Source of the DNA: Lachnospiraceae bacterium AC2031
GTDB taxonomy: Bacteria; Bacillota; Clostridia; Lachnospirales; Lachnospiraceae
Assembly: GCA_000687975.1 (NCBI GenBank)
Contig: JIAB01000001.1
Coordinates: forward strand, 620,001 to 684,000
DNA length: 64,000 nt
Direction of reading: 5' to 3'
The notes below the pieces were generated by a model. That model had not been told where the DNA came from. It saw nothing but the letters and a program-made list of their open reading frames with translations, and ran no database searches. Every line of letters begins with the position of its first letter. Position 1 is the first letter of the stretch. The position numbers were made by a program, and so were the translations under genes. Below, piece after piece: positions 1 through 64,000 of this stretch.

Positions 1-1
1 G

Positions 2-3000
2 AGAAACTCATGTCACTTTGCTTTCTGTCTTATATTCCTTATCCTTATTCTGTCATATGAAGTATTGGATAATATTGAAAATATAAAACTACTATCTGTA
101 ATTCTTTCTGGAGTTCTTCTAGAGGGACTTATTATTGCATCACTCATTTTCTCGCATACGTATTATCATTCAAATCCTTTCATCTATTCAATTGAGATAG
201 CTCTTCTCTATACCCTGATTCTAGTCGTTATGGTATTAAAGATAAAAGGATATAAGGCACATCATGCAGGCTTACTGATCATCGGTATACTGGAAATCAT
301 TCTTACATTCTTTACAGGATGCTTAAGTCTTTCAAAAACAGAATCAACATACACGAACAGCTATAGCTTCAATAAATATGCTGTAGAGATGAATTATAAA
401 GATTCTACCATCCTAGACTACAACCAATGGGATGACTACTTTAATCCAGTATTGAATGTAATAAATGGATATGAATATGTAATGATTGCATCTGGAAAAG
501 ATATTCCTGATGCATGTTTAGAGTTCGATCAAACTATTGGACGAATAGATATTTATAAGAATCCAAATGCAAAAAATGAACCTATCTTTGTTTCAAATGA
601 TATATTGAACTGGACATACAGTAAGACCAGTACTTATCCTTCAATGAATAGTTTAGCAAGTATTGTAGCATCTAAAGATATCAAAATATTTAATAAAATA
701 TATGGTATCACTTCGACACTAGCTGACAACTATACAGACGAAGTTGGAAATAAATTAAACGATATTGAATACGCTAAGATTCAATACGATGTAAGTGAGG
801 AAGGTTATATATACACCAATTATATAAGACCTTCATATCTTGGAGCCTATTCAAGCGAATCTCCAATTATCAAGGATTATATTATTCCATACTACCATTC
901 CCAGTACTGTTACTTTGATAATAAAACCTACTATACGTTTGATAACGATGCTTATTTAGATTTCTGTAACAATATAAAATATATCGAAAATGGTGCCCAA
1001 ATTCCAGAAAAAGGTTATATCATCGTTCCAGGAAACGACAAACCTTTATATGACGTAAAAATCGATGGAAAAACTATCACTCCAATACATATTGATAGTT
1101 CTCTTTTTGTTGTTCCAGTTGATTCAAACAACAGTATTGAATTAGTTGAAGGATCAACTCATACAAGCATGTTGTTCTATTTTATATCTATCATTACTTT
1201 CATTGCTGTATTATTGATCAATAAATTTAAACTTTGTTTCAAACTTATTAAATCTATATATAACAAAGCTGAAAACATCTGTAGAAATAACTATGTTTAT
1301 ATTATATCTACAATCGTTCCTCTCATGGTGGTTATTTTGTCATCTTACTTTTGGTCCTGTACTCCTTTTGGAAAAACCTCAGCTATGGCATCTGATGGAT
1401 ATGTTCAGACTTATCCAGCTATTGCTGAAATGATCAAAGGACTAAATCTAAAAAGCTTACTCCCATCCACAATCGGATTTGGAACTCTAATTTATAGTTC
1501 AGGTTCAGATCCAATTACTGGATTTATTTCAACATTGATTCAATTATTCTATAGATTATTTATATGGACAAATGATGGCAATCTTTATACAACGATATGG
1601 GCAACCATATACTTTGTATATTCAGGCCCTGCTATCGTATTCTACTTCACACATAGATATTCAGGCAAAAGAATTGACAAGCGAAATCCACTGTTAATTC
1701 TAATCGCGTTACTCTATTCACTATGCTCATATTCAATAGGTTACTTTATCTTTAACAACTTTATATATGGGCTATATACTCCGATAATAATATATGCGCT
1801 TGAACGACTAATCTATAAGAAAAAACCATTTATATATATATTAGCGCTCTCTTTCATAATGATGCGAGGTTATTATTCAGCATTTCTTTTATGCGAATTT
1901 GTAGCTTTGTTCTTTATTACATTTGATTTTAAGAACGCAAAAGATTTTATAACAAAAACACTACATTTTATTTTATCCAGTTTACTGGCAGCAGGACTAG
2001 CGGCATTTAATTTATTACCATCATTTATTTCAACTTTATATTCTCCATATCGTTCAAATGATTCTTTATCTTCTAACGATATGAGTAACGGAATCAATAT
2101 TTTTAGTACTATATTTAAAACTATAAATCAATATCAGGCTGGTGCAAACAGTGTCGTTACATCTTCAGATGACGGACTCGTAAATATTTACGCTGGTCTT
2201 CTTCCTTTACTATTTATAGCATTATTCTTAGTAAAAAATGACATTAAGTTATCTATAAGAATCAGAAAAGCCCTTATATGTTTTATATATATATGGGCCT
2301 TTGGCGATTCAATATTTAACTTTATTTTCCATGGTTTCCACCATCAATCTAATGTACCGAATCGTTTTGCTATCTTCTTTGTATTTCTTCTGATTACAAT
2401 GTTCACAGATTGCATAATAGATATAAAGAATATCTCATACAAAAAGATTTTAATCTCATTATCTACAGTATCTATACTCCTTACTGTAATATGGATTATA
2501 TATCCACTTAAAAATATGAGAAGTCTAATACTCTCTCTTGTTTTTATTGTCATTTATATAACTACAACCGCAGTATGTTACTTCAAAAACATAAGTAAAT
2601 GGACTTTTTACAAACTTCTTATATATTCATCAACCATTGAGATACTGATCAGTGCAATGATAACCTTTAGTGTTTCTATAGGTCATGTAAATACTACTCT
2701 TGAAAACAACTTAAAATCTATTGGTGTACTTAATACACAAACCAAAACTGATGATATATATATATCAGAGTACTTAACAAGTTCAACTGATAATTTTAAT
2801 ATGGGAAAGATTAATGGTCTTAACACGTTTACAGGTTTTAATTCTGGACTTAGTACTCAGGCATCAGATCTTGCAAACTTCTGGGGATTAAGTGTTTCAA
2901 ATAACACAATAAATTATATAACTGGTAATCCTCTAGCAGATATGATGATGCATCTTAAATACCAATATATCGATACTGATAATGACGAATATGGAAAATC

Positions 3001-6000
3001 TTCGCCTTACACTTTAGTTAATACTCATAACAACATAGAACAATATGAAAATCCATACTTCTTACCTCTTGGTTATGTTACAAACCCAGAACTAAAACAA
3101 TGGTCCGAGTCAGATCTTGAAGAATATTCATCTTTTATGGATTATCAAAATGAATTTTCCAGGATAATATGCGGAAAAGACCTTTACACAGAAATACTTC
3201 CTCCAGAAGATGATTCCGACGCATATATTAATTCAAGTTTAGGTACACAATCATTATATGGCAGACATGACTTAAATGTTGAATTAAAACTACAGGATGA
3301 AATCAATGGAAAAATCTATGTTTTTTATAATAGACGTATTATATATATAGGAGATACAGAAAAAGCAGAAAATAATACATTCTACTTCACCCTTCACTCC
3401 TTTGTTGAGGATGATGCAGATAATGATGTCGAACTCATCTTTGGTGTTCTAAACGAAGACGTTCTAGCAGAGATCCATAACATTCTTTCTGAAAGTACTG
3501 TCTCATATTATGAAAAAACAAGAAATAGTGTTTCTGGAGAAATAGAAGTTAAAAATGACGGAATACTATATCTCGCCATCCCAGCATTTGATACAACAGA
3601 AATATATGTTGATGGAGTAAAATCAGAAACCTTCGACTATATGTGTGGAATTGGAGTTAATATTACTCAAGGATCTCACATAGTAACAATAAAAGGTACA
3701 TATGGAAACTACTCTACAGGATGCATTGTATCCGGTATCTTTATTGTATTAATCGTTCTATACTTACTGATTTTAAGGATATACAAGAAAAAACATCCTG
3801 ATACTACAGATGAATCAGACAATACTATAGATAAAACAGAATCTTCAAATAATGAAGACTCTAATAATTCAAATGATAAGCCTAATAATAAACTAATAAA
3901 CACCATAAAGAAGATTAATAAAACATATCTTCTAGCTTTTATTATTCCATTCTTAGTACTATTAGTATGCTTTGTTTATAGTGGATTTGCTCCATTTGGT
4001 GCCCGCGATGTAATGACAGCAAATGAGCAGGGAGAATATTTACTACATTATTATGAATTATATGATAGAGTCCAATCCGGAAAGAGTATATTGGGATACA
4101 GTTTATATGAAGGAACAGGATATGATTTTACTACTTTATTAACATACTTTTTATCAGATCCAACCAACCTTCTTATACTACTCTTTTCAAGAAATGATAT
4201 CATCACTGTAGTAAACCTTCTTTATATATTCAAGTTATCCCTAAGTGGTCTTTTCATGAGTATATACCTTAAGAACAGTAAGATGTCTCGATTCTTGAAC
4301 ACAAAATATAAGGGACCAAAGGCAAAAAAGACTGATAAAAAGGATCTTATTATTGGAGGTAAAGATACAGCACCTAAATCCTTAAGAGAAATAATGAATA
4401 ATGTCAACTTCCCTATAGTTGCTTTCTCATTAATGTATTCTCTCTCCAACTATATGCTAGGACCAGGATTCAATACTGCCATGCTAGGCGCAGTATGTAT
4501 TCTTCCTCTTATAATGCTTGGAATGGATAAACTCATATACGAAGGAAAGAAGAAGCTATATATTATCACATACCTTATATCGTTCATTTTGAACTTCCGT
4601 ATAACAGTAATAACAACTTTATTCTTATTACTTTACCTCATACTTCCTAGATATAAGAACTTCAAGCACTTTTTAGTAGTTGTTAAAGATAAGCTGATTT
4701 GTGATATTATCGTTTTCCTTGGAGCCGCATATATTATTATAAACAACATAACGAGTACATTCTGGCATACTGAACTTACAACACTGAGTAAAAATGAGAT
4801 AACAGCTAACCTCTTTGATACAGTGAAGATGATGACAACTGGTATAAAACCAGCCAACATCCTTCTAGCCGGAAACAATACCTACTTATACTCAGGTATC
4901 ATAGCATTGTTATTCCTGCTAGTTTTTATCTTTAATAACAAGATAAGCTTAAGTATAAGAATACGCTACGCTGCAGTGTACACTCTCCTATTTATAGGAT
5001 TTATGATGACTTCACTAAATACTGTACTAAATGGATTTATCTTCTTTGATGGAATATCATCAACATACGCTTACACCATAATATTCCTTGGAATAGTCAT
5101 AGTATATGCAGAGTATAGATTAATTGGTAAAACACAAACCATAAGAATAGTTCTGCCAGCGCTTATCTGCTCAGCACTAATTGTAGGAGCTATATTCCTA
5201 TGCTACTCTTATAACAGTCCTAGCATGTTTATTAAGTCACTGGAGTTTATATTCTTCTATACTATAATAATGCTTGTATATTCAAACAACAGCCTTACAA
5301 AATGGCTAATGAAGCTGCTTATAAGTGGAATACTTATCGTAGAACTAATTTCTTCATTCATTCCTAACTTTAAGGCACTTAGTTGGCTGACATATCCATA
5401 TACAAGAACACTACAATATAAGGAAATGACAGCAATAGACTACACGCATAATAATCTATCACCTAATAGCGTACTCCTACTAAATTCACTTAAATCTACT
5501 CATACGCCATTAGAGATTGCACTTAAAGGCTACAGCTATGTTATATGGAACGGAAATGAAGAAAATACCTTTAAATCGTTAGAACTATCAAATGACGATA
5601 ACGACCTAAAGATTTATAACGTGTCCGGAGTGAAAGACTACTATCTAATTGATGAAAATGTTAAAAACTATGCATATAATAAATATTCACCTCTTGAATC
5701 AATTAATGAGCTTTCACAAAATTATCTACATACGCCTCTATCTTTAAAGAAGTTAGATTATAAAGAACTTGGTGGAAACTATGCTTACTACACAAATATG
5801 ATCTATGTAGAAAGTTCAGAACCTGGTGATCTGTTCTATAATTACTCATACATTACAAACAGAAATGATCAGGCAGCAGGAGAATCAATAGAGTTCACGC
5901 AATATGTAGGCAAAAACAGAGATAAATACGTCAAAGGATTATATGGTTTCTCAAAAGAAAACTATGATGAAACGATGAATACATTAGAAGGCGGCTACTG

Positions 6001-6340
6001 TAATGGACTATCATCAGCTATAGAGAATAACAAGCCATATGAAATAAATGCTCAAGCAAATGGAAATAAATATATGACACTCGGTCTAAAGAACATATAT
6101 GGTTGGAATATTAAAGTAAATAATGAAAAAGCACAACCACATACTTTCCTAGACGATGCTATGATAATCCCATTAAATAATGGTAATAATAACGTATCAA
6201 TATCATATAGTCCTATCCTCTTCTATATAGGATTAACAATATCAGTAGTTACAATAATCATATTATGTATATCATCAAAGATATTGAAAAAGAAAACGAA
6301 GAAAGACAAATCAAACAAAGAAACAAAAGAAAAAGAATAA
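2..6340 (+). CDS. Giant multi-module YfhO-family membrane protein, 5' end outside window
   Basis: YfhO-family proteins are polytopic membrane proteins linked to glycosylation of cell-surface polymers such as lipoteichoic acid. The frame is open to the left edge; a TTG at 65 could start it, but no Shine-Dalgarno precedes it and the upstream codons encode a hydrophobic stretch, so the gene very likely begins outside the window. Numbering from 65, residues 1-400 look like the C-terminal half of one YfhO module (membrane helices, a soluble region, a VDGK-like beta tail, a final helix). Residues about 408-1240 form a complete module starting near the motif CTPFGKTS. An acidic, Asn-rich linker follows, and residues about 1285-2075 form another module starting near FAPFGARD. 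The C-terminus is Lys-rich. Ordinary YfhO proteins have one module of about 850 residues. The gene is visibly AT-richer than its neighbours. The family call is fairly sure; the substrate is unknown. Confidence 0.8.
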   Translation, partial: RNSCHFAFCLIFLILILSYEVLDNIENIKLLSVILSGVLLEGLIIASLIFSHTYYHSNPFIYSIEIALLYTLILVVMVLKIKGYKAHHAGLLIIGILEIILTFFTGCLSLSKTESTYTNSYSFNKYAVEMNYKDSTILDYNQWDDYFNPVLNVINGYEYVMIASGKDIPDACLEFDQTIGRIDIYKNPNAKNEPIFVSNDILNWTYSKTSTYPSMNSLASIVASKDIKIFNKIYGITSTLADNYTDEVGNKLNDIEYAKIQYDVSEEGYIYTNYIRPSYLGAYSSESPIIKDYIIPYYHSQYCYFDNKTYYTFDNDAYLDFCNNIKYIENGAQIPEKGYIIVPGNDKPLYDVKIDGKTITPIHIDSSLFVVPVDSNNSIELVEGSTHTSMLFYFISIITFIAVLLINKFKLCFKLIKSIYNKAENICRNNYVYIISTIVPLMVVILSSYFWSCTPFGKTSAMASDGYVQTYPAIAEMIKGLNLKSLLPSTIGFGTLIYSSGSDPITGFISTLIQLFYRLFIWTNDGNLYTTIWATIYFVYSGPAIVFYFTHRYSGKRIDKRNPLLILIALLYSLCSYSIGYFIFNNFIYGLYTPIIIYALERLIYKKKPFIYILALSFIMMRGYYSAFLLCEFVALFFITFDFKNAKDFITKTLHFILSSLLAAGLAAFNLLPSFISTLYSPYRSNDSLSSNDMSNGINIFSTIFKTINQYQAGANSVVTSSDDGLVNIYAGLLPLLFIALFLVKNDIKLSIRIRKALICFIYIWAFGDSIFNFIFHGFHHQSNVPNRFAIFFVFLLITMFTDCIIDIKNISYKKILISLSTVSILLTVIWIIYPLKNMRSLILSLVFIVIYITTTAVCYFKNISKWTFYKLLIYSSTIEILISAMITFSVSIGHVNTTLENNLKSIGVLNTQTKTDDIYISEYLTSSTDNFNMGKINGLNTFTGFNSGLSTQASDLANFWGLSVSNNTINYITGNPLADMMMHLKYQYIDTDNDEYGKSSPYTLVNTHNNIEQYENPYFLPLGYVTNPELKQWSESDLEEYSSFMDYQNEFSRIICGKDLYTEILPPEDDSDAYINSSLGTQSLYGRHDLNVELKLQDEINGKIYVFYNRRIIYIGDTEKAENNTFYFTLHSFVEDDADNDVELIFGVLNEDVLAEIHNILSESTVSYYEKTRNSVSGEIEVKNDGILYLAIPAFDTTEIYVDGVKSETFDYMCGIGVNITQGSHIVTIKGTYGNYSTGCIVSGIFIVLIVLYLLILRIYKKKHPDTTDESDNTIDKTESSNNEDSNNSNDKPNNKLINTIKKINKTYLLAFIIPFLVLLVCFVYSGFAPFGARDVMTANEQGEYLLHYYELYDRVQSGKSILGYSLYEGTGYDFTTLLTYFLSDPTNLLILLFSRNDIITVVNLLYIFKLSLSGLFMSIYLKNSKMSRFLNTKYKGPKAKKTDKKDLIIGGKDTAPKSLREIMNNVNFPIVAFSLMYSLSNYMLGPGFNTAMLGAVCILPLIMLGMDKLIYEGKKKLYIITYLISFILNFRITVITTLFLLLYLILPRYKNFKHFLVVVKDKLICDIIVFLGAAYIIINNITSTFWHTELTTLSKNEITANLFDTVKMMTTGIKPANILLAGNNTYLYSGIIALLFLLVFIFNNKISLSIRIRYAAVYTLLFIGFMMTSLNTVLNGFIFFDGISSTYAYTIIFLGIVIVYAEYRLIGKTQTIRIVLPALICSALIVGAIFLCYSYNSPSMFIKSLEFIFFYTIIMLVYSNNSLTKWLMKLLISGILIVELISSFIPNFKALSWLTYPYTRTLQYKEMTAIDYTHNNLSPNSVLLLNSLKSTHTPLEIALKGYSYVIWNGNEENTFKSLELSNDDNDLKIYNVSGVKDYYLIDENVKNYAYNKYSPLESINELSQNYLHTPLSLKKLDYKELGGNYAYYTNMIYVESSEPGDLFYNYSYITNRNDQAAGESIEFTQYVGKNRDKYVKGLYGFSKENYDETMNTLEGGYCNGLSSAIENNKPYEINAQANGNKYMTLGLKNIYGWNIKVNNEKAQPHTFLDDAMIIPLNNGNNNVSISYSPILFYIGLTISVVTIIILCISSKILKKKTKKDKSNKETKEKE

Positions 6341-6386
6341 AGCCTTAATCAAATAAACAAAAACACAAAAGATTAAGACAAATAGG

Positions 6387-6415
6387 TTGAAAAATCAACA
6401 ACCATATATTAAAAT
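6387..6415 (+). promoter_or_regulatory. Putative efp promoter
   Basis: A TTGAAA -35 box at 6387-6392 is separated by 17 bases from a TAAAAT -10 box at 6410-6415, about 32 bases before the efp start. It lies in the only gap between the YfhO-like gene and efp. Read by eye only. Confidence 0.5.
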
Positions 6416-6447
6416 ATCAAAAGAATAAATAAGGGAGGATATTTGAA

Positions 6448-7005
6448 ATGATATCAGCAGGTGATTTTAGGAATGGTGTTACCGTTGAGATAGAAGGAAA
6501 CATCTACCAGATAATCGAGTTCATGCATGTTAAACCAGGTAAAGGAGCAGCTTTCGTTCGTGCTAAGTTAAAGAATATTAAGAATGGTGGTGTTGTTGAA
6601 AGAACATTTAGACCTACAGAGAAGTTTGAAACAGCTCATATAGAAAAGAGAGATATGACATATTCATATAAGGATGGTGAGCTTTACTACTTCATGGATC
6701 CAGAATCATATGATATGATTCCTGTAAGCGAGAAGATAATCGCTGATGATATGAAGTTCGTAAAAGAAAATGAAACTTGTAAGCTTCACTCTCACAACGG
6801 TGAGGTATTCTCAATAGAGCCTCCTATCAACGTTGTACTTGAGGTAACAGAGTGTGAGCCAGGTGTTGCAGGAAACACTGCTACAAACGCTACAAAGCCT
6901 TGTACAGTTGAGACAGGCGCTACACTTAATGTACCACTCTTTGTTAATCAGGGAGATTCTATCAAGATTGATACACGTACAGGTGAGTACGTATCACGTG
7001 CTTAA
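6448..7005 (+). CDS. efp: Translation elongation factor P
   Basis: EF-P enters the ribosomal E site and stimulates peptide bond formation when ribosomes stall at runs of proline. The 185-residue length is normal, with the KOW-like N-terminal domain and two OB domains. The exposed loop reads PGKGAA with Lys32 at the tip, the position that is modified in other bacteria. No modification enzyme is recognisable in this window. The start is supported by AAGGGAGG 10 bases upstream. It has its own putative promoter at 6387-6415 and a strong terminator at 7038-7070, so it is probably a single-gene transcript that converges with the pilus operon. Confidence 0.97.
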
Positions 7006-7037
7006 TATTTCATAGTGTAAGACAAATATATTATACC

Positions 7038-7070
7038 AAAAGGGCATCGGAGAAAATCCGGTGCCCTTTT
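7038..7070 (+). terminator. Rho-independent terminator of efp
   Basis: Two 13-base arms, AAAAGGGCATCGG and CCGGTGCCCTTTT, pair fully with one G-T wobble around a 7-base loop and end in a T run. The hairpin starts 33 bases after the efp stop codon. Confidence 0.9.
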
Positions 7071-7117
7071 CAATTTGTTTTATAAAACTATATATTACAA
7101 ATTTAAATCATAAAAAA

Positions 7118-7149
7118 GATAAACCCCTGGTAAAAACCAGAGGTTTATC
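7118..7149 (-). terminator. Rho-independent terminator of the pilus operon
   Basis: Arms 7118-7130 and 7137-7149 pair over 13 positions with one mismatch around a 6-base loop. On the minus strand the hairpin is followed by six T. It lies 10 bases after the stop of the 1,827-residue protein and faces the efp terminator. Confidence 0.88.
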
Positions 7150-7159
7150 AAAATAACTA

Positions 7160-10100
7160 TTAGTTAAGATCATATAGATCAGGTACAAGCTCAATTCTGA
7201 TGTTCTTTGTCTCTTCGGCACCACTCTTAGTCTTCATATATACGGTGATATATGCTGCAGTACCTTCCTTACCAACAAAGTATTCAGGCTTAAGAGCAAG
7301 TAACGTTACACCAGCAGCATCGGTTCCAATCTTCTTATTAGCACCGGTACCACCTGTTCCAGGATAAATCTTTTTAAGCAATCCAGTCGATACATTATCA
7401 TCTACATCTTCTTTATGCTGATATACGAGGATATCTTTACCATCATCATATACCTTCTTAGCATTCTTTGTAGAATCTGTATGATCATTTGGAAGATCAT
7501 AATATACCTTTAAGTCTTCTATCTCATCATCTGGACAAAGTGGATAGATAGAGAACTGAGGAACATCACGCTTTGTCTTTACATAATATACGTAATCATC
7601 CTTATCAGTTTCTGTACCATTCTCGCCCTGAGCATCGATTGCTTTAAGTACTTCCTTATTCTTAAGAGCATCTGGAGCAGTAGAATCAAAGTCATGTAAT
7701 GTAAGATCTGGCTTCATAGCTCCTGCACCACCAGTTGCAGAATTAAGAATTACATTGATAAAGAGTTTTCTCTCATCATTGTTACTACGTCCAACACCAA
7801 CTATAAGTGTATGACCTGCACCAGTATATGTAACCTTACCATACTGGTATAAGAAGTAGTTATTTACACCATCATGAGGATCAGCTGCAAACATACTTGA
7901 ATATGTACCGGCAGAACCACCTTCCATTGTATAGTAGACTACCATCTTAGGATCATTTACATTTGCTGGATATCCAGAACCTGTTGTAGGACTTACCTGA
8001 AGTCTATCAGCAATGTTAAATGGATACTTAGTAATTACACCTTCATTAGTCTGTTCTGCTTTATCAGTAGGAGCATATCCATCTGAACCAGCAAGTGCTC
8101 TCTTAACATCATGAGCTGAATGAAGTGTCTGGTTATCAGTCTCAGCATGATATCTATACTGAACAAACTTGTTATCAGTAAAATATCCTGGATCATTCTG
8201 ATGATCTAATTGCTTATAAGCAATATCACGAGTCGTATAAGTTTTACCAGTTGTAGCAGCACCTATAGGGTCTGATACATAAGTTGTTGTACTTGTGACT
8301 GTCTGTGTCGCCTTATTAAATGCAATATCTACTTGTGAAGTACCTGACATACCGAAAGCATTACTAAGGATTCTAGTCATAGTAGGAGTTCCAGCATAGT
8401 CAGAAGCTACAGCATCAGCAGTAAGTGTATCATGGAACAGAAGTAAGTTACCAGAATTATTTGCATAGTTAAGTAATGTATAACATGCAAGTTCATTCAT
8501 ATCCTTACCACCGAATCCCTCAGCAGCACCGATAGCTACACATGTCCAAATATCCTTAAGATTGAATGTACCAATTCTATCAGGATTCTTTGTAGAATTA
8601 CTTGTAAATGCTGCCGCATACTCAGCATATAACAGATACTTCTGATAGAAATACTGCTCTAATGCCTTAGCATCTCTCCAAGGAACAAACATCTTTGCAT
8701 AATCATCAATATACGCCTGAGTTGTTCCTCCAGCATTACCTGCAGATGACTGCCAGTAACTGAAGTAATCATAAAGCTCTCTCTCATCAGGAGCAATACT
8801 CTTATCTGCAAGATGTTCAAAATCTTTCTTTACATATGGAGTATAACCAGTAATCTTATCATTTGCTAAAAATGCATTTAAATTAGTAGTTACATAATCG
8901 CAACATACATCTGCTGACTTACCCCAAGCTTCAATCAATCTCGTAACATCAGCAGCTGAAGGACTAGTTGTATAAGTAATCACACCTGTTGTTGTGTTAT
9001 AAGCTGTTGCACCAAGCTTAATCTCATCTTTAAGAAATAACTCGAAATCAGCATCAGTTGTATAATTACCATTAATGATATCAACCATTGTATAATAATA
9101 GCCTTCATACTTATCACGAGCAGTTTCATATGTGAGCTGTACAGCTTCAACATCATTCTGATCAACGCAGTCTTTATATACTTCATTTACATCAGCACAT
9201 AACTGCTCAAAATCATCATGATACATTATATCAACTTTTACTTCATAATCCTTGCTTACGTCATCGAACCAGTTAGTAGCCCAATCATCTAATCCAACGA
9301 AATCAATACCGCCTTCGTTAAATATAGCTGTACCTTCTTTGTTGCTGTAAGCTGTATAATCATCGTAATACTTTACAATACCAAACTTATGTGAATGGAT
9401 ACCTAAATTCTTACCATGATCTGAATATTTCCAAGAAGTATCTACTGGGTCTGTGTCGTCATAAGCATCTATACGATTAGCAACAGTAGCATTACTAAGA
9501 ATAGTAGTTGCAAATCCATAGTCCTGATCCTTATAAGCATCAGACATACCAACCTTATTTACATCTTTACCATACTTTGTATTATTACCTGAGTAGCAGT
9601 TTCCTTCAAGAATCTTTCTTGAATGCATACACTCAGTACAAAGATATAAGGTATCTGTACCACTATCACTTCTATCAACATGTGGCATAATCTGAAGCAG
9701 ATGAACCTGCTTCTTCTTTGCATACTTTATCTTACAAAGACCTGTAACAGATGTCTTCTGATTTGATTCTGTAGCAGAAGAACCACTACCACTAAGAGAT
9801 ACAATCTCTAACTTCCAGTATACAGGACCACAGTATGTAGTACTTATGGCACCAGCATCAATTAAATCATGATATGTAATCTCTGTCTTATTATCTAATG
9901 ATAACTTAAGCTCTGTCTTATTCAGATTTGGATCTGTACTAATAAAATCATCCGGATTAAGAGTTGGATCATTATCAGGATCATTAGTCATATCCTTAGT
10001 CTTTTCAAATCTACTATTACGATTCTCATCAATATAGAGATTTAAGCGATAATTTGTAAGTGCAGTTTCAATCTTCCAATTAAGATCATTAATATATAGC

Positions 10101-12643
10101 TCTGTCGAGTCATCATTAAGAATATACTCGTTAGGTCTCTGCTTAACAAGAAGTCTAGGTCTCTGAGTCTTTAATATATTTGCAAGATCTATAACATCTC
10201 CCTGACCAGTCGCACTTGAAGCATTATAGTTAGGATCAACATCACTATTATCTACAGCATTATATGCATAAGCATCTTTTCCAGCAAATACAGTAGCATA
10301 CTCGCCTACTGTCTTACCATACTTCTGCTGATAATTGGTAATCTTTATAGTCTTAGATGTATCAAATCCCCATAATGTATAACCATTAACAGTACCTGAA
10401 GCAGGTTTAATACTAGTAAGGAACTGATACATATTAGTATCAGGACCAACCTGAGTAGTAAGGTTATCAGCAAGCTGCTTAGAAACGATTACAGGCATCT
10501 TTGTAGAATACTCCTGTAATTCAACAAGCTTCTTATTACTAATATCATTACCTGTAATATGACCACTTACATCAGTTGCAGTAGTAGCAACAGGCCAATA
10601 AGTCTGGAAGTCAGCAGAATTGTAAGAATCACCATAACGATAATACATCTGATATGTATTATTATTCTTCCACTGAGCCTTAACACTTGAATTATCTCCA
10701 CCAATAAAGATGGCATCATAATTATCAAGAAGTGTCTTAGTTGAAGTATTAAACTCTAATGAAGACATATGTACAACTTTGACTTCATTATAATCAAGAT
10801 TCAAAGCATGTGCTATCTTAGCTTTTGATAAAGTCCAATTATAATAATCACATAACTTATCATTGCTATTAGTCTTATAAGTATTAATTACATTTGTAAG
10901 ATTTGTTACTCTTGTATTACCCTCACCATAATCAGAAAGAGGAATACCATTTTCACCAAACTGAATTTCATCAGCTGTAGCATCTTTTCTAACGGCACTA
11001 TTTCTTAAGTAATAAATACCAAAATCAGTATGATTATAAGCTGTATTATTTCTACCTGAAGTACCCTTAAATGATTTATCAGTAGCGAGTGGAGAAGCTA
11101 AAAGATCAGTTTCACCACTACTACTCTGACTACCCATAATTCCAGAAGCACCAAAAGCTTTAGCAAGCTCAAGATCTATAGGATAACCAGGTTCAATCTC
11201 AAGAATTGTATAAACAGTACTTGAATCTCCATCATTACTTGTTGAGAAGATTCCTCTAAATGAACCATTAAGGATTATATCAGCAACATCCTTAACACCC
11301 ATCTTAATTCTTGTCTGAGAATAGCCCTGCACTTTAGACTGAGAAGTTACAAGAACATTAGAATATCTTGAATAATCGTCATCAGTTGCAAGCTTCTGTA
11401 AAACATATTTATAACCATCAGCTGGGTTATCTGCATGTGAATGATACTCTGTAATAGTATACCCATCTGCATATAACATATGAACACCTGACTGAGCAAT
11501 AGATGCAAGTAATGAATATGTGTCATCATCAATTGTATCTGTTATACCTGGCTCAAGTATTACATAATCATAAGTATCGATACCAGCGTCAGCAGCCAGA
11601 CCATTATTAAAGTCAATCAAATCAGATATGCCAATCTTTTGATAATCAAACTTATCAGGTTTAGCTTCTCGAGTATAATAACCTCTTGACATCAATACAG
11701 ATGAATCAAGATCAGTACCATCAGCAGTAAATCCCAACAAACCACTTATTGAATAGCCTGTACCATCATCTTTACCAATTGCAAGAATCTTTGCATTATC
11801 ACTATTATTATCCCAATAAGATTTCTGATAGTCACCATGAATAGGAATAAAGTAATAACTAGCTGAACTATTGTTCATAAGATATGTTGCATCATCAGTA
11901 GGCTGCTTATATGCAGTACTAGCAGAAGTAAACTCTTTTGATATTACATCAGCTATTGTTTTATCAGTATTTGTTTTATTGTTTAAAGTCATTGAATAAC
12001 TATCAATCATAACAGGTTTATAATCGACAGTCGCTGCATTAACAATTGCATCCTTAACTGGCTCACGAAAATCAATATCGTTAGCACTATTATACATATT
12101 GTTAGGATCACAAGTAATATATATAAAATCAGCAGCTTTAATAAGCTTTACTATCTGATCATCGGTACTTGCATCAGCCTTAACCTGTACAAACTGATAA
12201 TCAAATGAATCAGGAGCCATCTGAACACTCTGATTCTTAGCATATGAATCAATAACTAATGATTTAAACTTACTTGCAGTAGTAGCATCACCATTGACCA
12301 TAAACTGAAGCTTTGATGGTGTAGGACCAGAAGATACTTCAACGATATGATATATCTTATCATCCTTCATCTTAATAGAACCATCAGATTCATACTGAAC
12401 ATTTCCAGAACTATCTAAGTCTGGAATCTTGCCATAACCACCATTAATTGAGTTATCAATGATTCTATCCATCTGGTTCATATTTGCATCAGTCGTTGTT
12501 GCAAATACTCTGGAATCAGAAACAAGGTCGTCTCCATTTTCGTCAGCCATACTAAACGAAAGGAATGTAAACGCACATGCCGAGATATAAATCAATGCAA
12601 TTATTGATATTATCAATTTTTTATTAATTTTCATTCTCTTCAT
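7160..12643 (-). CDS. Very large exported protein encoded at the end of the pilus operon, function unknown
   Basis: This is the last gene of the type IV pilus operon, 18 bases after the PilW-like gene. The 1,827-residue product starts with a basic segment and a hydrophobic stretch (about residues 9-32), so it is exported or membrane-anchored. An I-S-A-C sequence at 20-23 resembles a lipobox but lies mid-helix. Three segments open with a similar strand ending in a Pro motif: HIVEVSSGP near residue 83, TILEIEPGYP near 478 and HLLQIMPH near 985. The first two are followed by Rossmann-like stretches such as YDYVILEPG and YDAIFIGGD. A CxxC pair lies in the third (LCTECMH), and the C-terminus looks like a beta domain. 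There is no LPxTG signal or C-terminal membrane anchor. It may be a pilus-associated surface protein. It recalls very large uncharacterised Lachnospiraceae proteins (possibly DUF5057), but I could not verify that. Confidence 0.75.
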   Translation of the reverse strand: MKRMKINKKLIISIIALIYISACAFTFLSFSMADENGDDLVSDSRVFATTTDANMNQMDRIIDNSINGGYGKIPDLDSSGNVQYESDGSIKMKDDKIYHIVEVSSGPTPSKLQFMVNGDATTASKFKSLVIDSYAKNQSVQMAPDSFDYQFVQVKADASTDDQIVKLIKAADFIYITCDPNNMYNSANDIDFREPVKDAIVNAATVDYKPVMIDSYSMTLNNKTNTDKTIADVISKEFTSASTAYKQPTDDATYLMNNSSASYYFIPIHGDYQKSYWDNNSDNAKILAIGKDDGTGYSISGLLGFTADGTDLDSSVLMSRGYYTREAKPDKFDYQKIGISDLIDFNNGLAADAGIDTYDYVILEPGITDTIDDDTYSLLASIAQSGVHMLYADGYTITEYHSHADNPADGYKYVLQKLATDDDYSRYSNVLVTSQSKVQGYSQTRIKMGVKDVADIILNGSFRGIFSTSNDGDSSTVYTILEIEPGYPIDLELAKAFGASGIMGSQSSSGETDLLASPLATDKSFKGTSGRNNTAYNHTDFGIYYLRNSAVRKDATADEIQFGENGIPLSDYGEGNTRVTNLTNVINTYKTNSNDKLCDYYNWTLSKAKIAHALNLDYNEVKVVHMSSLEFNTSTKTLLDNYDAIFIGGDNSSVKAQWKNNNTYQMYYRYGDSYNSADFQTYWPVATTATDVSGHITGNDISNKKLVELQEYSTKMPVIVSKQLADNLTTQVGPDTNMYQFLTSIKPASGTVNGYTLWGFDTSKTIKITNYQQKYGKTVGEYATVFAGKDAYAYNAVDNSDVDPNYNASSATGQGDVIDLANILKTQRPRLLVKQRPNEYILNDDSTELYINDLNWKIETALTNYRLNLYIDENRNSRFEKTKDMTNDPDNDPTLNPDDFISTDPNLNKTELKLSLDNKTEITYHDLIDAGAISTTYCGPVYWKLEIVSLSGSGSSATESNQKTSVTGLCKIKYAKKKQVHLLQIMPHVDRSDSGTDTLYLCTECMHSRKILEGNCYSGNNTKYGKDVNKVGMSDAYKDQDYGFATTILSNATVANRIDAYDDTDPVDTSWKYSDHGKNLGIHSHKFGIVKYYDDYTAYSNKEGTAIFNEGGIDFVGLDDWATNWFDDVSKDYEVKVDIMYHDDFEQLCADVNEVYKDCVDQNDVEAVQLTYETARDKYEGYYYTMVDIINGNYTTDADFELFLKDEIKLGATAYNTTTGVITYTTSPSAADVTRLIEAWGKSADVCCDYVTTNLNAFLANDKITGYTPYVKKDFEHLADKSIAPDERELYDYFSYWQSSAGNAGGTTQAYIDDYAKMFVPWRDAKALEQYFYQKYLLYAEYAAAFTSNSTKNPDRIGTFNLKDIWTCVAIGAAEGFGGKDMNELACYTLLNYANNSGNLLLFHDTLTADAVASDYAGTPTMTRILSNAFGMSGTSQVDIAFNKATQTVTSTTTYVSDPIGAATTGKTYTTRDIAYKQLDHQNDPGYFTDNKFVQYRYHAETDNQTLHSAHDVKRALAGSDGYAPTDKAEQTNEGVITKYPFNIADRLQVSPTTGSGYPANVNDPKMVVYYTMEGGSAGTYSSMFAADPHDGVNNYFLYQYGKVTYTGAGHTLIVGVGRSNNDERKLFINVILNSATGGAGAMKPDLTLHDFDSTAPDALKNKEVLKAIDAQGENGTETDKDDYVYYVKTKRDVPQFSIYPLCPDDEIEDLKVYYDLPNDHTDSTKNAKKVYDDGKDILVYQHKEDVDDNVSTGLLKKIYPGTGGTGANKKIGTDAAGVTLLALKPEYFVGKEGTAAYITVYMKTKSGAEETKNIRIELVPDLYDLN

Positions 12644-12661
12644 TATTATTCAATATCCTTT

Positions 12662-13675
12662 CTACTTAGCATCATGAAGAACATAGGAATTTCTAATAAC
12701 AGTCATACCTTTGTTCTGATAACTCATATCATACTTAGCAAAATATACATCAAGCATTATTGAATCATTTTCACCATCAATCTTAGCAACTACTCCAGGA
12801 ATAACATCAGAACTTCCTGTAGTTACATAATTTATATCACTAGCATAAATATTATTATCAGCTGTAATAGAACCGCTTGAATTAATATCAGTCATATAAT
12901 GATACTTATCTGAAATATACATCTTATCATTAACAAACTCTATTGTTTCTATGCAGAAATCATTATCTTTCCACCTAGTTCCAGCACCTGGATTACTTGC
13001 ATCAATAAGCTCTTTTGCATCTGATTCAAGAGATGTAGGAACATACTCCGGCTTCAATGGAACTGCATACATAATAATAATCTTACTAACATACACATTA
13101 TGATATGTAATATCACCTGTAGTAATATTTTCTTCTTTAAAAGAAGCCGAAGTAAAAGGCGAATATGTACCACTAGGTATCGCTGTTAAAAATCTTTCAT
13201 ACTCTTCTTTCTCAGTAGCAGACATATATCTAAATGTCTGATAATAACTATCAAAAGAATCATCATCACCAACAGCAGTTCTTGCAGCATCTGGACTTGT
13301 TGACATAGTAGACATAAATGTAGATAATGTACCAACAGCAGATGAATCATTGATCAGATTTATATCTGATGCTCTAAGAATCTGCACACCAGTCAAAGTA
13401 GCAGTTGTAGAACCCGGTTCAGTCTTAGGAAATGATATGTCAGTATTAGCAGTATATCCTTCAATATATACATACTTAGCCTGCATCAAATCTTCAGTTA
13501 TCTTATTATAGGACTCCTGCGCACTAGTTGAAATATTAATATCTTTCTTAGTTTTCCTAAAAAGAACTGAGTTAGAGCTCATAATACCAACTATACCAGT
13601 AGCAATTAAGGCAAGTATGGCAAACGCTACAACAAGTTCAACAAGAGTAAATCCCTTATTATTATAATCCTTCAA
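12662..13675 (-). CDS. Type IV prepilin-like minor pilin, PilW-like
   Basis: A 337-residue minor pilin candidate. It has the standard class III signal: a short basic leader, Gly8 before the cleavage site, then FTLVE with Glu at +5 and a hydrophobic helix ending near residue 31. Such proteins are cleaved by a prepilin peptidase, which is not in this window, and are built into the pilus or its tip. The C-terminal part is a long soluble domain I do not recognise. The start is a TTG codon about 11 bases after GAGGAGG; no in-frame ATG lies before the signal. It sits between the small prepilin and the 1,827-residue gene with gaps of under 20 bases, so the genes are co-transcribed. Confidence 0.85.
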   Translation of the reverse strand: MKDYNNKGFTLVELVVAFAILALIATGIVGIMSSNSVLFRKTKKDINISTSAQESYNKITEDLMQAKYVYIEGYTANTDISFPKTEPGSTTATLTGVQILRASDINLINDSSAVGTLSTFMSTMSTSPDAARTAVGDDDSFDSYYQTFRYMSATEKEEYERFLTAIPSGTYSPFTSASFKEENITTGDITYHNVYVSKIIIMYAVPLKPEYVPTSLESDAKELIDASNPGAGTRWKDNDFCIETIEFVNDKMYISDKYHYMTDINSSGSITADNNIYASDINYVTTGSSDVIPGVVAKIDGENDSIMLDVYFAKYDMSYQNKGMTVIRNSYVLHDAK

Positions 13676-13693
13676 AATAATATCAGCCTCCTC

Positions 13694-14266
13694 TTACTTT
13701 GACTCATGGCTACCATTTTGCCTAATAGTTACAGTTGCAATCTGATTGCCGTTCTTCTTATAAAATTTGAATGTACCATTTCCAGATACACATCGACCTT
13801 TCTTATCAAATCTTATAAAAACAGCTTCATCACCTTTAACTTTTATATCACTTTCACTACCATACGCCGAAACAATCTCATCAGCTGTTCCGCCTTTGAT
13901 TACATCACCTTCAAAAGTAACTTTAACTCTAGTAGATAAATTCACAAGAGAACTTTCATCATAAGTATAAGTTTTGGTAGACTTATCATAAACAGCCTGA
14001 CAAACTTTGTAATCCTTACTTCCATTATCATATATTACAAGAGCATACGACTTATTAGGATCATTATCAGGAGTCATATTCTTACACTTAGTGATTATAT
14101 TGGACACTTCAGAATCAAACAAAACTGAAGCTTCCTTAGCTCTAGCAGAATTAATAACTGTTATGGAAATTAATGACATACCAGCAGCTATTGCAATTAT
14201 TGCTATTACAATAAGCATTTCGACAAAGGAATATGCTTTGTTATTATTCTTTAAAAGTCTCTTCAT
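13694..14266 (-). CDS. Type IV prepilin-like protein with Ala at the cleavage site
   Basis: A 190-residue pseudopilin-like protein. The N-terminus is a basic leader followed by KAYSFVEMLIVI and a hydrophobic helix to about residue 35. Glu is present at +5, but the residue before the cleavage site is Ala where nearly all prepilins have Gly, and +1 is Tyr rather than Phe. The remainder is a small soluble domain, similar in size to GspH/FimT-type minor pilins. GGGGGA lies before the ATG. It follows the 1,114-residue gene by 11 bases. It may be processed poorly, may be processed by a tolerant peptidase, or may stay membrane-anchored. The pilin call is good; the processing state is unknown. Confidence 0.82.
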   Translation of the reverse strand: MKRLLKNNNKAYSFVEMLIVIAIIAIAAGMSLISITVINSARAKEASVLFDSEVSNIITKCKNMTPDNDPNKSYALVIYDNGSKDYKVCQAVYDKSTKTYTYDESSLVNLSTRVKVTFEGDVIKGGTADEIVSAYGSESDIKVKGDEAVFIRFDKKGRCVSGNGTFKFYKKNGNQIATVTIRQNGSHESK

Positions 14267-14277
14267 AGCTTATCCCC

Positions 14278-17200
14278 CTAATCAACATTTCTCTTCCAGT
14301 TATTGTATCTTACTACATCTGAGTAATCGATAGTATTAATATCTCTTGCACTATCATCTGCAGCATGATATTCACCATTTACAACATCATTTGCATATCC
14401 TTCATAAGCTTTAAATAAGCTGAGAACTCTACATGCATATGCTGCCTGTTTCTTTTTATCATTGTCTGAGCCCTTAAACTCTTTAGACTTAACAATACAA
14501 GCATTAATAATATTTCTACATAACTCTGAAGAATTAATATTTGTAGTTAAATTATTATTTATGAATATCTTACCACCAGAAATAACTATTCCATTAAACT
14601 TATGTACTGATTTAGATGTATTATCATTCTTAAAGAATACATCACCCTTAGCAATAACAATACCAGTTACCTCGTTATTACCATCTGATGGTGCTTCAAC
14701 TGTTACATCTCCATCAGATACCCAAACGCTATATGCACCAAGATCAAAATCATCAGGACCAAATCTAGTTGGCAGTCTATTACCAGCGGTATCTGTAATC
14801 CATGGATCACCAGCACTTGAATTATAAATATAATCAAAGTTGAGGAACTTATTAAGTGGAGTAATTGATGCTTCACCTACATCCTGATTTGTAGCACTTA
14901 TCATAGTATTGATAACATCAACATCCGTATCAACAACAGATGCATCTCCAGTATCAGAAGGATCAAGATCCTTAAGTGCCCACTTTACATAATTATAATG
15001 CTTCTGGAAATCCTTTGAGTAATCCTGTGCATTTGCAACAGTACTTGTATTCTTTGTACTTGAACCTGTAAGTGGAGAAGCAAGGCTACTTCCTTTACTA
15101 AGAACAACGTCAAACTTAATATCATCTGCACTCTCACTAGTAGAAGAAATAATGCTATTACCACTCTTAGTCATAACACCACTTGTATAAGAAGTAAATG
15201 ATGTACTACCAGCTCCAACATTATCGTATGAATTCTGATTAAGAGCAATCTGACCAGCATCATAATACTTATACTGAACTACATTATTAAGCTCATCTTT
15301 ATAAAAATCTGCAGTATGTGAATAAAGATCAACATCTGTCTTTGTTGCAATGTAGCTAGTAGATGAAACTCCTGCATTATAAGCTTCATAATAATCAAGA
15401 TAATCAAAATAGTCTTTAATAAACGCCCTTGATAAAGCATCTACTTTATTTTCTCCAGTTCTAAATGAAATCTTTGATTTATCATATGTTTCATGACTTA
15501 AAACAGAAGCAAAATCAATATAATACATTGTCTTAGGAGTTGAAGAACCTGTTACTGTAACCTCTCTTAAAGTTACAGGGATTGTAAACTCATCCATATA
15601 TATTGGATCATCAGATCCTGGATTATAACGACATCCAAAATACTTAATAAAGAGATATAAATTAGTCTGTAATTCAGCAGGTACATCGCACTGATAGATT
15701 ATTCTATCACAGTCTGCATCTGCTACAGTTGTAGCAGCTTCATTATACTTATAACCATTTACATCCATATAAGTATATGATGTTGTACTCTGATCTGAAC
15801 AAAGAACATATCTTGTCTTATTGTTTCTATCAGGAGCATTATATGGAATATATGCTATCTGGTTACTCTTAATAGATAATGATTCACCAGTCTTGTAATC
15901 TTCAGTATCCTGATCATACTCATTATCATTTGCAGTAAAGAATAAGTTATTCCCGTCAGCATCCTTTATATCTGAATAATAAACATTTCTACTTCCCTTA
16001 CTCTGTGCAGAAAGTTCTACATAAGAACGACCTGCAATATATATAAGATTAGTATTTGTAAAATCAAGTTTAGCATTCTGACCATTTACAATGATAGAAC
16101 TACTGTTGTAATGTCCTCTGTTCTGAACTTTACCAGCAACATATTCCTGATAAATATTTAGTGCACTTGCATCATTAACAACCTTCTTAGTTGTAGGAAC
16201 AAATACACGATCATCAGATGTTGAAGAGTTACTATAACCATAGTATCCACCACTTAAAGTGAACTCACAGTTATCAGCTTCTATCTGAGTATCATCCTTT
16301 ACATAAAGGTTAGCATCAAATGATGCCTTAGCACCATATGGCTTATTATCAGAATTTGTTCTTGTTGTACCACCTAAAACTATTTCATCAGCCCATACAT
16401 TAGCTGGAATAATTTCAGAATCTTTATAACCAAATACATTAAGTGTACCAGCATTCATTACAGAAAGTGATCCGGGTACTACAAAGTATTCGCCTACAAA
16501 GTTAACATTTGAACCATTAATATAAAATCCAGAATACTTACTTCTAAGATTATATCCATCATAAATATTACTTGTCTGTGCTGTAGCATCTATACCAGTA
16601 AAATCAGTACCTTCAGCAATTATAGAAGCATTAAGATAGTTATAATGATTAAATAATGTATGACCTCCAGATGCATAAGCATAATTGGATACTTTATTTA
16701 AATTATATACAGTATTTATTGCCTCTGAAGAACCCACAGGTGTAAATGTCTTAGTTATTGAAGATATATTAGAAAAATGAGTTCTTTGATTAGATGTCAA
16801 CTTATTTGCATTATCATAATCATTATATACCTTATTATAGAAATCAGAAGCAGCATAAACATTACCATTAATGTTAAGTGTACTACCAGGCTGTTCATTA
16901 ACCTCAACACCTGAATCTGCAATCAGACAATAATCAAAAAGATTATCAGTATCAACCATAATTGAATTAAAACTAACATCAAAATCAGGTCTTGAAATAT
17001 CTATATCTGTACAAATAGTCTGCTTAAATGTACCTTTAGCAGGAGATCTGTTATAATCAGCTTCTCTTACTAACTTTACATTTTTAATAGTTACCTTTGT
17101 AACAAGTCCACCTTCAATCTGCTTCTCAAGTCTAAGATTTGAGTAATCAAGTGATATAGTGGAATTAGAAATCATATTACTTAAATTCACTACCAATGAA

Positions 17201-17622
17201 TCAGTATCTGTAGGAGTAGCAGAAAGATAAAAGAAATCAGTTGGTAATGAAGCACTAGGATTAAACTTCTGCATGAACTTATCTTTGAACATGTTATTTG
17301 CTAGAGTATTATCAATATTTTTATATACTCCCTGAGACATATCAAACTCAATAACCTGCTCACGAGTTTCTTCATACGCTTCCTGCATGGCTGTCATAGT
17401 CTGAGCTCCAACACCAGCATAAATCTCATCCATAGCCTGTTCAAGATAGAAGAAGTTACTCTTAGCATTATAATCATACAACTTAAGTCTATATGCATAT
17501 CCTACAGCTGTAAGTAATGCGCCAGCAAGAATACCGACAAATCCAAGTGCGACTATAACAAGAACTAAACTTGAACCCGAATTCTTTATTCTGTTCTTGA
17601 TTTTAGACAAAAACTTTTTCAT
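14278..17622 (-). CDS. Very large PilX/GspK-like minor pilin candidate
   Basis: A 1,114-residue protein with a basic N-terminus (residues 1-15), the sequence SGSSLVLVIVALG and a hydrophobic helix to about residue 43. The fold of the start resembles PilX or GspK, but there is no Glu at +5; Leu stands there. Absence of Glu5 is also known from GspK, the tip pseudopilin of type II secretion. The long remainder is Ser/Thr/Asn-rich and beta-like. Typical PilX proteins are about 200 residues, so this one carries roughly 900 extra. The ATG follows the previous stop directly (TAAATG) with AAAGGGGG upstream, so translation is likely coupled. I infer a pilus-tip or surface role. Confidence 0.75.
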   Translation of the reverse strand: MKKFLSKIKNRIKNSGSSLVLVIVALGFVGILAGALLTAVGYAYRLKLYDYNAKSNFFYLEQAMDEIYAGVGAQTMTAMQEAYEETREQVIEFDMSQGVYKNIDNTLANNMFKDKFMQKFNPSASLPTDFFYLSATPTDTDSLVVNLSNMISNSTISLDYSNLRLEKQIEGGLVTKVTIKNVKLVREADYNRSPAKGTFKQTICTDIDISRPDFDVSFNSIMVDTDNLFDYCLIADSGVEVNEQPGSTLNINGNVYAASDFYNKVYNDYDNANKLTSNQRTHFSNISSITKTFTPVGSSEAINTVYNLNKVSNYAYASGGHTLFNHYNYLNASIIAEGTDFTGIDATAQTSNIYDGYNLRSKYSGFYINGSNVNFVGEYFVVPGSLSVMNAGTLNVFGYKDSEIIPANVWADEIVLGGTTRTNSDNKPYGAKASFDANLYVKDDTQIEADNCEFTLSGGYYGYSNSSTSDDRVFVPTTKKVVNDASALNIYQEYVAGKVQNRGHYNSSSIIVNGQNAKLDFTNTNLIYIAGRSYVELSAQSKGSRNVYYSDIKDADGNNLFFTANDNEYDQDTEDYKTGESLSIKSNQIAYIPYNAPDRNNKTRYVLCSDQSTTSYTYMDVNGYKYNEAATTVADADCDRIIYQCDVPAELQTNLYLFIKYFGCRYNPGSDDPIYMDEFTIPVTLREVTVTGSSTPKTMYYIDFASVLSHETYDKSKISFRTGENKVDALSRAFIKDYFDYLDYYEAYNAGVSSTSYIATKTDVDLYSHTADFYKDELNNVVQYKYYDAGQIALNQNSYDNVGAGSTSFTSYTSGVMTKSGNSIISSTSESADDIKFDVVLSKGSSLASPLTGSSTKNTSTVANAQDYSKDFQKHYNYVKWALKDLDPSDTGDASVVDTDVDVINTMISATNQDVGEASITPLNKFLNFDYIYNSSAGDPWITDTAGNRLPTRFGPDDFDLGAYSVWVSDGDVTVEAPSDGNNEVTGIVIAKGDVFFKNDNTSKSVHKFNGIVISGGKIFINNNLTTNINSSELCRNIINACIVKSKEFKGSDNDKKKQAAYACRVLSLFKAYEGYANDVVNGEYHAADDSARDINTIDYSDVVRYNNWKRNVD

Positions 17623-19461
17623 TTAATCGGCCCCCTTTGCGCCTGTGAAATATGTATACACTTCTGATTCAGAAGGTTTCGTATCATTATGGAAAGTTAC
17701 TGTTATGGAATATAGTCTTCCATCTGAAGTACTTGCTTCATCAAGTGGTGGAACTAAAGATTTTTCATCTTTTCCTGTACTATTATAATCAGCAATCATA
17801 TCAGGATATTCGATTAATGTCTGAGTTGATGCATCAACTGTAATACCAGGAAAATCACTATTAGTTGTACCACCATAATTAAACTGAGAACCACCTGTAA
17901 CAGCTGTATTAATGGTAGTTTCTCCAGCAGCATTTTTCTTAGTTGATATATTTGAAACAACCTGTAATGGTTTATTACTGTTGTCATTATTCTTAAGATA
18001 GGAAAGATATATCTTAACAGGACTGAAAGAAGAAGTTACAACTTCACCACCTGTTCCATCAGGAGTTCTGGTAAATTTCTTAGTAAAGTAATAATTAAAG
18101 TTTTCATTATCAACCTTTAACTGAGAAATTTCTGTCGAACCATCATCAGTAACATTTCTGTCTTTATTATTTACCTGAGCCCAAGTCTTATCAGGCTTAA
18201 TAAGATAAATCTTTGATGGATTATCTGTTGATGTATACTTATCTGCATCAACAGTTATATAGTCATTATATGCATAAGATGTATATGTAGCATTATCATT
18301 AATAATGAATGGCTCATATACGAAGAAAACATCAGGAGATTCATTAGTATTAAAATCCTGTTCGAAAATCGTATAACTGTTAGTATATACATAATTTGCA
18401 TTACCGTTATACTGATTTAAAAATGAATGAGAAACAGTATACTTAGCTGTTACTTTCACTGTATAACTTTTTGCTTCATCAGAAACAACTTCCTTAGCCT
18501 TTACAGAAATAGTTAGAAGTCTAGAAAAAGTAGCCTGATTCTCTCGTGTATTTTCAAAAGCAGTTCTAATTTTTTCAGTAGTATTATAATTCTTCCAAGT
18601 ATCTGCAGCAATAAGACTTTCCTTATTAGCAGCAACAATTGAAGCAAGAGAACCTACAAAGTCATCATAAAACTGTCTATCAAGACTAGTCGCATTACCC
18701 TGGATAATAGCCATCTTAGAACTATCAAGATCCTGGATATTACCTAAACCAAAAGAGTTAGGATTTGTATAATTGTAATCATGATTCTCAACAATTGCGG
18801 CACAAACATGATTATTAGCATCATACTTTACAATACTGTACTCAGATGTTAACTGCCACATTTTAGCTGGATCAGATTCAGGATCAGCTGCTCTTGCAGT
18901 ATCAAGAGCAGCCTTTCCATCATTATAATTGTCATAATATTTTACAGTACATTTATTCTCAAGAGCATTATTATTCAGGTCATCAAGAATAACTGTTCTT
19001 GAATAAACATTACCAGATCCTGTAATTGCCTGCTGTTCTGCTGTTTCAGCATTCTTGTCAAGTCCTGATTCTCGACCAAGACGAGTCTCTCCAAGTGTAT
19101 AATCTGTTGCCGAATATACAAAAGAGCTAACATCTGGATCACTAGGATCTGACTTAGGACAAACATATACACTACCATCTGGATTATACAGATTACATGT
19201 AACATTTACAGGAGTAGCTACTGATTTAATATAAACATCATCACTTACATCGCCAACAACAAGTTTTTCTTTAGAAGTTGACTTAAAATATTCCATTACC
19301 AAATCTGCATTATCGATAACAACCTGTTTTTCTTTTGACTTTTGATTAGTTTCAATAGCCGTAAAAGTCTGAATAACTATTGGTGATATTAATAATGCCA
19401 TTACGGCAACTGCGACCAAAACATCGACTAAACTAAAGCCCTTATTCTTTTGACTTGTCAT
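17623..19461 (-). CDS. Large type IV prepilin-like protein, PilV-like, with Asp at +5
   Basis: A 612-residue protein from the ATG at 19461, chosen because AGGTGG lies 7 bases upstream and because it gives a short leader (MTSQKNKG). The prepilin signal is KG/FSLVDVLVAV with a hydrophobic helix to about residue 30. Asp replaces the usual Glu at +5, a conservative change in the residue that docks incoming pilins. The rest, about 580 residues, is an extracellular domain of unknown fold, far larger than ordinary PilV or PilI proteins (about 150-200). It is followed without gap by the 1,114-residue gene and preceded by the PilO-like gene. Confidence 0.82.
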   Translation of the reverse strand: MTSQKNKGFSLVDVLVAVAVMALLISPIVIQTFTAIETNQKSKEKQVVIDNADLVMEYFKSTSKEKLVVGDVSDDVYIKSVATPVNVTCNLYNPDGSVYVCPKSDPSDPDVSSFVYSATDYTLGETRLGRESGLDKNAETAEQQAITGSGNVYSRTVILDDLNNNALENKCTVKYYDNYNDGKAALDTARAADPESDPAKMWQLTSEYSIVKYDANNHVCAAIVENHDYNYTNPNSFGLGNIQDLDSSKMAIIQGNATSLDRQFYDDFVGSLASIVAANKESLIAADTWKNYNTTEKIRTAFENTRENQATFSRLLTISVKAKEVVSDEAKSYTVKVTAKYTVSHSFLNQYNGNANYVYTNSYTIFEQDFNTNESPDVFFVYEPFIINDNATYTSYAYNDYITVDADKYTSTDNPSKIYLIKPDKTWAQVNNKDRNVTDDGSTEISQLKVDNENFNYYFTKKFTRTPDGTGGEVVTSSFSPVKIYLSYLKNNDNSNKPLQVVSNISTKKNAAGETTINTAVTGGSQFNYGGTTNSDFPGITVDASTQTLIEYPDMIADYNSTGKDEKSLVPPLDEASTSDGRLYSITVTFHNDTKPSESEVYTYFTGAKGAD

Positions 19462-19489
19462 TGGCGACCACCTCATCATAAAAATCTAA

Positions 19490-20593
19490 TTAGTAAACCT
19501 TTACAGTTCCACTCTTAGAACCTAAGTTAAATCTTGGATTTGATGAATCATCTCCATCAACCTTAATGTAAACACCAAGATCAGTAGAATTTGTAATATT
19601 AACCTTCACACCATTCTTATCATCTGCACCTGTTCTTGTAGATGACTTAACATATACAGCAACGTTACTTGAAAGAATCTCAGTCTTATAACTCTTGCTA
19701 CCAATTGCATATGTCATATAATTCTTTCCATCCTCTGATGAAATTGTAATATCAAGTGTTTCTTCAGTAGCACTACTTGATGTTACATATGTATCTTCAT
19801 TACTCTCGTTAGAAGCAACGATAATTCCTGAAGATGTATCATTATCAGCACTGTTAAGAAGGATAACAAGACTGTGGCTTGTTGCAATACCTTCACCATT
19901 ATCACTGTCATATGAAACAGCTGAGCTTACACCACCTTCAACACCCTGGAAGATATTTTCTTTACCTTCTTTAACAGATACAACAGGATGCTCTGGCTCT
20001 CTATCAGGACCACTGATTGAATATGCATTTAGTATAATGTTACCAACACACTCATCAATTGGTTCTGCAGCATCAGCATTATATGCAATACTAACTGAAG
20101 ATATAGCCATTCTATACTTATAATCAGCTATATATGCAAGATAATCCTTAAGTCCTTCATATGTACCATTGTATGATATAGCATATGCATCTGTCTGACA
20201 TACATAAGCTTCCTCATCAGTTTCTTCAGATACATCACCACCACCTAATACATAGAATGATGATGCTCTAGGCATTGCGAAAGCGTCATTAATGAAATCA
20301 AGTTGCTCTTCAACGCCCTTCATGAACATAACAGTTGATTCCTGATTAAGATCAGCAGGATAATTTGCAACAACTTCATCAAACTGTCTGTTAAACTCTG
20401 CAGTTTCTTCAATATATTCATCTTTATGCTTTTCTTTCTCGATAAGATCATCGAGTCTAGCCTGTAATTCAGCGTTCTGTGATTCTAAACTTGCAATAGA
20501 CTCTCTTTTAGGTTTAACAACAAACATAAAAGTGGCAACAAGAATTAATATAGCACCAAGAACTAAAAGAATTTTCTTATTTGTATCACTCAT
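19490..20593 (-). CDS. PilO-like pilus assembly protein
   Basis: A 367-residue inner-membrane protein with one helix at about residues 8-26, a coiled-coil stretch at about 30-75 rich in Glu, Leu and Lys, and a soluble extracytoplasmic domain. This is the layout of PilO, which pairs with PilN and links the cytoplasmic PilM ring to the pilus machinery. It is longer than PilO of Gram-negatives (about 200); the last 150 residues are Ser/Thr/Asp-rich and unassigned. It follows the PilM-PilN fusion by 17 bases with GGAGGG before the ATG. The call rests on position and topology more than on sequence. Confidence 0.75.
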   Translation of the reverse strand: MSDTNKKILLVLGAILILVATFMFVVKPKRESIASLESQNAELQARLDDLIEKEKHKDEYIEETAEFNRQFDEVVANYPADLNQESTVMFMKGVEEQLDFINDAFAMPRASSFYVLGGGDVSEETDEEAYVCQTDAYAISYNGTYEGLKDYLAYIADYKYRMAISSVSIAYNADAAEPIDECVGNIILNAYSISGPDREPEHPVVSVKEGKENIFQGVEGGVSSAVSYDSDNGEGIATSHSLVILLNSADNDTSSGIIVASNESNEDTYVTSSSATEETLDITISSEDGKNYMTYAIGSKSYKTEILSSNVAVYVKSSTRTGADDKNGVKVNITNSTDLGVYIKVDGDDSSNPRFNLGSKSGTVKVY

Positions 20594-20610
20594 ATTCCTT
20601 GCCCTCCCCT

Positions 20611-22200
20611 TTACTCTTCTTCAGCATCTGTAAGTGATGCATTTGGATTAGTGTATACACAAGTAGCAGTAAAGGTATATTCATTATTACCTTCATCATT
20701 CTTTGTCATAGATACACTAGATACATATACATCCTCTATACAACTGATTGTCTTAAGCTGCATAATAAAGTCAGCTATATCATCATATGTAGGAGCGACT
20801 GCTGGAATTGAGATAGAATCATTACTTGATGAGAATGACTGAACAACAATGTTTGAAGGAGTTTTATCCTGCAGATTGTTGATAAACTCAAGACACTGCT
20901 CATTAAGCTGATATGTTCCAAGATCCATAGTCTTAACATCAACTGCACGAGCCTCAGCAGCATCTCTTGCAGCAATGATTTCCTCTATGTATGCTTTCTC
21001 TTCAATCTGTCTCTCAAGAGAAGCCTTTTCATTTTTAAGAGTATTCTCTTTATTAATAAAGTAGAATGCTGCACCAGCGGAAATAAGAGCTGAAGCAACA
21101 AGAATTGCAACAAATGGAGCAATTCCACCACTACTCTTAGATTTTGAACCTGCACCACCAAGTGCAAATCCCATAGGCTTAAGAGCACCACCAATAGGAG
21201 CAATTAAGTAAACTGGGCTGTAAATTCTAAGATCAATTGATGGATCAAACTTTACATTATAGAGGCTATCCATGATTCTTGTTGATACATTAAGCTGTAT
21301 CTTAAAGAGACCATCAATTCCTCTAATAAGAGCTCCATCACCAGTAAGGAATACATCATCGATAGGATTGTCTGGATTCTTTGAAGCATAGAAATCCATA
21401 ACACGACCGATATTGTTTATAAGATATCTAAATGCACCAGTTGCTTCATTATCATCAAAATCAACTGTAATAATACGTTCATTCTGAAGCATTGTCATAG
21501 CAGTTGTTGCATCAACACCCTTATCCTGCATAACTACATTTACTACAGGATTTGTTCCGTAAGGTACAGTTCTCTGAAGAAGAAGCTTGTCTCCATTAAC
21601 AACATTAAGAACTGTAGACTCAGCACCAAGCTGAATAACCATAGTTGTTGACTGTTCTGTTGTCTGAGTCTTAATAAGCTGAAGCATAGCATTACCAATA
21701 TAATCAAGTGCAACAACCTTAAGACCAGCAGCCTGAGCAAGATCATAGAAACCTCTAACCATCATCTCAGGAGCAGCTACAGCCATAACTCTCATTTGCT
21801 TAGAACCATTCTCGTCAGTAAATGACTCAAGAACAGTATTCTCAATGATATAATCCTGGATATTACCAACAGGGAAATACTCAGAAGCATTGGAGTTAAT
21901 AAGCTGAGATACTTTCTTCTCTGCAACTGCAGGAATAACAACTTCTCTGTTAACAATCTTTGTAGAATTCATAACAAAGATTGCATTCTTGTTTGAGATA
22001 CCAGCACTTGCCAACTGTGTGCGTATCTCGTTTGCAATACCATTCAGATCTCTGATATTACCATCGTCGAAACTACCTTCAGGTGTCTCAAAAATAAGAA
22101 CCTTATGGATATAAGTCTGTTTCTTCTGTGATGCAGTAATCTCTACAATAGTAATACTTTCGTTTGTAATGTCTATTGACAAGACTCTGTTATTTGCCAT
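20611..22200 (-). CDS. pilM: PilM-PilN fusion, pilus assembly ATPase-like protein
   Basis: A 529-residue protein. Residues about 1-345 are an actin-like PilM domain: it opens with VLSIDITNESI, the usual phosphate-1 strand, and later has a GDGALIRGIDG segment. From about residue 358 comes one membrane helix (IAPFVAILVASALISAGAA), a coiled coil, then a ferredoxin-like soluble domain, the layout of PilN. In most bacteria these are two genes in which the cytoplasmic PilM ring binds the N-terminal tail of PilN; here they are one chain. GGGAGG precedes the ATG. Upstream lies a structured 212-base gap after the major pilin. Confidence 0.85.
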   Translation of the reverse strand: MANNRVLSIDITNESITIVEITASQKKQTYIHKVLIFETPEGSFDDGNIRDLNGIANEIRTQLASAGISNKNAIFVMNSTKIVNREVVIPAVAEKKVSQLINSNASEYFPVGNIQDYIIENTVLESFTDENGSKQMRVMAVAAPEMMVRGFYDLAQAAGLKVVALDYIGNAMLQLIKTQTTEQSTTMVIQLGAESTVLNVVNGDKLLLQRTVPYGTNPVVNVVMQDKGVDATTAMTMLQNERIITVDFDDNEATGAFRYLINNIGRVMDFYASKNPDNPIDDVFLTGDGALIRGIDGLFKIQLNVSTRIMDSLYNVKFDPSIDLRIYSPVYLIAPIGGALKPMGFALGGAGSKSKSSGGIAPFVAILVASALISAGAAFYFINKENTLKNEKASLERQIEEKAYIEEIIAARDAAEARAVDVKTMDLGTYQLNEQCLEFINNLQDKTPSNIVVQSFSSSNDSISIPAVAPTYDDIADFIMQLKTISCIEDVYVSSVSMTKNDEGNNEYTFTATCVYTNPNASLTDAEEE

Positions 22201-22266
22201 TCTATAGCCTCCCTCATTTTTTTCAGTAGTTTTTATTTAAGGAGCGTTCCAAAGCTCTCAACAAAA

Positions 22267-22339
22267 GATCAGCTCCATACCCCCTTTACCCATACACCAG
22301 ACGGTATATATGTAAAGGAAGAAATAAAAACCGCTGATC
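22267..22339 (-). other. Structured leader RNA candidate between pilin and pilM
   Basis: On the minus strand an outer 7-bp stem (GATCAGC with GCTGATC) encloses an inner stem of CTTTAC with GTAAAG, continued by ATATACC with GGTGTAT around a GTCT loop. The outer stem is followed by TTTT. The RNA would form in the leader of pilM, 67 bases before its start. It could act as attenuator, weak terminator or processing site. I recognise no known riboswitch consensus. Confidence 0.45.
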
Positions 22340-22357
22340 ATAAAACAATAGATATAA

Positions 22358-22398
22358 CATGACAGGATTTCAAAGGACGAGTTTGAAATCCCATCATG
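22358..22398 (-). other. Stable hairpin just after the major pilin gene
   Basis: Perfect 10-base arms GGATTTCAAA and TTTGAAATCC with a 7-base loop, extended by an outer 5-bp stem (CATGA with TCATG), begin 14 bases after the pilin stop. There is no T run directly behind it, so an mRNA-stabilising or processing hairpin fits better than a classic terminator. It would allow more pilin mRNA than downstream mRNA. Confidence 0.6.
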
Positions 22399-22412
22399 CA
22401 ATTATTTACATC

Positions 22413-22937
22413 TTACTTATAAGCAGCATCGATTGATGGCTGAAGCATGATAGCTGTCTTTCCACCAACTGTTGCAGATGTATCGTTATTCTGGTTTGTA
22501 TGACCTGTCCATGAACCATTGTTGTAAAGCCAAACTACTGGCTTACCAGCACCGTTAGCACCAACGATCCAACCCTTAGCTCCGTCCTTTGTGAACTTAA
22601 GCTTTGGAGTCTTACCACCAGCTGAAGAGTTAAGCTCTGCAGCAAGCTTCTGATAAGCTGTGCTTGAGAAAGCAGTATCTTCATCAGCAGATACGAAAGG
22701 AACTGTAGCATCTGGAGTTGAAAGTGAACCCATAGCTGACTGAACCTCATCATAAATAGCCTCGTTTGAAAGAGCAGCCTGCATAGCTGTGTTGAGTGTC
22801 TCAGCAGCAGCTACGTCATCTGATCTACGTGACTTGTCAATGTAACGGATAAGTGCTGGAGCAATAGCTGCAGCAAGGATAGCCATAATAGCTATAACGA
22901 TAATAAGCTCAACAAGTGAAAAACCCTTATTCTTCAT
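22413..22937 (-). CDS. pilA: Major type IV pilin
   Basis: A 174-residue prepilin with a textbook class III signal: MKNKG, then FSLVELIIVIAIMAILAAAI with Glu at +5, followed by the helical spine (residues to about 55) and a small globular domain without a cysteine pair. It is the shortest and most typical pilin of the locus and is flanked by RNA hairpins on both sides, which suggests separate, high expression; I therefore call it the major pilin. AAAGGAG lies 11 bases before the ATG. A prepilin peptidase must be encoded elsewhere. Confidence 0.9.
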   Translation of the reverse strand: MKNKGFSLVELIIVIAIMAILAAAIAPALIRYIDKSRRSDDVAAAETLNTAMQAALSNEAIYDEVQSAMGSLSTPDATVPFVSADEDTAFSSTAYQKLAAELNSSAGGKTPKLKFTKDGAKGWIVGANGAGKPVVWLYNNGSWTGHTNQNNDTSATVGGKTAIMLQPSIDAAYK

Positions 22938-22985
22938 AATCTCTTTTTCTCCTTTAAATAAATAGATTTGTTTAAATAGTGTATA

Positions 22986-23037
22986 ATATAGTCGCTCGCC
23001 CCGACGATATTACATATATTATAAAGAGCAATGCTCT
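22986..23037 (-). other. Two small hairpins between pilC and the pilin
   Basis: GTCG at 22991-22994 pairs with CGAC at 23002-23005 around a 7-base loop, with AT-rich flanks. A second tight palindrome, AGAGC-AAT-GCTCT, lies at 23025-23037. No clear sigma-A promoter was found here, so these may be RNA-processing elements that set pilin expression apart from pilC. Confidence 0.35.
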
Positions 23038-23048
23038 CTATAAACATT

Positions 23049-24257
23049 TTAGTAACTATCAACAGCATCGTACATATTAAGAATTGGTGAGTAAACTGCA
23101 AGTACGATACCACCAACGACAACTGCAAGTACAACAATGATAAGTGGTTCCATAGCAGCTGCAAGAGCATCTGTTGCCATATCAACTTCATCCTCATAGA
23201 AGTCAGCAACCTTTGTCATCATATCCTCAATGTTACCAGTCTCTTCTCCGATATGCATCATCTGAGGAAGCATAACTGGGAATATATCCATATCCTTTAT
23301 AGGCTTTGAAAGAGGAACACCTCGAGATACCTGAACCTTACAATCTTTAAGTTTATCTCTAACAACTTTATTCTTGATAACATTTGCTGTCTGCTCAACT
23401 GCATCAATCATTGGAATACCTGATGAAAGAAGTGTTGAAAATGTTCTTGAGAATGTAGCAGCTGTAGTCTTAACATTAAGATTACCAAAGATAGGAATCT
23501 TTAAAGCTGCGTTACCCTTAAAGTTCTGACCAGCATCTGTTGCCGCAAAAAGTTTCCAGGCAACAACAAGTAAAATGACGATCAACAGAACTATATACCA
23601 TCTTTTAACCAGGAAGTCCGAGAAGTTTACAAGAAGCTGTGTAGCTGCAGGAAGTTTAGCATCCATTTCTTTGAACATCTCTGAAAAAGTAGGAATAACC
23701 TTTACAAGCATCAGTATAACAACACCGATCGTTACACATAATACAACTATAGGATATGCCATAGCACTCTTGATTTTACCTTCGATATGTCCATCTTTTT
23801 CAAACTGTGTTGCCATACGTTCGAAACAGATTTCCATCTTACCAGATGACTCACCGGCTGCAACCATGTTAGAGAGCATCGGTGGAAATACATCAGAGTT
23901 AAGTTTAAGCGCATCCGCAAGTGTTCCACCCTTTTGAACATGCGCTGAAGCCTCTTCTATAGCTGCAACGAGTCTCTTATTTTCCATACTTGTTGCCAGC
24001 ATGTCGAGTGCTGATATTACAGGAACACCCGCTCTAAGAACTGCAGCAAACTGTTTACAGAAAACAGATAAATCCTTGTTCTTAACTCTTCCTTTAAATA
24101 CTTTGCCGAGATCAATATCTTTACTAGCGCCAAACTCAGTAATATTCAGACCTTCGGCACGAAGTTTAGTCTTCGCTGTTTCTTCGCTATTAGCTTCAAT
24201 GGTACCTTTTTTGACCTTACCACTAGCATCAATAGCACGATAATCATACTTTGCCAT
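23049..24257 (-). CDS. pilC: Type IV pilus inner-membrane platform protein
   Basis: A 402-residue PilC/GspF-family protein that anchors the motor ATPases and passes pilins into the fibre. It has two T2SSF repeats (about residues 65-190 and 268-390), each with typical segments such as FCKQFAAVLRAGVP and FSRTFSTLLSSGIP, and three membrane helices (about 163-185, 213-235, 372-392). The start at 24257 (MAKYDYRAID) is preferred over an upstream GTG because GGAGGAC lies 7 bases before it and the family begins there. It has its own putative promoter, so pilC and the downstream genes can be expressed apart from pilB-pilT. Confidence 0.95.
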   Translation of the reverse strand: MAKYDYRAIDASGKVKKGTIEANSEETAKTKLRAEGLNITEFGASKDIDLGKVFKGRVKNKDLSVFCKQFAAVLRAGVPVISALDMLATSMENKRLVAAIEEASAHVQKGGTLADALKLNSDVFPPMLSNMVAAGESSGKMEICFERMATQFEKDGHIEGKIKSAMAYPIVVLCVTIGVVILMLVKVIPTFSEMFKEMDAKLPAATQLLVNFSDFLVKRWYIVLLIVILLVVAWKLFAATDAGQNFKGNAALKIPIFGNLNVKTTAATFSRTFSTLLSSGIPMIDAVEQTANVIKNKVVRDKLKDCKVQVSRGVPLSKPIKDMDIFPVMLPQMMHIGEETGNIEDMMTKVADFYEDEVDMATDALAAAMEPLIIVVLAVVVGGIVLAVYSPILNMYDAVDSY

Positions 24258-24312
24258 ATTGTGTCCTCCGCCCATTTTTTCATAACATAATATCTATATA
24301 AATATAATATAA

Positions 24313-24341
24313 TTTACATAAGATTGCAACATCTTCGTAAA
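24313..24341. promoter_or_regulatory. Inverted repeat over the predicted pilC transcription start
   Basis: TTTAC and AAGAT arms pair with ATCTT and GTAAA (imperfect, with small internal loops) around a GTTGCA centre. The repeat begins two bases downstream of the -10 box, so it could be an operator or a 5' RNA hairpin. Confidence 0.35.
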
Positions 24342-24342
24342 T

Positions 24343-24371
24343 ATTATATGAACAAACTGTTAACAAGTCAA
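24343..24371 (-). promoter_or_regulatory. Putative sigma-A promoter of pilC and downstream genes
   Basis: On the minus strand, TTGACT (24371-24366) and TATAAT (24348-24343) are separated by exactly 17 bases. It lies in the 179-base gap between the pilT stop and the pilC start, leaving a leader of about 80 bases. Confidence 0.7.
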
Positions 24372-24436
24372 TCAAGTTCACATTATATTCATAAAGAAAA
24401 TCTTAAGACTCTTCACCCTATTTTTATCTTTAGAAA

Positions 24437-25492
24437 TTAGTACAGATTCTTCTTCATTCCCAGCTGATCCTGAGCATACAGAAGAGCATTATCTCTACTG
24501 ATCTGACCGTTTCTATACATATCAATCAAGCAGTCATCCATGGTTACCATACCAACGTTTCGTGAAGTCTGGATAGTTGACTCAATCTGATGTGTTTTTC
24601 CTTCACGAATCTGAGCTCTGATAGCTGGTGTAGCAAGCATTACTTCGAAAGCTGCACATCTGCCCTTGCTATCTGCTGTAGGAAGAAGCTGCTGCGAAAT
24701 AACACCTTCTATAACCATTGCAAGCTGGATACGAATCTGTTGCTGCTGATGTGGTGGGAATACGTCGATGATACGGTCTACCGTAGCAGCTGCACCAATT
24801 GTATGCAGTGTCGAGAATACCAAGTGTCCTGTCTCAGCTGCTGTAATAGCAATCTGAATTGTTTCAGGATCACGCATCTCTCCAACGAGGATAATATCTG
24901 GATCCTCACGAAGAGCAGCTCTAAGCGCATTATCGAAAGAAAGTGTATCCATACCAAGCTCTCGCTGGTTAACGATTGACTTCTTATGATGATGAATGTA
25001 CTCGATAGGATCTTCCAGGGTTATGATATGATTACTGGTATTTGTATTTGCTATATTTATAATAGAAGCAAGTGTTGTTGATTTACCAGATCCTGTAGGT
25101 CCTGTAACAAGAACAAGTCCTCTCTTTTTCTTATAAAGCTCTACAACTGCTGGTGGTAATCCCAACTGTTCCGGTTTTGGGATGATTGTATCAATCTTTC
25201 GATACGCAGCAGCCATATTACCCTTATCCATATATACATTTACACGGAATCGACCCTTATCACCAACAGAATATGCAAAGTCGCACTCACCTCTATCCTT
25301 AAGGATAGCCTTCTGTCTTTCATTCATGGTCATTCCGATACTTTCTGCCGCTTCACTTGATGAAAGTGGTGGCACATCTACTTCCTGAAGCGCTCCGTTT
25401 ATTCGGAACTTTGGAGGTATACCAACCGCCAAGTGTACGTCGGATGCATTCTCATCAACCGCAAGGCTAAGGAGCTCGTCCATATCTATCAT
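24437..25492 (-). CDS. pilT: Pilus retraction ATPase PilT
   Basis: A 351-residue hexameric ATPase that depolymerises pili and so drives twitching and DNA or surface pulling. It has Walker A GPTGSGKST, an Asp-box/Walker B region ending DPDIILVGEMRD, the His box TGHLVFSTLHT, and the PilT signature AIRAQIREGKTHQI near the C-terminus, which separates it from PilB. The ATG at 25492 is chosen; a GTG at 25510 gives extra residues and overlaps the Shine-Dalgarno GGGAGG that serves the ATG. It follows pilB by 100 bases. Confidence 0.95.
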   Translation of the reverse strand: MIDMDELLSLAVDENASDVHLAVGIPPKFRINGALQEVDVPPLSSSEAAESIGMTMNERQKAILKDRGECDFAYSVGDKGRFRVNVYMDKGNMAAAYRKIDTIIPKPEQLGLPPAVVELYKKKRGLVLVTGPTGSGKSTTLASIINIANTNTSNHIITLEDPIEYIHHHKKSIVNQRELGMDTLSFDNALRAALREDPDIILVGEMRDPETIQIAITAAETGHLVFSTLHTIGAAATVDRIIDVFPPHQQQQIRIQLAMVIEGVISQQLLPTADSKGRCAAFEVMLATPAIRAQIREGKTHQIESTIQTSRNVGMVTMDDCLIDMYRNGQISRDNALLYAQDQLGMKKNLY

Positions 25493-25542
25493 ATAACATT
25501 GTCCTCCCACATTTTATTTTTTATCCTTTGCTACGCTCAGGA

Positions 25543-25569
25543 TTTCATAACTTTATGAATAGTGTATAT
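25543..25569. repeat. Copy 1 of a shared intergenic motif with a palindrome
   Basis: The plus strand reads TTTCATAACT, one T, then TATGAATAGTGTATA. It contains the perfect palindrome TTCATAA-CT-TTATGAA (25544-25559). The same two blocks recur at 51125-51158. Here it lies 24 bases beyond the pilB stop and about 50 before pilT. Confidence 0.6.
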
Positions 25570-25592
25570 AACTCTCTATATAATATAGAAGA

Positions 25593-27308
25593 TTAATAAT
25601 TATCACCTGTGGTGTATACAATCTTCTTCATCTCCGCAATCGAAGTTGTTCCATTTAGAACGTGTTTTGCCGCAGACATTTTAAGTGTTGACATTCCCTC
25701 TTCAAGAGCTTGTTTTTCTATAACATCTGCTGTTGCACCTCTAGCGATGACAGACTGAAGCGCTTTCGAAACCGGCATCATCTCGTAAACACCGATTCGT
25801 CCAGAATATCCAGTGTCGTTACATAAAGGACAACCAACAGGTTCATAAAGAACCACATCATCCTCTGGATCCTCAACACCAAGAACTATCTTTTCATCAT
25901 CATCTGCAAGTCTTGGTTCTCTACAGGATGTGCAAAGACGTCTAACAAGTCTCTGTGCGATAACACCTACAAGAGCATCTCCAGCAACATAAGGTTCAAT
26001 GCCCATATCAATAATACGAGTAACTGTTGATGCTGCCGAGTTGGTATGTAGTGTGGATACAACCAAGTGTCCTGTGATAGCAGCCTGTACAGCTATCTGT
26101 GCAGTCTCGCCATCTCGAATCTCTCCTATCATTATTATGTCAGGGTCCTGACGAAGGATAGATCTAAGAGCCGCCGCAAAGGTCATCTCTGCTTTAACAT
26201 TAACCTGAACCTGATTGATTCCGTTGATATTAGCCTCGACTGGGTCTTCTACAGTAATGATATTAACCTCTTCTTTATTAAGCTCTGAAAGAGAAGTATA
26301 AAGTGTAGTTGATTTACCAGATCCTGTAGGTCCTGTAACCAGGATGATTCCATGTGGATTACTGAGGATTCCATCGAAGATTTCAATCTCAGATGGTGAG
26401 AAACCAAGTCCAGACTTTGGTTTTGTAAGCCCTTCCTTGGAAGTAAGTCTCATAACCGTCTTCTCACCGAATACAGTAGGAAGAACAGAAACACGGACAT
26501 CAAACTCTTTTCTATCTACTATTATAGTAATACGACCATCCTGAGGTTTTCTCTTCTCAGCGATATCCATACCACCGATAATCTTAATACGAGCTGTAAT
26601 AGCAGGAAGGATATTTAATTCATATGTCATAACCTGCTTAAGAGCACCATCGATACGGTATCTTACACGAACATTTGTCTCAAGTGCTTCTATATGAATA
26701 TCGGAGGCTCTCTGTCTAACTCCACCTTCGATAATCTGATTAACAAGAAGTACGATAGGAGAATTATCAATTTCTTCATCAAAACTACTATTCTCATCTT
26801 CAGCGCCAACGCCCATCTCAAGCTTGTAAGCTTCAGCAGCCTGCATAGCCTCAGCACTACCGTAGTTCTTTCCTATTACATTATCAAGATCATCTTCAAA
26901 GGAAAGAAGTGGTTCAACCTGAAGTCCACTGGCGATACTGATATCATCTACAGCCATAAGATCCATAGGATCAGCCATAGCAACCTGAAGCACATTAGCA
27001 TTATCCTCAGCAAAGCCTATTGGCATAGCCTTATACTTCTGAACCAGTTCCTTTGGTACAAGATTAAGAACGCTGTCCTCAATCTGTACAGTTCTGATCT
27101 CACAATAGTCTATACCCATCTGGGTTGTAAGAACGGTGATAAGAAGCTCTCTGGATATAAAGCCCATATCCATTATAATGTTACCGAGCATTCCGCCCTC
27201 TTCTTTTTGTTTAGCAAGGGCTTCCTGAAGCTGTTCAGCTGTTATAGCTCCTGCCTCAACTAAGAGATCACCGATACGAATCTTTTTTCTTGCGCCAGTT
27301 ATACGCAT
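25593..27308 (-). CDS. pilB: Pilus extension ATPase PilB with N-terminal MshEN-type domain
   Basis: A 571-residue GspE/PilB ATPase that powers pilus assembly. The start at 27308 (MRITGARKK) has AAGGAG 8 bases upstream; an in-frame extension to 27350 lacks one. Residues about 8-60 match the MshEN pattern: RIGDLLVEAG, then AL..Q, then LG and a second hydrophobic G motif. In MshE and some PilB proteins this domain binds cyclic di-GMP. The motor core has Walker A GPTGSGKSTT, DPDIIMIGEIRD, the His box TGHLVVSTLHT and a four-Cys zinc site (CTSC and CPLC). It heads the locus and is probably driven by the promoter at 27439-27466. Confidence 0.95.
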   Translation of the reverse strand: MRITGARKKIRIGDLLVEAGAITAEQLQEALAKQKEEGGMLGNIIMDMGFISRELLITVLTTQMGIDYCEIRTVQIEDSVLNLVPKELVQKYKAMPIGFAEDNANVLQVAMADPMDLMAVDDISIASGLQVEPLLSFEDDLDNVIGKNYGSAEAMQAAEAYKLEMGVGAEDENSSFDEEIDNSPIVLLVNQIIEGGVRQRASDIHIEALETNVRVRYRIDGALKQVMTYELNILPAITARIKIIGGMDIAEKRKPQDGRITIIVDRKEFDVRVSVLPTVFGEKTVMRLTSKEGLTKPKSGLGFSPSEIEIFDGILSNPHGIILVTGPTGSGKSTTLYTSLSELNKEEVNIITVEDPVEANINGINQVQVNVKAEMTFAAALRSILRQDPDIIMIGEIRDGETAQIAVQAAITGHLVVSTLHTNSAASTVTRIIDMGIEPYVAGDALVGVIAQRLVRRLCTSCREPRLADDDEKIVLGVEDPEDDVVLYEPVGCPLCNDTGYSGRIGVYEMMPVSKALQSVIARGATADVIEKQALEEGMSTLKMSAAKHVLNGTTSIAEMKKIVYTTGDNY

Positions 27309-27326
27309 GCATCTTCTCCTTATTTT

Positions 27327-27369
27327 TTGTAAACCGAGCAATGATACCACAACTCAATTCTGTTTACAA
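27327..27369 (-). promoter_or_regulatory. Inverted repeat in the pilB leader
   Basis: TTGTAAAC at 27327-27334 and GTTTACAA at 27362-27369 are perfect 8-base arms 27 bases apart. In the pilB mRNA the hairpin would end a few bases before the Shine-Dalgarno, so it could affect translation or be a split operator. Confidence 0.4.
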
Positions 27370-27438
27370 CAACTTTTTTAGATTTTTTACCCTTCACTAA
27401 ATGGGCGTAAATCCCCCAACCCATTCGTTAACATAATG

Positions 27439-27466
27439 ATTATAACATAACGCTTATAATATGCAA
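27439..27466 (-). promoter_or_regulatory. Putative sigma-A promoter of pilB-pilT
   Basis: On the minus strand TTGCAT (27466-27461) and TATAAT (27444-27439) are 16 bases apart, about 130 bases before the pilB ATG. It lies beyond the trhP terminator, as expected for a separate transcript. Confidence 0.6.
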
Positions 27467-27528
27467 AACACTTTTATATTTTTAGTAATTATTTATACGA
27501 TACGGCCGTTTTTTGAGTAAATTGACAC

Positions 27529-27577
27529 AAAAACGAGCAAGAAAATGTACAATATGCACAATAACTTGCTCGTTTTT
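27529..27577 (-). terminator. Terminator of the ireB-trhP transcript
   Basis: Perfect 13-base arms AAAAACGAGCAAG and CTTGCTCGTTTTT flank a 23-base loop, with a T run in either direction. It starts 72 bases beyond the trhP stop. The long loop is unusual but the stem is strong. Confidence 0.75.
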
Positions 27578-27648
27578 GTTCCCAAAAGGGAGGTTTACAT
27601 TTTTGTTTTTGTTGATGTTTTTTTGATGTTTTTCTTACAGTTATGTAA

Positions 27649-28911
27649 TTATGATTCTATAGTCCTGAGAATCATTCCCGGTTTAAGTTTTGAAGCGTCA
27701 CCAGAGAGCTTAACACGTAGCTTCTGCTTAGGGTGTGGAGCTGAATCCTGCTCCCTTCCAAACTCATCTATTATAGTAGTTACTTTAAGTTCTAGGTTAT
27801 AATTATCCGTTGAACTAAAGAGCATAGCTTGAAGTGTATCTCCCACAGAGAACTTATTCTTCTGAGTAATGGTTATGGTTCCGTCTTCTTCCACTTCTTC
27901 AATGAGGCCCATATATACAGCATTACGTATGTAAGTATTATTATCGTAAATCTGATCTTCTTCAGATGGCTTTCCGTAATAAAAGCCTCGAGTAAAGTCA
28001 CGCATTGTACACGCAGAGATTTCTTCTATATAATGAGGAATCTTTGATTCATACAGTTCTGGCGACTCAAAGTAGTCATCTATAGCCTCACGGTAGGTTC
28101 TGGCAGTTACAGCTACGTAGAGGTTTGTCTTCATACGGCCTTCCACCTTAAAGGAATCTATACCTGCATTTATAAGATCAGGGATTTTATCAATCATACA
28201 GAGGTCTTTTGAATTAAATATGTAGGTTCCGCGATCATCCTCTTCAACAGGCAGGTATTCTCCTGGGCGATGTTCCTCCATTACTGCGTACTTCCATCTG
28301 CAAGGGTGGGTACATGCACCACGGTTTGCATCACGTCCAGTAAAATAATTTGAAAGAAGACATCTGCCTGAATATGAAATACACATTGCACCATGCATGA
28401 AGGCTTCTATCTCAAAATCTTCTGGAATGCTGTCACGGATAGTTCTGATTTCCTTGAGGGATAGTTCTCTTGCAGCAACTACCCTTGTCGCTCCCATTTC
28501 CTTCCAGAACTTATAGGTCATATAGTTTGTGTTATTGGCCTGAGTACTGATATGGATTTCTGTGTTGCTATCTTGGAGTATTCCCCTGGCAATAGAAAAT
28601 AGGCCCGGATCAGATATAAGGACTGCATCCACACCGATATCCTTTAACTCCTTGAAATAATCCGGAGCCTTCTCGATATCCTCATTGTGAGCATAGATGT
28701 TTGTTGTTACATAAAGCTTTACCCCTGCCTCGCGAGTTATTCTTCTAGCCTCCACCATATCTTCATGTGTAAAGTTGTCTGCTTTAGCACGAAGTCCAAA
28801 GCGGTTGCCGCCTATATAGACAGCATCTGCTCCGTAAGAAACGGCGACCTTAAGGGTTTCAAGGCCGCCGGCTGGAATCAATAATTCTGGTTTGTTCATA
28901 TCTTTTTCCAT
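27649..28911 (-). CDS. trhP: tRNA 5-hydroxyuridine synthesis protein, U32 peptidase family
   Basis: A 420-residue U32-family protein. Members next to trmR in Bacillus subtilis (TrhP) make 5-hydroxyuridine at tRNA position 34 without oxygen, and their link to proteolysis is historical. The sequence opens with PELLIPAGG and carries the family signature EAFMHGAMCISYSGRCLLS followed by further cysteines (GACTHPC), which in this group are thought to hold an iron-sulfur cluster. A second in-frame ATG four codons in is an equally possible start, since neither has a clear ribosome-binding site. It follows trmR by 67 bases and is closed by the terminator at 27529-27577. Sub-type assigned from synteny. 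Confidence 0.85.
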   Translation of the reverse strand: MEKDMNKPELLIPAGGLETLKVAVSYGADAVYIGGNRFGLRAKADNFTHEDMVEARRITREAGVKLYVTTNIYAHNEDIEKAPDYFKELKDIGVDAVLISDPGLFSIARGILQDSNTEIHISTQANNTNYMTYKFWKEMGATRVVAARELSLKEIRTIRDSIPEDFEIEAFMHGAMCISYSGRCLLSNYFTGRDANRGACTHPCRWKYAVMEEHRPGEYLPVEEDDRGTYIFNSKDLCMIDKIPDLINAGIDSFKVEGRMKTNLYVAVTARTYREAIDDYFESPELYESKIPHYIEEISACTMRDFTRGFYYGKPSEEDQIYDNNTYIRNAVYMGLIEEVEEDGTITITQKNKFSVGDTLQAMLFSSTDNYNLELKVTTIIDEFGREQDSAPHPKQKLRVKLSGDASKLKPGMILRTIES

Positions 28912-28978
28912 TCTTTTATTATTCTATATTTAATATGTGATTAATTATATGTTCTTAATTATTTTACTTTTGTTCTTG

Positions 28979-29635
28979 TTATTTTACTACCGATAGAGCA
29001 AGCCCATCACCAACTGAAAGGATTGAGGTTTCAAGTCGTGAATCATTCTTTACATATGAAAGATATTCACGCATCCTGTCATGAATGGTTCTATCTCTTT
29101 TTTCAACTAAGAAATGAGATTCAAGAACATCTCCCTCAGCTAGTATATTATCTGTTACTATCACTGTATCTTTATGCGACAAACGAATAGCTTCTTCCAG
29201 ATAAGTCATATACTGAGCTTTTGCTGCATCAATAAAGATAAAGTCATAGGTTTTGCCATTTATTCTTTTGAGAGTTTCTGCTGCATCTCCTTTTAGAAGA
29301 GATATTTTCTCATCAAACGATGACTTAGCGAAATTCTTTGTTGCCTCTTCTATTCTGGATTCATCCAACTCACAGGTATCTATATGCCAGTGCGCATCTC
29401 CCAAAACATCAGAGAGAGTTTCTGCCATAACCAGCGTAGAATAACCTACTGCAGTTCCAACTTCAAGAATAGTCTCTGGTTTTATAATCCTCAGCAGTAC
29501 CTGAAGAAAGTCTCTGGTCTCGCGACGAATGATAGGAACATCATCAGCTATCGCTTTATCATAGATTTCTTTAAGTAGTCCTTCATCATCATGGGTATAT
29601 GAAATTATGAAATCTCTTATTCTACTATAATCCAT
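28979..29635 (-). CDS. trmR: tRNA 5-hydroxyuridine methyltransferase
   Basis: A 218-residue class I SAM-dependent O-methyltransferase. The SAM loop reads EVGTAVGYST (about residues 57-66) and the metal-site region reads FIDAAKAQY, with a later DNILAEG segment, as in the catechol-type O-methyltransferase fold. In Bacillus subtilis the gene in this position (formerly yrrM) converts 5-hydroxyuridine in tRNA to 5-methoxyuridine. Here it lies between an mltG-like gene (3 bases away) and trhP, the same order as yrrL-yrrM-yrrN, which supports the specific call over a generic methyltransferase. Confidence 0.85.
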   Translation of the reverse strand: MDYSRIRDFIISYTHDDEGLLKEIYDKAIADDVPIIRRETRDFLQVLLRIIKPETILEVGTAVGYSTLVMAETLSDVLGDAHWHIDTCELDESRIEEATKNFAKSSFDEKISLLKGDAAETLKRINGKTYDFIFIDAAKAQYMTYLEEAIRLSHKDTVIVTDNILAEGDVLESHFLVEKRDRTIHDRMREYLSYVKNDSRLETSILSVGDGLALSVVK

Positions 29636-29638
29636 AAT

Positions 29639-30247
29639 TTACTCAGCAGAGTCGCCACCGTCTTCTGCTCCAAAACCTGAACCTGCATCACCACCATCTT
29701 CTGGAACGACATCCTCGCCTTCAGCTCCGCCACCAGCACCCATATCTGAATTATCATGGATCTCAGTAGCGTCAGTAATAGTAGCTTTCTTCTTTTCCTC
29801 AGTTGGAACTTCAACTTTCTGGTTAGTAGCTATACCTCCAGTAATGATCCTTATAATCTCGCTGTAACGCATTGAAGGAGATAATTCATACTTGCCAGCT
29901 TTAATTGAGCCGCCGATCTCATTTACCTTTATCTTTGCGATCATTACATATTTGTTCTTTATAACACCAGCATCATAAAGAGATGCTGCTATATTACTAG
30001 ATGATGAATCCTGGGTTAATTCTACAGTCACATAGCTTTGGTCACGCGGATCTTTTGCTGAATCCGCAAATACATCATGTGCAAAGTTAAATGATGTCGA
30101 AAAAGCCTTTATGAAAAGAAGAATTATTAATACATCCACAAAAGCCTGAAACGCATAATAAAGAGCTATTCTAAGTCTTGCTTCAGTTTTAAATGATTTC
30201 TGGCGTTTTCTTTCCGCAAGCATTTTTCTAGTTTTACTGTCTAACAT
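29639..30247 (-). CDS. MltG/YceG-like protein lacking the transglycosylase domain
   Basis: A 202-residue protein in the place where mltG (yrrL) precedes trmR in Bacillus. Residues about 30-50 form one membrane helix, and residues about 72-140 resemble the LysM-like N-terminal domain of MltG (NIAASLYDAGVIKN, then IKAGKYELSPSM). The catalytic domain with its active-site Glu is absent. The last 45 residues are instead a Gly/Asp/Glu-rich tail. It cannot be a working lytic transglycosylase as read, and may be a binding or scaffold protein. Short MltG-like proteins seem common in related clostridia (from memory), so this is probably not a local truncation. Confidence 0.75.
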   Translation of the reverse strand: MLDSKTRKMLAERKRQKSFKTEARLRIALYYAFQAFVDVLIILLFIKAFSTSFNFAHDVFADSAKDPRDQSYVTVELTQDSSSSNIAASLYDAGVIKNKYVMIAKIKVNEIGGSIKAGKYELSPSMRYSEIIRIITGGIATNQKVEVPTEEKKKATITDATEIHDNSDMGAGGGAEGEDVVPEDGGDAGSGFGAEDGGDSAE

Positions 30248-30307
30248 AATTTTTCCTCATATATCTTACTGCATTTTGAATTAATGAATTATCTATCTCT
30301 CTATGAA

Positions 30308-30634
30308 TCATTCTTCGAAATGGATTCCATCGGTTACTTTGGCAATCACGTTCCTCATCAGCTTTGATAAGGCACTTTCCGCCCGAAGAAATTCATTTAC
30401 CACCGAGTTATGAAGCAATTCATCATTCTCATTATAAATTCTAAGTAAATCATCGTAAGGATTTCCATCAGTATACTTCATCACATCTTCGTATCTGCTC
30501 TTAAAGTCCATAACCTTGTTGAATAAATCTTCATTGGCTTTTAAGGACTTGCGAGCAAAGATGTAATTGCGATACTCGTCTGATTCCAGGATAAGCATAT
30601 TCAGTTCTTTACATTGTTCTGTTATCTTATCCAT
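30308..30634 (-). CDS. YlbF/YmcA-family regulator
   Basis: A 108-residue all-helical protein with the family pattern: an N-terminal helix, a central region (DLFNKVMDFKSRYEDVM) and a C-terminal helix with AESALSKLMRNV. YlbF and YmcA of Bacillus subtilis form, with YaaT, the Y-complex that steers RNase Y-dependent mRNA processing and affects competence, sporulation and biofilms. Here the gene sits directly after the RNase J gene, another RNA-decay enzyme. GGGGG lies 5 bases before the ATG. I cannot tell whether it is the YlbF or the YmcA sub-type. Confidence 0.85.
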   Translation of the reverse strand: MDKITEQCKELNMLILESDEYRNYIFARKSLKANEDLFNKVMDFKSRYEDVMKYTDGNPYDDLLRIYNENDELLHNSVVNEFLRAESALSKLMRNVIAKVTDGIHFEE

Positions 30635-30715
30635 ATATCCCCCAGAATAATTAATTCAATACAGATAATCACTTCACTATTTTTATAAAACTTAGATATT
30701 ATAGATGTTTTAGCA

Positions 30716-32383
30716 CTAGACCTCTTCGATTATAGGAAGGATCATAGGGTTACGCTTTGTGCGCTGCCACAGGAATTCTCCTAAATCTTCTTTTATCGAA
30801 TTCTTAATACGGTTCCAGTCAGCACTTTCATCTGAGAGGCAGTATGAAAGTGTTTCAGATACAACATCCTTACACTGCTCAATCAGCATCTCTGCTTCTC
30901 GTACATATACAAATCCTCGGGACACAATGTCTGGTCCTGAAAGGATCTGATTAGAACCACTTTCAAGAGTTATAACAACAACCATCAGACCATTTTCTGA
31001 AAGATGCTGTCTATCTCTGATTACTATATTTCCAACGTCTCCTACTCCAAGTCCGTCAACGAAGACTCCATGAGCAGGTACCTTTCCAACAATATCAAAC
31101 TTATCTTCACCAAGTTCAAGCACATCACCGCATCTAAGGATCTTCACATTTTCCTTTGGAATGCCCATCTCATGAGCAAGCTCTGAATGACGCTTTAAGT
31201 GTCTATATTCTCCGTGAACTGGTATAGCATACTTTGGTTTTGTAAGTGCATATATCAGCTTTAATTCTTCCTGACAGGCATGACCTGAAACGTGTGTATC
31301 ATGATAGATAACACGAGCGCCCTTCTGCTCAAGCTCATTCATTACACGATATACGGACTTCTCATTTCCAGGTATCGGACTTGATGAGAAGATTACTACA
31401 TCGCCTGGGATAAGTGATATCTTATTATGAACAGAAGTTGCAATACGTGCAAGCACTGCCATGTTTTCTCCCTGGCTTCCAGTAGTTATGTAAACCAGTT
31501 TCTCATTTGGATAATTCTTAGCTTCATCTATATCGATAAGTGTATTTTCAGGAATCTGAATATATCCTAGTTCCGAAGCGATATGGATGACATTTACCAT
31601 GCTTCGTCCATCCACTACTACTTTACGTCCGTACTTATATGCAGAGTTGATTATCTGCTGAACACGGTCAACGTTAGAAGCGAATGTCGCAATAATAAGT
31701 CTATGATCTCGGTTATCATCAAAGATGTGGTCAAATGTCTTTCCAACAGTTTTCTCTGATGGAGTGTAACCTGGTCGCTCCACATTTGTGGAATCAGCCA
31801 TAAGTGCTAGCACGCCCTTCTTACCCAGTTCACCGAATCTCTGAAGATCGATCACACCACCAAAGACAGGAGTGAAGTCAACCTTGAAATCTCCAGTATG
31901 TACAATGATTCCCGCCGGTGTATATATAGCCAGTGCGCAGGAATCTGCAATACTGTGATTCGTTCTGATAAACTCAATACGGAAGATTCCGAGATTTATT
32001 ATCTGACCATAAGTTACAACCTTACGACGAATGTTATCAATAAGACCATGCTCTGTAAGCTTGTAATCAATAAGTCCCATAGTAAGCTTTGTTGTATAAA
32101 TAGGAATGCTGAGTTCCTTCTCGATGTATGGAATAGCTCCTATATGATCCTCGTGGCCATGGGTTACAACCATACCACGAATCTTTTCCTGATTATCTTT
32201 TAGATAAGTGATGTCAGGAATAACAAGATCGACGCCCAGCATATCATCATCAGGAAATGCCAGTCCGCCGTCTACTACTATAATATCATCACCATATTCA
32301 ATTGCTGTTATATTCATTCCAATCTGTTCAAGACCACCCAGAGGGATGATCTTAACAGTTTCATTCTTTTTCTCTATTCCCAT
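30716..32383 (-). CDS. rnj: Ribonuclease J
   Basis: A 555-residue metallo-beta-lactamase/beta-CASP nuclease that acts as both 5'-3' exonuclease and endonuclease in mRNA decay and rRNA maturation. The metal-binding motif HGHEDH is at residues 75-80; further metal ligands follow in HTGDFKVDF and in the beta-CASP region (HVSGHA, HGEYRH). Length is as in RNase J1/J2 and only one copy is seen here. The ribosome-binding site is weak. It lies between ruvX and the ylbF-family gene in one minus-strand transcript. Confidence 0.95.
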   Translation of the reverse strand: MGIEKKNETVKIIPLGGLEQIGMNITAIEYGDDIIVVDGGLAFPDDDMLGVDLVIPDITYLKDNQEKIRGMVVTHGHEDHIGAIPYIEKELSIPIYTTKLTMGLIDYKLTEHGLIDNIRRKVVTYGQIINLGIFRIEFIRTNHSIADSCALAIYTPAGIIVHTGDFKVDFTPVFGGVIDLQRFGELGKKGVLALMADSTNVERPGYTPSEKTVGKTFDHIFDDNRDHRLIIATFASNVDRVQQIINSAYKYGRKVVVDGRSMVNVIHIASELGYIQIPENTLIDIDEAKNYPNEKLVYITTGSQGENMAVLARIATSVHNKISLIPGDVVIFSSSPIPGNEKSVYRVMNELEQKGARVIYHDTHVSGHACQEELKLIYALTKPKYAIPVHGEYRHLKRHSELAHEMGIPKENVKILRCGDVLELGEDKFDIVGKVPAHGVFVDGLGVGDVGNIVIRDRQHLSENGLMVVVITLESGSNQILSGPDIVSRGFVYVREAEMLIEQCKDVVSETLSYCLSDESADWNRIKNSIKEDLGEFLWQRTKRNPMILPIIEEV

Positions 32384-32444
32384 ATTCTATCTGTTCTTTT
32401 CCGATCTAAATCTGTTCTTTAACTAATATTTTTTCTGTTCTTTA

Positions 32445-32867
32445 TTACTTTGTCTGACCATCCAGATATGTTTGAAGAATTATAGCAGCAGCCATCTTAT
32501 CTATATGTTCCTTGCGAGCACTATGTGCCACTCCAGTTTCCTCTAAGATTCGATCTGCCTGAACTGTTGTAAGTCGCTCATCAATCCAAATAATTTCCAG
32601 TCCTGTTCTTCGAGATAGTTCATCTGCGAAAGCTTCAGTAAGTTCTACTCGATCACCTTCTGTGCCATTCATGTTAAGTGGCTTTCCGATAACTATCTTC
32701 TCAACTTCATACTCTGCTATAAGAGCTTCAATCCTCTGATATGTTTTTCTCAGCTTATTAGTACGTTCACGTTCTACTGTCTCTATCGGCTGCGCAGTAA
32801 TAAAGAGTTCATCAGAAATAGCTACGCCGACAGTTTTATCGCCATAGTCAAGTCCCATCACTCTCAT
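32445..32867 (-). CDS. ruvX: Holliday junction resolvase-like protein RuvX/YqgF
   Basis: A 140-residue RNase H-fold protein with the acidic residues expected of the family: GLDYGD at the N-terminus, WIDERLTT in the middle and HIDKMAAAIIL near the end. YqgF has been linked both to Holliday junction resolution and to 16S rRNA 5'-end maturation. The gene starts four bases after the ireB stop (TAA TGAT ATG), the ireB(yrzL)-ruvX order common in Firmicutes. It precedes the gene for RNase J, which is compatible with an RNA-processing role. Confidence 0.95.
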   Translation of the reverse strand: MRVMGLDYGDKTVGVAISDELFITAQPIETVERERTNKLRKTYQRIEALIAEYEVEKIVIGKPLNMNGTEGDRVELTEAFADELSRRTGLEIIWIDERLTTVQADRILEETGVAHSARKEHIDKMAAAIILQTYLDGQTK

Positions 32868-32871
32868 ATCA

Positions 32872-33147
32872 TTAATCTCTCTTCTTTAATCTGGTGTCTA
32901 TATAATTTTCCATAAGAAGCTCAAGTATCTCATCACGCTCAGCCTTCATAATAAGACTACGGGCGCCCTTGTAGCTAGTTATGTATGTTGGATCTCCGCT
33001 CATAATATATCCAACGATTTGGTTCACAGGATTATAACCCTTCTCAGAGAGTGCCTCATATACATCAGCTACTATGTCTGATACTTCTATGGTGTACTCT
33101 CTTTCGATATTTATGTCCTGTGTATGCTGTCCTTCGTAACCGTCCAT
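32872..33147 (-). CDS. ireB: IreB-family regulatory phosphoprotein
   Basis: A 91-residue protein of the UPF0297/IreB family, recognised by [16 protein letters not shown] and the following AR...ERDEILE segment. In Enterococcus faecalis IreB is phosphorylated on Thr by the PASTA kinase IreK and dampens cephalosporin resistance. A kinase of that class (stk) and its phosphatase are encoded at 54977-57919, so a similar link is plausible. It heads the seven-gene transcript down to trhP. Confidence 0.92.
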
Positions 33148-33174
33148 ATGTTTCCCCTTTTTTCATATATATAA

Positions 33175-33192
33175 ATCCTTTACCTAAAGGAT
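33175..33192 (-). other. Short hairpin in the ireB leader
   Basis: ATCCTTT and AAAGGAT form a perfect 7-bp stem with a 4-base loop, 27 bases before the ireB start and downstream of its promoter. It lacks a T run. Confidence 0.35.
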
Positions 33193-33217
33193 CACGTCCG
33201 GAATTACCCATCTATAT

Positions 33218-33246
33218 ATCATAATATATATAGGGATTTGTTGCAA
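33218..33246 (-). promoter_or_regulatory. Putative sigma-A promoter of ireB and downstream genes
   Basis: On the minus strand TTGCAA (33246-33241) and TATGAT (33223-33218) are 17 bases apart, about 70 bases before ireB. Confidence 0.6.
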
Positions 33247-33267
33247 CCTTTCTTGTATTTAGTGTAT

Positions 33268-34575
33268 TTACTTCGAAGCTTTCTTCTTCGCTTTAAGAAC
33301 TCCGTATGCAAATTCGATAGCAAAAATAAGACTTAGCAGGAATAGTATTGAAACATAGAATACTACTGCTCCGCGGATTCCATATAATGCAACTGCTCCA
33401 CCGCACAAGAAAAGCGACAGTAATGACGTAATAATGTAACCCACCATAATTGCATTTTGATATCTCATTACAGTAAGCAGATTACCAAGAAGTGTCGCCA
33501 TACCGAGACAGCCACTTCCAATGATCATAATAAGAAGATCAAGCTTATAAGGCTTAAGGTCTGTATTGAAGATAAGTGACATTACTGGCACACCAAGTAG
33601 TGCCGCACCAATGAAGCAGATTATAGTAATTATAATTACAAACACAACCTGCTTAAATACTTCCTTCATGTACTCTGATATCTTATGATCATTCCATAGA
33701 CATGAGATATGATTTATTCTTGGGTTGAAGACAAATGTCACCATCATCTGCACAACAAACACAGGCATAGCAAGGTAGTTGTATATTGCCTGAAGGGTTT
33801 CATCTCTTAATATTCCCATAATAAAATCTCTTGGGGCAAATCCAATATATAATGTGAGGAATGCACCTATCGCAAGTGGCATCGTCACAACAAGCTGTTT
33901 AAATACTTTCTTTATTCTGAGTGGTTCATGCTCTGATACATACTCCTTTGTAAGTAAAATATAAACAATCATTATGATAAATGTAACGATTGTAGATACC
34001 ACTACAGTAAGATATAAATTCTTTGTGGTAACTATCATAGCAATCATAAGCAGGATTGTTACAATGTATCTTGTACCCCACATCTTGGAAGCTATATCGA
34101 GACGATCATTCTTTTGATATTCGCCGAAATATACATCCTCAAAAGCATCAGGAACCTTGAGCAAACAAACCCAAGGAACAATAAGAAGCATATCTGGACT
34201 TATTTCATCAGTATTTCCTTGAAACCACGTCATAACATACATATATCCAATTGAAAGACCCGTCATTATGATAGTTGTTATAAGTCGAGCCATTCGATAT
34301 TCACGGAAATTGTATTCCCTATCCACATCAGATACCTGGAAGAATCTCACACCATATTTTCCTATGCAGAGAAAAAGATTTGCCGCTGTATATCCATATG
34401 CAAAAATACCAGACATTACCTGATTATATTTATTCTCAGAAGTAAGGGTGTGTGTCACTACCATGGAAAAGATAACCTGCTGAAATGAGAACATGATACT
34501 GGCGATCATATTCCAAACAGCACCTGACTTTTCTATATCCTTACTTGTCGTTAAAAACCTTTTTAGTGCTTTCAT
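33268..34575 (-). CDS. Flippase-like polysaccharide biosynthesis membrane protein
   Basis: A 435-residue polytopic protein with about 12-14 hydrophobic helices, resembling the Wzx/MATE-type family that flips lipid-linked glycan units. No strict family motif is visible, so the call rests on size, helix spacing and neighbours. It is the last gene of the HAD-aldolase-TPP cassette downstream of polC, separated from the TPP enzyme only by a repeat hairpin. AGGAAAG lies 6 bases before the ATG. It could instead transport another amphipathic molecule. Confidence 0.7.
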   Translation of the reverse strand: MKALKRFLTTSKDIEKSGAVWNMIASIMFSFQQVIFSMVVTHTLTSENKYNQVMSGIFAYGYTAANLFLCIGKYGVRFFQVSDVDREYNFREYRMARLITTIIMTGLSIGYMYVMTWFQGNTDEISPDMLLIVPWVCLLKVPDAFEDVYFGEYQKNDRLDIASKMWGTRYIVTILLMIAMIVTTKNLYLTVVVSTIVTFIIMIVYILLTKEYVSEHEPLRIKKVFKQLVVTMPLAIGAFLTLYIGFAPRDFIMGILRDETLQAIYNYLAMPVFVVQMMVTFVFNPRINHISCLWNDHKISEYMKEVFKQVVFVIIITIICFIGAALLGVPVMSLIFNTDLKPYKLDLLIMIIGSGCLGMATLLGNLLTVMRYQNAIMVGYIITSLLSLFLCGGAVALYGIRGAVVFYVSILFLLSLIFAIEFAYGVLKAKKKASK

Positions 34576-34592
34576 CTAATCTTTCCTAATTT

Positions 34593-34621
34593 GGTGCAGT
34601 GGGGACAGACCCCGTTGCACC
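34593..34621. repeat. REP-like hairpin, single unit
   Basis: Arms GGTGCAGTGGGG and CCCCGTTGCACC form a 12-bp stem (two G-T wobbles) around ACAGA. It begins directly beyond the stop codon of the TPP enzyme gene and ends before the next Shine-Dalgarno. Related units lie at 38967-39034 and 63569-63618. Confidence 0.85.
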
Positions 34622-34622
34622 A

Positions 34623-36566
34623 TTACTTAATTTTGTTTGATTCATACTCGTCGCGGTCAAGAAATGGGAACATATCGTCGATTGGTGGGGAGACGATCTT
34701 TCCATCTGGCAGTACCTTTGATGAAAGCTTAGGTGAGAATATCTGTTCATCTGATACTACTACCTCGCAGAGGACTGGGCCTTCTGCTATAAGTGCCGCG
34801 TTGATCATGGTAGTTAGTTCTATACTGCTACTAACTCCATTTTCATCGCTGAATATATTTGAGTTCATGCTGTTAATCTTGAAGTACTTGAAGCCAAATG
34901 TATCTGCCAGCTTATTAAATGGTGGGAAGCTGACTCCATTTCCTTCGCATACTCCCACAAGTCCGTCATGAAACAGATTATTCTGTGTCTGACGGATACT
35001 GTGATAGCCGTTATTGTTAAGAACAAAGAGTTTCAGATTAAGATTGTTTTCCTTTATTGTCTGTAACTCTTGAAGGTTCATCATAAGTGAACCATCACCA
35101 TCGAGACAGATTACTCTGTGGTCTTTCTTTCCATGTTCAAAGCTCTGTTCTACCACCTGATACATTTTACCGAACACCTTAGCGCGGTTATCTGCATTTG
35201 TAAGTGCAACTGCTGCACCAAGTGCTGCTGGAAGACCATATCCCATGCTGGCACATCCGGAGTTAGTAAAGAGTCTTGTTTTGGATTTGATAACTGCTGC
35301 TTGGAAACCAATAACGCAGGCAGATCCATTTCCTGTTATACATACATCATCTTCATCCATAGATTCAAAAAGTGACTTTACGAATACGTATGGATTCAGC
35401 GGCTTATCAACCTCTGAATATTCAGGAAGAACTGCTGGATATTTCTCGTTAATTGAACGGGAGAATTCAAGCCATGACTTGTGATCAGCATTTCCCTTTC
35501 CTGTGTACTGTCCTGCATTTATCTCTCTGATAAGTGCCTGCATCAAATCCTTTACGTCTGCATGCACCTTCATGTCAGGATTTATAGTAGGCTTGTTAAG
35601 CTCATTCTTATCAATATCAACTACAATCTTATATGCATTCTTTGCCCAGTCCTTATAGTTATAGCTGATAAGTCTGATATTAAGACGCGAACCAAGAACT
35701 AGGATAAGGTCTGCATTTTCTGTGGCGAAGTTACCACCACGAGTTCCTACAGTTCCTGGACGTCCAACAAAGTATGGACTTGTATCCGGAAGTGTATCAT
35801 GTGCATTCCAAGCAGTTACAACAGGGATACCAAGTTTATCTACAAGATCAAGGAATTCTTCCTCAGAGTCTCCAAGTCTGATTCCTGTTCCAGCAAAAAT
35901 AAGCGGACGCTTTGCCCGAGCAATTCTTTGAAGTATCTCATCTGCTGTAGCTTCTGTAACTGGAGATGGAACCTGCTCAGTAAGAAGTTCTCGTTCTTCC
36001 TGTGTACCATTGAAATGCTTAAGCTCTTCTGTTTCAATTCGAGCAGCCTGAATATCAAGTGGAATATCAATCCATACAGGGCCGCCTCTACCCTTTGTTG
36101 CAAGGAAAAGAGCCTTCTCAAGATGATATGCAATCTCTGTCTCATCAGTAACCATGACTGCATACTTTGTCATATTTCGAACACTTTCAATTATCTGATA
36201 TTCCTGATCTCCCAGCTGTCTAAGAGGGATATCAGTTGCCCAGGTTGTTGTCTCTCTTTTAACCTGACCTGAGATAACAAACATTGGTATTGAATCTAAC
36301 CAACCACCAAGTACACCTGTTATTGCGTTAGTACCACCAGGACCGCTAGTTACATTTACTGCTGCAAGACGTCCCGTCAGTCTTGTGTAGCCTTCTGCTG
36401 CAACACTACTTCCCTGTTCATTATGGTTGAATATAAAGTTTAAGCCTTCTTTGTGGCCAAGACTATCGTTCAGGTGCATGGCGCCACCGCCTGTAACACC
36501 GAACACTGTGTCAATTCCATTTGCCACCAAAAAGTCTGCTACGTAATCAGATAATTTCTGTATCAT
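34623..36566 (-). CDS. Thiamine diphosphate-dependent enzyme, acetolactate synthase-like
   Basis: A 647-residue ThDP enzyme with the three usual domains. The pyrimidine-binding domain has the catalytic Glu in FNHNEQGSSVAAEGY; the middle domain has RPGTVGTRGG and VLGSRLNIR; the pyrophosphate domain has GDGSLMMN followed by NNNGYHS, the Mg-ThDP motif. It is about 80 residues longer than biosynthetic acetolactate synthases, has no small-subunit neighbour, and sits with an aldolase, a phosphatase and a flippase rather than with ilv genes. Related enzymes in glycan loci add an acyl unit to a sugar (YerE for yersiniose). The true donor and acceptor are unknown. GAGGAAAAG precedes the ATG. Confidence 0.82.
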   Translation of the reverse strand: MIQKLSDYVADFLVANGIDTVFGVTGGGAMHLNDSLGHKEGLNFIFNHNEQGSSVAAEGYTRLTGRLAAVNVTSGPGGTNAITGVLGGWLDSIPMFVISGQVKRETTTWATDIPLRQLGDQEYQIIESVRNMTKYAVMVTDETEIAYHLEKALFLATKGRGGPVWIDIPLDIQAARIETEELKHFNGTQEERELLTEQVPSPVTEATADEILQRIARAKRPLIFAGTGIRLGDSEEEFLDLVDKLGIPVVTAWNAHDTLPDTSPYFVGRPGTVGTRGGNFATENADLILVLGSRLNIRLISYNYKDWAKNAYKIVVDIDKNELNKPTINPDMKVHADVKDLMQALIREINAGQYTGKGNADHKSWLEFSRSINEKYPAVLPEYSEVDKPLNPYVFVKSLFESMDEDDVCITGNGSACVIGFQAAVIKSKTRLFTNSGCASMGYGLPAALGAAVALTNADNRAKVFGKMYQVVEQSFEHGKKDHRVICLDGDGSLMMNLQELQTIKENNLNLKLFVLNNNGYHSIRQTQNNLFHDGLVGVCEGNGVSFPPFNKLADTFGFKYFKINSMNSNIFSDENGVSSSIELTTMINAALIAEGPVLCEVVVSDEQIFSPKLSSKVLPDGKIVSPPIDDMFPFLDRDEYESNKIK

Positions 36567-36581
36567 TTTCTTTTCCTCGAT

Positions 36582-38282
36582 CTATTTTGTATAAAGTGAT
36601 GTTGTAACGAAGTTTACTTCGATGTCGGAGCTGAGCTCTGACAGTTTATCTTTAGCGTACTGGTTAAGTTCTTCTGTACGATCCTTGATAAATGTGTACT
36701 CCATATCAGGATTGATAAAGTTAAGTTTATCCTCAGAGTAGCCATCGAAGCCTGCTACATTTACCTTCTTAACTCCTGCCTTAACAAGGGCCTTGAGAAG
36801 CATGATAAATGAGTTATCTATAATATCCGCCTCTTCATCGATAAGACTGCTATAGTTCAAAGTGTAATCAAAATCGATTCTCTTGCTTGTCACGTTGGAT
36901 GTGGCAATAATCTGAATTCTTGTATCAGTGCTGTCTGTAGAAATGAGACGCGCCAGCGCTGATGACATTTGGAGATATCTCTTAGAGTTACTGATGAAGA
37001 GCATATCAACAGGTATTTCTGAAGGGATGTAATTGATTGCAATTATCTCCAGATTTTCATCACCATCGGCCTCTCTTGTTTTCTCAATAAAGGCTTCAAG
37101 CTTTTCTCTCTCTGTTGATACCGAGCTTCCAGGACCGATAACCAGGATATTTTTCTGAACGCTTAGTCCGTCAACATTATGCTCGTGGTCACCTTCATAC
37201 TCAAAGATATCTGAAGAAAGAAGATCGAATCTTTCGGAGAGTCTCTTTATAGCATCACTGTCATCAATATCATGGCTCTGATACTCGCGGTAGAGATCCT
37301 CCATATATTTCTTATCATAAAGAAGCTTCTTTTCACCCTCAAGACGAGAAAGTAGTTCATTAATAGACTTAATTGAAAGTGTTTTCTTGTTCATCAGGTC
37401 TGCCACATAGTTTGGATGGCAGTCATTTGATGCTGACAGATAGAAGAACAGATTGTATCCCCAGGTTGATGGCTGACAGAAGTTCATGATGTTCACATCT
37501 ATCGCTTCAAGCATCTGAGGTATCTGGTAATTCTTGCCATACTTCTGATTCATATGCATTGCGATAAGCTCAAGCGGTGCATTTCCCGCACTCTTTCCCA
37601 TTCCGTAAAGAGTACCATCAACAAGCATTGTTCTATCTGTCTTGTAGTCCAGCATTGCGATGCAGTTTGCATAGCCCATCTGGAAATTGTTATGCCCGTG
37701 ATATCCAAGAGCGATATCTGGATCCAGATTCTTATCAAGAAGATCGATGAAATGCATCAGGTTGTTCTGGTGCATGAGTCCATAGGTATCAACCATTGAT
37801 ACAGCATCTGGCTTTGCTTCGTTAGCAAGTCGGATGAGATCTAACATTTCCTCATCAGTATAGCTTGTAACTGAAACAAGCTGAGAAAAAACAATATAAC
37901 CAAGTTCCTTAAGCTGACGACAGAAATCGAGAGCCTCCACACGAAGATGCTTCTTGTAAATAACTCTGATACCATCGATATATGATTCGCTGGCCGGCTT
38001 TATATGATCAATAGAACATGTACCATAATCGATCATACCGAAAACGATTTTGCCCTTCTTATCTACAGAGCCATAGATTTTTTCCATACAGTCTGTGTCA
38101 GGCATAATACTTCTATCAATATCAAATGGCCTTCTATCATCTAAGAAGCCAAGCTCGATATAGTCTACATCTGAATCGATAAGACGCTCGTATATACTAA
38201 TAAGATTGTTATGACCAAAATTCCAGTCGTTTATGTATCCACCATCACGGAGGGTACAATCCAGTAATTTTAATTCTCCCAT
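36582..38282 (-). CDS. DRE-TIM aldolase domain fused to a second nucleotide-binding-like domain
   Basis: A 566-residue protein from the ATG at 38282, chosen for AAAGGAG upstream and because the fold starts there; an open extension to 38348 overlaps the HAD gene. Residues about 5-290 are an HMGL-like DRE-TIM barrel: LLDCTLRDGG at the N-terminus and the metal pair HGH in GYHGHNNFQMG, as in 4-hydroxy-2-oxovalerate aldolases and homocitrate-type synthases. From about residue 375 a second domain begins with NILVIGPGSSV and later NVAGFDGY, reminiscent of Rossmann-like domains in glycan-modifying proteins. It is 15 bases before the TPP enzyme gene. A step in making an unusual surface-glycan building block is inferred. 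Confidence 0.8.
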   Translation of the reverse strand: MGELKLLDCTLRDGGYINDWNFGHNNLISIYERLIDSDVDYIELGFLDDRRPFDIDRSIMPDTDCMEKIYGSVDKKGKIVFGMIDYGTCSIDHIKPASESYIDGIRVIYKKHLRVEALDFCRQLKELGYIVFSQLVSVTSYTDEEMLDLIRLANEAKPDAVSMVDTYGLMHQNNLMHFIDLLDKNLDPDIALGYHGHNNFQMGYANCIAMLDYKTDRTMLVDGTLYGMGKSAGNAPLELIAMHMNQKYGKNYQIPQMLEAIDVNIMNFCQPSTWGYNLFFYLSASNDCHPNYVADLMNKKTLSIKSINELLSRLEGEKKLLYDKKYMEDLYREYQSHDIDDSDAIKRLSERFDLLSSDIFEYEGDHEHNVDGLSVQKNILVIGPGSSVSTEREKLEAFIEKTREADGDENLEIIAINYIPSEIPVDMLFISNSKRYLQMSSALARLISTDSTDTRIQIIATSNVTSKRIDFDYTLNYSSLIDEEADIIDNSFIMLLKALVKAGVKKVNVAGFDGYSEDKLNFINPDMEYTFIKDRTEELNQYAKDKLSELSSDIEVNFVTTSLYTK

Positions 38283-38292
38283 TGTTTCTCCT

Positions 38293-38937
38293 TTATATAA
38301 ACATGTCGAGGATATCCAGAGGTTTCTCTGCCACGCCCATGTTGTCAAACTGATCTATATCTTCTGGTGTCGAGAAGCCGAAGCCATAGGTTACACCGAT
38401 GAAATGTGCGCCTGCATCTGCAGCACCAATAGCATCGTTATCACTATCTCCTACCATTACAGTCTCATCAGGACTGAATCCCAGATCTTGTATTGTCAAA
38501 TTTACTATATCAGCCTTCGTCATATTGGAAGCCGCATTTGACCCATGAATAACATCAAAATACTTTGCCAGGCCTTTTTCTTCAAGAAGAGTCTTTGCCA
38601 TATCTTCACGTTTATATGTTGCAACGCCAACCTTGAAACCTAAATCTCCTAATGAGAAAAGAAGCTCATCCATTCCCTCATAGTGTTCAGCTCTAAATAT
38701 GTCCCCCTTAGGATATTCTTCTCTAAAGTAAGACATAGCCTCCATAGCTTTCTCTGGAGATAAACCATATAGTCTTTCAAGATTCTTATTGATAGGCGGT
38801 CCAATGAAAGACCTCATATCGTCATCATCTAGATTATGTAAACCATAATGCTCTATCATTTTTTTAACGGAACTAAGTACTCCCACAGACGTATCAAGTA
38901 ATGTTCCGTCTAAGTCAAAAATAATTGATCTGATCAT
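38293..38937 (-). CDS. HAD-superfamily phosphatase, phosphoglycolate phosphatase-like
   Basis: A 214-residue HAD hydrolase of the Gph/beta-phosphoglucomutase-like class: motif I FDLDGTLLDT with nucleophile Asp8 and Asp10, an alpha-helical cap, motif II near VATYKRE, the conserved Lys and motif III VMVGDSDNDAIGA. It ends 10 bases before the aldolase gene and starts about 100 bases after polC, separated by a repeat. The substrate cannot be told from sequence. In this cassette dephosphorylation of a sugar-phosphate intermediate is possible, but house-cleaning of phosphoglycolate is also possible. Confidence 0.88.
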   Translation of the reverse strand: MIRSIIFDLDGTLLDTSVGVLSSVKKMIEHYGLHNLDDDDMRSFIGPPINKNLERLYGLSPEKAMEAMSYFREEYPKGDIFRAEHYEGMDELLFSLGDLGFKVGVATYKREDMAKTLLEEKGLAKYFDVIHGSNAASNMTKADIVNLTIQDLGFSPDETVMVGDSDNDAIGAADAGAHFIGVTYGFGFSTPEDIDQFDNMGVAEKPLDILDMFI

Positions 38938-38966
38938 TTAATATATAAACCCTTTTCTTTATATTT

Positions 38967-39034
38967 GGTGCAGGTAGGGACAGACCTCGGTGCAGTGGGG
39001 ACGGACCCCACTGCACCAAATGACCCCACAGCAC
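38967..39034. repeat. REP-like composite repeat between polC and the HAD gene
   Basis: A degenerate half unit (38967-38988) is followed by a perfect hairpin, GGTGCAGTGGGG-ACGGA-CCCCACTGCACC (38989-39017), and a further remnant containing GACCCCACAGCAC to 39034, four bases from the polC stop codon. The first 51 bases match the priA copy at 63569-63618 at about 90 percent of positions. Confidence 0.88.
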
Positions 39035-39038
39035 ATTA

Positions 39039-42000
39039 CTACTCATCGGATAAAAAGTCAAATGTTAGCTGACTTGTCTTAGGCATATCGCCCAGAATTC
39101 CAAGCTCTGCCATCTTATCGATTACTGTACCTGAGATGTGAGCACGGTCTTTAAGCTCCTGCTGTGACAGGAACTGTCCACCCTTTGCAGCTTCTTCCAT
39201 CTGCTGTGCTGCCGACTCACCCATGGAGTCAATAGCAAGGAAACTTGGCATGATCTTGCCATCTACAATCTGGAAACGGTTAGCTCTGGCCGAATAAATA
39301 TCCAGCGGAGCAAACTCGAATCCTCGAGCATACATCTCCTTAACAATCTTCATATCCTTAAGGAGACCCTTCTCAGTAGCAGTCATCTTATTCTTATCTT
39401 TTGCTTTATATTCATTTAGTACACCGTCCAGGTGGGCTTCACCCTGACACATGATTTCATAAGAAAATGCGTCTGCACGGATACTGAAGTACGCAGCGTA
39501 ATATGCAAGCGGATGGTAGATCTTGTACCATGCAACTCGCCAGGACATCATTACGTACGCAACAGCGTGGGCCTTAGGGAACATGTACTTAATCTGCTCG
39601 CAGCTCCAGATATACCAGTCAGGTACGCCCTTCTCCTGCATCTTTGCCTTGAAGTCCGGCCACTCGTGGCAGCCGCCGCTGGCAACGATACCCTTACGAA
39701 CACGCTCCATTATTGTAAATGCATCTCCTGATTCAAGTCCCTGATTAAGAAGATACACCATAATATCATCACGACAGCATATAGCACTGGCAAGCTTACA
39801 TTTGCCTTCCTGGATAAGTTTCTGAGCGTTACCCAGCCAAACGTCAGTACCATGTGAAAGTCCTGCGATACGAACCAGATCAGAGAAGCTCTGCGGATCC
39901 GCATCGATAAGCATCTGCATAGCAAACTCAGTACCAAACTCCGGAACACCCAGACATCCCAGTGGAATTCCGCCCATATCTTCAGGCTTGATCTTAATAG
40001 GTTCGGTACCCTTAAAGAGGGCCATAACATTTGGATCGTCAAATGGAATATCTTTAACGTTAATTCCTGTAAGCTCCTCGAGACGCTTGATCATGGTAGG
40101 ATCATCATGTCCCAGCACGTCGAACTTAAGCAGGTTGTGCTCAATGGAGTGATAATCGAAGTGCGTAGTTATGATATCTACCGTCATATCATTTGCAGGT
40201 CTCTGTACGGGTGTGAAGCTGCAGATATCTTCATCATCAGGGGTAACTATGATACCACCTGGGTGCTGTCCAGAAGTTCTCTTAACATCAACGCAGCCCT
40301 GAGACAGACGTTCCATCTCAGCCCAGCGTTTCTCAACACCTCTATATTTACAGTAGTCACGTACGAAACCAAGGGCAGTCTTATCTGCCACAGTACCAAC
40401 AGTTCCAGCCTTAAAAGAGTGATCGCGACCGAAAAGATCCCCCAGGAACTGATGAGCCTTTGCCTGGTACTCACCTGAGAAGTTAAGGTCGATATCCGGC
40501 TCCTTATCTCCCTTGAATCCAAGGAATGTTTCGAACGGAATATCCTGTCCTTCTTTCTTCATCTTTGTGCCACACTTTGGACAGTCAGCGTCTGGCATAT
40601 CGCAGCCGCACTCTCCAGCGTAGGCTTTAACTCTATCTGAATCAAATTCTGCATAGAAGCAATTTGGACATAGATAATGTGCTGGTAGAGGATTAACCTC
40701 TGTGATACCAGCCATAGTTGCCGCAAACGAGGAACCAACGGAACCTCTGGAGCCTACCAGGTATCCATCATCGTTAGACTTCCAAACCAGTTTCTGCGCA
40801 ACAATGTACATAACTGAGTAGCCATTTCCTATGATTGAATCCAGCTCTTTATCAAGTCGCTTCTGAACAATTTCAGGAGGTGTAGGTCCATACATCTCAT
40901 GCATCTTGTCATAGCAGATCTTACGAAGAGTCTTATCTGAATCTTTGATACGTGGAGGTGCTTTGTCAGGACGAACAGGGGACTTAAGTTCAAGCCAGGA
41001 AGCAACCAGATTAGAGTTTGTAACAACAACCTCCTTAGCCAGCTCCTCACCAAGATAAGAGAACTCCTCCAGCATCTCTTCAGTAGTTCTGAAGTAAAGT
41101 GGTGGTTCTTCTTCCATAGCCTCTTTTACAAGGTCCACATTCTCATGTTCCTGTCCCTTAGCTACACGCTCAGCTTTTGCATTTGCTTCCAGCTCTTCGC
41201 GGGCTTTTGCATTCAGTCTCTTTATACGAACACTGTCTTTAATAATAGCTCTATATATTGCATCCTCTGGATCAAGGAAGTATACATCACCTGTTGCAAC
41301 GACCGGCTTACCATACTTCTTTCCCAGTTCTATTATCTCTCTGTTAATATCCTGCAGATCTTCTACAGTTTTAATTCTGGCAACCTTCTCTTCATCAATT
41401 AGATGCAGGTTGTTAGAAACAGGCTGTATCTCAAGGAAGTCAAAGAAGTTAACTATCTTCTCAATTTCCTCATCATCTAATCCATCAAGAAGAGCCTGAT
41501 AGAGATGTCCTGTTGAAGAACCTGATCCAAGAATAAGTCCCTCACGGTACTGAACGATCTCAGACATAGGAATCTTAGGTACTCTGTCGTAGTACTTGAT
41601 ATGTGAATTAGAGATAAGTCGATACAGATTTGTTCGGCCAGTTTCATTTTGCGCGAAAATAAGTCCTGTATGAGCTCTGGATTTTCTTATGGCATCATCA
41701 GAAGAACGTCCCATCTCATTTAAATCGTCAACTGACTTTGCACCTGTATCATAGATCATCTTAAGAAGCTTTGCGAAAATCTCAGCTGTTACTTCAGCAT
41801 CATCGCAGGCTCTATGATGATGTGCATTCGTAAGCTTGAAGTAATGAGTCAGGCGGTCCAGTGTATAACGTCCAAGCTCTGGCAGAAGCACATGAGCAAG
41901 TGTCATTGTGTCCAGCGCTGTAAAGTCATATTCCATACCAAGGCTATGAGCCACTACCTTAATGAATGTGGTATCAAATGTAGCATTATGGGCTACAAGC

Positions 42001-43643
42001 ATGGCATCCTTACTGAACTCAAAGAAGCGAGGTAGTACCTTATCGATGGTATCTGCATCCTTAACCATGGCATCATTTATAGATGTCAGTTTCTCTATGT
42101 TATAAGGGATTGGTTCCTCAGGATTTACGAACTCTGAAAATCTTGAGATAACCTCTCCGGATTTATCAACTCTTACAGCACCTATCTCGATGATCTTGCA
42201 GTATTTAAATGAAAGTCCAGTAGTCTCTATATCGAAAACAACGTAGTCACTGTCAAGAGTCTGTCCATGAGGATTCATAACCAGAGTCTTGATATCATCT
42301 ACGATATTTGCATCCACACCATAAAGAAGCTTTATCGCATCCTTCTGCTTAGTCTTTCCCAAATACTTAGTAGCCATAGTAAATGCATTTACAACGCCAG
42401 CATCTGTAATACCGATAGCCGTATGGCCCCAGTCTATCGCTTTCTGAAGTGCACCACCAATTGGTGTAACACCATTCATTTCGCTCATCTTGGTATGCAG
42501 GTGAAGCTCAATTCTCTTCTCCTCTGCATTATCCATTCTCTTCTCTCTAGTATCGTTAGCAGTCTTTACACCATCAACCTTATTAAGAAGAAGCTCATGT
42601 GCGAAAGTATCATTTTCCGGCACACCTTTAACCATAACGAACTTACCTGGCTTCAGCTCATCCATAATAGCTCCCATATCGTCATTCTTAACGAACAGCT
42701 TAAAGCCTATGGTATCTGTAAAGTCAGTTATATATGCTGTAACGATAGTTTTTTCATTTCTTATTTCTTTAGTATCTACCTTAACTATCTGTCCTTTGAT
42801 TACAACATAGTTAGGCATCTCCTCAGTAATATCTGCGATAGCAACAATATCACCTTCAACATTCTTACCATAGAAACAATCCAGATCGTTATAATTCTTC
42901 TTTCTGAAGTCCTCAGCCTTAGCTTTAAAATCCTTCTTCTGAACCTCATGTGTAGGTTCCTTCTTTCTCATAAGCTCAGGGGCATAATAGACCTCATTTG
43001 AATCAACATCGTAAGTATCAACCAGCTGTTCAACTGTTTCGCTGACACGGTCCACTGTAGCCTCTGGTTCAGCCTGAGTTACCTCAGGAATCTTGTCTTC
43101 ATACTCTTCTTCCTTATCAGGACGCTTAACATACTCAATAACCGTATTAATGTTAATCCCAAAGCAATCCTGGAACAGACGATTAAAGTACTTTGCGATC
43201 ATTGGCTTTCTCTGAAGAGCCATCATTCCTTCTGGCATGATAAATGTTATCTTACCATCTTCGAAGCGAATATCTGAACTCTTTACCAGAGTATATTCTA
43301 CCGGATGATCCTCACGCATTTCCTTCATGATATCGTCACCATGAACACGCATTATATATTCAGCATCATACTGATCAGACAGATGATACTTAGTTTTAAT
43401 CTTTACTTTTCTATTGTCGTCATATTCATCAGCATTTCCTTCAAATACAAAAAGACGGACTGCCTGTTCCGCCTTTTTTATACTATCTAGATCAATTAAA
43501 TGTGTTGATATTATATCAACATACAGGGTCTCGGACTGGGTTATATAAGTGAGTTTTTCTACCTCAACTCCGTCGAACATATCCTTAAGTTCCGGATCCA
43601 GTTCCATCCCCTGAAATGTATCAAAAAATGATTTTATTTCCAA
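39039..43643 (-). CDS. polC: DNA polymerase III alpha subunit, PolC type
   Basis: The replicative polymerase of low-GC Gram-positives, 1,534 residues. Order: N-terminal domains, an OB fold (about 240-370), a PHP domain split by the proofreading exonuclease (VVFDIETTGL and later HNATFD and HHRACDDA), a zinc-binding region with CPNC...CGCDMPDADCPKC, and the polymerase core with PDIDLNFSGEYQ and RTSGQHPGGI. The start is TTG at 43643, overlapping the ispG stop by 10 bases, with AAGGA 9 bases upstream; ATG at codon 13 is the alternative. It closes the conserved pyrH-polC order. Confidence 0.97.
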   Translation of the reverse strand: MEIKSFFDTFQGMELDPELKDMFDGVEVEKLTYITQSETLYVDIISTHLIDLDSIKKAEQAVRLFVFEGNADEYDDNRKVKIKTKYHLSDQYDAEYIMRVHGDDIMKEMREDHPVEYTLVKSSDIRFEDGKITFIMPEGMMALQRKPMIAKYFNRLFQDCFGININTVIEYVKRPDKEEEYEDKIPEVTQAEPEATVDRVSETVEQLVDTYDVDSNEVYYAPELMRKKEPTHEVQKKDFKAKAEDFRKKNYNDLDCFYGKNVEGDIVAIADITEEMPNYVVIKGQIVKVDTKEIRNEKTIVTAYITDFTDTIGFKLFVKNDDMGAIMDELKPGKFVMVKGVPENDTFAHELLLNKVDGVKTANDTREKRMDNAEEKRIELHLHTKMSEMNGVTPIGGALQKAIDWGHTAIGITDAGVVNAFTMATKYLGKTKQKDAIKLLYGVDANIVDDIKTLVMNPHGQTLDSDYVVFDIETTGLSFKYCKIIEIGAVRVDKSGEVISRFSEFVNPEEPIPYNIEKLTSINDAMVKDADTIDKVLPRFFEFSKDAMLVAHNATFDTTFIKVVAHSLGMEYDFTALDTMTLAHVLLPELGRYTLDRLTHYFKLTNAHHHRACDDAEVTAEIFAKLLKMIYDTGAKSVDDLNEMGRSSDDAIRKSRAHTGLIFAQNETGRTNLYRLISNSHIKYYDRVPKIPMSEIVQYREGLILGSGSSTGHLYQALLDGLDDEEIEKIVNFFDFLEIQPVSNNLHLIDEEKVARIKTVEDLQDINREIIELGKKYGKPVVATGDVYFLDPEDAIYRAIIKDSVRIKRLNAKAREELEANAKAERVAKGQEHENVDLVKEAMEEEPPLYFRTTEEMLEEFSYLGEELAKEVVVTNSNLVASWLELKSPVRPDKAPPRIKDSDKTLRKICYDKMHEMYGPTPPEIVQKRLDKELDSIIGNGYSVMYIVAQKLVWKSNDDGYLVGSRGSVGSSFAATMAGITEVNPLPAHYLCPNCFYAEFDSDRVKAYAGECGCDMPDADCPKCGTKMKKEGQDIPFETFLGFKGDKEPDIDLNFSGEYQAKAHQFLGDLFGRDHSFKAGTVGTVADKTALGFVRDYCKYRGVEKRWAEMERLSQGCVDVKRTSGQHPGGIIVTPDDEDICSFTPVQRPANDMTVDIITTHFDYHSIEHNLLKFDVLGHDDPTMIKRLEELTGINVKDIPFDDPNVMALFKGTEPIKIKPEDMGGIPLGCLGVPEFGTEFAMQMLIDADPQSFSDLVRIAGLSHGTDVWLGNAQKLIQEGKCKLASAICCRDDIMVYLLNQGLESGDAFTIMERVRKGIVASGGCHEWPDFKAKMQEKGVPDWYIWSCEQIKYMFPKAHAVAYVMMSWRVAWYKIYHPLAYYAAYFSIRADAFSYEIMCQGEAHLDGVLNEYKAKDKNKMTATEKGLLKDMKIVKEMYARGFEFAPLDIYSARANRFQIVDGKIMPSFLAIDSMGESAAQQMEEAAKGGQFLSQQELKDRAHISGTVIDKMAELGILGDMPKTSQLTFDFLSDE

Positions 43644-44692
43644 TTATCTAATTCCTTCCGAAGTTCATCCAACAGCTGTTCCTGAGGTACCTTTCTAAGG
43701 ATCTCACCCTTCTTAAAAATGAGTCCCACGTTGTCACCGCCAGCAATACCAAGATCAGCTTCTCTTGCCTCTCCAGGACCATTAACAGCGCACCCCATTA
43801 CAGCAACCTTTATATTCAAATTCTTGTATTCACTAATCAGCTTCTCTGTTTTATTTGCCAGACCAATTAAGTCAATGTGGGTTCTTCCACAGGTCGGACA
43901 TGACACCAGAGTTATGCCACCTTTGCTAAGTCCTAAAGTCTTAAGTATGAGTTTCGCACTCTTTACCTCTTCTACTGGATCTCCAGTAAGTGATACACGA
44001 ATTGTATCTCCTATACCCTCATTCAGGATAATTCCAAGACCCACAGAAGATTTGATATTTCCACTCCAAAGCGTACCTGATTCAGTAATACCAACATGAA
44101 GTGGATAGTTAGTCTTTTCAGCAATTAACTCATGAGTTTTTACAGACATAATAACATCTGAAGACTTTATACTAATAACTATGTTATCGTAGTCCTGTTC
44201 TTCGATCATTCTAACCTTATCAAGAGCACTTTCAACTATTCCCTCTGCTGTAACGCCATGATACTTATCAATAAACTGCTGTTCCAGAGAACCACTGTTT
44301 ACGCCAACTCGAATAGGAATATTCTTTCTTTTAGCCACATCAACTACAGCCTTCAGATTCTCCTCTGAACCAATGTTACCAGGATTAATACGAATCTTAT
44401 CAGCACCTGATTCCATAGCAAGTATTGCGAGTTTATACTGGAAATGAATATCTGCCACAAGAGGCACATGAGTTCTCTCCTTCAGCTTTTCAAAAGCCCT
44501 GGCAGCCTCCTCAGTATTGGCAGTGCATCTTACAATATCACAGCCAGCCTCCTCAAGTGCAAGGATCTGACTAACTGTCGCCTCAATGTCAGATGTTTCT
44601 GTATTAGTCATAGACTGGATAGCAATCTTATTACCGCCACCAATCTCAACATTTCCTATCTTAATTTTTTTCGTATTATCTCTGTATGCCAT
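43634..44692 (-). CDS. ispG: 4-hydroxy-3-methylbut-2-enyl diphosphate synthase
   Basis: IspG/GcpE reduces methylerythritol cyclodiphosphate to HMBPP in the MEP isoprenoid pathway using a [4Fe-4S] cluster. The 352-residue protein has the TIM barrel start (IQSMTNTETSDIEATV) and the cluster cysteines in CPTCGRTHID and MGCAVNGPGEA. It lies between rseP and polC, two genes from dxr of the same pathway. AAAGGA precedes the ATG. Confidence 0.97.
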   Translation of the reverse strand: MAYRDNTKKIKIGNVEIGGGNKIAIQSMTNTETSDIEATVSQILALEEAGCDIVRCTANTEEAARAFEKLKERTHVPLVADIHFQYKLAILAMESGADKIRINPGNIGSEENLKAVVDVAKRKNIPIRVGVNSGSLEQQFIDKYHGVTAEGIVESALDKVRMIEEQDYDNIVISIKSSDVIMSVKTHELIAEKTNYPLHVGITESGTLWSGNIKSSVGLGIILNEGIGDTIRVSLTGDPVEEVKSAKLILKTLGLSKGGITLVSCPTCGRTHIDLIGLANKTEKLISEYKNLNIKVAVMGCAVNGPGEAREADLGIAGGDNVGLIFKKGEILRKVPQEQLLDELRKELDNWK

Positions 44693-44756
44693 AGTTTTTT
44701 CCTTTTTCTATTCGGCCTTCTAGTTTAACGCTGCAGTGCCTCGCAGACACGCATTT

Positions 44757-45830
44757 TTACCCGTGTATTACATTACCAAGATCGTTGAAGAATACAAATA
44801 CAGTTAGTAGCAAAAGAAGAATAACTCCAACAGCAGTTACTATTGCCTCTTTATCGCGAGGTACAGGACGACCTGCCACAGCCTCTATCAGGATGAACAG
44901 AATTCTTCCTCCATCAAGCGCTGGGATTGGGAGAAGGTTCATCATTCCAAGGTTCGCGCTTAAAAGACATGCAAAATTTACAACCGTCATCAGCACAGTC
45001 ATAAACTGAACCCAGGCGCTTTCCTCCTTGGTCTCCTCCTTAGCTTCCTCTATGACCGTATTCATCGTACTGCTTATTCCTACAGGACCCATCAAAGCAT
45101 CCTTTGATACCTTTCCTGTCACAAGCATTTTAAGCGAATATAGTACAGTCTTAACCTGGAAGCGCACCTCGTAAACCGAGTACTTCATCTCATCCATAAG
45201 ACCTTTAGAGGCCCTTCCGTTACTGATAAATCCAAAGTAATAATTTCCAGACTCCTCGTCCAGCTTTCTAGTAAGAGTAACCGTATGCTCCTCGCCATCT
45301 CTTAAATATGTTATGTCAACCGGTGTTTCAGGGCTAACAAGCATACCATAAAGGGTTATCTCGCGGTAATTATAGATTCTATCTCCATCAAGCTTTATTA
45401 TCTCATCGCCAACCTGAAAGCCTGCTGCTTCTGCAGCTCCGCCTTCCATGATGTCAGTCAGGATTGGCTGATCGATATAAGTAAAATGGCATATAACAAT
45501 GGAGAATAAAAAAGCAAGAATAAAGTTAAACAGTGGTCCAGCAAAACATACCATAAGTCTTGCCATGATGGATTTACTGTTAAATGCATTCTTGTCATCA
45601 GACTCTTCAGTCATTCCTTCCATCATGCAGTATCCACCTATAGGAAGGGCGCGAATGCTATAGTCTGTATCACCTTTTTTCCATCCTGCAATCTTAGGTC
45701 CCATTCCCACAGCGAATTCATTTACCTTTATCTTGCTAAGCTTAGCAAAAAGAAAGTGTCCAAATTCGTGAACTGACACTATCAATCCAAATGTAATTAT
45801 TATCGAGATAATATTAATAATCGAACTCAT
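44757..45830 (-). CDS. rseP: Site-2 protease RseP
   Basis: A 357-residue intramembrane zinc protease that cuts membrane-bound anti-sigma factors and signal peptides. The first helix carries HEFGH (His21, Glu22, His25), followed by one PDZ domain (about residues 115-190) and the C-terminal helix with NLLPIPALDGGR, which provides the third zinc ligand. One PDZ domain is typical of Gram-positive homologues. GGAG lies shortly before the ATG; dxr ends 35 bases upstream. Confidence 0.95.
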   Translation of the reverse strand: MSSIINIISIIITFGLIVSVHEFGHFLFAKLSKIKVNEFAVGMGPKIAGWKKGDTDYSIRALPIGGYCMMEGMTEESDDKNAFNSKSIMARLMVCFAGPLFNFILAFLFSIVICHFTYIDQPILTDIMEGGAAEAAGFQVGDEIIKLDGDRIYNYREITLYGMLVSPETPVDITYLRDGEEHTVTLTRKLDEESGNYYFGFISNGRASKGLMDEMKYSVYEVRFQVKTVLYSLKMLVTGKVSKDALMGPVGISSTMNTVIEEAKEETKEESAWVQFMTVLMTVVNFACLLSANLGMMNLLPIPALDGGRILFILIEAVAGRPVPRDKEAIVTAVGVILLLLLTVFVFFNDLGNVIHG

Positions 45831-45865
45831 AATTTCTCCAAAAGACTATAGAACTATTCCTAGTC

Positions 45866-47035
45866 TTAAACTCCGTAACGCTCAGTTAGTATCCGGTCTG
45901 TCTCATCACGCGCAGCAAGGATTGCACCTAGATCCGCATCCTGCTGAGGAGTATGCTTTGACATGGCATACTCGATCATGTCGTATATTTCAAGAAATGT
46001 AATCTTCTCGGCTAGAAATGCCGCAACCGCATGCTCATTTGCCTCATTCATAACTGTAGGCATAGTACCACCAATACGACTTGCTTCCTTAGCAAGTGGG
46101 ATGCCACGGAAGGTTTCGTAATCAGGTGTCTCTATCAGTATTCCAGATATCTTTGTGAAATCAAGCCTTTCACCTGCAAGATATCTTCTTTCAGGATAGT
46201 AAAATGCATACTGGATAGGCAGCTTCATATCAGGAGTACCCAGCTGTGCTATTACCGCTCCATCCTCATATTCTACAGCACTGTGTATAATACTCTGAGG
46301 CTGTATCAGCACTTCGATATCATCAAGGGCTGTATCAAACAGCCAGTGAGCTTCGATAACCTCCAGACCCTTATTAACCATGCTAGCACTGTCTATGGTA
46401 ATTTTAGGCCCCATAGACCAGTTAGGATGATTAAGAGCCTCCTTAACAGTAACATTCTCTATATCAGCTCGTGAGCGACCTCTGAAAGGGCCTCCCGAAG
46501 CTGTAAGGAGTATTCTTGAAACCTTATTATTATATTCGCCCTGACAGGAACGTCTGTTCCCCTGTAAGCTCTGGAATATTGCACTATGCTCACTATCAAC
46601 CGGAAGGATCTTTACTCCCTTCTCAGCAGCACGTTTCATTACCAGATGTCCAGCTGTAACAAGCGTCTCTTTATTTGCAAGGGCGATATCCTTACCTGCT
46701 TCTATAGCTGCGAGAGTCGGCTCTACTCCGATCATACCAACTATAGCAGTAAGTACCATTTCCGCTTTATCGTAAGCAGCAACTTCGCAGAGACCTTTCA
46801 TACCAGAAACCACATTTATCCCTGTATCAGCAAGCTTTATACGAAGAGTTTCTGCATCTTCTTCCGACATAACAGAAACAAGCTCGGGAGTAAACTCCCT
46901 AGCCTGCTTCTCAATTAGTTCTATATTCTTACCACATGCAAGCGCTACCACATTTATGTCGCCATTTGCTCTGACGATATCAAGCGCCTGCGTACCTATC
47001 GAACCAGTAGATCCGATAATCGAAATATTCTTCAT
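45866..47035 (-). CDS. dxr: 1-deoxy-D-xylulose 5-phosphate reductoisomerase
   Basis: The first committed enzyme of the MEP pathway, using NADPH to make methylerythritol 4-phosphate. It starts at 47035 (MKNISIIGSTGSIGTQAL), where GAGGTG lies just upstream and the dinucleotide loop GSTGSIG begins; an in-frame extension to 47071 has no such support. Metal and substrate motifs are present: LPVDSEHSAIFQ, the TASGGPFRG loop and MNEANEHAV. About 389 residues, normal length. Lies between cdsA and rseP. Confidence 0.97.
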   Translation of the reverse strand: MKNISIIGSTGSIGTQALDIVRANGDINVVALACGKNIELIEKQAREFTPELVSVMSEEDAETLRIKLADTGINVVSGMKGLCEVAAYDKAEMVLTAIVGMIGVEPTLAAIEAGKDIALANKETLVTAGHLVMKRAAEKGVKILPVDSEHSAIFQSLQGNRRSCQGEYNNKVSRILLTASGGPFRGRSRADIENVTVKEALNHPNWSMGPKITIDSASMVNKGLEVIEAHWLFDTALDDIEVLIQPQSIIHSAVEYEDGAVIAQLGTPDMKLPIQYAFYYPERRYLAGERLDFTKISGILIETPDYETFRGIPLAKEASRIGGTMPTVMNEANEHAVAAFLAEKITFLEIYDMIEYAMSKHTPQQDADLGAILAARDETDRILTERYGV

Positions 47036-47075
47036 TTTCACCTCAGATATGTCAAAGGATAACTCTGACACATTC

Positions 47076-47966
47076 TTACATAGTTGTTATAACGAACTGG
47101 ATCAGGTAATAAATTATTGGAGCTGTGAAGATCATACTGTCAAATCTGTCCAGCACACCTCCATGTCCTGGAATCAATGTACCATAATCCTTTACGTCAT
47201 TATTTCTCTTAATAGCAGAAGCAGCAAGATCTCCAATAACCGCTGGAATTGCACCAAGAGCGCAAACAATAAACAGCGTGATATAGATATTTACGTTATT
47301 AAACTGCTCTACTCTTCCATTGAGGAAGAAACCGTATATAACGCCTAAAAGACCTGAACCAAGTATTCCTCCAATAAGACCTTCCACAGTCTTCTTCGGA
47401 CTCAGTTCTGGTGACATCTTATGCTTTCCGAAAAGTCTTCCAGCACAATATGCTAACGTATCATTTCCCCATGAACATATAAATACAAGTACAATAAAGT
47501 AGCCGCCTTCATACATTGTCCTAAGCTTATAAACAAAGGAAAGCATTACGCTCACATAGAAAAATGACATAAACGCTGCCATAATTTCTTTATCATGATA
47601 TTTAGGAAATCTGAAAACATACAGCGTAAGTATTGCAAGCAGATAAAGTATCATAATAGGAATCGTAAGTCTTGTAAAAGGGATAGACTTACTTGCATCA
47701 GCAACTGGTCCATTAGATACATCAATATCATTAAATACTGTCTCTTTCAGATCTGCCAGAATAAGTACTATGTAGTAGATAAATGTCCATATCAGTGCAA
47801 TCACTGTAGGAGATCTTTTCTCTATACCATAAACACGGCAGAGTTCAAATACGCCCAATGCTGAAAGGATCATTGTGACAGCTCCTGTCACAGCTCCTCC
47901 TATCCATAAAACAAAAAGGGATATTGCTACTAGTACTATTCCACTAATTAGTCTGGTCTTAAACAT
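47076..47966 (-). CDS. cdsA: Phosphatidate cytidylyltransferase
   Basis: CdsA makes CDP-diacylglycerol, the precursor of all major phospholipids. It is a polytopic protein of about 296 residues with roughly eight hydrophobic helices and the C-terminal family signature, here IGDLAASAIKRNNDVKDYG followed by IPGHGGVLDRFDS. The ATG at 47966 is preferred because GGAG lies 6 bases before it; a TTG at 47978 would add four residues. It overlaps nothing and follows uppS by 21 bases. Confidence 0.95.
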   Translation of the reverse strand: MFKTRLISGIVLVAISLFVLWIGGAVTGAVTMILSALGVFELCRVYGIEKRSPTVIALIWTFIYYIVLILADLKETVFNDIDVSNGPVADASKSIPFTRLTIPIMILYLLAILTLYVFRFPKYHDKEIMAAFMSFFYVSVMLSFVYKLRTMYEGGYFIVLVFICSWGNDTLAYCAGRLFGKHKMSPELSPKKTVEGLIGGILGSGLLGVIYGFFLNGRVEQFNNVNIYITLFIVCALGAIPAVIGDLAASAIKRNNDVKDYGTLIPGHGGVLDRFDSMIFTAPIIYYLIQFVITTM

Positions 47967-47987
47967 CTCATGCTCCAAAATCCAGCG

Positions 47988-48701
47988 CTACTTAACACCT
48001 CCGAAGCGCCTGTCTCTGCCATTATAGTATTCAATCGCCTGTTGCAGCGACTCCTTGTTAAAATCTGGCCACAAGGTATCTGTAAAATAAAACTCCGAAT
48101 AAGATATCTGCCAAGGCAGGAAGTTTGAAGTTCTGATCTCACCACTGGTTCTGATAAGCAGATCAGGATCTGGAATATCAGCAGTATCCAGTTTTGAAGA
48201 TATATAATCTTCAGTAATATCATCTACGGAAATAGTACCGTTCTTTACTTCTTCGGCAATCTTCTGTGTGGCTCTGGTTATTTCATCCCTGCCACCATAA
48301 TTAAGTGCTACGATAAATTGAATGCCTGTATTATCTTTTGTAACCTCTTCAAGCTTCTCAATGGCATCAACTATATCAGCATCAAGCCTGTCACGACGTC
48401 CTATGACGCGAACACGCATATTATTCTTGTTGGCTTTTTCAATAGACTTTCTAAGAAAATCTCTAAGGATAAGCATGAGACCAGTCACCTCTTCTACTGA
48501 ACGCTTCCAGTTTTCAGTGGAAAATGCATATACAGTAAGGTACTTAATTCCAAGGTCCCAGGCATCCTCAATAACCTGTTCAAGATTATCTGATCCAGCC
48601 TTATGTCCAAAGTTTCTTGGCATGTGGCGCTGTTTTGCCCAGCGGCCATTTCCGTCCAGGATTATTGCCACATGCTGCGGAATTTTTAATTCATCACTCA
48701 T
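47988..48701 (-). CDS. uppS: Undecaprenyl diphosphate synthase
   Basis: A cis-prenyltransferase that builds the C55 lipid carrier for peptidoglycan and other wall polymers. The 237-residue protein has the catalytic motif DGNGRWAK with Asp16, the YAFSTENWKR region and the C-terminal RTSGEIRTSNFLPWQ and DTLWPDF motifs. It starts two bases after the frr stop. Confidence 0.97.
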   Translation of the reverse strand: MSDELKIPQHVAIILDGNGRWAKQRHMPRNFGHKAGSDNLEQVIEDAWDLGIKYLTVYAFSTENWKRSVEEVTGLMLILRDFLRKSIEKANKNNMRVRVIGRRDRLDADIVDAIEKLEEVTKDNTGIQFIVALNYGGRDEITRATQKIAEEVKNGTISVDDITEDYISSKLDTADIPDPDLLIRTSGEIRTSNFLPWQISYSEFYFTDTLWPDFNKESLQQAIEYYNGRDRRFGGVK

Positions 48702-48703
48702 AA

Positions 48704-49243
48704 TTATACCGTCATGATTTCCTTTGTCTTAGCATCAACGAGTTTTTCTATCTCGGCAATATACTTGTCAGTTGCCTTCTGGATAGCCTTCTCCTCATCT
48801 GCAAGATCATCCTCTGACATCTCTCCTGCTTTGTTTTCCTTCTTAGCAGCTTCGTTAGCATCACGTCTTGCGTTACGGATAGCTACCTTAGCATCCTCGC
48901 CCTTCTTCTTGATATCCTTAGCCAGTTCCTTACGTCTTTCTTCTGTAAGCTCTGGGAAGTTGATGATAACATTTTTACCGTCATTATTAGGTGTAACACC
49001 AAGATCAGATATCTGGATAGCCTTCTCGATAACCTTAACCATAGATGCTTCCCATGGTGTGATCATAAGAGTTCTAGCCTCTGGTACAGATACGTTTGCA
49101 ACACTCTGAAGATTAGTTGGTGTGCCATAGTAATCAACCTTGATCTTATCAAGAACATGTGGATTAGCACGTCCTGCTCTTATTGTTGCATAATCTGCTG
49201 TAAGATTATCAATTGCCTTCTGCATTTTCTCTTCGTAACTCAT
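48704..49243 (-). CDS. frr: Ribosome recycling factor
   Basis: Frr, with EF-G, splits the post-termination ribosome. The 179 residues show the usual long-helix protein with RAGRANPHVLDKIKVDYYG near the N-terminus and the conserved PELTEERRKELAK segment before a Lys/Glu-rich helix. CGGAGGG is a strong ribosome-binding site. It lies between pyrH and uppS as in most Firmicutes. Confidence 0.97.
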   Translation of the reverse strand: MSYEEKMQKAIDNLTADYATIRAGRANPHVLDKIKVDYYGTPTNLQSVANVSVPEARTLMITPWEASMVKVIEKAIQISDLGVTPNNDGKNVIINFPELTEERRKELAKDIKKKGEDAKVAIRNARRDANEAAKKENKAGEMSEDDLADEEKAIQKATDKYIAEIEKLVDAKTKEIMTV

Positions 49244-49289
49244 TTTTTAACCCTCCGTAAATCGTTAAAATATATAAGTATTATTTGTA

Positions 49290-49994
49290 TTAATCAACAG
49301 TTACTGTAGTACCAATCTTTTCGCCATTTGCTGCTCGGATGATTGAATCTGGCTCGCTAAGTGCAAAAAGGATCATTGGCATCTTATTCTCCATCGCAAG
49401 AACCGCTGAAGCAAGATCGATAACACCTAACTTCTGGTCTACGATATCTGACATCTTCATAGTATCGTACTTCTTGGCATTTGGATTAGTCTTTGGATCA
49501 CTATCATAAACACCATCTATTGCCTTAGCTGACAGAACTGCATCGCACTCTGTCTCAATAGCGCGAAGTACTGCTGGCATATCTGTAGAGAAAAATGGAT
49601 GTCCAGAACCACCTGCAAAGAATACAACATAGCCCTGTTCCATATACTCTATAGCCTTGTCTCTGATATACATTTCTGTTACATCACCTATAGCATAAGG
49701 AGATGTAATCTTGCACTTCATTCCTGCTCTTCTAAAAGCATCAGCTGCATATATACAGTTCATAACTGTAGCAAGCATACCAATCTGATCTGCCTTAACT
49801 CTATCCATTCCGTCGGATGTACGACCGCGCCAGAAGTTACCGCCTCCGATAACAATTCCTACCTGTACACCTTTATCAACTACCTTCTTAACCTCGGCAG
49901 CCACACGAGATACTTCCTCGTCTGAAAAGCCATGATGAGCATCACCCGCAAGGGCCTCACCACTTAACTTCAGTAATATTCTGTGTAATTCCAT
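49290..49994 (-). CDS. pyrH: UMP kinase
   Basis: PyrH phosphorylates UMP to UDP. The 234-residue amino-acid-kinase-fold protein has LKLSGEAL at the N-terminus, the GGGNFWRG loop, and the FFAGGSGHPFFSTD segment that binds nucleotide. AAAGGAG lies before the ATG. In most Firmicutes rpsB-tsf comes before pyrH; here a bactofilin gene occupies that place, 14 bases upstream. Confidence 0.97.
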   Translation of the reverse strand: MELHRILLKLSGEALAGDAHHGFSDEEVSRVAAEVKKVVDKGVQVGIVIGGGNFWRGRTSDGMDRVKADQIGMLATVMNCIYAADAFRRAGMKCKITSPYAIGDVTEMYIRDKAIEYMEQGYVVFFAGGSGHPFFSTDMPAVLRAIETECDAVLSAKAIDGVYDSDPKTNPNAKKYDTMKMSDIVDQKLGVIDLASAVLAMENKMPMILFALSEPDSIIRAANGEKIGTTVTVD

Positions 49995-50008
49995 GTTGTT
50001 CTCCTTTA

Positions 50009-50947
50009 TTATTCGTTTGTTGATGCATCCAGATTTTGTATACCATCTTCAAAATACTGAGAAACATCAACGCTGGCGTATACCTGCTGACACATTCCTT
50101 CTACAACTGCACCGCTGCTGATCTGTACTGACTTAGACTTAATATTTCCAACGATAACTGCTGTAGATCCAATCTCAACATCGCCCTTTATATCTATATC
50201 GCCTTTTACAGCACCAGATATCTTAGCACTGTCTGCGGATATATTTCCAACTAAAACGCTGCCTGCCCCTATTCTGACCAGGCCACTTGATGTAACCGTT
50301 CCCTGAATGTGAGCATTATCAGCATATAGGTCACCTGTAATAACGTCACCATCAACTCGTCCGCCAACTACAAGCTTACCAGAGCATTTGACATTACCTT
50401 CTACACGACCAAGTACTTCAATATCACCATCTATTTCTATATCACCTGTGATGATAGTAGTCTTGGTAATATAAGTAGTATTCTCGCTGAGGCCTGTAAG
50501 TTCCTCTTCCCTCTTTATCTCATGCTCCATCTCACTCATTTTTTTACTGTTCCCCTTCTTTTCTTTCTTCACCTGTGCCGGTTTAGAATCTACTGTCTCT
50601 GAAGAATCCTGTGAAGCCTCTTCCGCCTCATCTTCTGGTTTGATCTCAACCGTCTCAACATCAGATGAAAGCTCCTTAGACAAATCCTCTGGTATCTCAG
50701 GCATCATATCTGCACGCTTCTGGACACCTAATACTTCGTCCACATGGGCATCAACCTTCTTCTTTATATCATCAGCTGCAAGAGACACATTTTCCTCTTC
50801 CACTACCGGATCAGAAGCCTCCTCTACCGGAGAATCAGAAGTAACTGTTGACTTGGTATCTTCTGCAAATTCTTCCTCTTCCTCCTCCAGGATAGCATCT
50901 CGAACAGCCTGGGCAAAATCTCTTTTATATCCTTTGATTTTTTTCAC
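50009..50947 (-). CDS. Bactofilin-family polymer-forming cytoskeletal protein
   Basis: Bactofilins self-assemble into non-polar filaments that position wall enzymes or appendages. The 312-residue protein has a long acidic, disordered-looking region (about 1-165) and then the bactofilin beta-helix (about 170-295) with repeated short strands: TGDIEIDGDIEVLGRVEGNV, further VGGRVDGDV and VVGNIKSKS. Most bactofilins are 120-200 residues, so the N-terminal extension is large. The start is GTG with GGAGG 11 bases upstream. It heads the pyrH-polC transcript behind an extended -10 promoter. Confidence 0.9.
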   Translation of the reverse strand: MKKIKGYKRDFAQAVRDAILEEEEEEFAEDTKSTVTSDSPVEEASDPVVEEENVSLAADDIKKKVDAHVDEVLGVQKRADMMPEIPEDLSKELSSDVETVEIKPEDEAEEASQDSSETVDSKPAQVKKEKKGNSKKMSEMEHEIKREEELTGLSENTTYITKTTIITGDIEIDGDIEVLGRVEGNVKCSGKLVVGGRVDGDVITGDLYADNAHIQGTVTSSGLVRIGAGSVLVGNISADSAKISGAVKGDIDIKGDVEIGSTAVIVGNIKSKSVQISSGAVVEGMCQQVYASVDVSQYFEDGIQNLDASTNE

Positions 50948-50986
50948 GGCATCGATATCCTCCGTACAAACCGAAAATCAAAAATC

Positions 50987-50995
50987 ATTATAACA
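50987..50995 (-). promoter_or_regulatory. Putative extended -10 promoter of the bactofilin-pyrH transcript
   Basis: The minus strand reads TGT directly before TATAAT (50992-50987), a TGn extended -10 box. No good -35 box was seen. It lies about 40 bases before the bactofilin GTG. Confidence 0.45.
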
Positions 50996-51124
50996 CATTC
51001 TCTAGTATTTATCCTATTATTTTTCACAAGATGTATGAACAAAAAGGCAAAAATCTTTTTACACATATTTTAAAGTTTGTTAATAACTTGTTCATAACTA
51101 AGGATTATATTGTAACCATAGATT

Positions 51125-51158
51125 TTTCATAACTCTCTCACCCTATGAATAGTGTATA
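51125..51158. repeat. Copy 2 of the shared intergenic motif
   Basis: The plus strand reads TTTCATAACT, eight other bases, then TATGAATAGTGTATA. Both blocks are identical to those at 25543-25569; only the centre differs. It lies between the symporter terminator and the bactofilin promoter. Confidence 0.6.
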
Positions 51159-51159
51159 C

Positions 51160-51189
51160 AAAAAGCACCTCTTGATGAGGTGCTTTTTT
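51160..51189 (-). terminator. Terminator of the priA-symporter transcript
   Basis: Perfect 12-base arms AAAAAGCACCTC and GAGGTGCTTTTT with a TTGAT loop. On the minus strand it ends in five T, 38 bases after the symporter stop. Confidence 0.9.
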
Positions 51190-51226
51190 CATTGTCAGAT
51201 TTCTTTTCTCGCATTCCAATCTTAAT

Positions 51227-52678
51227 CTATTCTGATATTCTACTCTTAATCTCACGGAATTCTTTCTCGATCTTTTCATCAGGCTTTTCTGTAATGAGAC
51301 TCACAAACACAACAAAAAGTATTGTTGTGATCATAGACGGGATAACTGAGTTAATTCCCAGCATATCGCAAAGAGATACCCTCTCGCCTCCCAGCATAAG
51401 GAACGGAGTGAACTTGAAAAATGGAACTGCTAACAGACCTCCTACAAGACCAGCCATGCAGCCCGCTGAATTCATCCTCTTCCAAACAAGAGACAAAAAG
51501 ACAGTTGGTGATACAGAGCATCCAAGTGTAGCTATAAATGTGATGATCACACTAATAGACATCTGCTCTATATAGGCTCCAACCAAAAGAACAGTTAATC
51601 CAACAATAAAAGATATGATAATAAGATCACGTCGACTTTTCTTTGGATTAACCTTTATAAGCTTTCCACAGGTTATTATATCCTCGTAGATACTAGTAAT
51701 AACCACATGCATCGCACCTTCTATAGCTGTAACAAAGCCAATAACAATTACTAGGATAAGAATAAACGACGCAAACCTGCCAGTACCGCTTTCGTTATAA
51801 AGCTTTGTAAAGAGCAGATAAAAATATCTAGAAAGGGAATTGGTCAGTTTTTCAGGATAAAGATATCCTCTGGAAACAGCCCCCATAAAGAAGGCTGCCT
51901 CAAAAAGAATAATGCTAAATATGATAATTACTCTTCTACCCTTGTTTATACTCTTAGGTCCCTTCTGTGCAAAGAAGATTCCAAGCATAAATGGCATACC
52001 AGAAGCCAGCAGTCCCATAGAAATAAGAGAGACAAAGTCCTCAGGTTCCAGCAGCTTTCCATTGTGATAAAGAACATTTAGATATCTACTTACGCTTCCT
52101 GTAATATCAGAGGACATCAGATTCTTCATCAGCCCCTCTGCCCCAAGAGTAGAAACCATATAGAATAAAATAAAGGAAATACCGAAAACAAGAATTACAG
52201 CCTTAGCCCAGGCTGTTTTATAGATAAGATTGATTCCAAAGTAGCCTAGCAGTCCAGAAAGCAGTATCAGAACGATTGCCATACACTTGTTAGTCTCAAT
52301 ATCAAAGATAACCCCAAGGATTATACTGAGTTCCTTAACAAAAAGAGCCGCAAGGACTACGGAAATGACTATTATCTCTACAGACGCAAAAAGACGCAGC
52401 AATCCGCCACGTGATTTAAATCTATATTCATAGTAGCCTGGAAGTGTAAGAATCTTCCCACTCTTTCTTGTATATCTCATGAGCGGATAGGATTCTACTC
52501 CCCATACAACCAGCGTACAGATAGCTATTCCAAGGAATTCCCAGAAGATACCTGCACCAAAAAGATACAGATAAAAGGGAAGGATAACAGCTGTGGTAAA
52601 ACCGGCTGTAAATACTATGGATGAAAGTGCATGCGTAGAACATTTTCCTTCACCCAGAGCAAACCTTCTAATATTCAT
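51227..52678 (-). CDS. Sodium:solute symporter (SSS) family protein, short N-terminus
   Basis: A 483-residue polytopic protein with about 12 hydrophobic helices of the SSS (PutP/SGLT) family, which couples Na+ to uptake of small solutes. The start ARRFALGEG-like region corresponds to the RRxxLG-type segment that normally follows the first helix, so the usual leading helix is missing. The ATG overlaps the thiN stop (TAATG), so there is no room for a longer start in this frame without running into thiN. The solute is unknown; thiamine or a precursor is a guess from the neighbour only. It is the last gene before the terminator. Confidence 0.78.
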   Translation of the reverse strand: MNIRRFALGEGKCSTHALSSIVFTAGFTTAVILPFYLYLFGAGIFWEFLGIAICTLVVWGVESYPLMRYTRKSGKILTLPGYYEYRFKSRGGLLRLFASVEIIVISVVLAALFVKELSIILGVIFDIETNKCMAIVLILLSGLLGYFGINLIYKTAWAKAVILVFGISFILFYMVSTLGAEGLMKNLMSSDITGSVSRYLNVLYHNGKLLEPEDFVSLISMGLLASGMPFMLGIFFAQKGPKSINKGRRVIIIFSIILFEAAFFMGAVSRGYLYPEKLTNSLSRYFYLLFTKLYNESGTGRFASFILILVIVIGFVTAIEGAMHVVITSIYEDIITCGKLIKVNPKKSRRDLIIISFIVGLTVLLVGAYIEQMSISVIITFIATLGCSVSPTVFLSLVWKRMNSAGCMAGLVGGLLAVPFFKFTPFLMLGGERVSLCDMLGINSVIPSMITTILFVVFVSLITEKPDEKIEKEFREIKSRISE

Positions 52679-53316
52679 TAGTCCCTGGTCTCCATAATTA
52701 TCATATAGTCATCAGAAGAAATAACACCCACTTCCTCTGTGAGTTCATTACTGATTCCCCGGCTCAGAACCTTACCAAGAGTTATATCCTGCACCTCATA
52801 TTTAAATCCCTTTTCAGTCAAATGGGATATCTCATTTTCGAAAGGAATTACGGATACGTATTTTCCAAACTGCTCTGCACGGGTTAGACAAACCTCTCCC
52901 TTCGCAACTCTTATACGATTAGTTTCATCAAGAATAACTGTATCTATTCCTTCGTCACAAGCAAGCTTAAGAAGATTAATACTTGCAAGAGTCTGATCAA
53001 GTCTAGTACCAGTACAGCCCATACATACGAGTTTTTCTGGCTTTAAACTAATTGCATATCTTAACGCGTGCTCAGTATCAGTATCATCCTTTTCAGGAAT
53101 CAATTTCTCTACAAAAGTGATACCTTGCAGCTTTGTCAAAAACTCAGTGTCTACTGAATCAAAGTCCCCAATTGCTCTATCTGGCTTTATAGAAGTTTCG
53201 CCTAAGATAACATTTCCCGCGTCAACCCCTATAACATATGGGGCATCCATAGCCTCATAGACCTGACAAAGCTGGTCCTTATTCACTTTTCCACCTGCAA
53301 CTAGTAATATATTCAT
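52678..53316 (-). CDS. thiN: Thiamine pyrophosphokinase
   Basis: ThiN turns thiamine into the cofactor thiamine diphosphate. About 212 residues from the ATG at 53316, chosen for GAGGT just upstream; the open frame to 53397 runs into rpe. Family motifs are clear: VIGVDAGNVIL, DRAIGDFDSVD, the PEKDDTDTEHAL segment and MGCTGTRLDQTLAS. The gene follows rpe by 13 bases, a standard Firmicute order. Confidence 0.95.
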   Translation of the reverse strand: MNILLVAGGKVNKDQLCQVYEAMDAPYVIGVDAGNVILGETSIKPDRAIGDFDSVDTEFLTKLQGITFVEKLIPEKDDTDTEHALRYAISLKPEKLVCMGCTGTRLDQTLASINLLKLACDEGIDTVILDETNRIRVAKGEVCLTRAEQFGKYVSVIPFENEISHLTEKGFKYEVQDITLGKVLSRGISNELTEEVGVISSDDYMIIMETRD

Positions 53317-53329
53317 AAGTACCTCATTT

Positions 53330-53992
53330 TTAGAAATGTGTGAGGAGGTCGTGGATGTTCTGGGCTGTGTCGCCTGAGAAGACGGCAGAACCAGCAACGA
53401 TCACATTTGCTCCTGCAGCAAGGATTTCCGAAACATTATCCTTTGTAACGCCGCCATCTACTTCAATATCAAAGGAAAGACCTCTTTCCTCACGTATGGC
53501 AGCAAGTGCCTTTAATCTATTATAAGTTTCAGGAATAAACTCCTGTCCGCCAAATCCTGGATATACACTCATGATAAGAACCATATCCACTATATCGAGC
53601 ACCGACTCTATCTCAGATATAGGAGTATCAGGACTTATAGCAACGCTGGCATTCACTCCCATACTCTTAAGATTCAAAAGATCCTCTCTAAGATTTTCTG
53701 TAGCCTCAGCATGGATTGTAATATTGTCAGCTCCAATATTCACAAACTTAGCGAAATATCTGGAAGGATTGATCACCATCATGTGAACATCCATAAATGT
53801 ATCTGGAATAGCTTTTCTCACATATCTAATGACTGGCGGACCAAATGAAATATTAGGAACGAAGTATCCATCCATCACGTCTACGTGAAGCATGTTCATT
53901 CCAGCATCCACAGCTATCTTTAACTCATCCTCCATATGGCAGAAATCAATAGCCAGCATGGATGGTGCAAGTTTATTCTGTAACTCACTCAT
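53330..53992 (-). CDS. rpe: Ribulose-phosphate 3-epimerase
   Basis: Rpe interconverts ribulose 5-phosphate and xylulose 5-phosphate in the pentose phosphate pathway. The 220-residue TIM barrel has LAPSMLAIDF, the metal ligands in HVDVMDGYFVPN and VHMMV, the VYPGFGGQ loop and the catalytic EVDGG. GGGAGGA precedes the ATG. Lies between rsgA and thiN. Confidence 0.97.
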   Translation of the reverse strand: MSELQNKLAPSMLAIDFCHMEDELKIAVDAGMNMLHVDVMDGYFVPNISFGPPVIRYVRKAIPDTFMDVHMMVINPSRYFAKFVNIGADNITIHAEATENLREDLLNLKSMGVNASVAISPDTPISEIESVLDIVDMVLIMSVYPGFGGQEFIPETYNRLKALAAIREERGLSFDIEVDGGVTKDNVSEILAAGANVIVAGSAVFSGDTAQNIHDLLTHF

Positions 53993-54049
53993 AGTCTTAT
54001 CCTCCCAGTCGGTTATATTATTAGTATCATTTCACTACTAAGGAAAGCT

Positions 54050-54955
54050 TTACCACTTTCTCCGACTCTTCACTTCGGAAAACATGTCAATATAGCTTTC
54101 ATATCTCCCCCGAGATATTTTACCCTCATCAACCTTTTCTTTTACCGAACAGCCAGGCTCCGCCATATGGCTACAACCAGTAAAACGACAGGTCTCATTT
54201 AACCCTTCAAATTCTCTCATATAGAGCTTAACATCGCTCTCATCCTCCACCATGAGTTCGATGGAACTGTAACCCGGTGTATCTATAACATATGTATCCA
54301 ACACACCTGGTACAGAAATAATTTCTGTATGTCTGGTAGTATTTTTACCCTTTCGAAGCTTCTTGCTTATATCCCCTGTCTGAGCATTGAAGCCAGGAAC
54401 CAGACTATTGATCAGTGAGGACTTTCCAACTCCTGACGGACCAGAAAGTACCGTGCACTTACCTTCTATTGCACTACGTATATCCTCAAGACCCTGACCA
54501 GTTTTATTAGATAGTTCGATGACCTGATAGCCAGCAGAACGATAAATGTCACATAACGCGGTCAACTCTGGAAGAGAATTTCCATCTTCATCCTCCAGAA
54601 GATCTACTTTACTGAGAACAACGATCGTCTCCATCTCCTGCCGCTCCATATTTATCAGGAAGCGATCAAGAAGACCTGTACTAGGCACCGGATGAGCACA
54701 CGCAAAAATAACCAGGGCCTGATCCACATTTGCCACAGCCGGTCGAATTAGCTCCGAACTTCTTTCCTGAATATCTGTAAGGAAAGCAGTCTTCTCTTCG
54801 TCATCGATAACTTCGATCTTTACTGTGTCCCCAACCAGAGGAGTTACCCCCTGTTTTCTGAACAGCCCTCTTGCCCTTGTCTCATATAAAGCACCAGCGG
54901 CATCTACGTAGTAGAAGCCGCCGATTCCTTTAATTATCCTGCCTGTTAGATCCAT
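54050..54955 (-). CDS. rsgA: Ribosome small subunit-dependent GTPase A
   Basis: RsgA is a circularly permuted GTPase that checks late assembly of the 30S subunit. The 301 residues show an OB fold (1-65), then G motifs in permuted order: G4 LSKVDL, G1 GPSGVGKSSLINSL, G3 DTPGYSS, and a C-terminal zinc knuckle with CRFTGCSHMAEPGC. The ribosome-binding site is weak. It follows stk by 21 bases, the usual order in Firmicutes. Confidence 0.97.
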   Translation of the reverse strand: MDLTGRIIKGIGGFYYVDAAGALYETRARGLFRKQGVTPLVGDTVKIEVIDDEEKTAFLTDIQERSSELIRPAVANVDQALVIFACAHPVPSTGLLDRFLINMERQEMETIVVLSKVDLLEDEDGNSLPELTALCDIYRSAGYQVIELSNKTGQGLEDIRSAIEGKCTVLSGPSGVGKSSLINSLVPGFNAQTGDISKKLRKGKNTTRHTEIISVPGVLDTYVIDTPGYSSIELMVEDESDVKLYMREFEGLNETCRFTGCSHMAEPGCSVKEKVDEGKISRGRYESYIDMFSEVKSRRKW

Positions 54956-54976
54956 ATATCAATTCTTCTATTAATA

Positions 54977-57181
54977 TTATTCATCTTCGTAGGAAAGAGT
55001 CAGCGACTTACTATACATGCCGGACACATCAGCACCATTTTCGTCCACAACAGTAAATGATACTGTTCCGTTATTATAGTCAAGACCTGGCTTCTCACCG
55101 TTAACTTCGATGTAACCACCCGGTGCAGTTACTGTAAATGCAAGATGATAACCACCATCATCATTTATATATACGCTCAGAGTAACATTTGTATTCTTAA
55201 GTCTTTCATCGCCTGTAGAAACGTTACCACTAACCTTACCCTTATAGGTCTTAGTCTCAGCACCATTTGAGATAACAATATCTATAGTTGAACCCTCTTT
55301 AACCTGAGTATCCTTTGTAATACTCTGGCGGATTACAAGTCCGGCTTCTACATCTGAATTAAACTCATATGTAACATTTCCAACTGTAAGGTTGTTAGCT
55401 TCGATACTTCCTCTTGCAGCCGCTTCAGTAAGACCTACAAGATCAGGTACACCTACAAGCTTTTCTTCCTTACCCTGACTTACATATATTACTATAGCAT
55501 CGCCAACCTTAGCTTTGCTTCCGCCTGCTGGATCTGTTGAGATAACATTTCCACTCTCAACTTCATCATCAAACTTGTAAGATCTGGTTGGTTTAAAGCC
55601 CTGATTAGCAAGCGTCTCATATGCAGTATCTTCGTCCATACCTTTGACATCTGCAATCTCAAGTTCTTCTGCTCCGGCACTTACTGTAATAATGATCTGA
55701 GTATCCTTAGCAATCTCTGTATTCTCTACTACATTCTGGCTGATTACATAGCCTTCCTTTACTTCAGTAGAGTGTTCCTGAACGAACTGATAGTTGGTTG
55801 AACCAGCTTCCTTCAGTTCCTTCTCTGCAGCTTTCTCACTGAGACCAACAACATAAGGCATAATGATCTTAGCCTCTTCTGTGGTTGTCTCCTCAGTTGT
55901 TTGCTCTTCTGTGGTCCTTCTTTCACCAAAGCTGAACCAGCCCATCATATTACCAACAATTACAAAGACAATTACTGCCACTATGATTGCGGCAGCAATA
56001 CCGCCAACCATAACTGCTTTCTCAAGCTTTGGATCTACATCATATTCATCATTTTCATCTAGATCATCGTCATCATAACGTTCATCCTCATAGTCATCAA
56101 TCTTCTTGATGCTGCGACCTGCAGGTCTGCGAGGTGGTTCTTCATAGAATTCATCGTCGTCCTGCTCAAGCATCGCATCGATACGACTTGTATCAGGTTT
56201 AACCTCAGATGATACAGGAGTTGTAGGTACAGGCTGTCTAGCTACACTGTCCACAAAGCCCTTGCTCATACTTCCGTTCTTAATCTTCTCCATATCCTCA
56301 GAAGTAAACTGCTGAGTTGGAGCACCTGTTACAGTTGCAGGAGCAACTATTATATCAATACTAGGATTATCCTTAACTCGATTCAGATCCGCAATAAGCG
56401 CTGCGGCTGTAAGATATCTTCTCTCAGGCTTCTTCTGAGATGCCTTAAGAATAATCTTCTCAAAGCTTGGATAGATATCCGGATACAGCTGTCTTGGTGG
56501 GATCATATCATTCTGAATATGCATCAGAGCGATTGCTACGTTAGTATCTCCTTCAAATGGTACTCTTCCAGTTACCATTTCATACATGGTGATACCAAGG
56601 CTGTAGATATCACTACGCTCATCGCTGTAGCCGCCTCTGGCCTGCTCTGGTGATATATAATGAACTGAACCGATTCCAGTTGTAGACATAGTTGTAGAGG
56701 TAGCAGCCTTGGCAATACCGAAGTCTGTTACCTTAATATTTCCGCTCTTGGACACAATAATATTCTGAGGCTTAATATCACGATGAATTACGTGATGCTC
56801 ATGAGCAGCCTCAAGTCCAGATGCAATCTGTATTGAAAAATCTATGGCCTGAGCCATATTTAAACGACCATTAAGATTGATGTACTCCTTCAGGGTAATA
56901 CCCTCGACAAGCTCCATAACAATAAAGTATCTGCCGTCGTCTTCACATACATCATATACACTGACTATATTTGGATGAGTAAGTCCAGCAGAAGACTGAG
57001 CCTCCGCACGGAACTTGGACACGAAGTTTTGATCGGAACTATAATCAGACTTAAGAACTTTGATTGCTACAAATCTCTTAAGTCGCTCGTCCTTGGCACG
57101 ATAAACCGTGGACATTCCTCCAGTTCCGACAACATCTATTATCTCATATCTGTCATCTAATATTGTTCCAGGTCTTAACAT
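54977..57181 (-). CDS. stk: PASTA-domain serine/threonine kinase
   Basis: A 734-residue Hanks-type kinase of the PrkC/IreK/PknB class that senses cell-wall fragments or lipid II. Kinase domain (about 10-270): GTGGMSTVYRA, VAIKVLK, HRDIKPQN, DFGIAKA, SPEQARG. Then a juxtamembrane region with many Asp and Glu, one membrane helix near 390-412, three extracellular PASTA repeats (about 440-643) and an extra C-terminal beta-like domain of about 90 residues. It is 12 bases after its phosphatase stp. Likely targets in the window include IreB. Confidence 0.95.
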   Translation of the reverse strand: MLRPGTILDDRYEIIDVVGTGGMSTVYRAKDERLKRFVAIKVLKSDYSSDQNFVSKFRAEAQSSAGLTHPNIVSVYDVCEDDGRYFIVMELVEGITLKEYINLNGRLNMAQAIDFSIQIASGLEAAHEHHVIHRDIKPQNIIVSKSGNIKVTDFGIAKAATSTTMSTTGIGSVHYISPEQARGGYSDERSDIYSLGITMYEMVTGRVPFEGDTNVAIALMHIQNDMIPPRQLYPDIYPSFEKIILKASQKKPERRYLTAAALIADLNRVKDNPSIDIIVAPATVTGAPTQQFTSEDMEKIKNGSMSKGFVDSVARQPVPTTPVSSEVKPDTSRIDAMLEQDDDEFYEEPPRRPAGRSIKKIDDYEDERYDDDDLDENDEYDVDPKLEKAVMVGGIAAAIIVAVIVFVIVGNMMGWFSFGERRTTEEQTTEETTTEEAKIIMPYVVGLSEKAAEKELKEAGSTNYQFVQEHSTEVKEGYVISQNVVENTEIAKDTQIIITVSAGAEELEIADVKGMDEDTAYETLANQGFKPTRSYKFDDEVESGNVISTDPAGGSKAKVGDAIVIYVSQGKEEKLVGVPDLVGLTEAAARGSIEANNLTVGNVTYEFNSDVEAGLVIRQSITKDTQVKEGSTIDIVISNGAETKTYKGKVSGNVSTGDERLKNTNVTLSVYINDDGGYHLAFTVTAPGGYIEVNGEKPGLDYNNGTVSFTVVDENGADVSGMYSKSLTLSYEDE

Positions 57182-57193
57182 ATTCTACCTCTT

Positions 57194-57919
57194 TTATACT
57201 GAGACTATTACAACGGAAATGTTATCATTTCCACCATAATAGTTAGCTCTGCTAATTAAAGATGCTACAGCATCATCCAGAACAGGGGTATCCTGTATAA
57301 TATCCTTTATCTCATCATCCTCTACCATATTTGAAAGTCCGTCTGAGCAAATGAGAATCTTGTCACCGGCTTCAATCGGAAGCTCAAAGAAATCAGGCAT
57401 CGCCTCATCTCTGGAACCCATAGCACGAGTGATTATATTCTTCTCAGGATGATTTCTTCCTTTATTACGTTCCAGCTGGCCACTTCTGATCAGTTCCTCA
57501 ACAAGAGAATGATCCATAGTGATCTGCTTAATGTCATCGTTCACAATGTAAAGCCTGCTGTCACCAATATTAGCTACGTAGAGCTTATCTTCCATTATTA
57601 CGGCGGCAACCATAGTGGTGCCCATACCTATCTTGTCTTTATCCTTCTCTGACTCCTTATAAAGCTCGTTGCTGGCATAAACCAGTGCACGACGAAGAAG
57701 AGAGATAGGACTCCTAACTGTTGACTGACGTACAAAATCTATAACAACACTAATAGCATACCTGGAGGCAAAATCACCCGCTGCATGTCCACCCATACCA
57801 TCTGCAACGATATACAGATTTGGTAATGGCCCTACAGGTGTATCGCTCACAAATATGCTATCCTGGTTATTACTTCTCTTTCTACCTTTGTCAGTTCTTC
57901 CAGTAGATACAAGCTTCAT
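57194..57919 (-). CDS. stp: PP2C-type serine/threonine phosphatase
   Basis: A 241-residue metal-dependent phosphatase that reverses the action of the PASTA kinase. Motifs: RSNNQDS, VADGMGGHAAGD, ANIGDSRLY, ICSDGLSN and GGNDNIS, covering the metal-binding aspartates. The start codon overlaps the TGA of a decayed rlmN 3' fragment (ATGA), and the AAGGAAG serving as ribosome-binding site is part of that fragment. Length is normal. The kinase gene follows directly. Confidence 0.96.
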   Translation of the reverse strand: MKLVSTGRTDKGRKRSNNQDSIFVSDTPVGPLPNLYIVADGMGGHAAGDFASRYAISVVIDFVRQSTVRSPISLLRRALVYASNELYKESEKDKDKIGMGTTMVAAVIMEDKLYVANIGDSRLYIVNDDIKQITMDHSLVEELIRSGQLERNKGRNHPEKNIITRAMGSRDEAMPDFFELPIEAGDKILICSDGLSNMVEDDEIKDIIQDTPVLDDAVASLISRANYYGGNDNISVVIVSV

Positions 57920-57981
57920 AATCCGTACTTCCTTCGTAGCTGTCCAATAGGCAGCATCTACTATCTGCCCATACCTTTCAT
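57916..57981 (-). pseudogene. Decayed copy of the rlmN 3' end
   Basis: The minus strand just before stp encodes GQLRRKYGL and a stop, nearly the RlmN C-terminus (GQLRRKYGI), and the DNA around it can be aligned back over about 60 bases to the DNA for GLGKNIDAAC. It contains one-base indels and two in-frame stops (TAG TAG). A 13-codon frame starting ATGCTGCC and ending TGA over the stp ATG is open. See findings. Confidence 0.75.
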
Positions 57982-57982
57982 A

Positions 57983-58011
57983 ATACTAATATTATATTGC
58001 ACTTTTTTCAA
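57983..58011 (-). promoter_or_regulatory. Weak promoter candidate before stp
   Basis: TTGAAA (58011-58006) and TAGTAT (57988-57983) are 17 bases apart on the minus strand; an alternative TATAAT lies at 57996-57991 without a good -35. In the 133-base gap after rlmN. Confidence 0.3.
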
Positions 58012-58052
58012 GCATTTTCTTATTTTACGGTTATTTTGCGGCTGTTTTCCCC

Positions 58053-59129
58053 TTAGATTCCGTACTTTCTACGCAGCTGTCCACAGGCTGCATCAATGTT
58101 TTTTCCAAGGCCTCTGCGTACAGTCGCATTTATATGATTCTTCTCAAGTATAGACTTAAATTCATCTATATGAGACACAGTTCCAGGCCTGAACTCCCTC
58201 TCATCCACAGGGTTTATCGGAATAAGATTAACGTGATAATTCCTTGATCCCAGAAGCTTCGCCAGTTGTTTTGCGTGCTCCATTGAATCGTTAACCCCAT
58301 CCATAAGGCTATATTCTATAGTAATCCTGCGACCTGTCTTCTTAAAGTAGTAGTCCGTTGCATCCAAAGTTTCTGCAATCGTATATTTATTAGCGATCGG
58401 CATGATCGTTTTACGCAGTTCATCTGTAGGAGCATGCAGTGAAAGGGCAAATGTTATTCCCAGCCCTTCGTCAGCCAGGCGCCTGATATTCGGAACTATT
58501 CCACAGGATGACACCGTAATATTTCGAATACTAAGGTTATATCCAGCCTCACTGGTTATAAGCTTTATAAAACGTATAAGGTTATCATAGTTCTGAAGAG
58601 GCTCACCTGTACCCATTACTACAATGTTGGACACTCTACTGCCCTCTTCGATAGCCTCTTTTGAAGGAATCCCCTCTGATTTATCTGAGGCGATTTCCGC
58701 GGCTACCATATTGATTGCCATATAGATCTGGCCAAGCATTTCACTGGCGGTAAGGTCTCTGATACATCCGCCAATAGTTGATGCACAGAACTTACAACCC
58801 ATAGCGCAGCCTGCCTGAGATGATATGCAGATAGAGTTGCCATGATGATACTGCATAAATACTGTCTCCAGCATCTGGCCATCTTCCATCTCAAAAAGAA
58901 ACTTACGGGTTCCATCCTCTGAATCAGTCTGGTGTGTCACATACTTTACATGAGTTATATCCTTATCCAGCTCATCTCTTATGGATTTAGGAATATTGGT
59001 CATATCATCAGCAGAAGCCACATGCTTCTTGTGAATCCATTCGTAAATCTGCTTTGCACGGAACTTTGGCCATCCCTTCTCTACACAATATTCAGTTAAT
59101 TCACCAATATACATTGAATTAATATCCAT
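58053..59129 (-). CDS. rlmN: 23S rRNA (A2503) and tRNA (A37) C2-methyltransferase
   Basis: A radical-SAM enzyme that methylates A2503 of 23S rRNA and A37 of some tRNAs. The ATG at 59129 (MDINSMYIGELTEYC) is preferred: it follows the rsmB stop by two bases and has AGAGG upstream, while the longer open frame to 59159 runs into rsmB. About 358 residues. The cluster motif is CAMGCKFCAS, followed by MGTGEPLQNYDN and, near the C-terminus, DAACGQLRR with the conserved cysteine that carries the methylene intermediate. A fragment of this C-terminus is duplicated downstream. Confidence 0.96.
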   Translation of the reverse strand: MDINSMYIGELTEYCVEKGWPKFRAKQIYEWIHKKHVASADDMTNIPKSIRDELDKDITHVKYVTHQTDSEDGTRKFLFEMEDGQMLETVFMQYHHGNSICISSQAGCAMGCKFCASTIGGCIRDLTASEMLGQIYMAINMVAAEIASDKSEGIPSKEAIEEGSRVSNIVVMGTGEPLQNYDNLIRFIKLITSEAGYNLSIRNITVSSCGIVPNIRRLADEGLGITFALSLHAPTDELRKTIMPIANKYTIAETLDATDYYFKKTGRRITIEYSLMDGVNDSMEHAKQLAKLLGSRNYHVNLIPINPVDEREFRPGTVSHIDEFKSILEKNHINATVRRGLGKNIDAACGQLRRKYGI

Positions 59130-59131
59130 AG

Positions 59132-60460
59132 TTAACCTCTGGGTGTACCAAGTATGCAATAATAAAAGCCATCGCTTCCATCAACTCCCTGAAGGAAGGT
59201 ACGTTCATCTAAGATGCTGAAATCTGACGAATCGAGGAATGCACGTACCACATCTCCATTCTCAGCCGGATTGATAGTGCAGGTTGAGAAACATATTCTG
59301 CCATAAGGCTTCACATATTGGGAAGCATTTTTAAGTATCACAAGTCCCTGCTCTGACAGTTCTTTCATAATGTCAGCAGTCATATGATACTTGATATCAT
59401 TCTTTCGACCCATAATACCAAGACCTGAACATGGAACATCAGCTATTACCACATCAAACTTTTCATCATCTGGTAGTGAAGCAAGCGTTTCATCCAATTC
59501 CGTCGCATCACTTATTTCTAAGTTTAGAGAAGTAACACCTAAACGTTCGGCATTTTCTCTTATCTTTTCTATCTTATTTTCAGAAATATCACGAGAGCAT
59601 ACTGTTCCGCTTACTTTATTTCCATCCTTATCAGTTCCACAGGTAAGCTCATATGCAAGAAGAGACTTACCGCCTGGAGCTGCACATATATCCAGTACTT
59701 TATCTCCAGGATTTATTCCTATTTGTTCTACGGTATAGGTTGATGTTTCATCCTGTACTACAAAAAGTCCATCCCTATATCCCGGGAGTCTTCTTATTGA
59801 ATCATACCTACTTATTCTCAGTGAACGCTCTGAAAGAATTCCAGCCTTTACTGTTATTCCAGCTTTTTCAAAACTATCCTTTAATTCCGCAGCAGTGGTC
59901 TTCAGAGTATTTACTCTTACTACTGTGTCATGCTCTATGTACTGATCCTCCAGGATTGCTCTGGCAACATCCTTACCATATGTCTTTACAAAGAAATCAC
60001 ATAGCCACTGAGGCGTTGAATATCTGGTATCCATGCGGCTCACAAGATAGCTATCAAGTTTTCTTTCCTGCTTCGCACGAGCGACATTTCTTAAAAGGCC
60101 ATTTATATATCCAGAAAGACCTTCGTAACCAAGAGACTTTGTGAGATTTACCATCTCCGATACAGCAGCATTATCCGGAACTGAATCCATATATCTTATC
60201 TGATAGATTCCCATTCTGAGAATTATCTGTGTATCAACTTTTTTCTCCTGCTTCTTTCCCTTTGTAGAGAATTTAGCAATTAAAAAATCAAGGGATATCT
60301 TGCGTTCAGTCACCCCTTCTACAAGTCGGGTGATGAATGCTCTATCCCTTTTATCCGAGAACTGCATAGTGCGAAGTGCGCTGTCTAACACATCTCCCAC
60401 ATATGCGTCCTCTGTCTCGATCTTCTTTAATATATCAAAACTAATCTTTCTAGTATCCAT
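59132..60460 (-). CDS. rsmB: 16S rRNA (C967) C5-methyltransferase
   Basis: A 442-residue protein with an N-terminal NusB-like helical domain (about 1-145) and a C-terminal SAM methyltransferase: VLDICAAPGGKS, DVPCSGLGIMGR with the catalytic Cys in PCSG, and CFSTCTINPAENG with the second Cys. The order fmt-rsmB-rlmN is conserved. The start lies six bases after the fmt stop. Confidence 0.96.
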   Translation of the reverse strand: MDTRKISFDILKKIETEDAYVGDVLDSALRTMQFSDKRDRAFITRLVEGVTERKISLDFLIAKFSTKGKKQEKKVDTQIILRMGIYQIRYMDSVPDNAAVSEMVNLTKSLGYEGLSGYINGLLRNVARAKQERKLDSYLVSRMDTRYSTPQWLCDFFVKTYGKDVARAILEDQYIEHDTVVRVNTLKTTAAELKDSFEKAGITVKAGILSERSLRISRYDSIRRLPGYRDGLFVVQDETSTYTVEQIGINPGDKVLDICAAPGGKSLLAYELTCGTDKDGNKVSGTVCSRDISENKIEKIRENAERLGVTSLNLEISDATELDETLASLPDDEKFDVVIADVPCSGLGIMGRKNDIKYHMTADIMKELSEQGLVILKNASQYVKPYGRICFSTCTINPAENGDVVRAFLDSSDFSILDERTFLQGVDGSDGFYYCILGTPRG

Positions 60461-60466
60461 TTTACA

Positions 60467-61387
60467 TTACATACCAAGTTCTACTTTGTTTCCATTAAGA
60501 AATGCAACACAGTCCATAGGCTTCTTTCCTTCTGGCTGAAGCGTCTTTATCTTAAGAGCTTTTTCTCCGCACTTAATGGCAAAGAACTTCTTAGTCACCT
60601 GACACACTTTACCTACAGCAACATCTGGATCTTCTGCATCTACCACCTCAGCAGAAACAAGCTTTATGCTCTTTCCATCAAGTGTTGTATATGCACATGG
60701 CCAAGGATAAAGGCCCCTTACAAGACGCTCTATCTCTACTGCTGGCTTAGTCCAGTCAATCTCTCCCATAGCTTTATCAAGCTTACCAGCGTAGCAGCTT
60801 TCTGCATCATTCTGAGGAGTACGAGTAGCAGTTCCCTCTTCTAATTCTTTGATTGTTTTAACCACAAGATCTGCACCAAGCTTTGATAATTCAACTGTAA
60901 GGCTTTCTGTATTATGTAAACCTATTTCGATATCAGCCTGTGAAATGATATCACCAGTATCCAGGCCCTTCGCCATATACATTATTGTAACGCCTGTCTT
61001 TTCGTCGCCATTTATTATGCTGGCTTCGATAGGTGATGCTCCACGGTACTTTGGCAAAAGTGATGCATGGATATTGATACAGCCAAACTTTGGAATATTC
61101 AGAACATCTTCCGAAAGGATCTGACCGTATGCAGCTACCACTATAATATCTGGAGCAAGAGATTTAAGCTCCTCTACTACAGATGCTTCTCGAAGTTTTT
61201 CAGGCTGGATAACATTTAGCCCCATATCCAGTGCTGCAACTTTAACATCTGATGGCAGGAACTTCTTGCCACGGCCCTTTTGCCTGTCAGGCTGTGTGTA
61301 CACGCCGACTATCTCATGACCGGCTTCATATATACTTTTAAGTGGGCGAACTGCAAAGTCCGGGGTGCCCATATAAACTACTCTCAT
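60467..61387 (-). CDS. fmt: Methionyl-tRNA formyltransferase
   Basis: Fmt formylates initiator Met-tRNA. About 306 residues from the ATG at 61387 (MRVVYMGTPDFAV), which has AGGAAG upstream and follows the def stop; the open frame to 61414 overlaps def. Motifs: INIHASLLPKYRGASPI with the catalytic Asn and His, and the C-terminal oligonucleotide-binding domain with LYPWPCAYT. It pairs with Def, which removes the formyl group. Confidence 0.96.
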   Translation of the reverse strand: MRVVYMGTPDFAVRPLKSIYEAGHEIVGVYTQPDRQKGRGKKFLPSDVKVAALDMGLNVIQPEKLREASVVEELKSLAPDIIVVAAYGQILSEDVLNIPKFGCINIHASLLPKYRGASPIEASIINGDEKTGVTIMYMAKGLDTGDIISQADIEIGLHNTESLTVELSKLGADLVVKTIKELEEGTATRTPQNDAESCYAGKLDKAMGEIDWTKPAVEIERLVRGLYPWPCAYTTLDGKSIKLVSAEVVDAEDPDVAVGKVCQVTKKFFAIKCGEKALKIKTLQPEGKKPMDCVAFLNGNKVELGM

Positions 61388-61388
61388 A

Positions 61389-61886
61389 TTATTCTTCCTC
61401 TTCGTATTCCTCATCTGGATCTATTGGCTCCACCTTGTAGAGACCATCAATTGCAAGATCCTTATAAAGAATTCCATCCAGGTGATCCAGCTCGTGACAG
61501 ATTGCTCTTGCAAGAAGGCCTTCACCTTCTACAGTAATCTCCTTCATATCTCTATCAAGAGCCTTGCAGACAACGTGCTCAGGTCTTGCTACATCTCCCT
61601 GAAGTCCTGGAAGACTAAGACAACCCTCTGGTCCAATCTGCTCACCATCAGACTCTATGATCTCAGGATTAACAAGAACAAGTGGATTATCATCCATAAC
61701 ATCTATAACAACTATACGTCTGAGGACGCCCACCTGAGGTGCAGCAAGTCCAACACCGTTAGCCTCATACATTGTTTCAAACATGTCATCGATGAGTGTG
61801 CTGAGGCGCTCTGTCATAACCTCGACAGGCTTACAAACCTTTCTTAATACCTCATCGCCGTCCTCACGTATATTTCTGATTGCCAT
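61389..61886 (-). CDS. def: Peptide deformylase
   Basis: A 165-residue metalloenzyme that removes the N-formyl group from new proteins. All three motifs are present: [10 protein letters not shown] (from residue 44), EGCLS with the metal ligand Cys89, and HELDH with His131, Glu132 and His135. The C-terminus is an acidic tail ending in EEEE. The stop is followed one base later by the fmt ATG. Confidence 0.97.
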
Positions 61887-61952
61887 TATTTTTCTCCTTA
61901 TATGGTTTGTTTATTTGTTAATCTGCCAACGAGAACCGCCCCACTGGCAGGT

Positions 61953-64000
61953 TTAGATAATTCGCATTGGGTTGAAGTCGTACTGGATCTCTACGCTGTC
62001 TTTCTTTAACTCTAGTGCTTCAAAGATGTCATTAAATGTAATGTTAGAAATCTCAGCGACCTTGGTTAGTATATCATATTCCTTCGACTTTATATAGATG
62101 ACCCGTCGGAAGATGTTATTAATTCGGTAAATATATGCTTCAGTTGGCCCAACCACGTCTAGGCCACCGGTTGACATAATTTCTGCATTAGTTGACATAA
62201 CATTTGAGTCGCGATACTTCTTTATCGCATCAGTTACCTTCTGTGACATATCTATACATAAGCCTTCATCTGCTGAACTCACACATATACCAAGCAAATG
62301 GTACATCGGCGGATAATGCAGAATCTCACGATATGATACTTCATAGTTATAGAAGGTCTCATAGTCCTGAGCCGCAGCTGTAGTGATTGCATAATGCTCT
62401 GGCTGATAGGTCTGTATAACCACATGTCCTGGCAGCTCATCTCGTCCAGCTCTTCCAGCCGACTGAGTCAGAAGGTCAAATGTCCTCTCTGCAGATTCGA
62501 AGTCCGTATCGAAGAGACTAAGGTCCGCAAGAATATTTCCTACAACAGTTACCTTAGGAAAATCATGTCCTTTGACTATCATTTGAGTTCCAATTAGACA
62601 GTCAGCCTTACCCTCACGGAACTTCTTTATTATTGCGCCGTGGCTTCCCTTCTTTTGAGTAGTGTCACGGTCCATTCGAAGAGTCTTTATCTTTGGGAAG
62701 AGATCGCGTATAGTCTCTTCCACCGTTTCTGTACCTATGCCTAGTCCACCGATCAGCTTGGATTTACATTTGGGACATATATTTGGAACAGGTTCTGTAT
62801 GTCCACAATAGTGACACATCAGAATATCAGCGCCACCTGGAACTATAGTCTTATGCTGCGATAAAGATACATCGCAGTTAGGACACTTCACTACTTCACC
62901 ACAGTCTCTGCAGGAGATAAATGTCTTGTACCCGCGTCTGTTAATGAAGATCATGGCCTGCTCGCCGCGACTAAATGCAGTAGCCAGTCTGTTATAAAGC
63001 GTCTGTGAGATGATGCTACGATTTCCAGCACGAAGCTCCTCGCGCATATCTACCACTTCTACTTCAGGCAGTACTGAACCCTTTACTCGGTTTAGCAGGC
63101 TGTAAAGCTTATACTCACCATGCTTCGCCTTATAGTAGCTCTCAATACTTGGAGTAGCTGTACCAAGGATTACTCTGGCACCTTCAAGCTCCGCCCTCTT
63201 TATTGCCACCTCACGGGCATGATACTTCGGAGTCTTCTCACTCTTATAAGATGTATCATGTTCCTCATCGATAATAATAAGCCCAAGATTCTGAAACGGT
63301 GCAAAAAGCGCCGATCTTGGACCGATCATTATATGAGTCTCACCATTTAAGGCCTTCATAAACTCACGATACTTCTCGCCTTTACTAAGCTGAGAATTCA
63401 GTATCGATATATTATCTTGAAAATAACTGCTGAATCTGGCAACTGTCTGATAGGTAAGGGCAATCTCAGGAACAAGAACGATAACATCCTGTCCACGGGA
63501 GAGAATCTCCTCCGCCATCTTTATGTAAACCTCTGTCTTACCACTTCCAGTCACCCCATGCAGTAAATGTGCAACGGGGTCCGTCCCCACTGCACCAAGG
63601 TCTGTCCCCTCCTGCACCATTTCCTGGCAGAAGTCATCGACTATGGCCTGCTGCTGTGGTTCCAGTTCATCGATAGGCTGAAATTCAGGGATATTATCCC
63701 TAACATCTATCTCTGTCTTTCTTTCACGTACCTTTTCTTTTACAGGCATTACGGTCATCAGCGCACTGATCATGGTACAGCCGTAACGCTCCTTCATCCA
63801 GGCAGCCAGTCTAATCAGCTTACTCTCAATAGAGATGGCTGAGGTCGACACCTCCTGAATGCTCTTAATCTTGTTTATATCGTAGTTCGGCTCATCTGCG
63901 AGTCCGATCACATATCCAGTTCTGATGCGGTTGCCCTGGCCAAATGGAACTTTAACCACCGCTCCTACTGCAACCACTTCAAGGAGTTCATCCGGAATTC
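61953..64000 (-). CDS. priA: Primosomal helicase PriA, 5' end outside window
   Basis: PriA restarts stalled replication forks. The frame is open to the right edge: upstream of a GTG at 63977 the codons still read as PriA (IPDELLEVV), so the N-terminus is missing. About 680 residues are visible: the end of the DNA-binding domain, Walker A LLHGVTGSGKTE, DEEHD, the zinc-binding cysteines (CRDC, CPNC, CHYC, CPKC) and the C-terminal helicase motifs (GTQMIVKGHDFP, QSAGRAGR). About 17 residues directly before Walker A (numbered about 120-136 from the GTG) are encoded by a REP-like repeat and read VQEGTDLGAVGTDPVAH. Confidence 0.96.
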   Translation of the reverse strand, partial: IPDELLEVVAVGAVVKVPFGQGNRIRTGYVIGLADEPNYDINKIKSIQEVSTSAISIESKLIRLAAWMKERYGCTMISALMTVMPVKEKVRERKTEIDVRDNIPEFQPIDELEPQQQAIVDDFCQEMVQEGTDLGAVGTDPVAHLLHGVTGSGKTEVYIKMAEEILSRGQDVIVLVPEIALTYQTVARFSSYFQDNISILNSQLSKGEKYREFMKALNGETHIMIGPRSALFAPFQNLGLIIIDEEHDTSYKSEKTPKYHAREVAIKRAELEGARVILGTATPSIESYYKAKHGEYKLYSLLNRVKGSVLPEVEVVDMREELRAGNRSIISQTLYNRLATAFSRGEQAMIFINRRGYKTFISCRDCGEVVKCPNCDVSLSQHKTIVPGGADILMCHYCGHTEPVPNICPKCKSKLIGGLGIGTETVEETIRDLFPKIKTLRMDRDTTQKKGSHGAIIKKFREGKADCLIGTQMIVKGHDFPKVTVVGNILADLSLFDTDFESAERTFDLLTQSAGRAGRDELPGHVVIQTYQPEHYAITTAAAQDYETFYNYEVSYREILHYPPMYHLLGICVSSADEGLCIDMSQKVTDAIKKYRDSNVMSTNAEIMSTGGLDVVGPTEAYIYRINNIFRRVIYIKSKEYDILTKVAEISNITFNDIFEALELKKDSVEIQYDFNPMRII
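63569..63618. repeat. REP-like composite repeat inside the priA coding sequence
   Basis: A 50-base element whose minus strand runs from GGTGCAGGAGGGGACAGACC to GACGGACCCCGTTGCAC. It contains a full hairpin unit (63569-63596) plus a half unit, the same composite as at 38967-39017, with five differences. It is translated in frame. Confidence 0.88.

Follow-up and report, generated by a model that had tools for sequence, protein, structure and literature searches.

A small palindromic repeat is read in frame through the priA gene of Lachnospiraceae bacterium AC2031, in the loop directly before the Walker A motif, and three other proteins of this organism contain a copy as well. It is very likely that a REP-type element has spread in this genome and that its few in-frame genic copies are tolerated in surface loops that were already variable. 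The element, as a 51-nt composite or a 27-nt hairpin, would have multiplied within the species, probably through a RAYT-like transposase, which we link to the repeat because its gene is flanked by repeat copies. Nearly all copies that survive would be intergenic, those in genes having been lost unless they kept the frame and struck a disposable loop; the genic copies would owe their survival to landing in surface loops that already varied freely in length and sequence. A tiny dispersed hairpin would in this manner become a peptide of a core protein exactly where length is already free to vary.

The repeat copy in priA

The window analysed here is a stretch of 64,000 nt of AC2031 DNA (GCA_000687975.1, contig JIAB01000001.1, positions 620,001-684,000, forward strand). 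The gene for primosomal protein N' (priA, replication restart helicase) lies on its minus strand at 61953..63998, with its 5' end outside the window. Read as an ORF, the frame gives 681 amino acids within the window, runs past 63998 and is open across the repeat. Its product scores 597 bits against the TIGR00595 priA profile (cut-off 230) and has the Pfam domains PriA_3primeBD, DEAD and PriA_C. An earlier note on this DNA had described an unbroken frame through a repeat at 63569-63618, and this was borne out, the composite being 51 nt long (63569..63619, minus strand). It spans part of codon 127, codons 128-143 (VQEGTDLGAVGTDPVA) and the first base of codon 144. Translation thus runs from M127 through VQEGTDLGAVGTDPVA to H144, and the Walker A strand and motif, LLHGVTGSGKT (63534..63566, minus strand), follow directly after the repeat-coded loop. 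The open frame predicts the stretch GTDLGAVGTDPVAH in the protein. The 27-nt hairpin half of the composite occupies 63569..63595 (minus strand), where the pattern matches exactly and the DNA is predicted to fold.

The priA copy is up to 96% identical to other genomic copies. Within the window it is 90% complementary across 51 nt to a composite copy at 38966..39016 (plus strand) and 92% complementary across 37 nt to a solo hairpin at 34591..34627 (plus strand), a likeness that is far beyond chance. Both of these copies sit between long open frames, in agreement with the earlier statement that the repeat is intergenic elsewhere in the window.

A GC-rich hairpin in the mRNA had also been proposed. 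The 11-pair stem predicted for the RNA, with two G-U pairs, is plausible, but its folding is not unusual: the region folds no better than shuffled sequences (z -1.06 for 91 nt as RNA, z -1.23 for 51 nt as DNA). No terminator-like site was found around the copy. An AlphaFold model of this part of PriA, built from 29 sequences (28 of the 29 loci with frames checked; mean pLDDT 84.6, pTM 0.84), has a helix at residues 114-129, pLDDT below 50 at 131-137 and a strand at 143-148 leading into Walker A. The model shows the repeat peptide (residues 128-143) as a low-confidence loop, that is, a predicted flexible site; the copy would form most of a disordered loop between the pre-core helix and the Walker A strand. 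A phmmer search aligned the peptide to residues of PriA chains in the PDB; since the invariant Q116 assigns this part of the chains to the helix preceding the loop, we take the match for a misalignment.

The repeat family and a candidate transposase

The genome was searched as one contig of 3,191,482 bases (C1). In the composite, a shortened unit, [TG]GTGCAnnnGGGGACAGACCTyG, precedes the 27-nt hairpin (GTGCAnnGGGG, a 5-nt loop, CCCCnnTGCAC), both having the same orientation; the composite is 49-51 nt long, and a few copies have one extra direct unit. With up to three mismatches the composite pattern has 82 matches in the genome, 54 of them exact, and the hairpin pattern has 111 matches per strand genome-wide, while the reversed pattern gave none in either case. 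The proposal of a REP-like palindrome is thus upheld by the genome search. The family resembles REPs in having a palindromic core within a unit of about 20-60 bp, in its high copy number (111 matches) and in being mainly extragenic: 89 of 93 clusters carry no in-frame genic signal, as judged by codon use rather than annotation. Passages of PMC2817692 put REPs at usually more than 100 per genome, which places 111 at the low end. The composite is no REPIN, in which two REPs form an inverted doublet, since its halves share one orientation. The constant end of GTAG/CGTC REPs is likewise absent: the copies listed start with [TG]GTGCA, and GTAG is present in some copies only, inside the variable bases following GTGCA.

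The cluster analysis took in 100 of the 111 hairpin matches, making 93 clusters; three of the 100 hairpins, too unlike the consensus, were omitted from the conservation and T/A-tract counts. Stop codons are missing from all six frames in 78 of the 93 clusters, suggesting that place and length decide survival in genes. The hairpin loop occurs in both orientations (plus strand: TCCGT in 39 and ACGGA in 25 of 97). Its orientation relative to the composite also differs, with TCCGT at C1:3031640 and ACGGA at C1:3033121, and the hairpin behaves as if able to flip.

Copies crowd after stop codons: 79 of the 93 clusters have, on one strand, an open frame of at least 150 codons whose end lies no more than 400 nt upstream, at a median distance of 11 nt from stop to copy and with 56 within 30 nt, counts made with no control and on frames not proven to be genes. 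The repeat copy at C1:2762274-2762344 supplies, 13 nt in from its edge, the stop codon of a 495-codon open frame and may therefore code for the last residues of that frame. Thirty of 93 non-genic hairpins have a T or A tract next to them and would resemble intrinsic terminators; such tracts show no clear depletion in genes, where 1 of 4 copies has one. Rfam at gathering scores gave no match in the window, nor in the two further loci searched (L004, L011).

Three of 41 genomes of the genus match (AC2031, its sister G032, and G007), and at least three of 397 in the family (AC2031 and, in two other genera, a genome each with one short match), a count for which only two candidates were scored in most genomes having more, so that rare copies could escape it. 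The sister G032 has two solo hairpins about 1.4 kb apart on one contig (C119:4129-4164 and 5595-5629).

Y1_Tnp has three matches in the AC2031 genome. One is a gene at C1:3031795-3032532 (245 codons, TTG start), preceded at 104 nt by one composite copy and followed, 2 nt past its stop codon, by another. These flanking composites are direct, not inverted, and the hairpin alone is near-symmetric. The product has the Y1/HUH domain (PF01797, E 2.2e-11, 44.4 bits versus a threshold of 23), and it carries an NHVH motif and a tyrosine region like those of HUH/Y1 enzymes. Its sole NCBIfam match is the curated RAYT model NF047646, at 51.3 bits, below the cut-off of 80. We call the product RAYT-like. 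The RAYT search suggested in the earlier note has therefore given one Y1/HUH gene flanked by copies, although not one that reaches the curated model's cut-off. Movement of the repeat would probably be due to this RAYT-like transposase. No Y1_Tnp match was found in the sister G032, although two hairpins of the family are present there. A second long Y1_Tnp gene of AC2031, at C1:1993685-1993987 in a 284-codon frame, has no repeat copy within 1.5 kb on either side and could act on a different repeat family. With its modest size, its apparent youth and its single candidate transposase, the family described here offers a system for testing REP movement.

Four genic copies and the loops that hold them

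We scored coding potential by codon use, taking 35 long open frames of the window as the training set. Twenty-four of the 93 clusters lie in some frame that stays open for 30 codons or more to either side, a limit that would miss copies close to gene ends, and four of these 24 score as coding on both sides. These four in-frame genic copies (4/93 clusters) are in PriA, a CvfB-like S1 protein (C1:2415272-2415321, reading ...GAEGTDLGAVGTDPIAR...), an OmpR-type response regulator (C1:2400076-2400123, reading ...MVQEGQTSVQGGPSPLHVILLDVMLP...) and TsaD (C1:2442794-2442820, reading ...ANYLGAAGTDPIAPKYMCLVASGGHS...). The CvfB-like protein has the domains CvfB_WH (E 2.1e-21) and S1_2, and the regulator has Response_reg and Trans_reg_C. 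For TsaD the upstream coding score is weak (0.8); its product passes TIGR03723 (435 bits versus 296) and aligns with relatives over the full length. As in RPEs, then, a palindrome is read in frame within genes, here four, judging from their open frames. It had been asked whether the loop tolerates insertion or the repeat enters genes as in-frame peptides; with four of 93 clusters in frame in genes, both hold.

PriA was found in all 61 genomes, AC2031 included. The repeat peptide is absent from all 29 PriA relatives displayed, which is the result that the suggested alignment was to look for, and it is likewise in none of the 29 TsaD relatives displayed, nor in the 21 CvfB and 11 response-regulator relatives aligned. 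A first motif scan missed 4 of the 11 close regulator relatives and 13 of the 21 CvfB relatives in the genus, and both sets were redone in full. The claim that PriA homologues are shorter at this point is correct for many species of the genus, with a loop of about 8-12 residues, but not for close relatives, which have up to 30; the sister G032 has 20, as against 21 here. Among 11 ingroup sequences the PriA loop has 9-30 residues, and two of these loops (L015 and L019) are near-identical. The PriA loop pattern caught six of the remaining sequences outside the ingroup, and the rest were seen in the display of 29 relatives.

The TsaD loop is 10 residues long in all 19 outgroup species and 8-27 residues long in the 11 ingroup species, AC2031 included: 13 here, nearly all repeat, 20 in G032 and 27 in G007. 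Among the 30 aligned species this is the sole length-variable site apart from the ends. The 11 ingroup species form one clade with support 0.996, with weaker internal branches. The CvfB loop is compact in 16 of 16 outgroup sequences, while five close relatives have five different fillers. One genome, G005 (assembly 73% complete), was placed in the ingroup for CvfB, where it has a filler, and kept out of it for PriA, where its loop is 12 residues long. In the response regulator, the stretch preceding VILLDVMLP varies among 11 relatives, outgroup included. In one clade of the genus, TsaD, CvfB and PriA each have a single point with a polar, often acidic loop of changing length (TsaD loci L303-L313, CvfB loci L201-L206, PriA loci L012-L022).

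Each of the four copies overlaps a position at which other species have an indel. The placements that would do so number 10 of 320 in TsaD, 3 of 196 in CvfB, 81 of 617 in PriA and 25 of 210 in the regulator, and their product is about 7e-6, a post hoc value that treats the four proteins as independent; the overlap is not significant for PriA alone or for the regulator alone. One of 19 CvfB and two of 29 PriA sequences were too short and were omitted from this test. The description of the peptide as simply extra does not fit these results, as all four copies are at length-variable sites, the loop in PriA, CvfB and TsaD has another length and sequence in each close relative, and the TsaD copy makes up almost the whole of a loop that is longer in the sister. 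Repeat copies may be regarded as naturally occurring tags that show where PriA, TsaD, CvfB-like proteins and response regulators have permissive loops.

The site of the intergenic copy at 34591 is empty in an alignment with G032, so that copy was added. At the 38966 copy the sister is too diverged to align and yielded no empty site, and none with exact junctions was found for any genic copy. In PriA, the repeat makes up 16 whole codons of the 21-residue loop, and the non-repeat residues of this loop are fewer than the loop residues of any relative measured (8 or more). This, with a TsaD loop that is nearly all repeat, suggests that the old loop is largely gone in both proteins. TsaD and PriA are compatible with replacement at landing as well as with later trimming, and the CvfB copy would also fit plain addition. 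On balance, replacement of the old loop by the repeat, or its trimming into that loop, seems to us more likely than addition.

Other explanations and known systems

The genic copies could instead be functional, with the mRNA hairpin or the peptide GTDLGAVGTDP regulating translation or activity and being kept by selection. The hairpin is indeed kept in all four genic copies, with 25-26 of 27 consensus bases and 9-10 of 11 Watson-Crick pairs, and the copies share a reading frame in three of four cases and the element's orientation in all four. Intergenic copies, however, are as well preserved (mean identity to the consensus 0.93, mean 9.8 of 11 pairs), so youth accounts for the conservation of the genic hairpins, and the agreements in frame and orientation are not significant, each having a chance of about 0.1 by our own estimate. 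The ordinary folding of the priA copy and the lack of a terminator-like site also argue against function, the fourth genic copy codes for a different peptide, and relatives do without. We consider a function very unlikely; the repeat peptide is most likely a tolerated filler that has none. Descent from ancestral protein sequence that resembles the repeat, or derivation of the repeat from priA, might be suggested by a palindrome that is open in frame within an otherwise intact PriA. We give this practically no weight, and the 111 hairpins, the three other proteins with the repeat and the lack of the peptide in 29 of 29 displayed PriA relatives rule out an ancestral origin; the earlier note had named relatives that share the peptide without the palindrome as the observation that would overturn an insertion, and the outcome went the other way.

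It may also be asked whether this clade's hypervariable loops consist of old repeats, with successive repeat families landing at the same points, decaying and being replaced. The fillers of PriA, CvfB and TsaD differ in nearly all close relatives at the same point, and the outgroup is compact in TsaD (19/19) and CvfB (16/16). There is a precedent in Rickettsia, where, according to parts of PMC3767692, a site in one orthologue may hold an RPE of one group while the corresponding or a nearby site in another holds an RPE of a different group or lacks one. Against this, most of the relatives' loops are polar, and none has the high GC content of the repeat. Only 4 of the 25 loops folded reach a z below -2; by eye, the loops that one species has in different genes are unalike, and plain drift of a disordered loop suffices. 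A common repeat origin of the relatives' loops was not found by fold strength and composition. We therefore regard old repeats as an unlikely source of these loops, and hold it equally doubtful that repeats renew the loops of PriA, CvfB and TsaD by replacement, with cycles of landing and decay making them hypervariable. The preferred reading remains that a REP-type element that spread in this species was tolerated where loops already varied.

Rickettsia palindromic elements (RPE) were reportedly described by Ogata et al. in 2000. Some RPEs are in frame inside protein-coding genes of Rickettsia, as stated in portions of PMC3767692 and PMC10969869. The AC2031 repeat is like them in being a dispersed palindrome that is sometimes in frame and in that related species have a different element, or lack one, at the corresponding site, but, going by the same portions, RPEs are 100-150 bp long, versus 27-51 nt here, they belong to another host, and about half of those in R. 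conorii are genic, versus 4 of 93 clusters. Element size speaks against homology to RPE families.

GTAG/CGTC REPs are read in frame in many proteins of several bacteria, with targets that include DNA synthesis and repair genes, and the proposed explanation is flexible linkers or loops, according to excerpts of PMC3733652, in whose main text "Clostridi" and "Eubacterium" do not occur. The AC2031 repeat differs from these in lacking a constant GTAG or CGTC end. A Y1/HUH transposase gene between two high-copy palindromes is a likeness to the REP/RAYT systems as set out in sections of PMC2817692, whereas the definition there differs from our case, in which the flanking copies are direct and the RAYT model falls below its cut-off. 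In-frame palindromes in proteins are thus already known, and the AC2031 repeat is another family doing so. As far as we searched, what is new is the repeat family, the host family and a comparison that places all four copies on length-variable sites; a search of open-licence papers with few terms turned up no such case in Lachnospiraceae. The enterobacterial repeats RU-1 to RU-3 are also small mobile repeats read within annotated proteins, although, by the extracts of PMC2759123, they are 103-168 bp long, MITE-like and found in other hosts. In Pseudomonas fluorescens, 14 REP 16-mers overlap genes, as reported in a part of PMC3116915.
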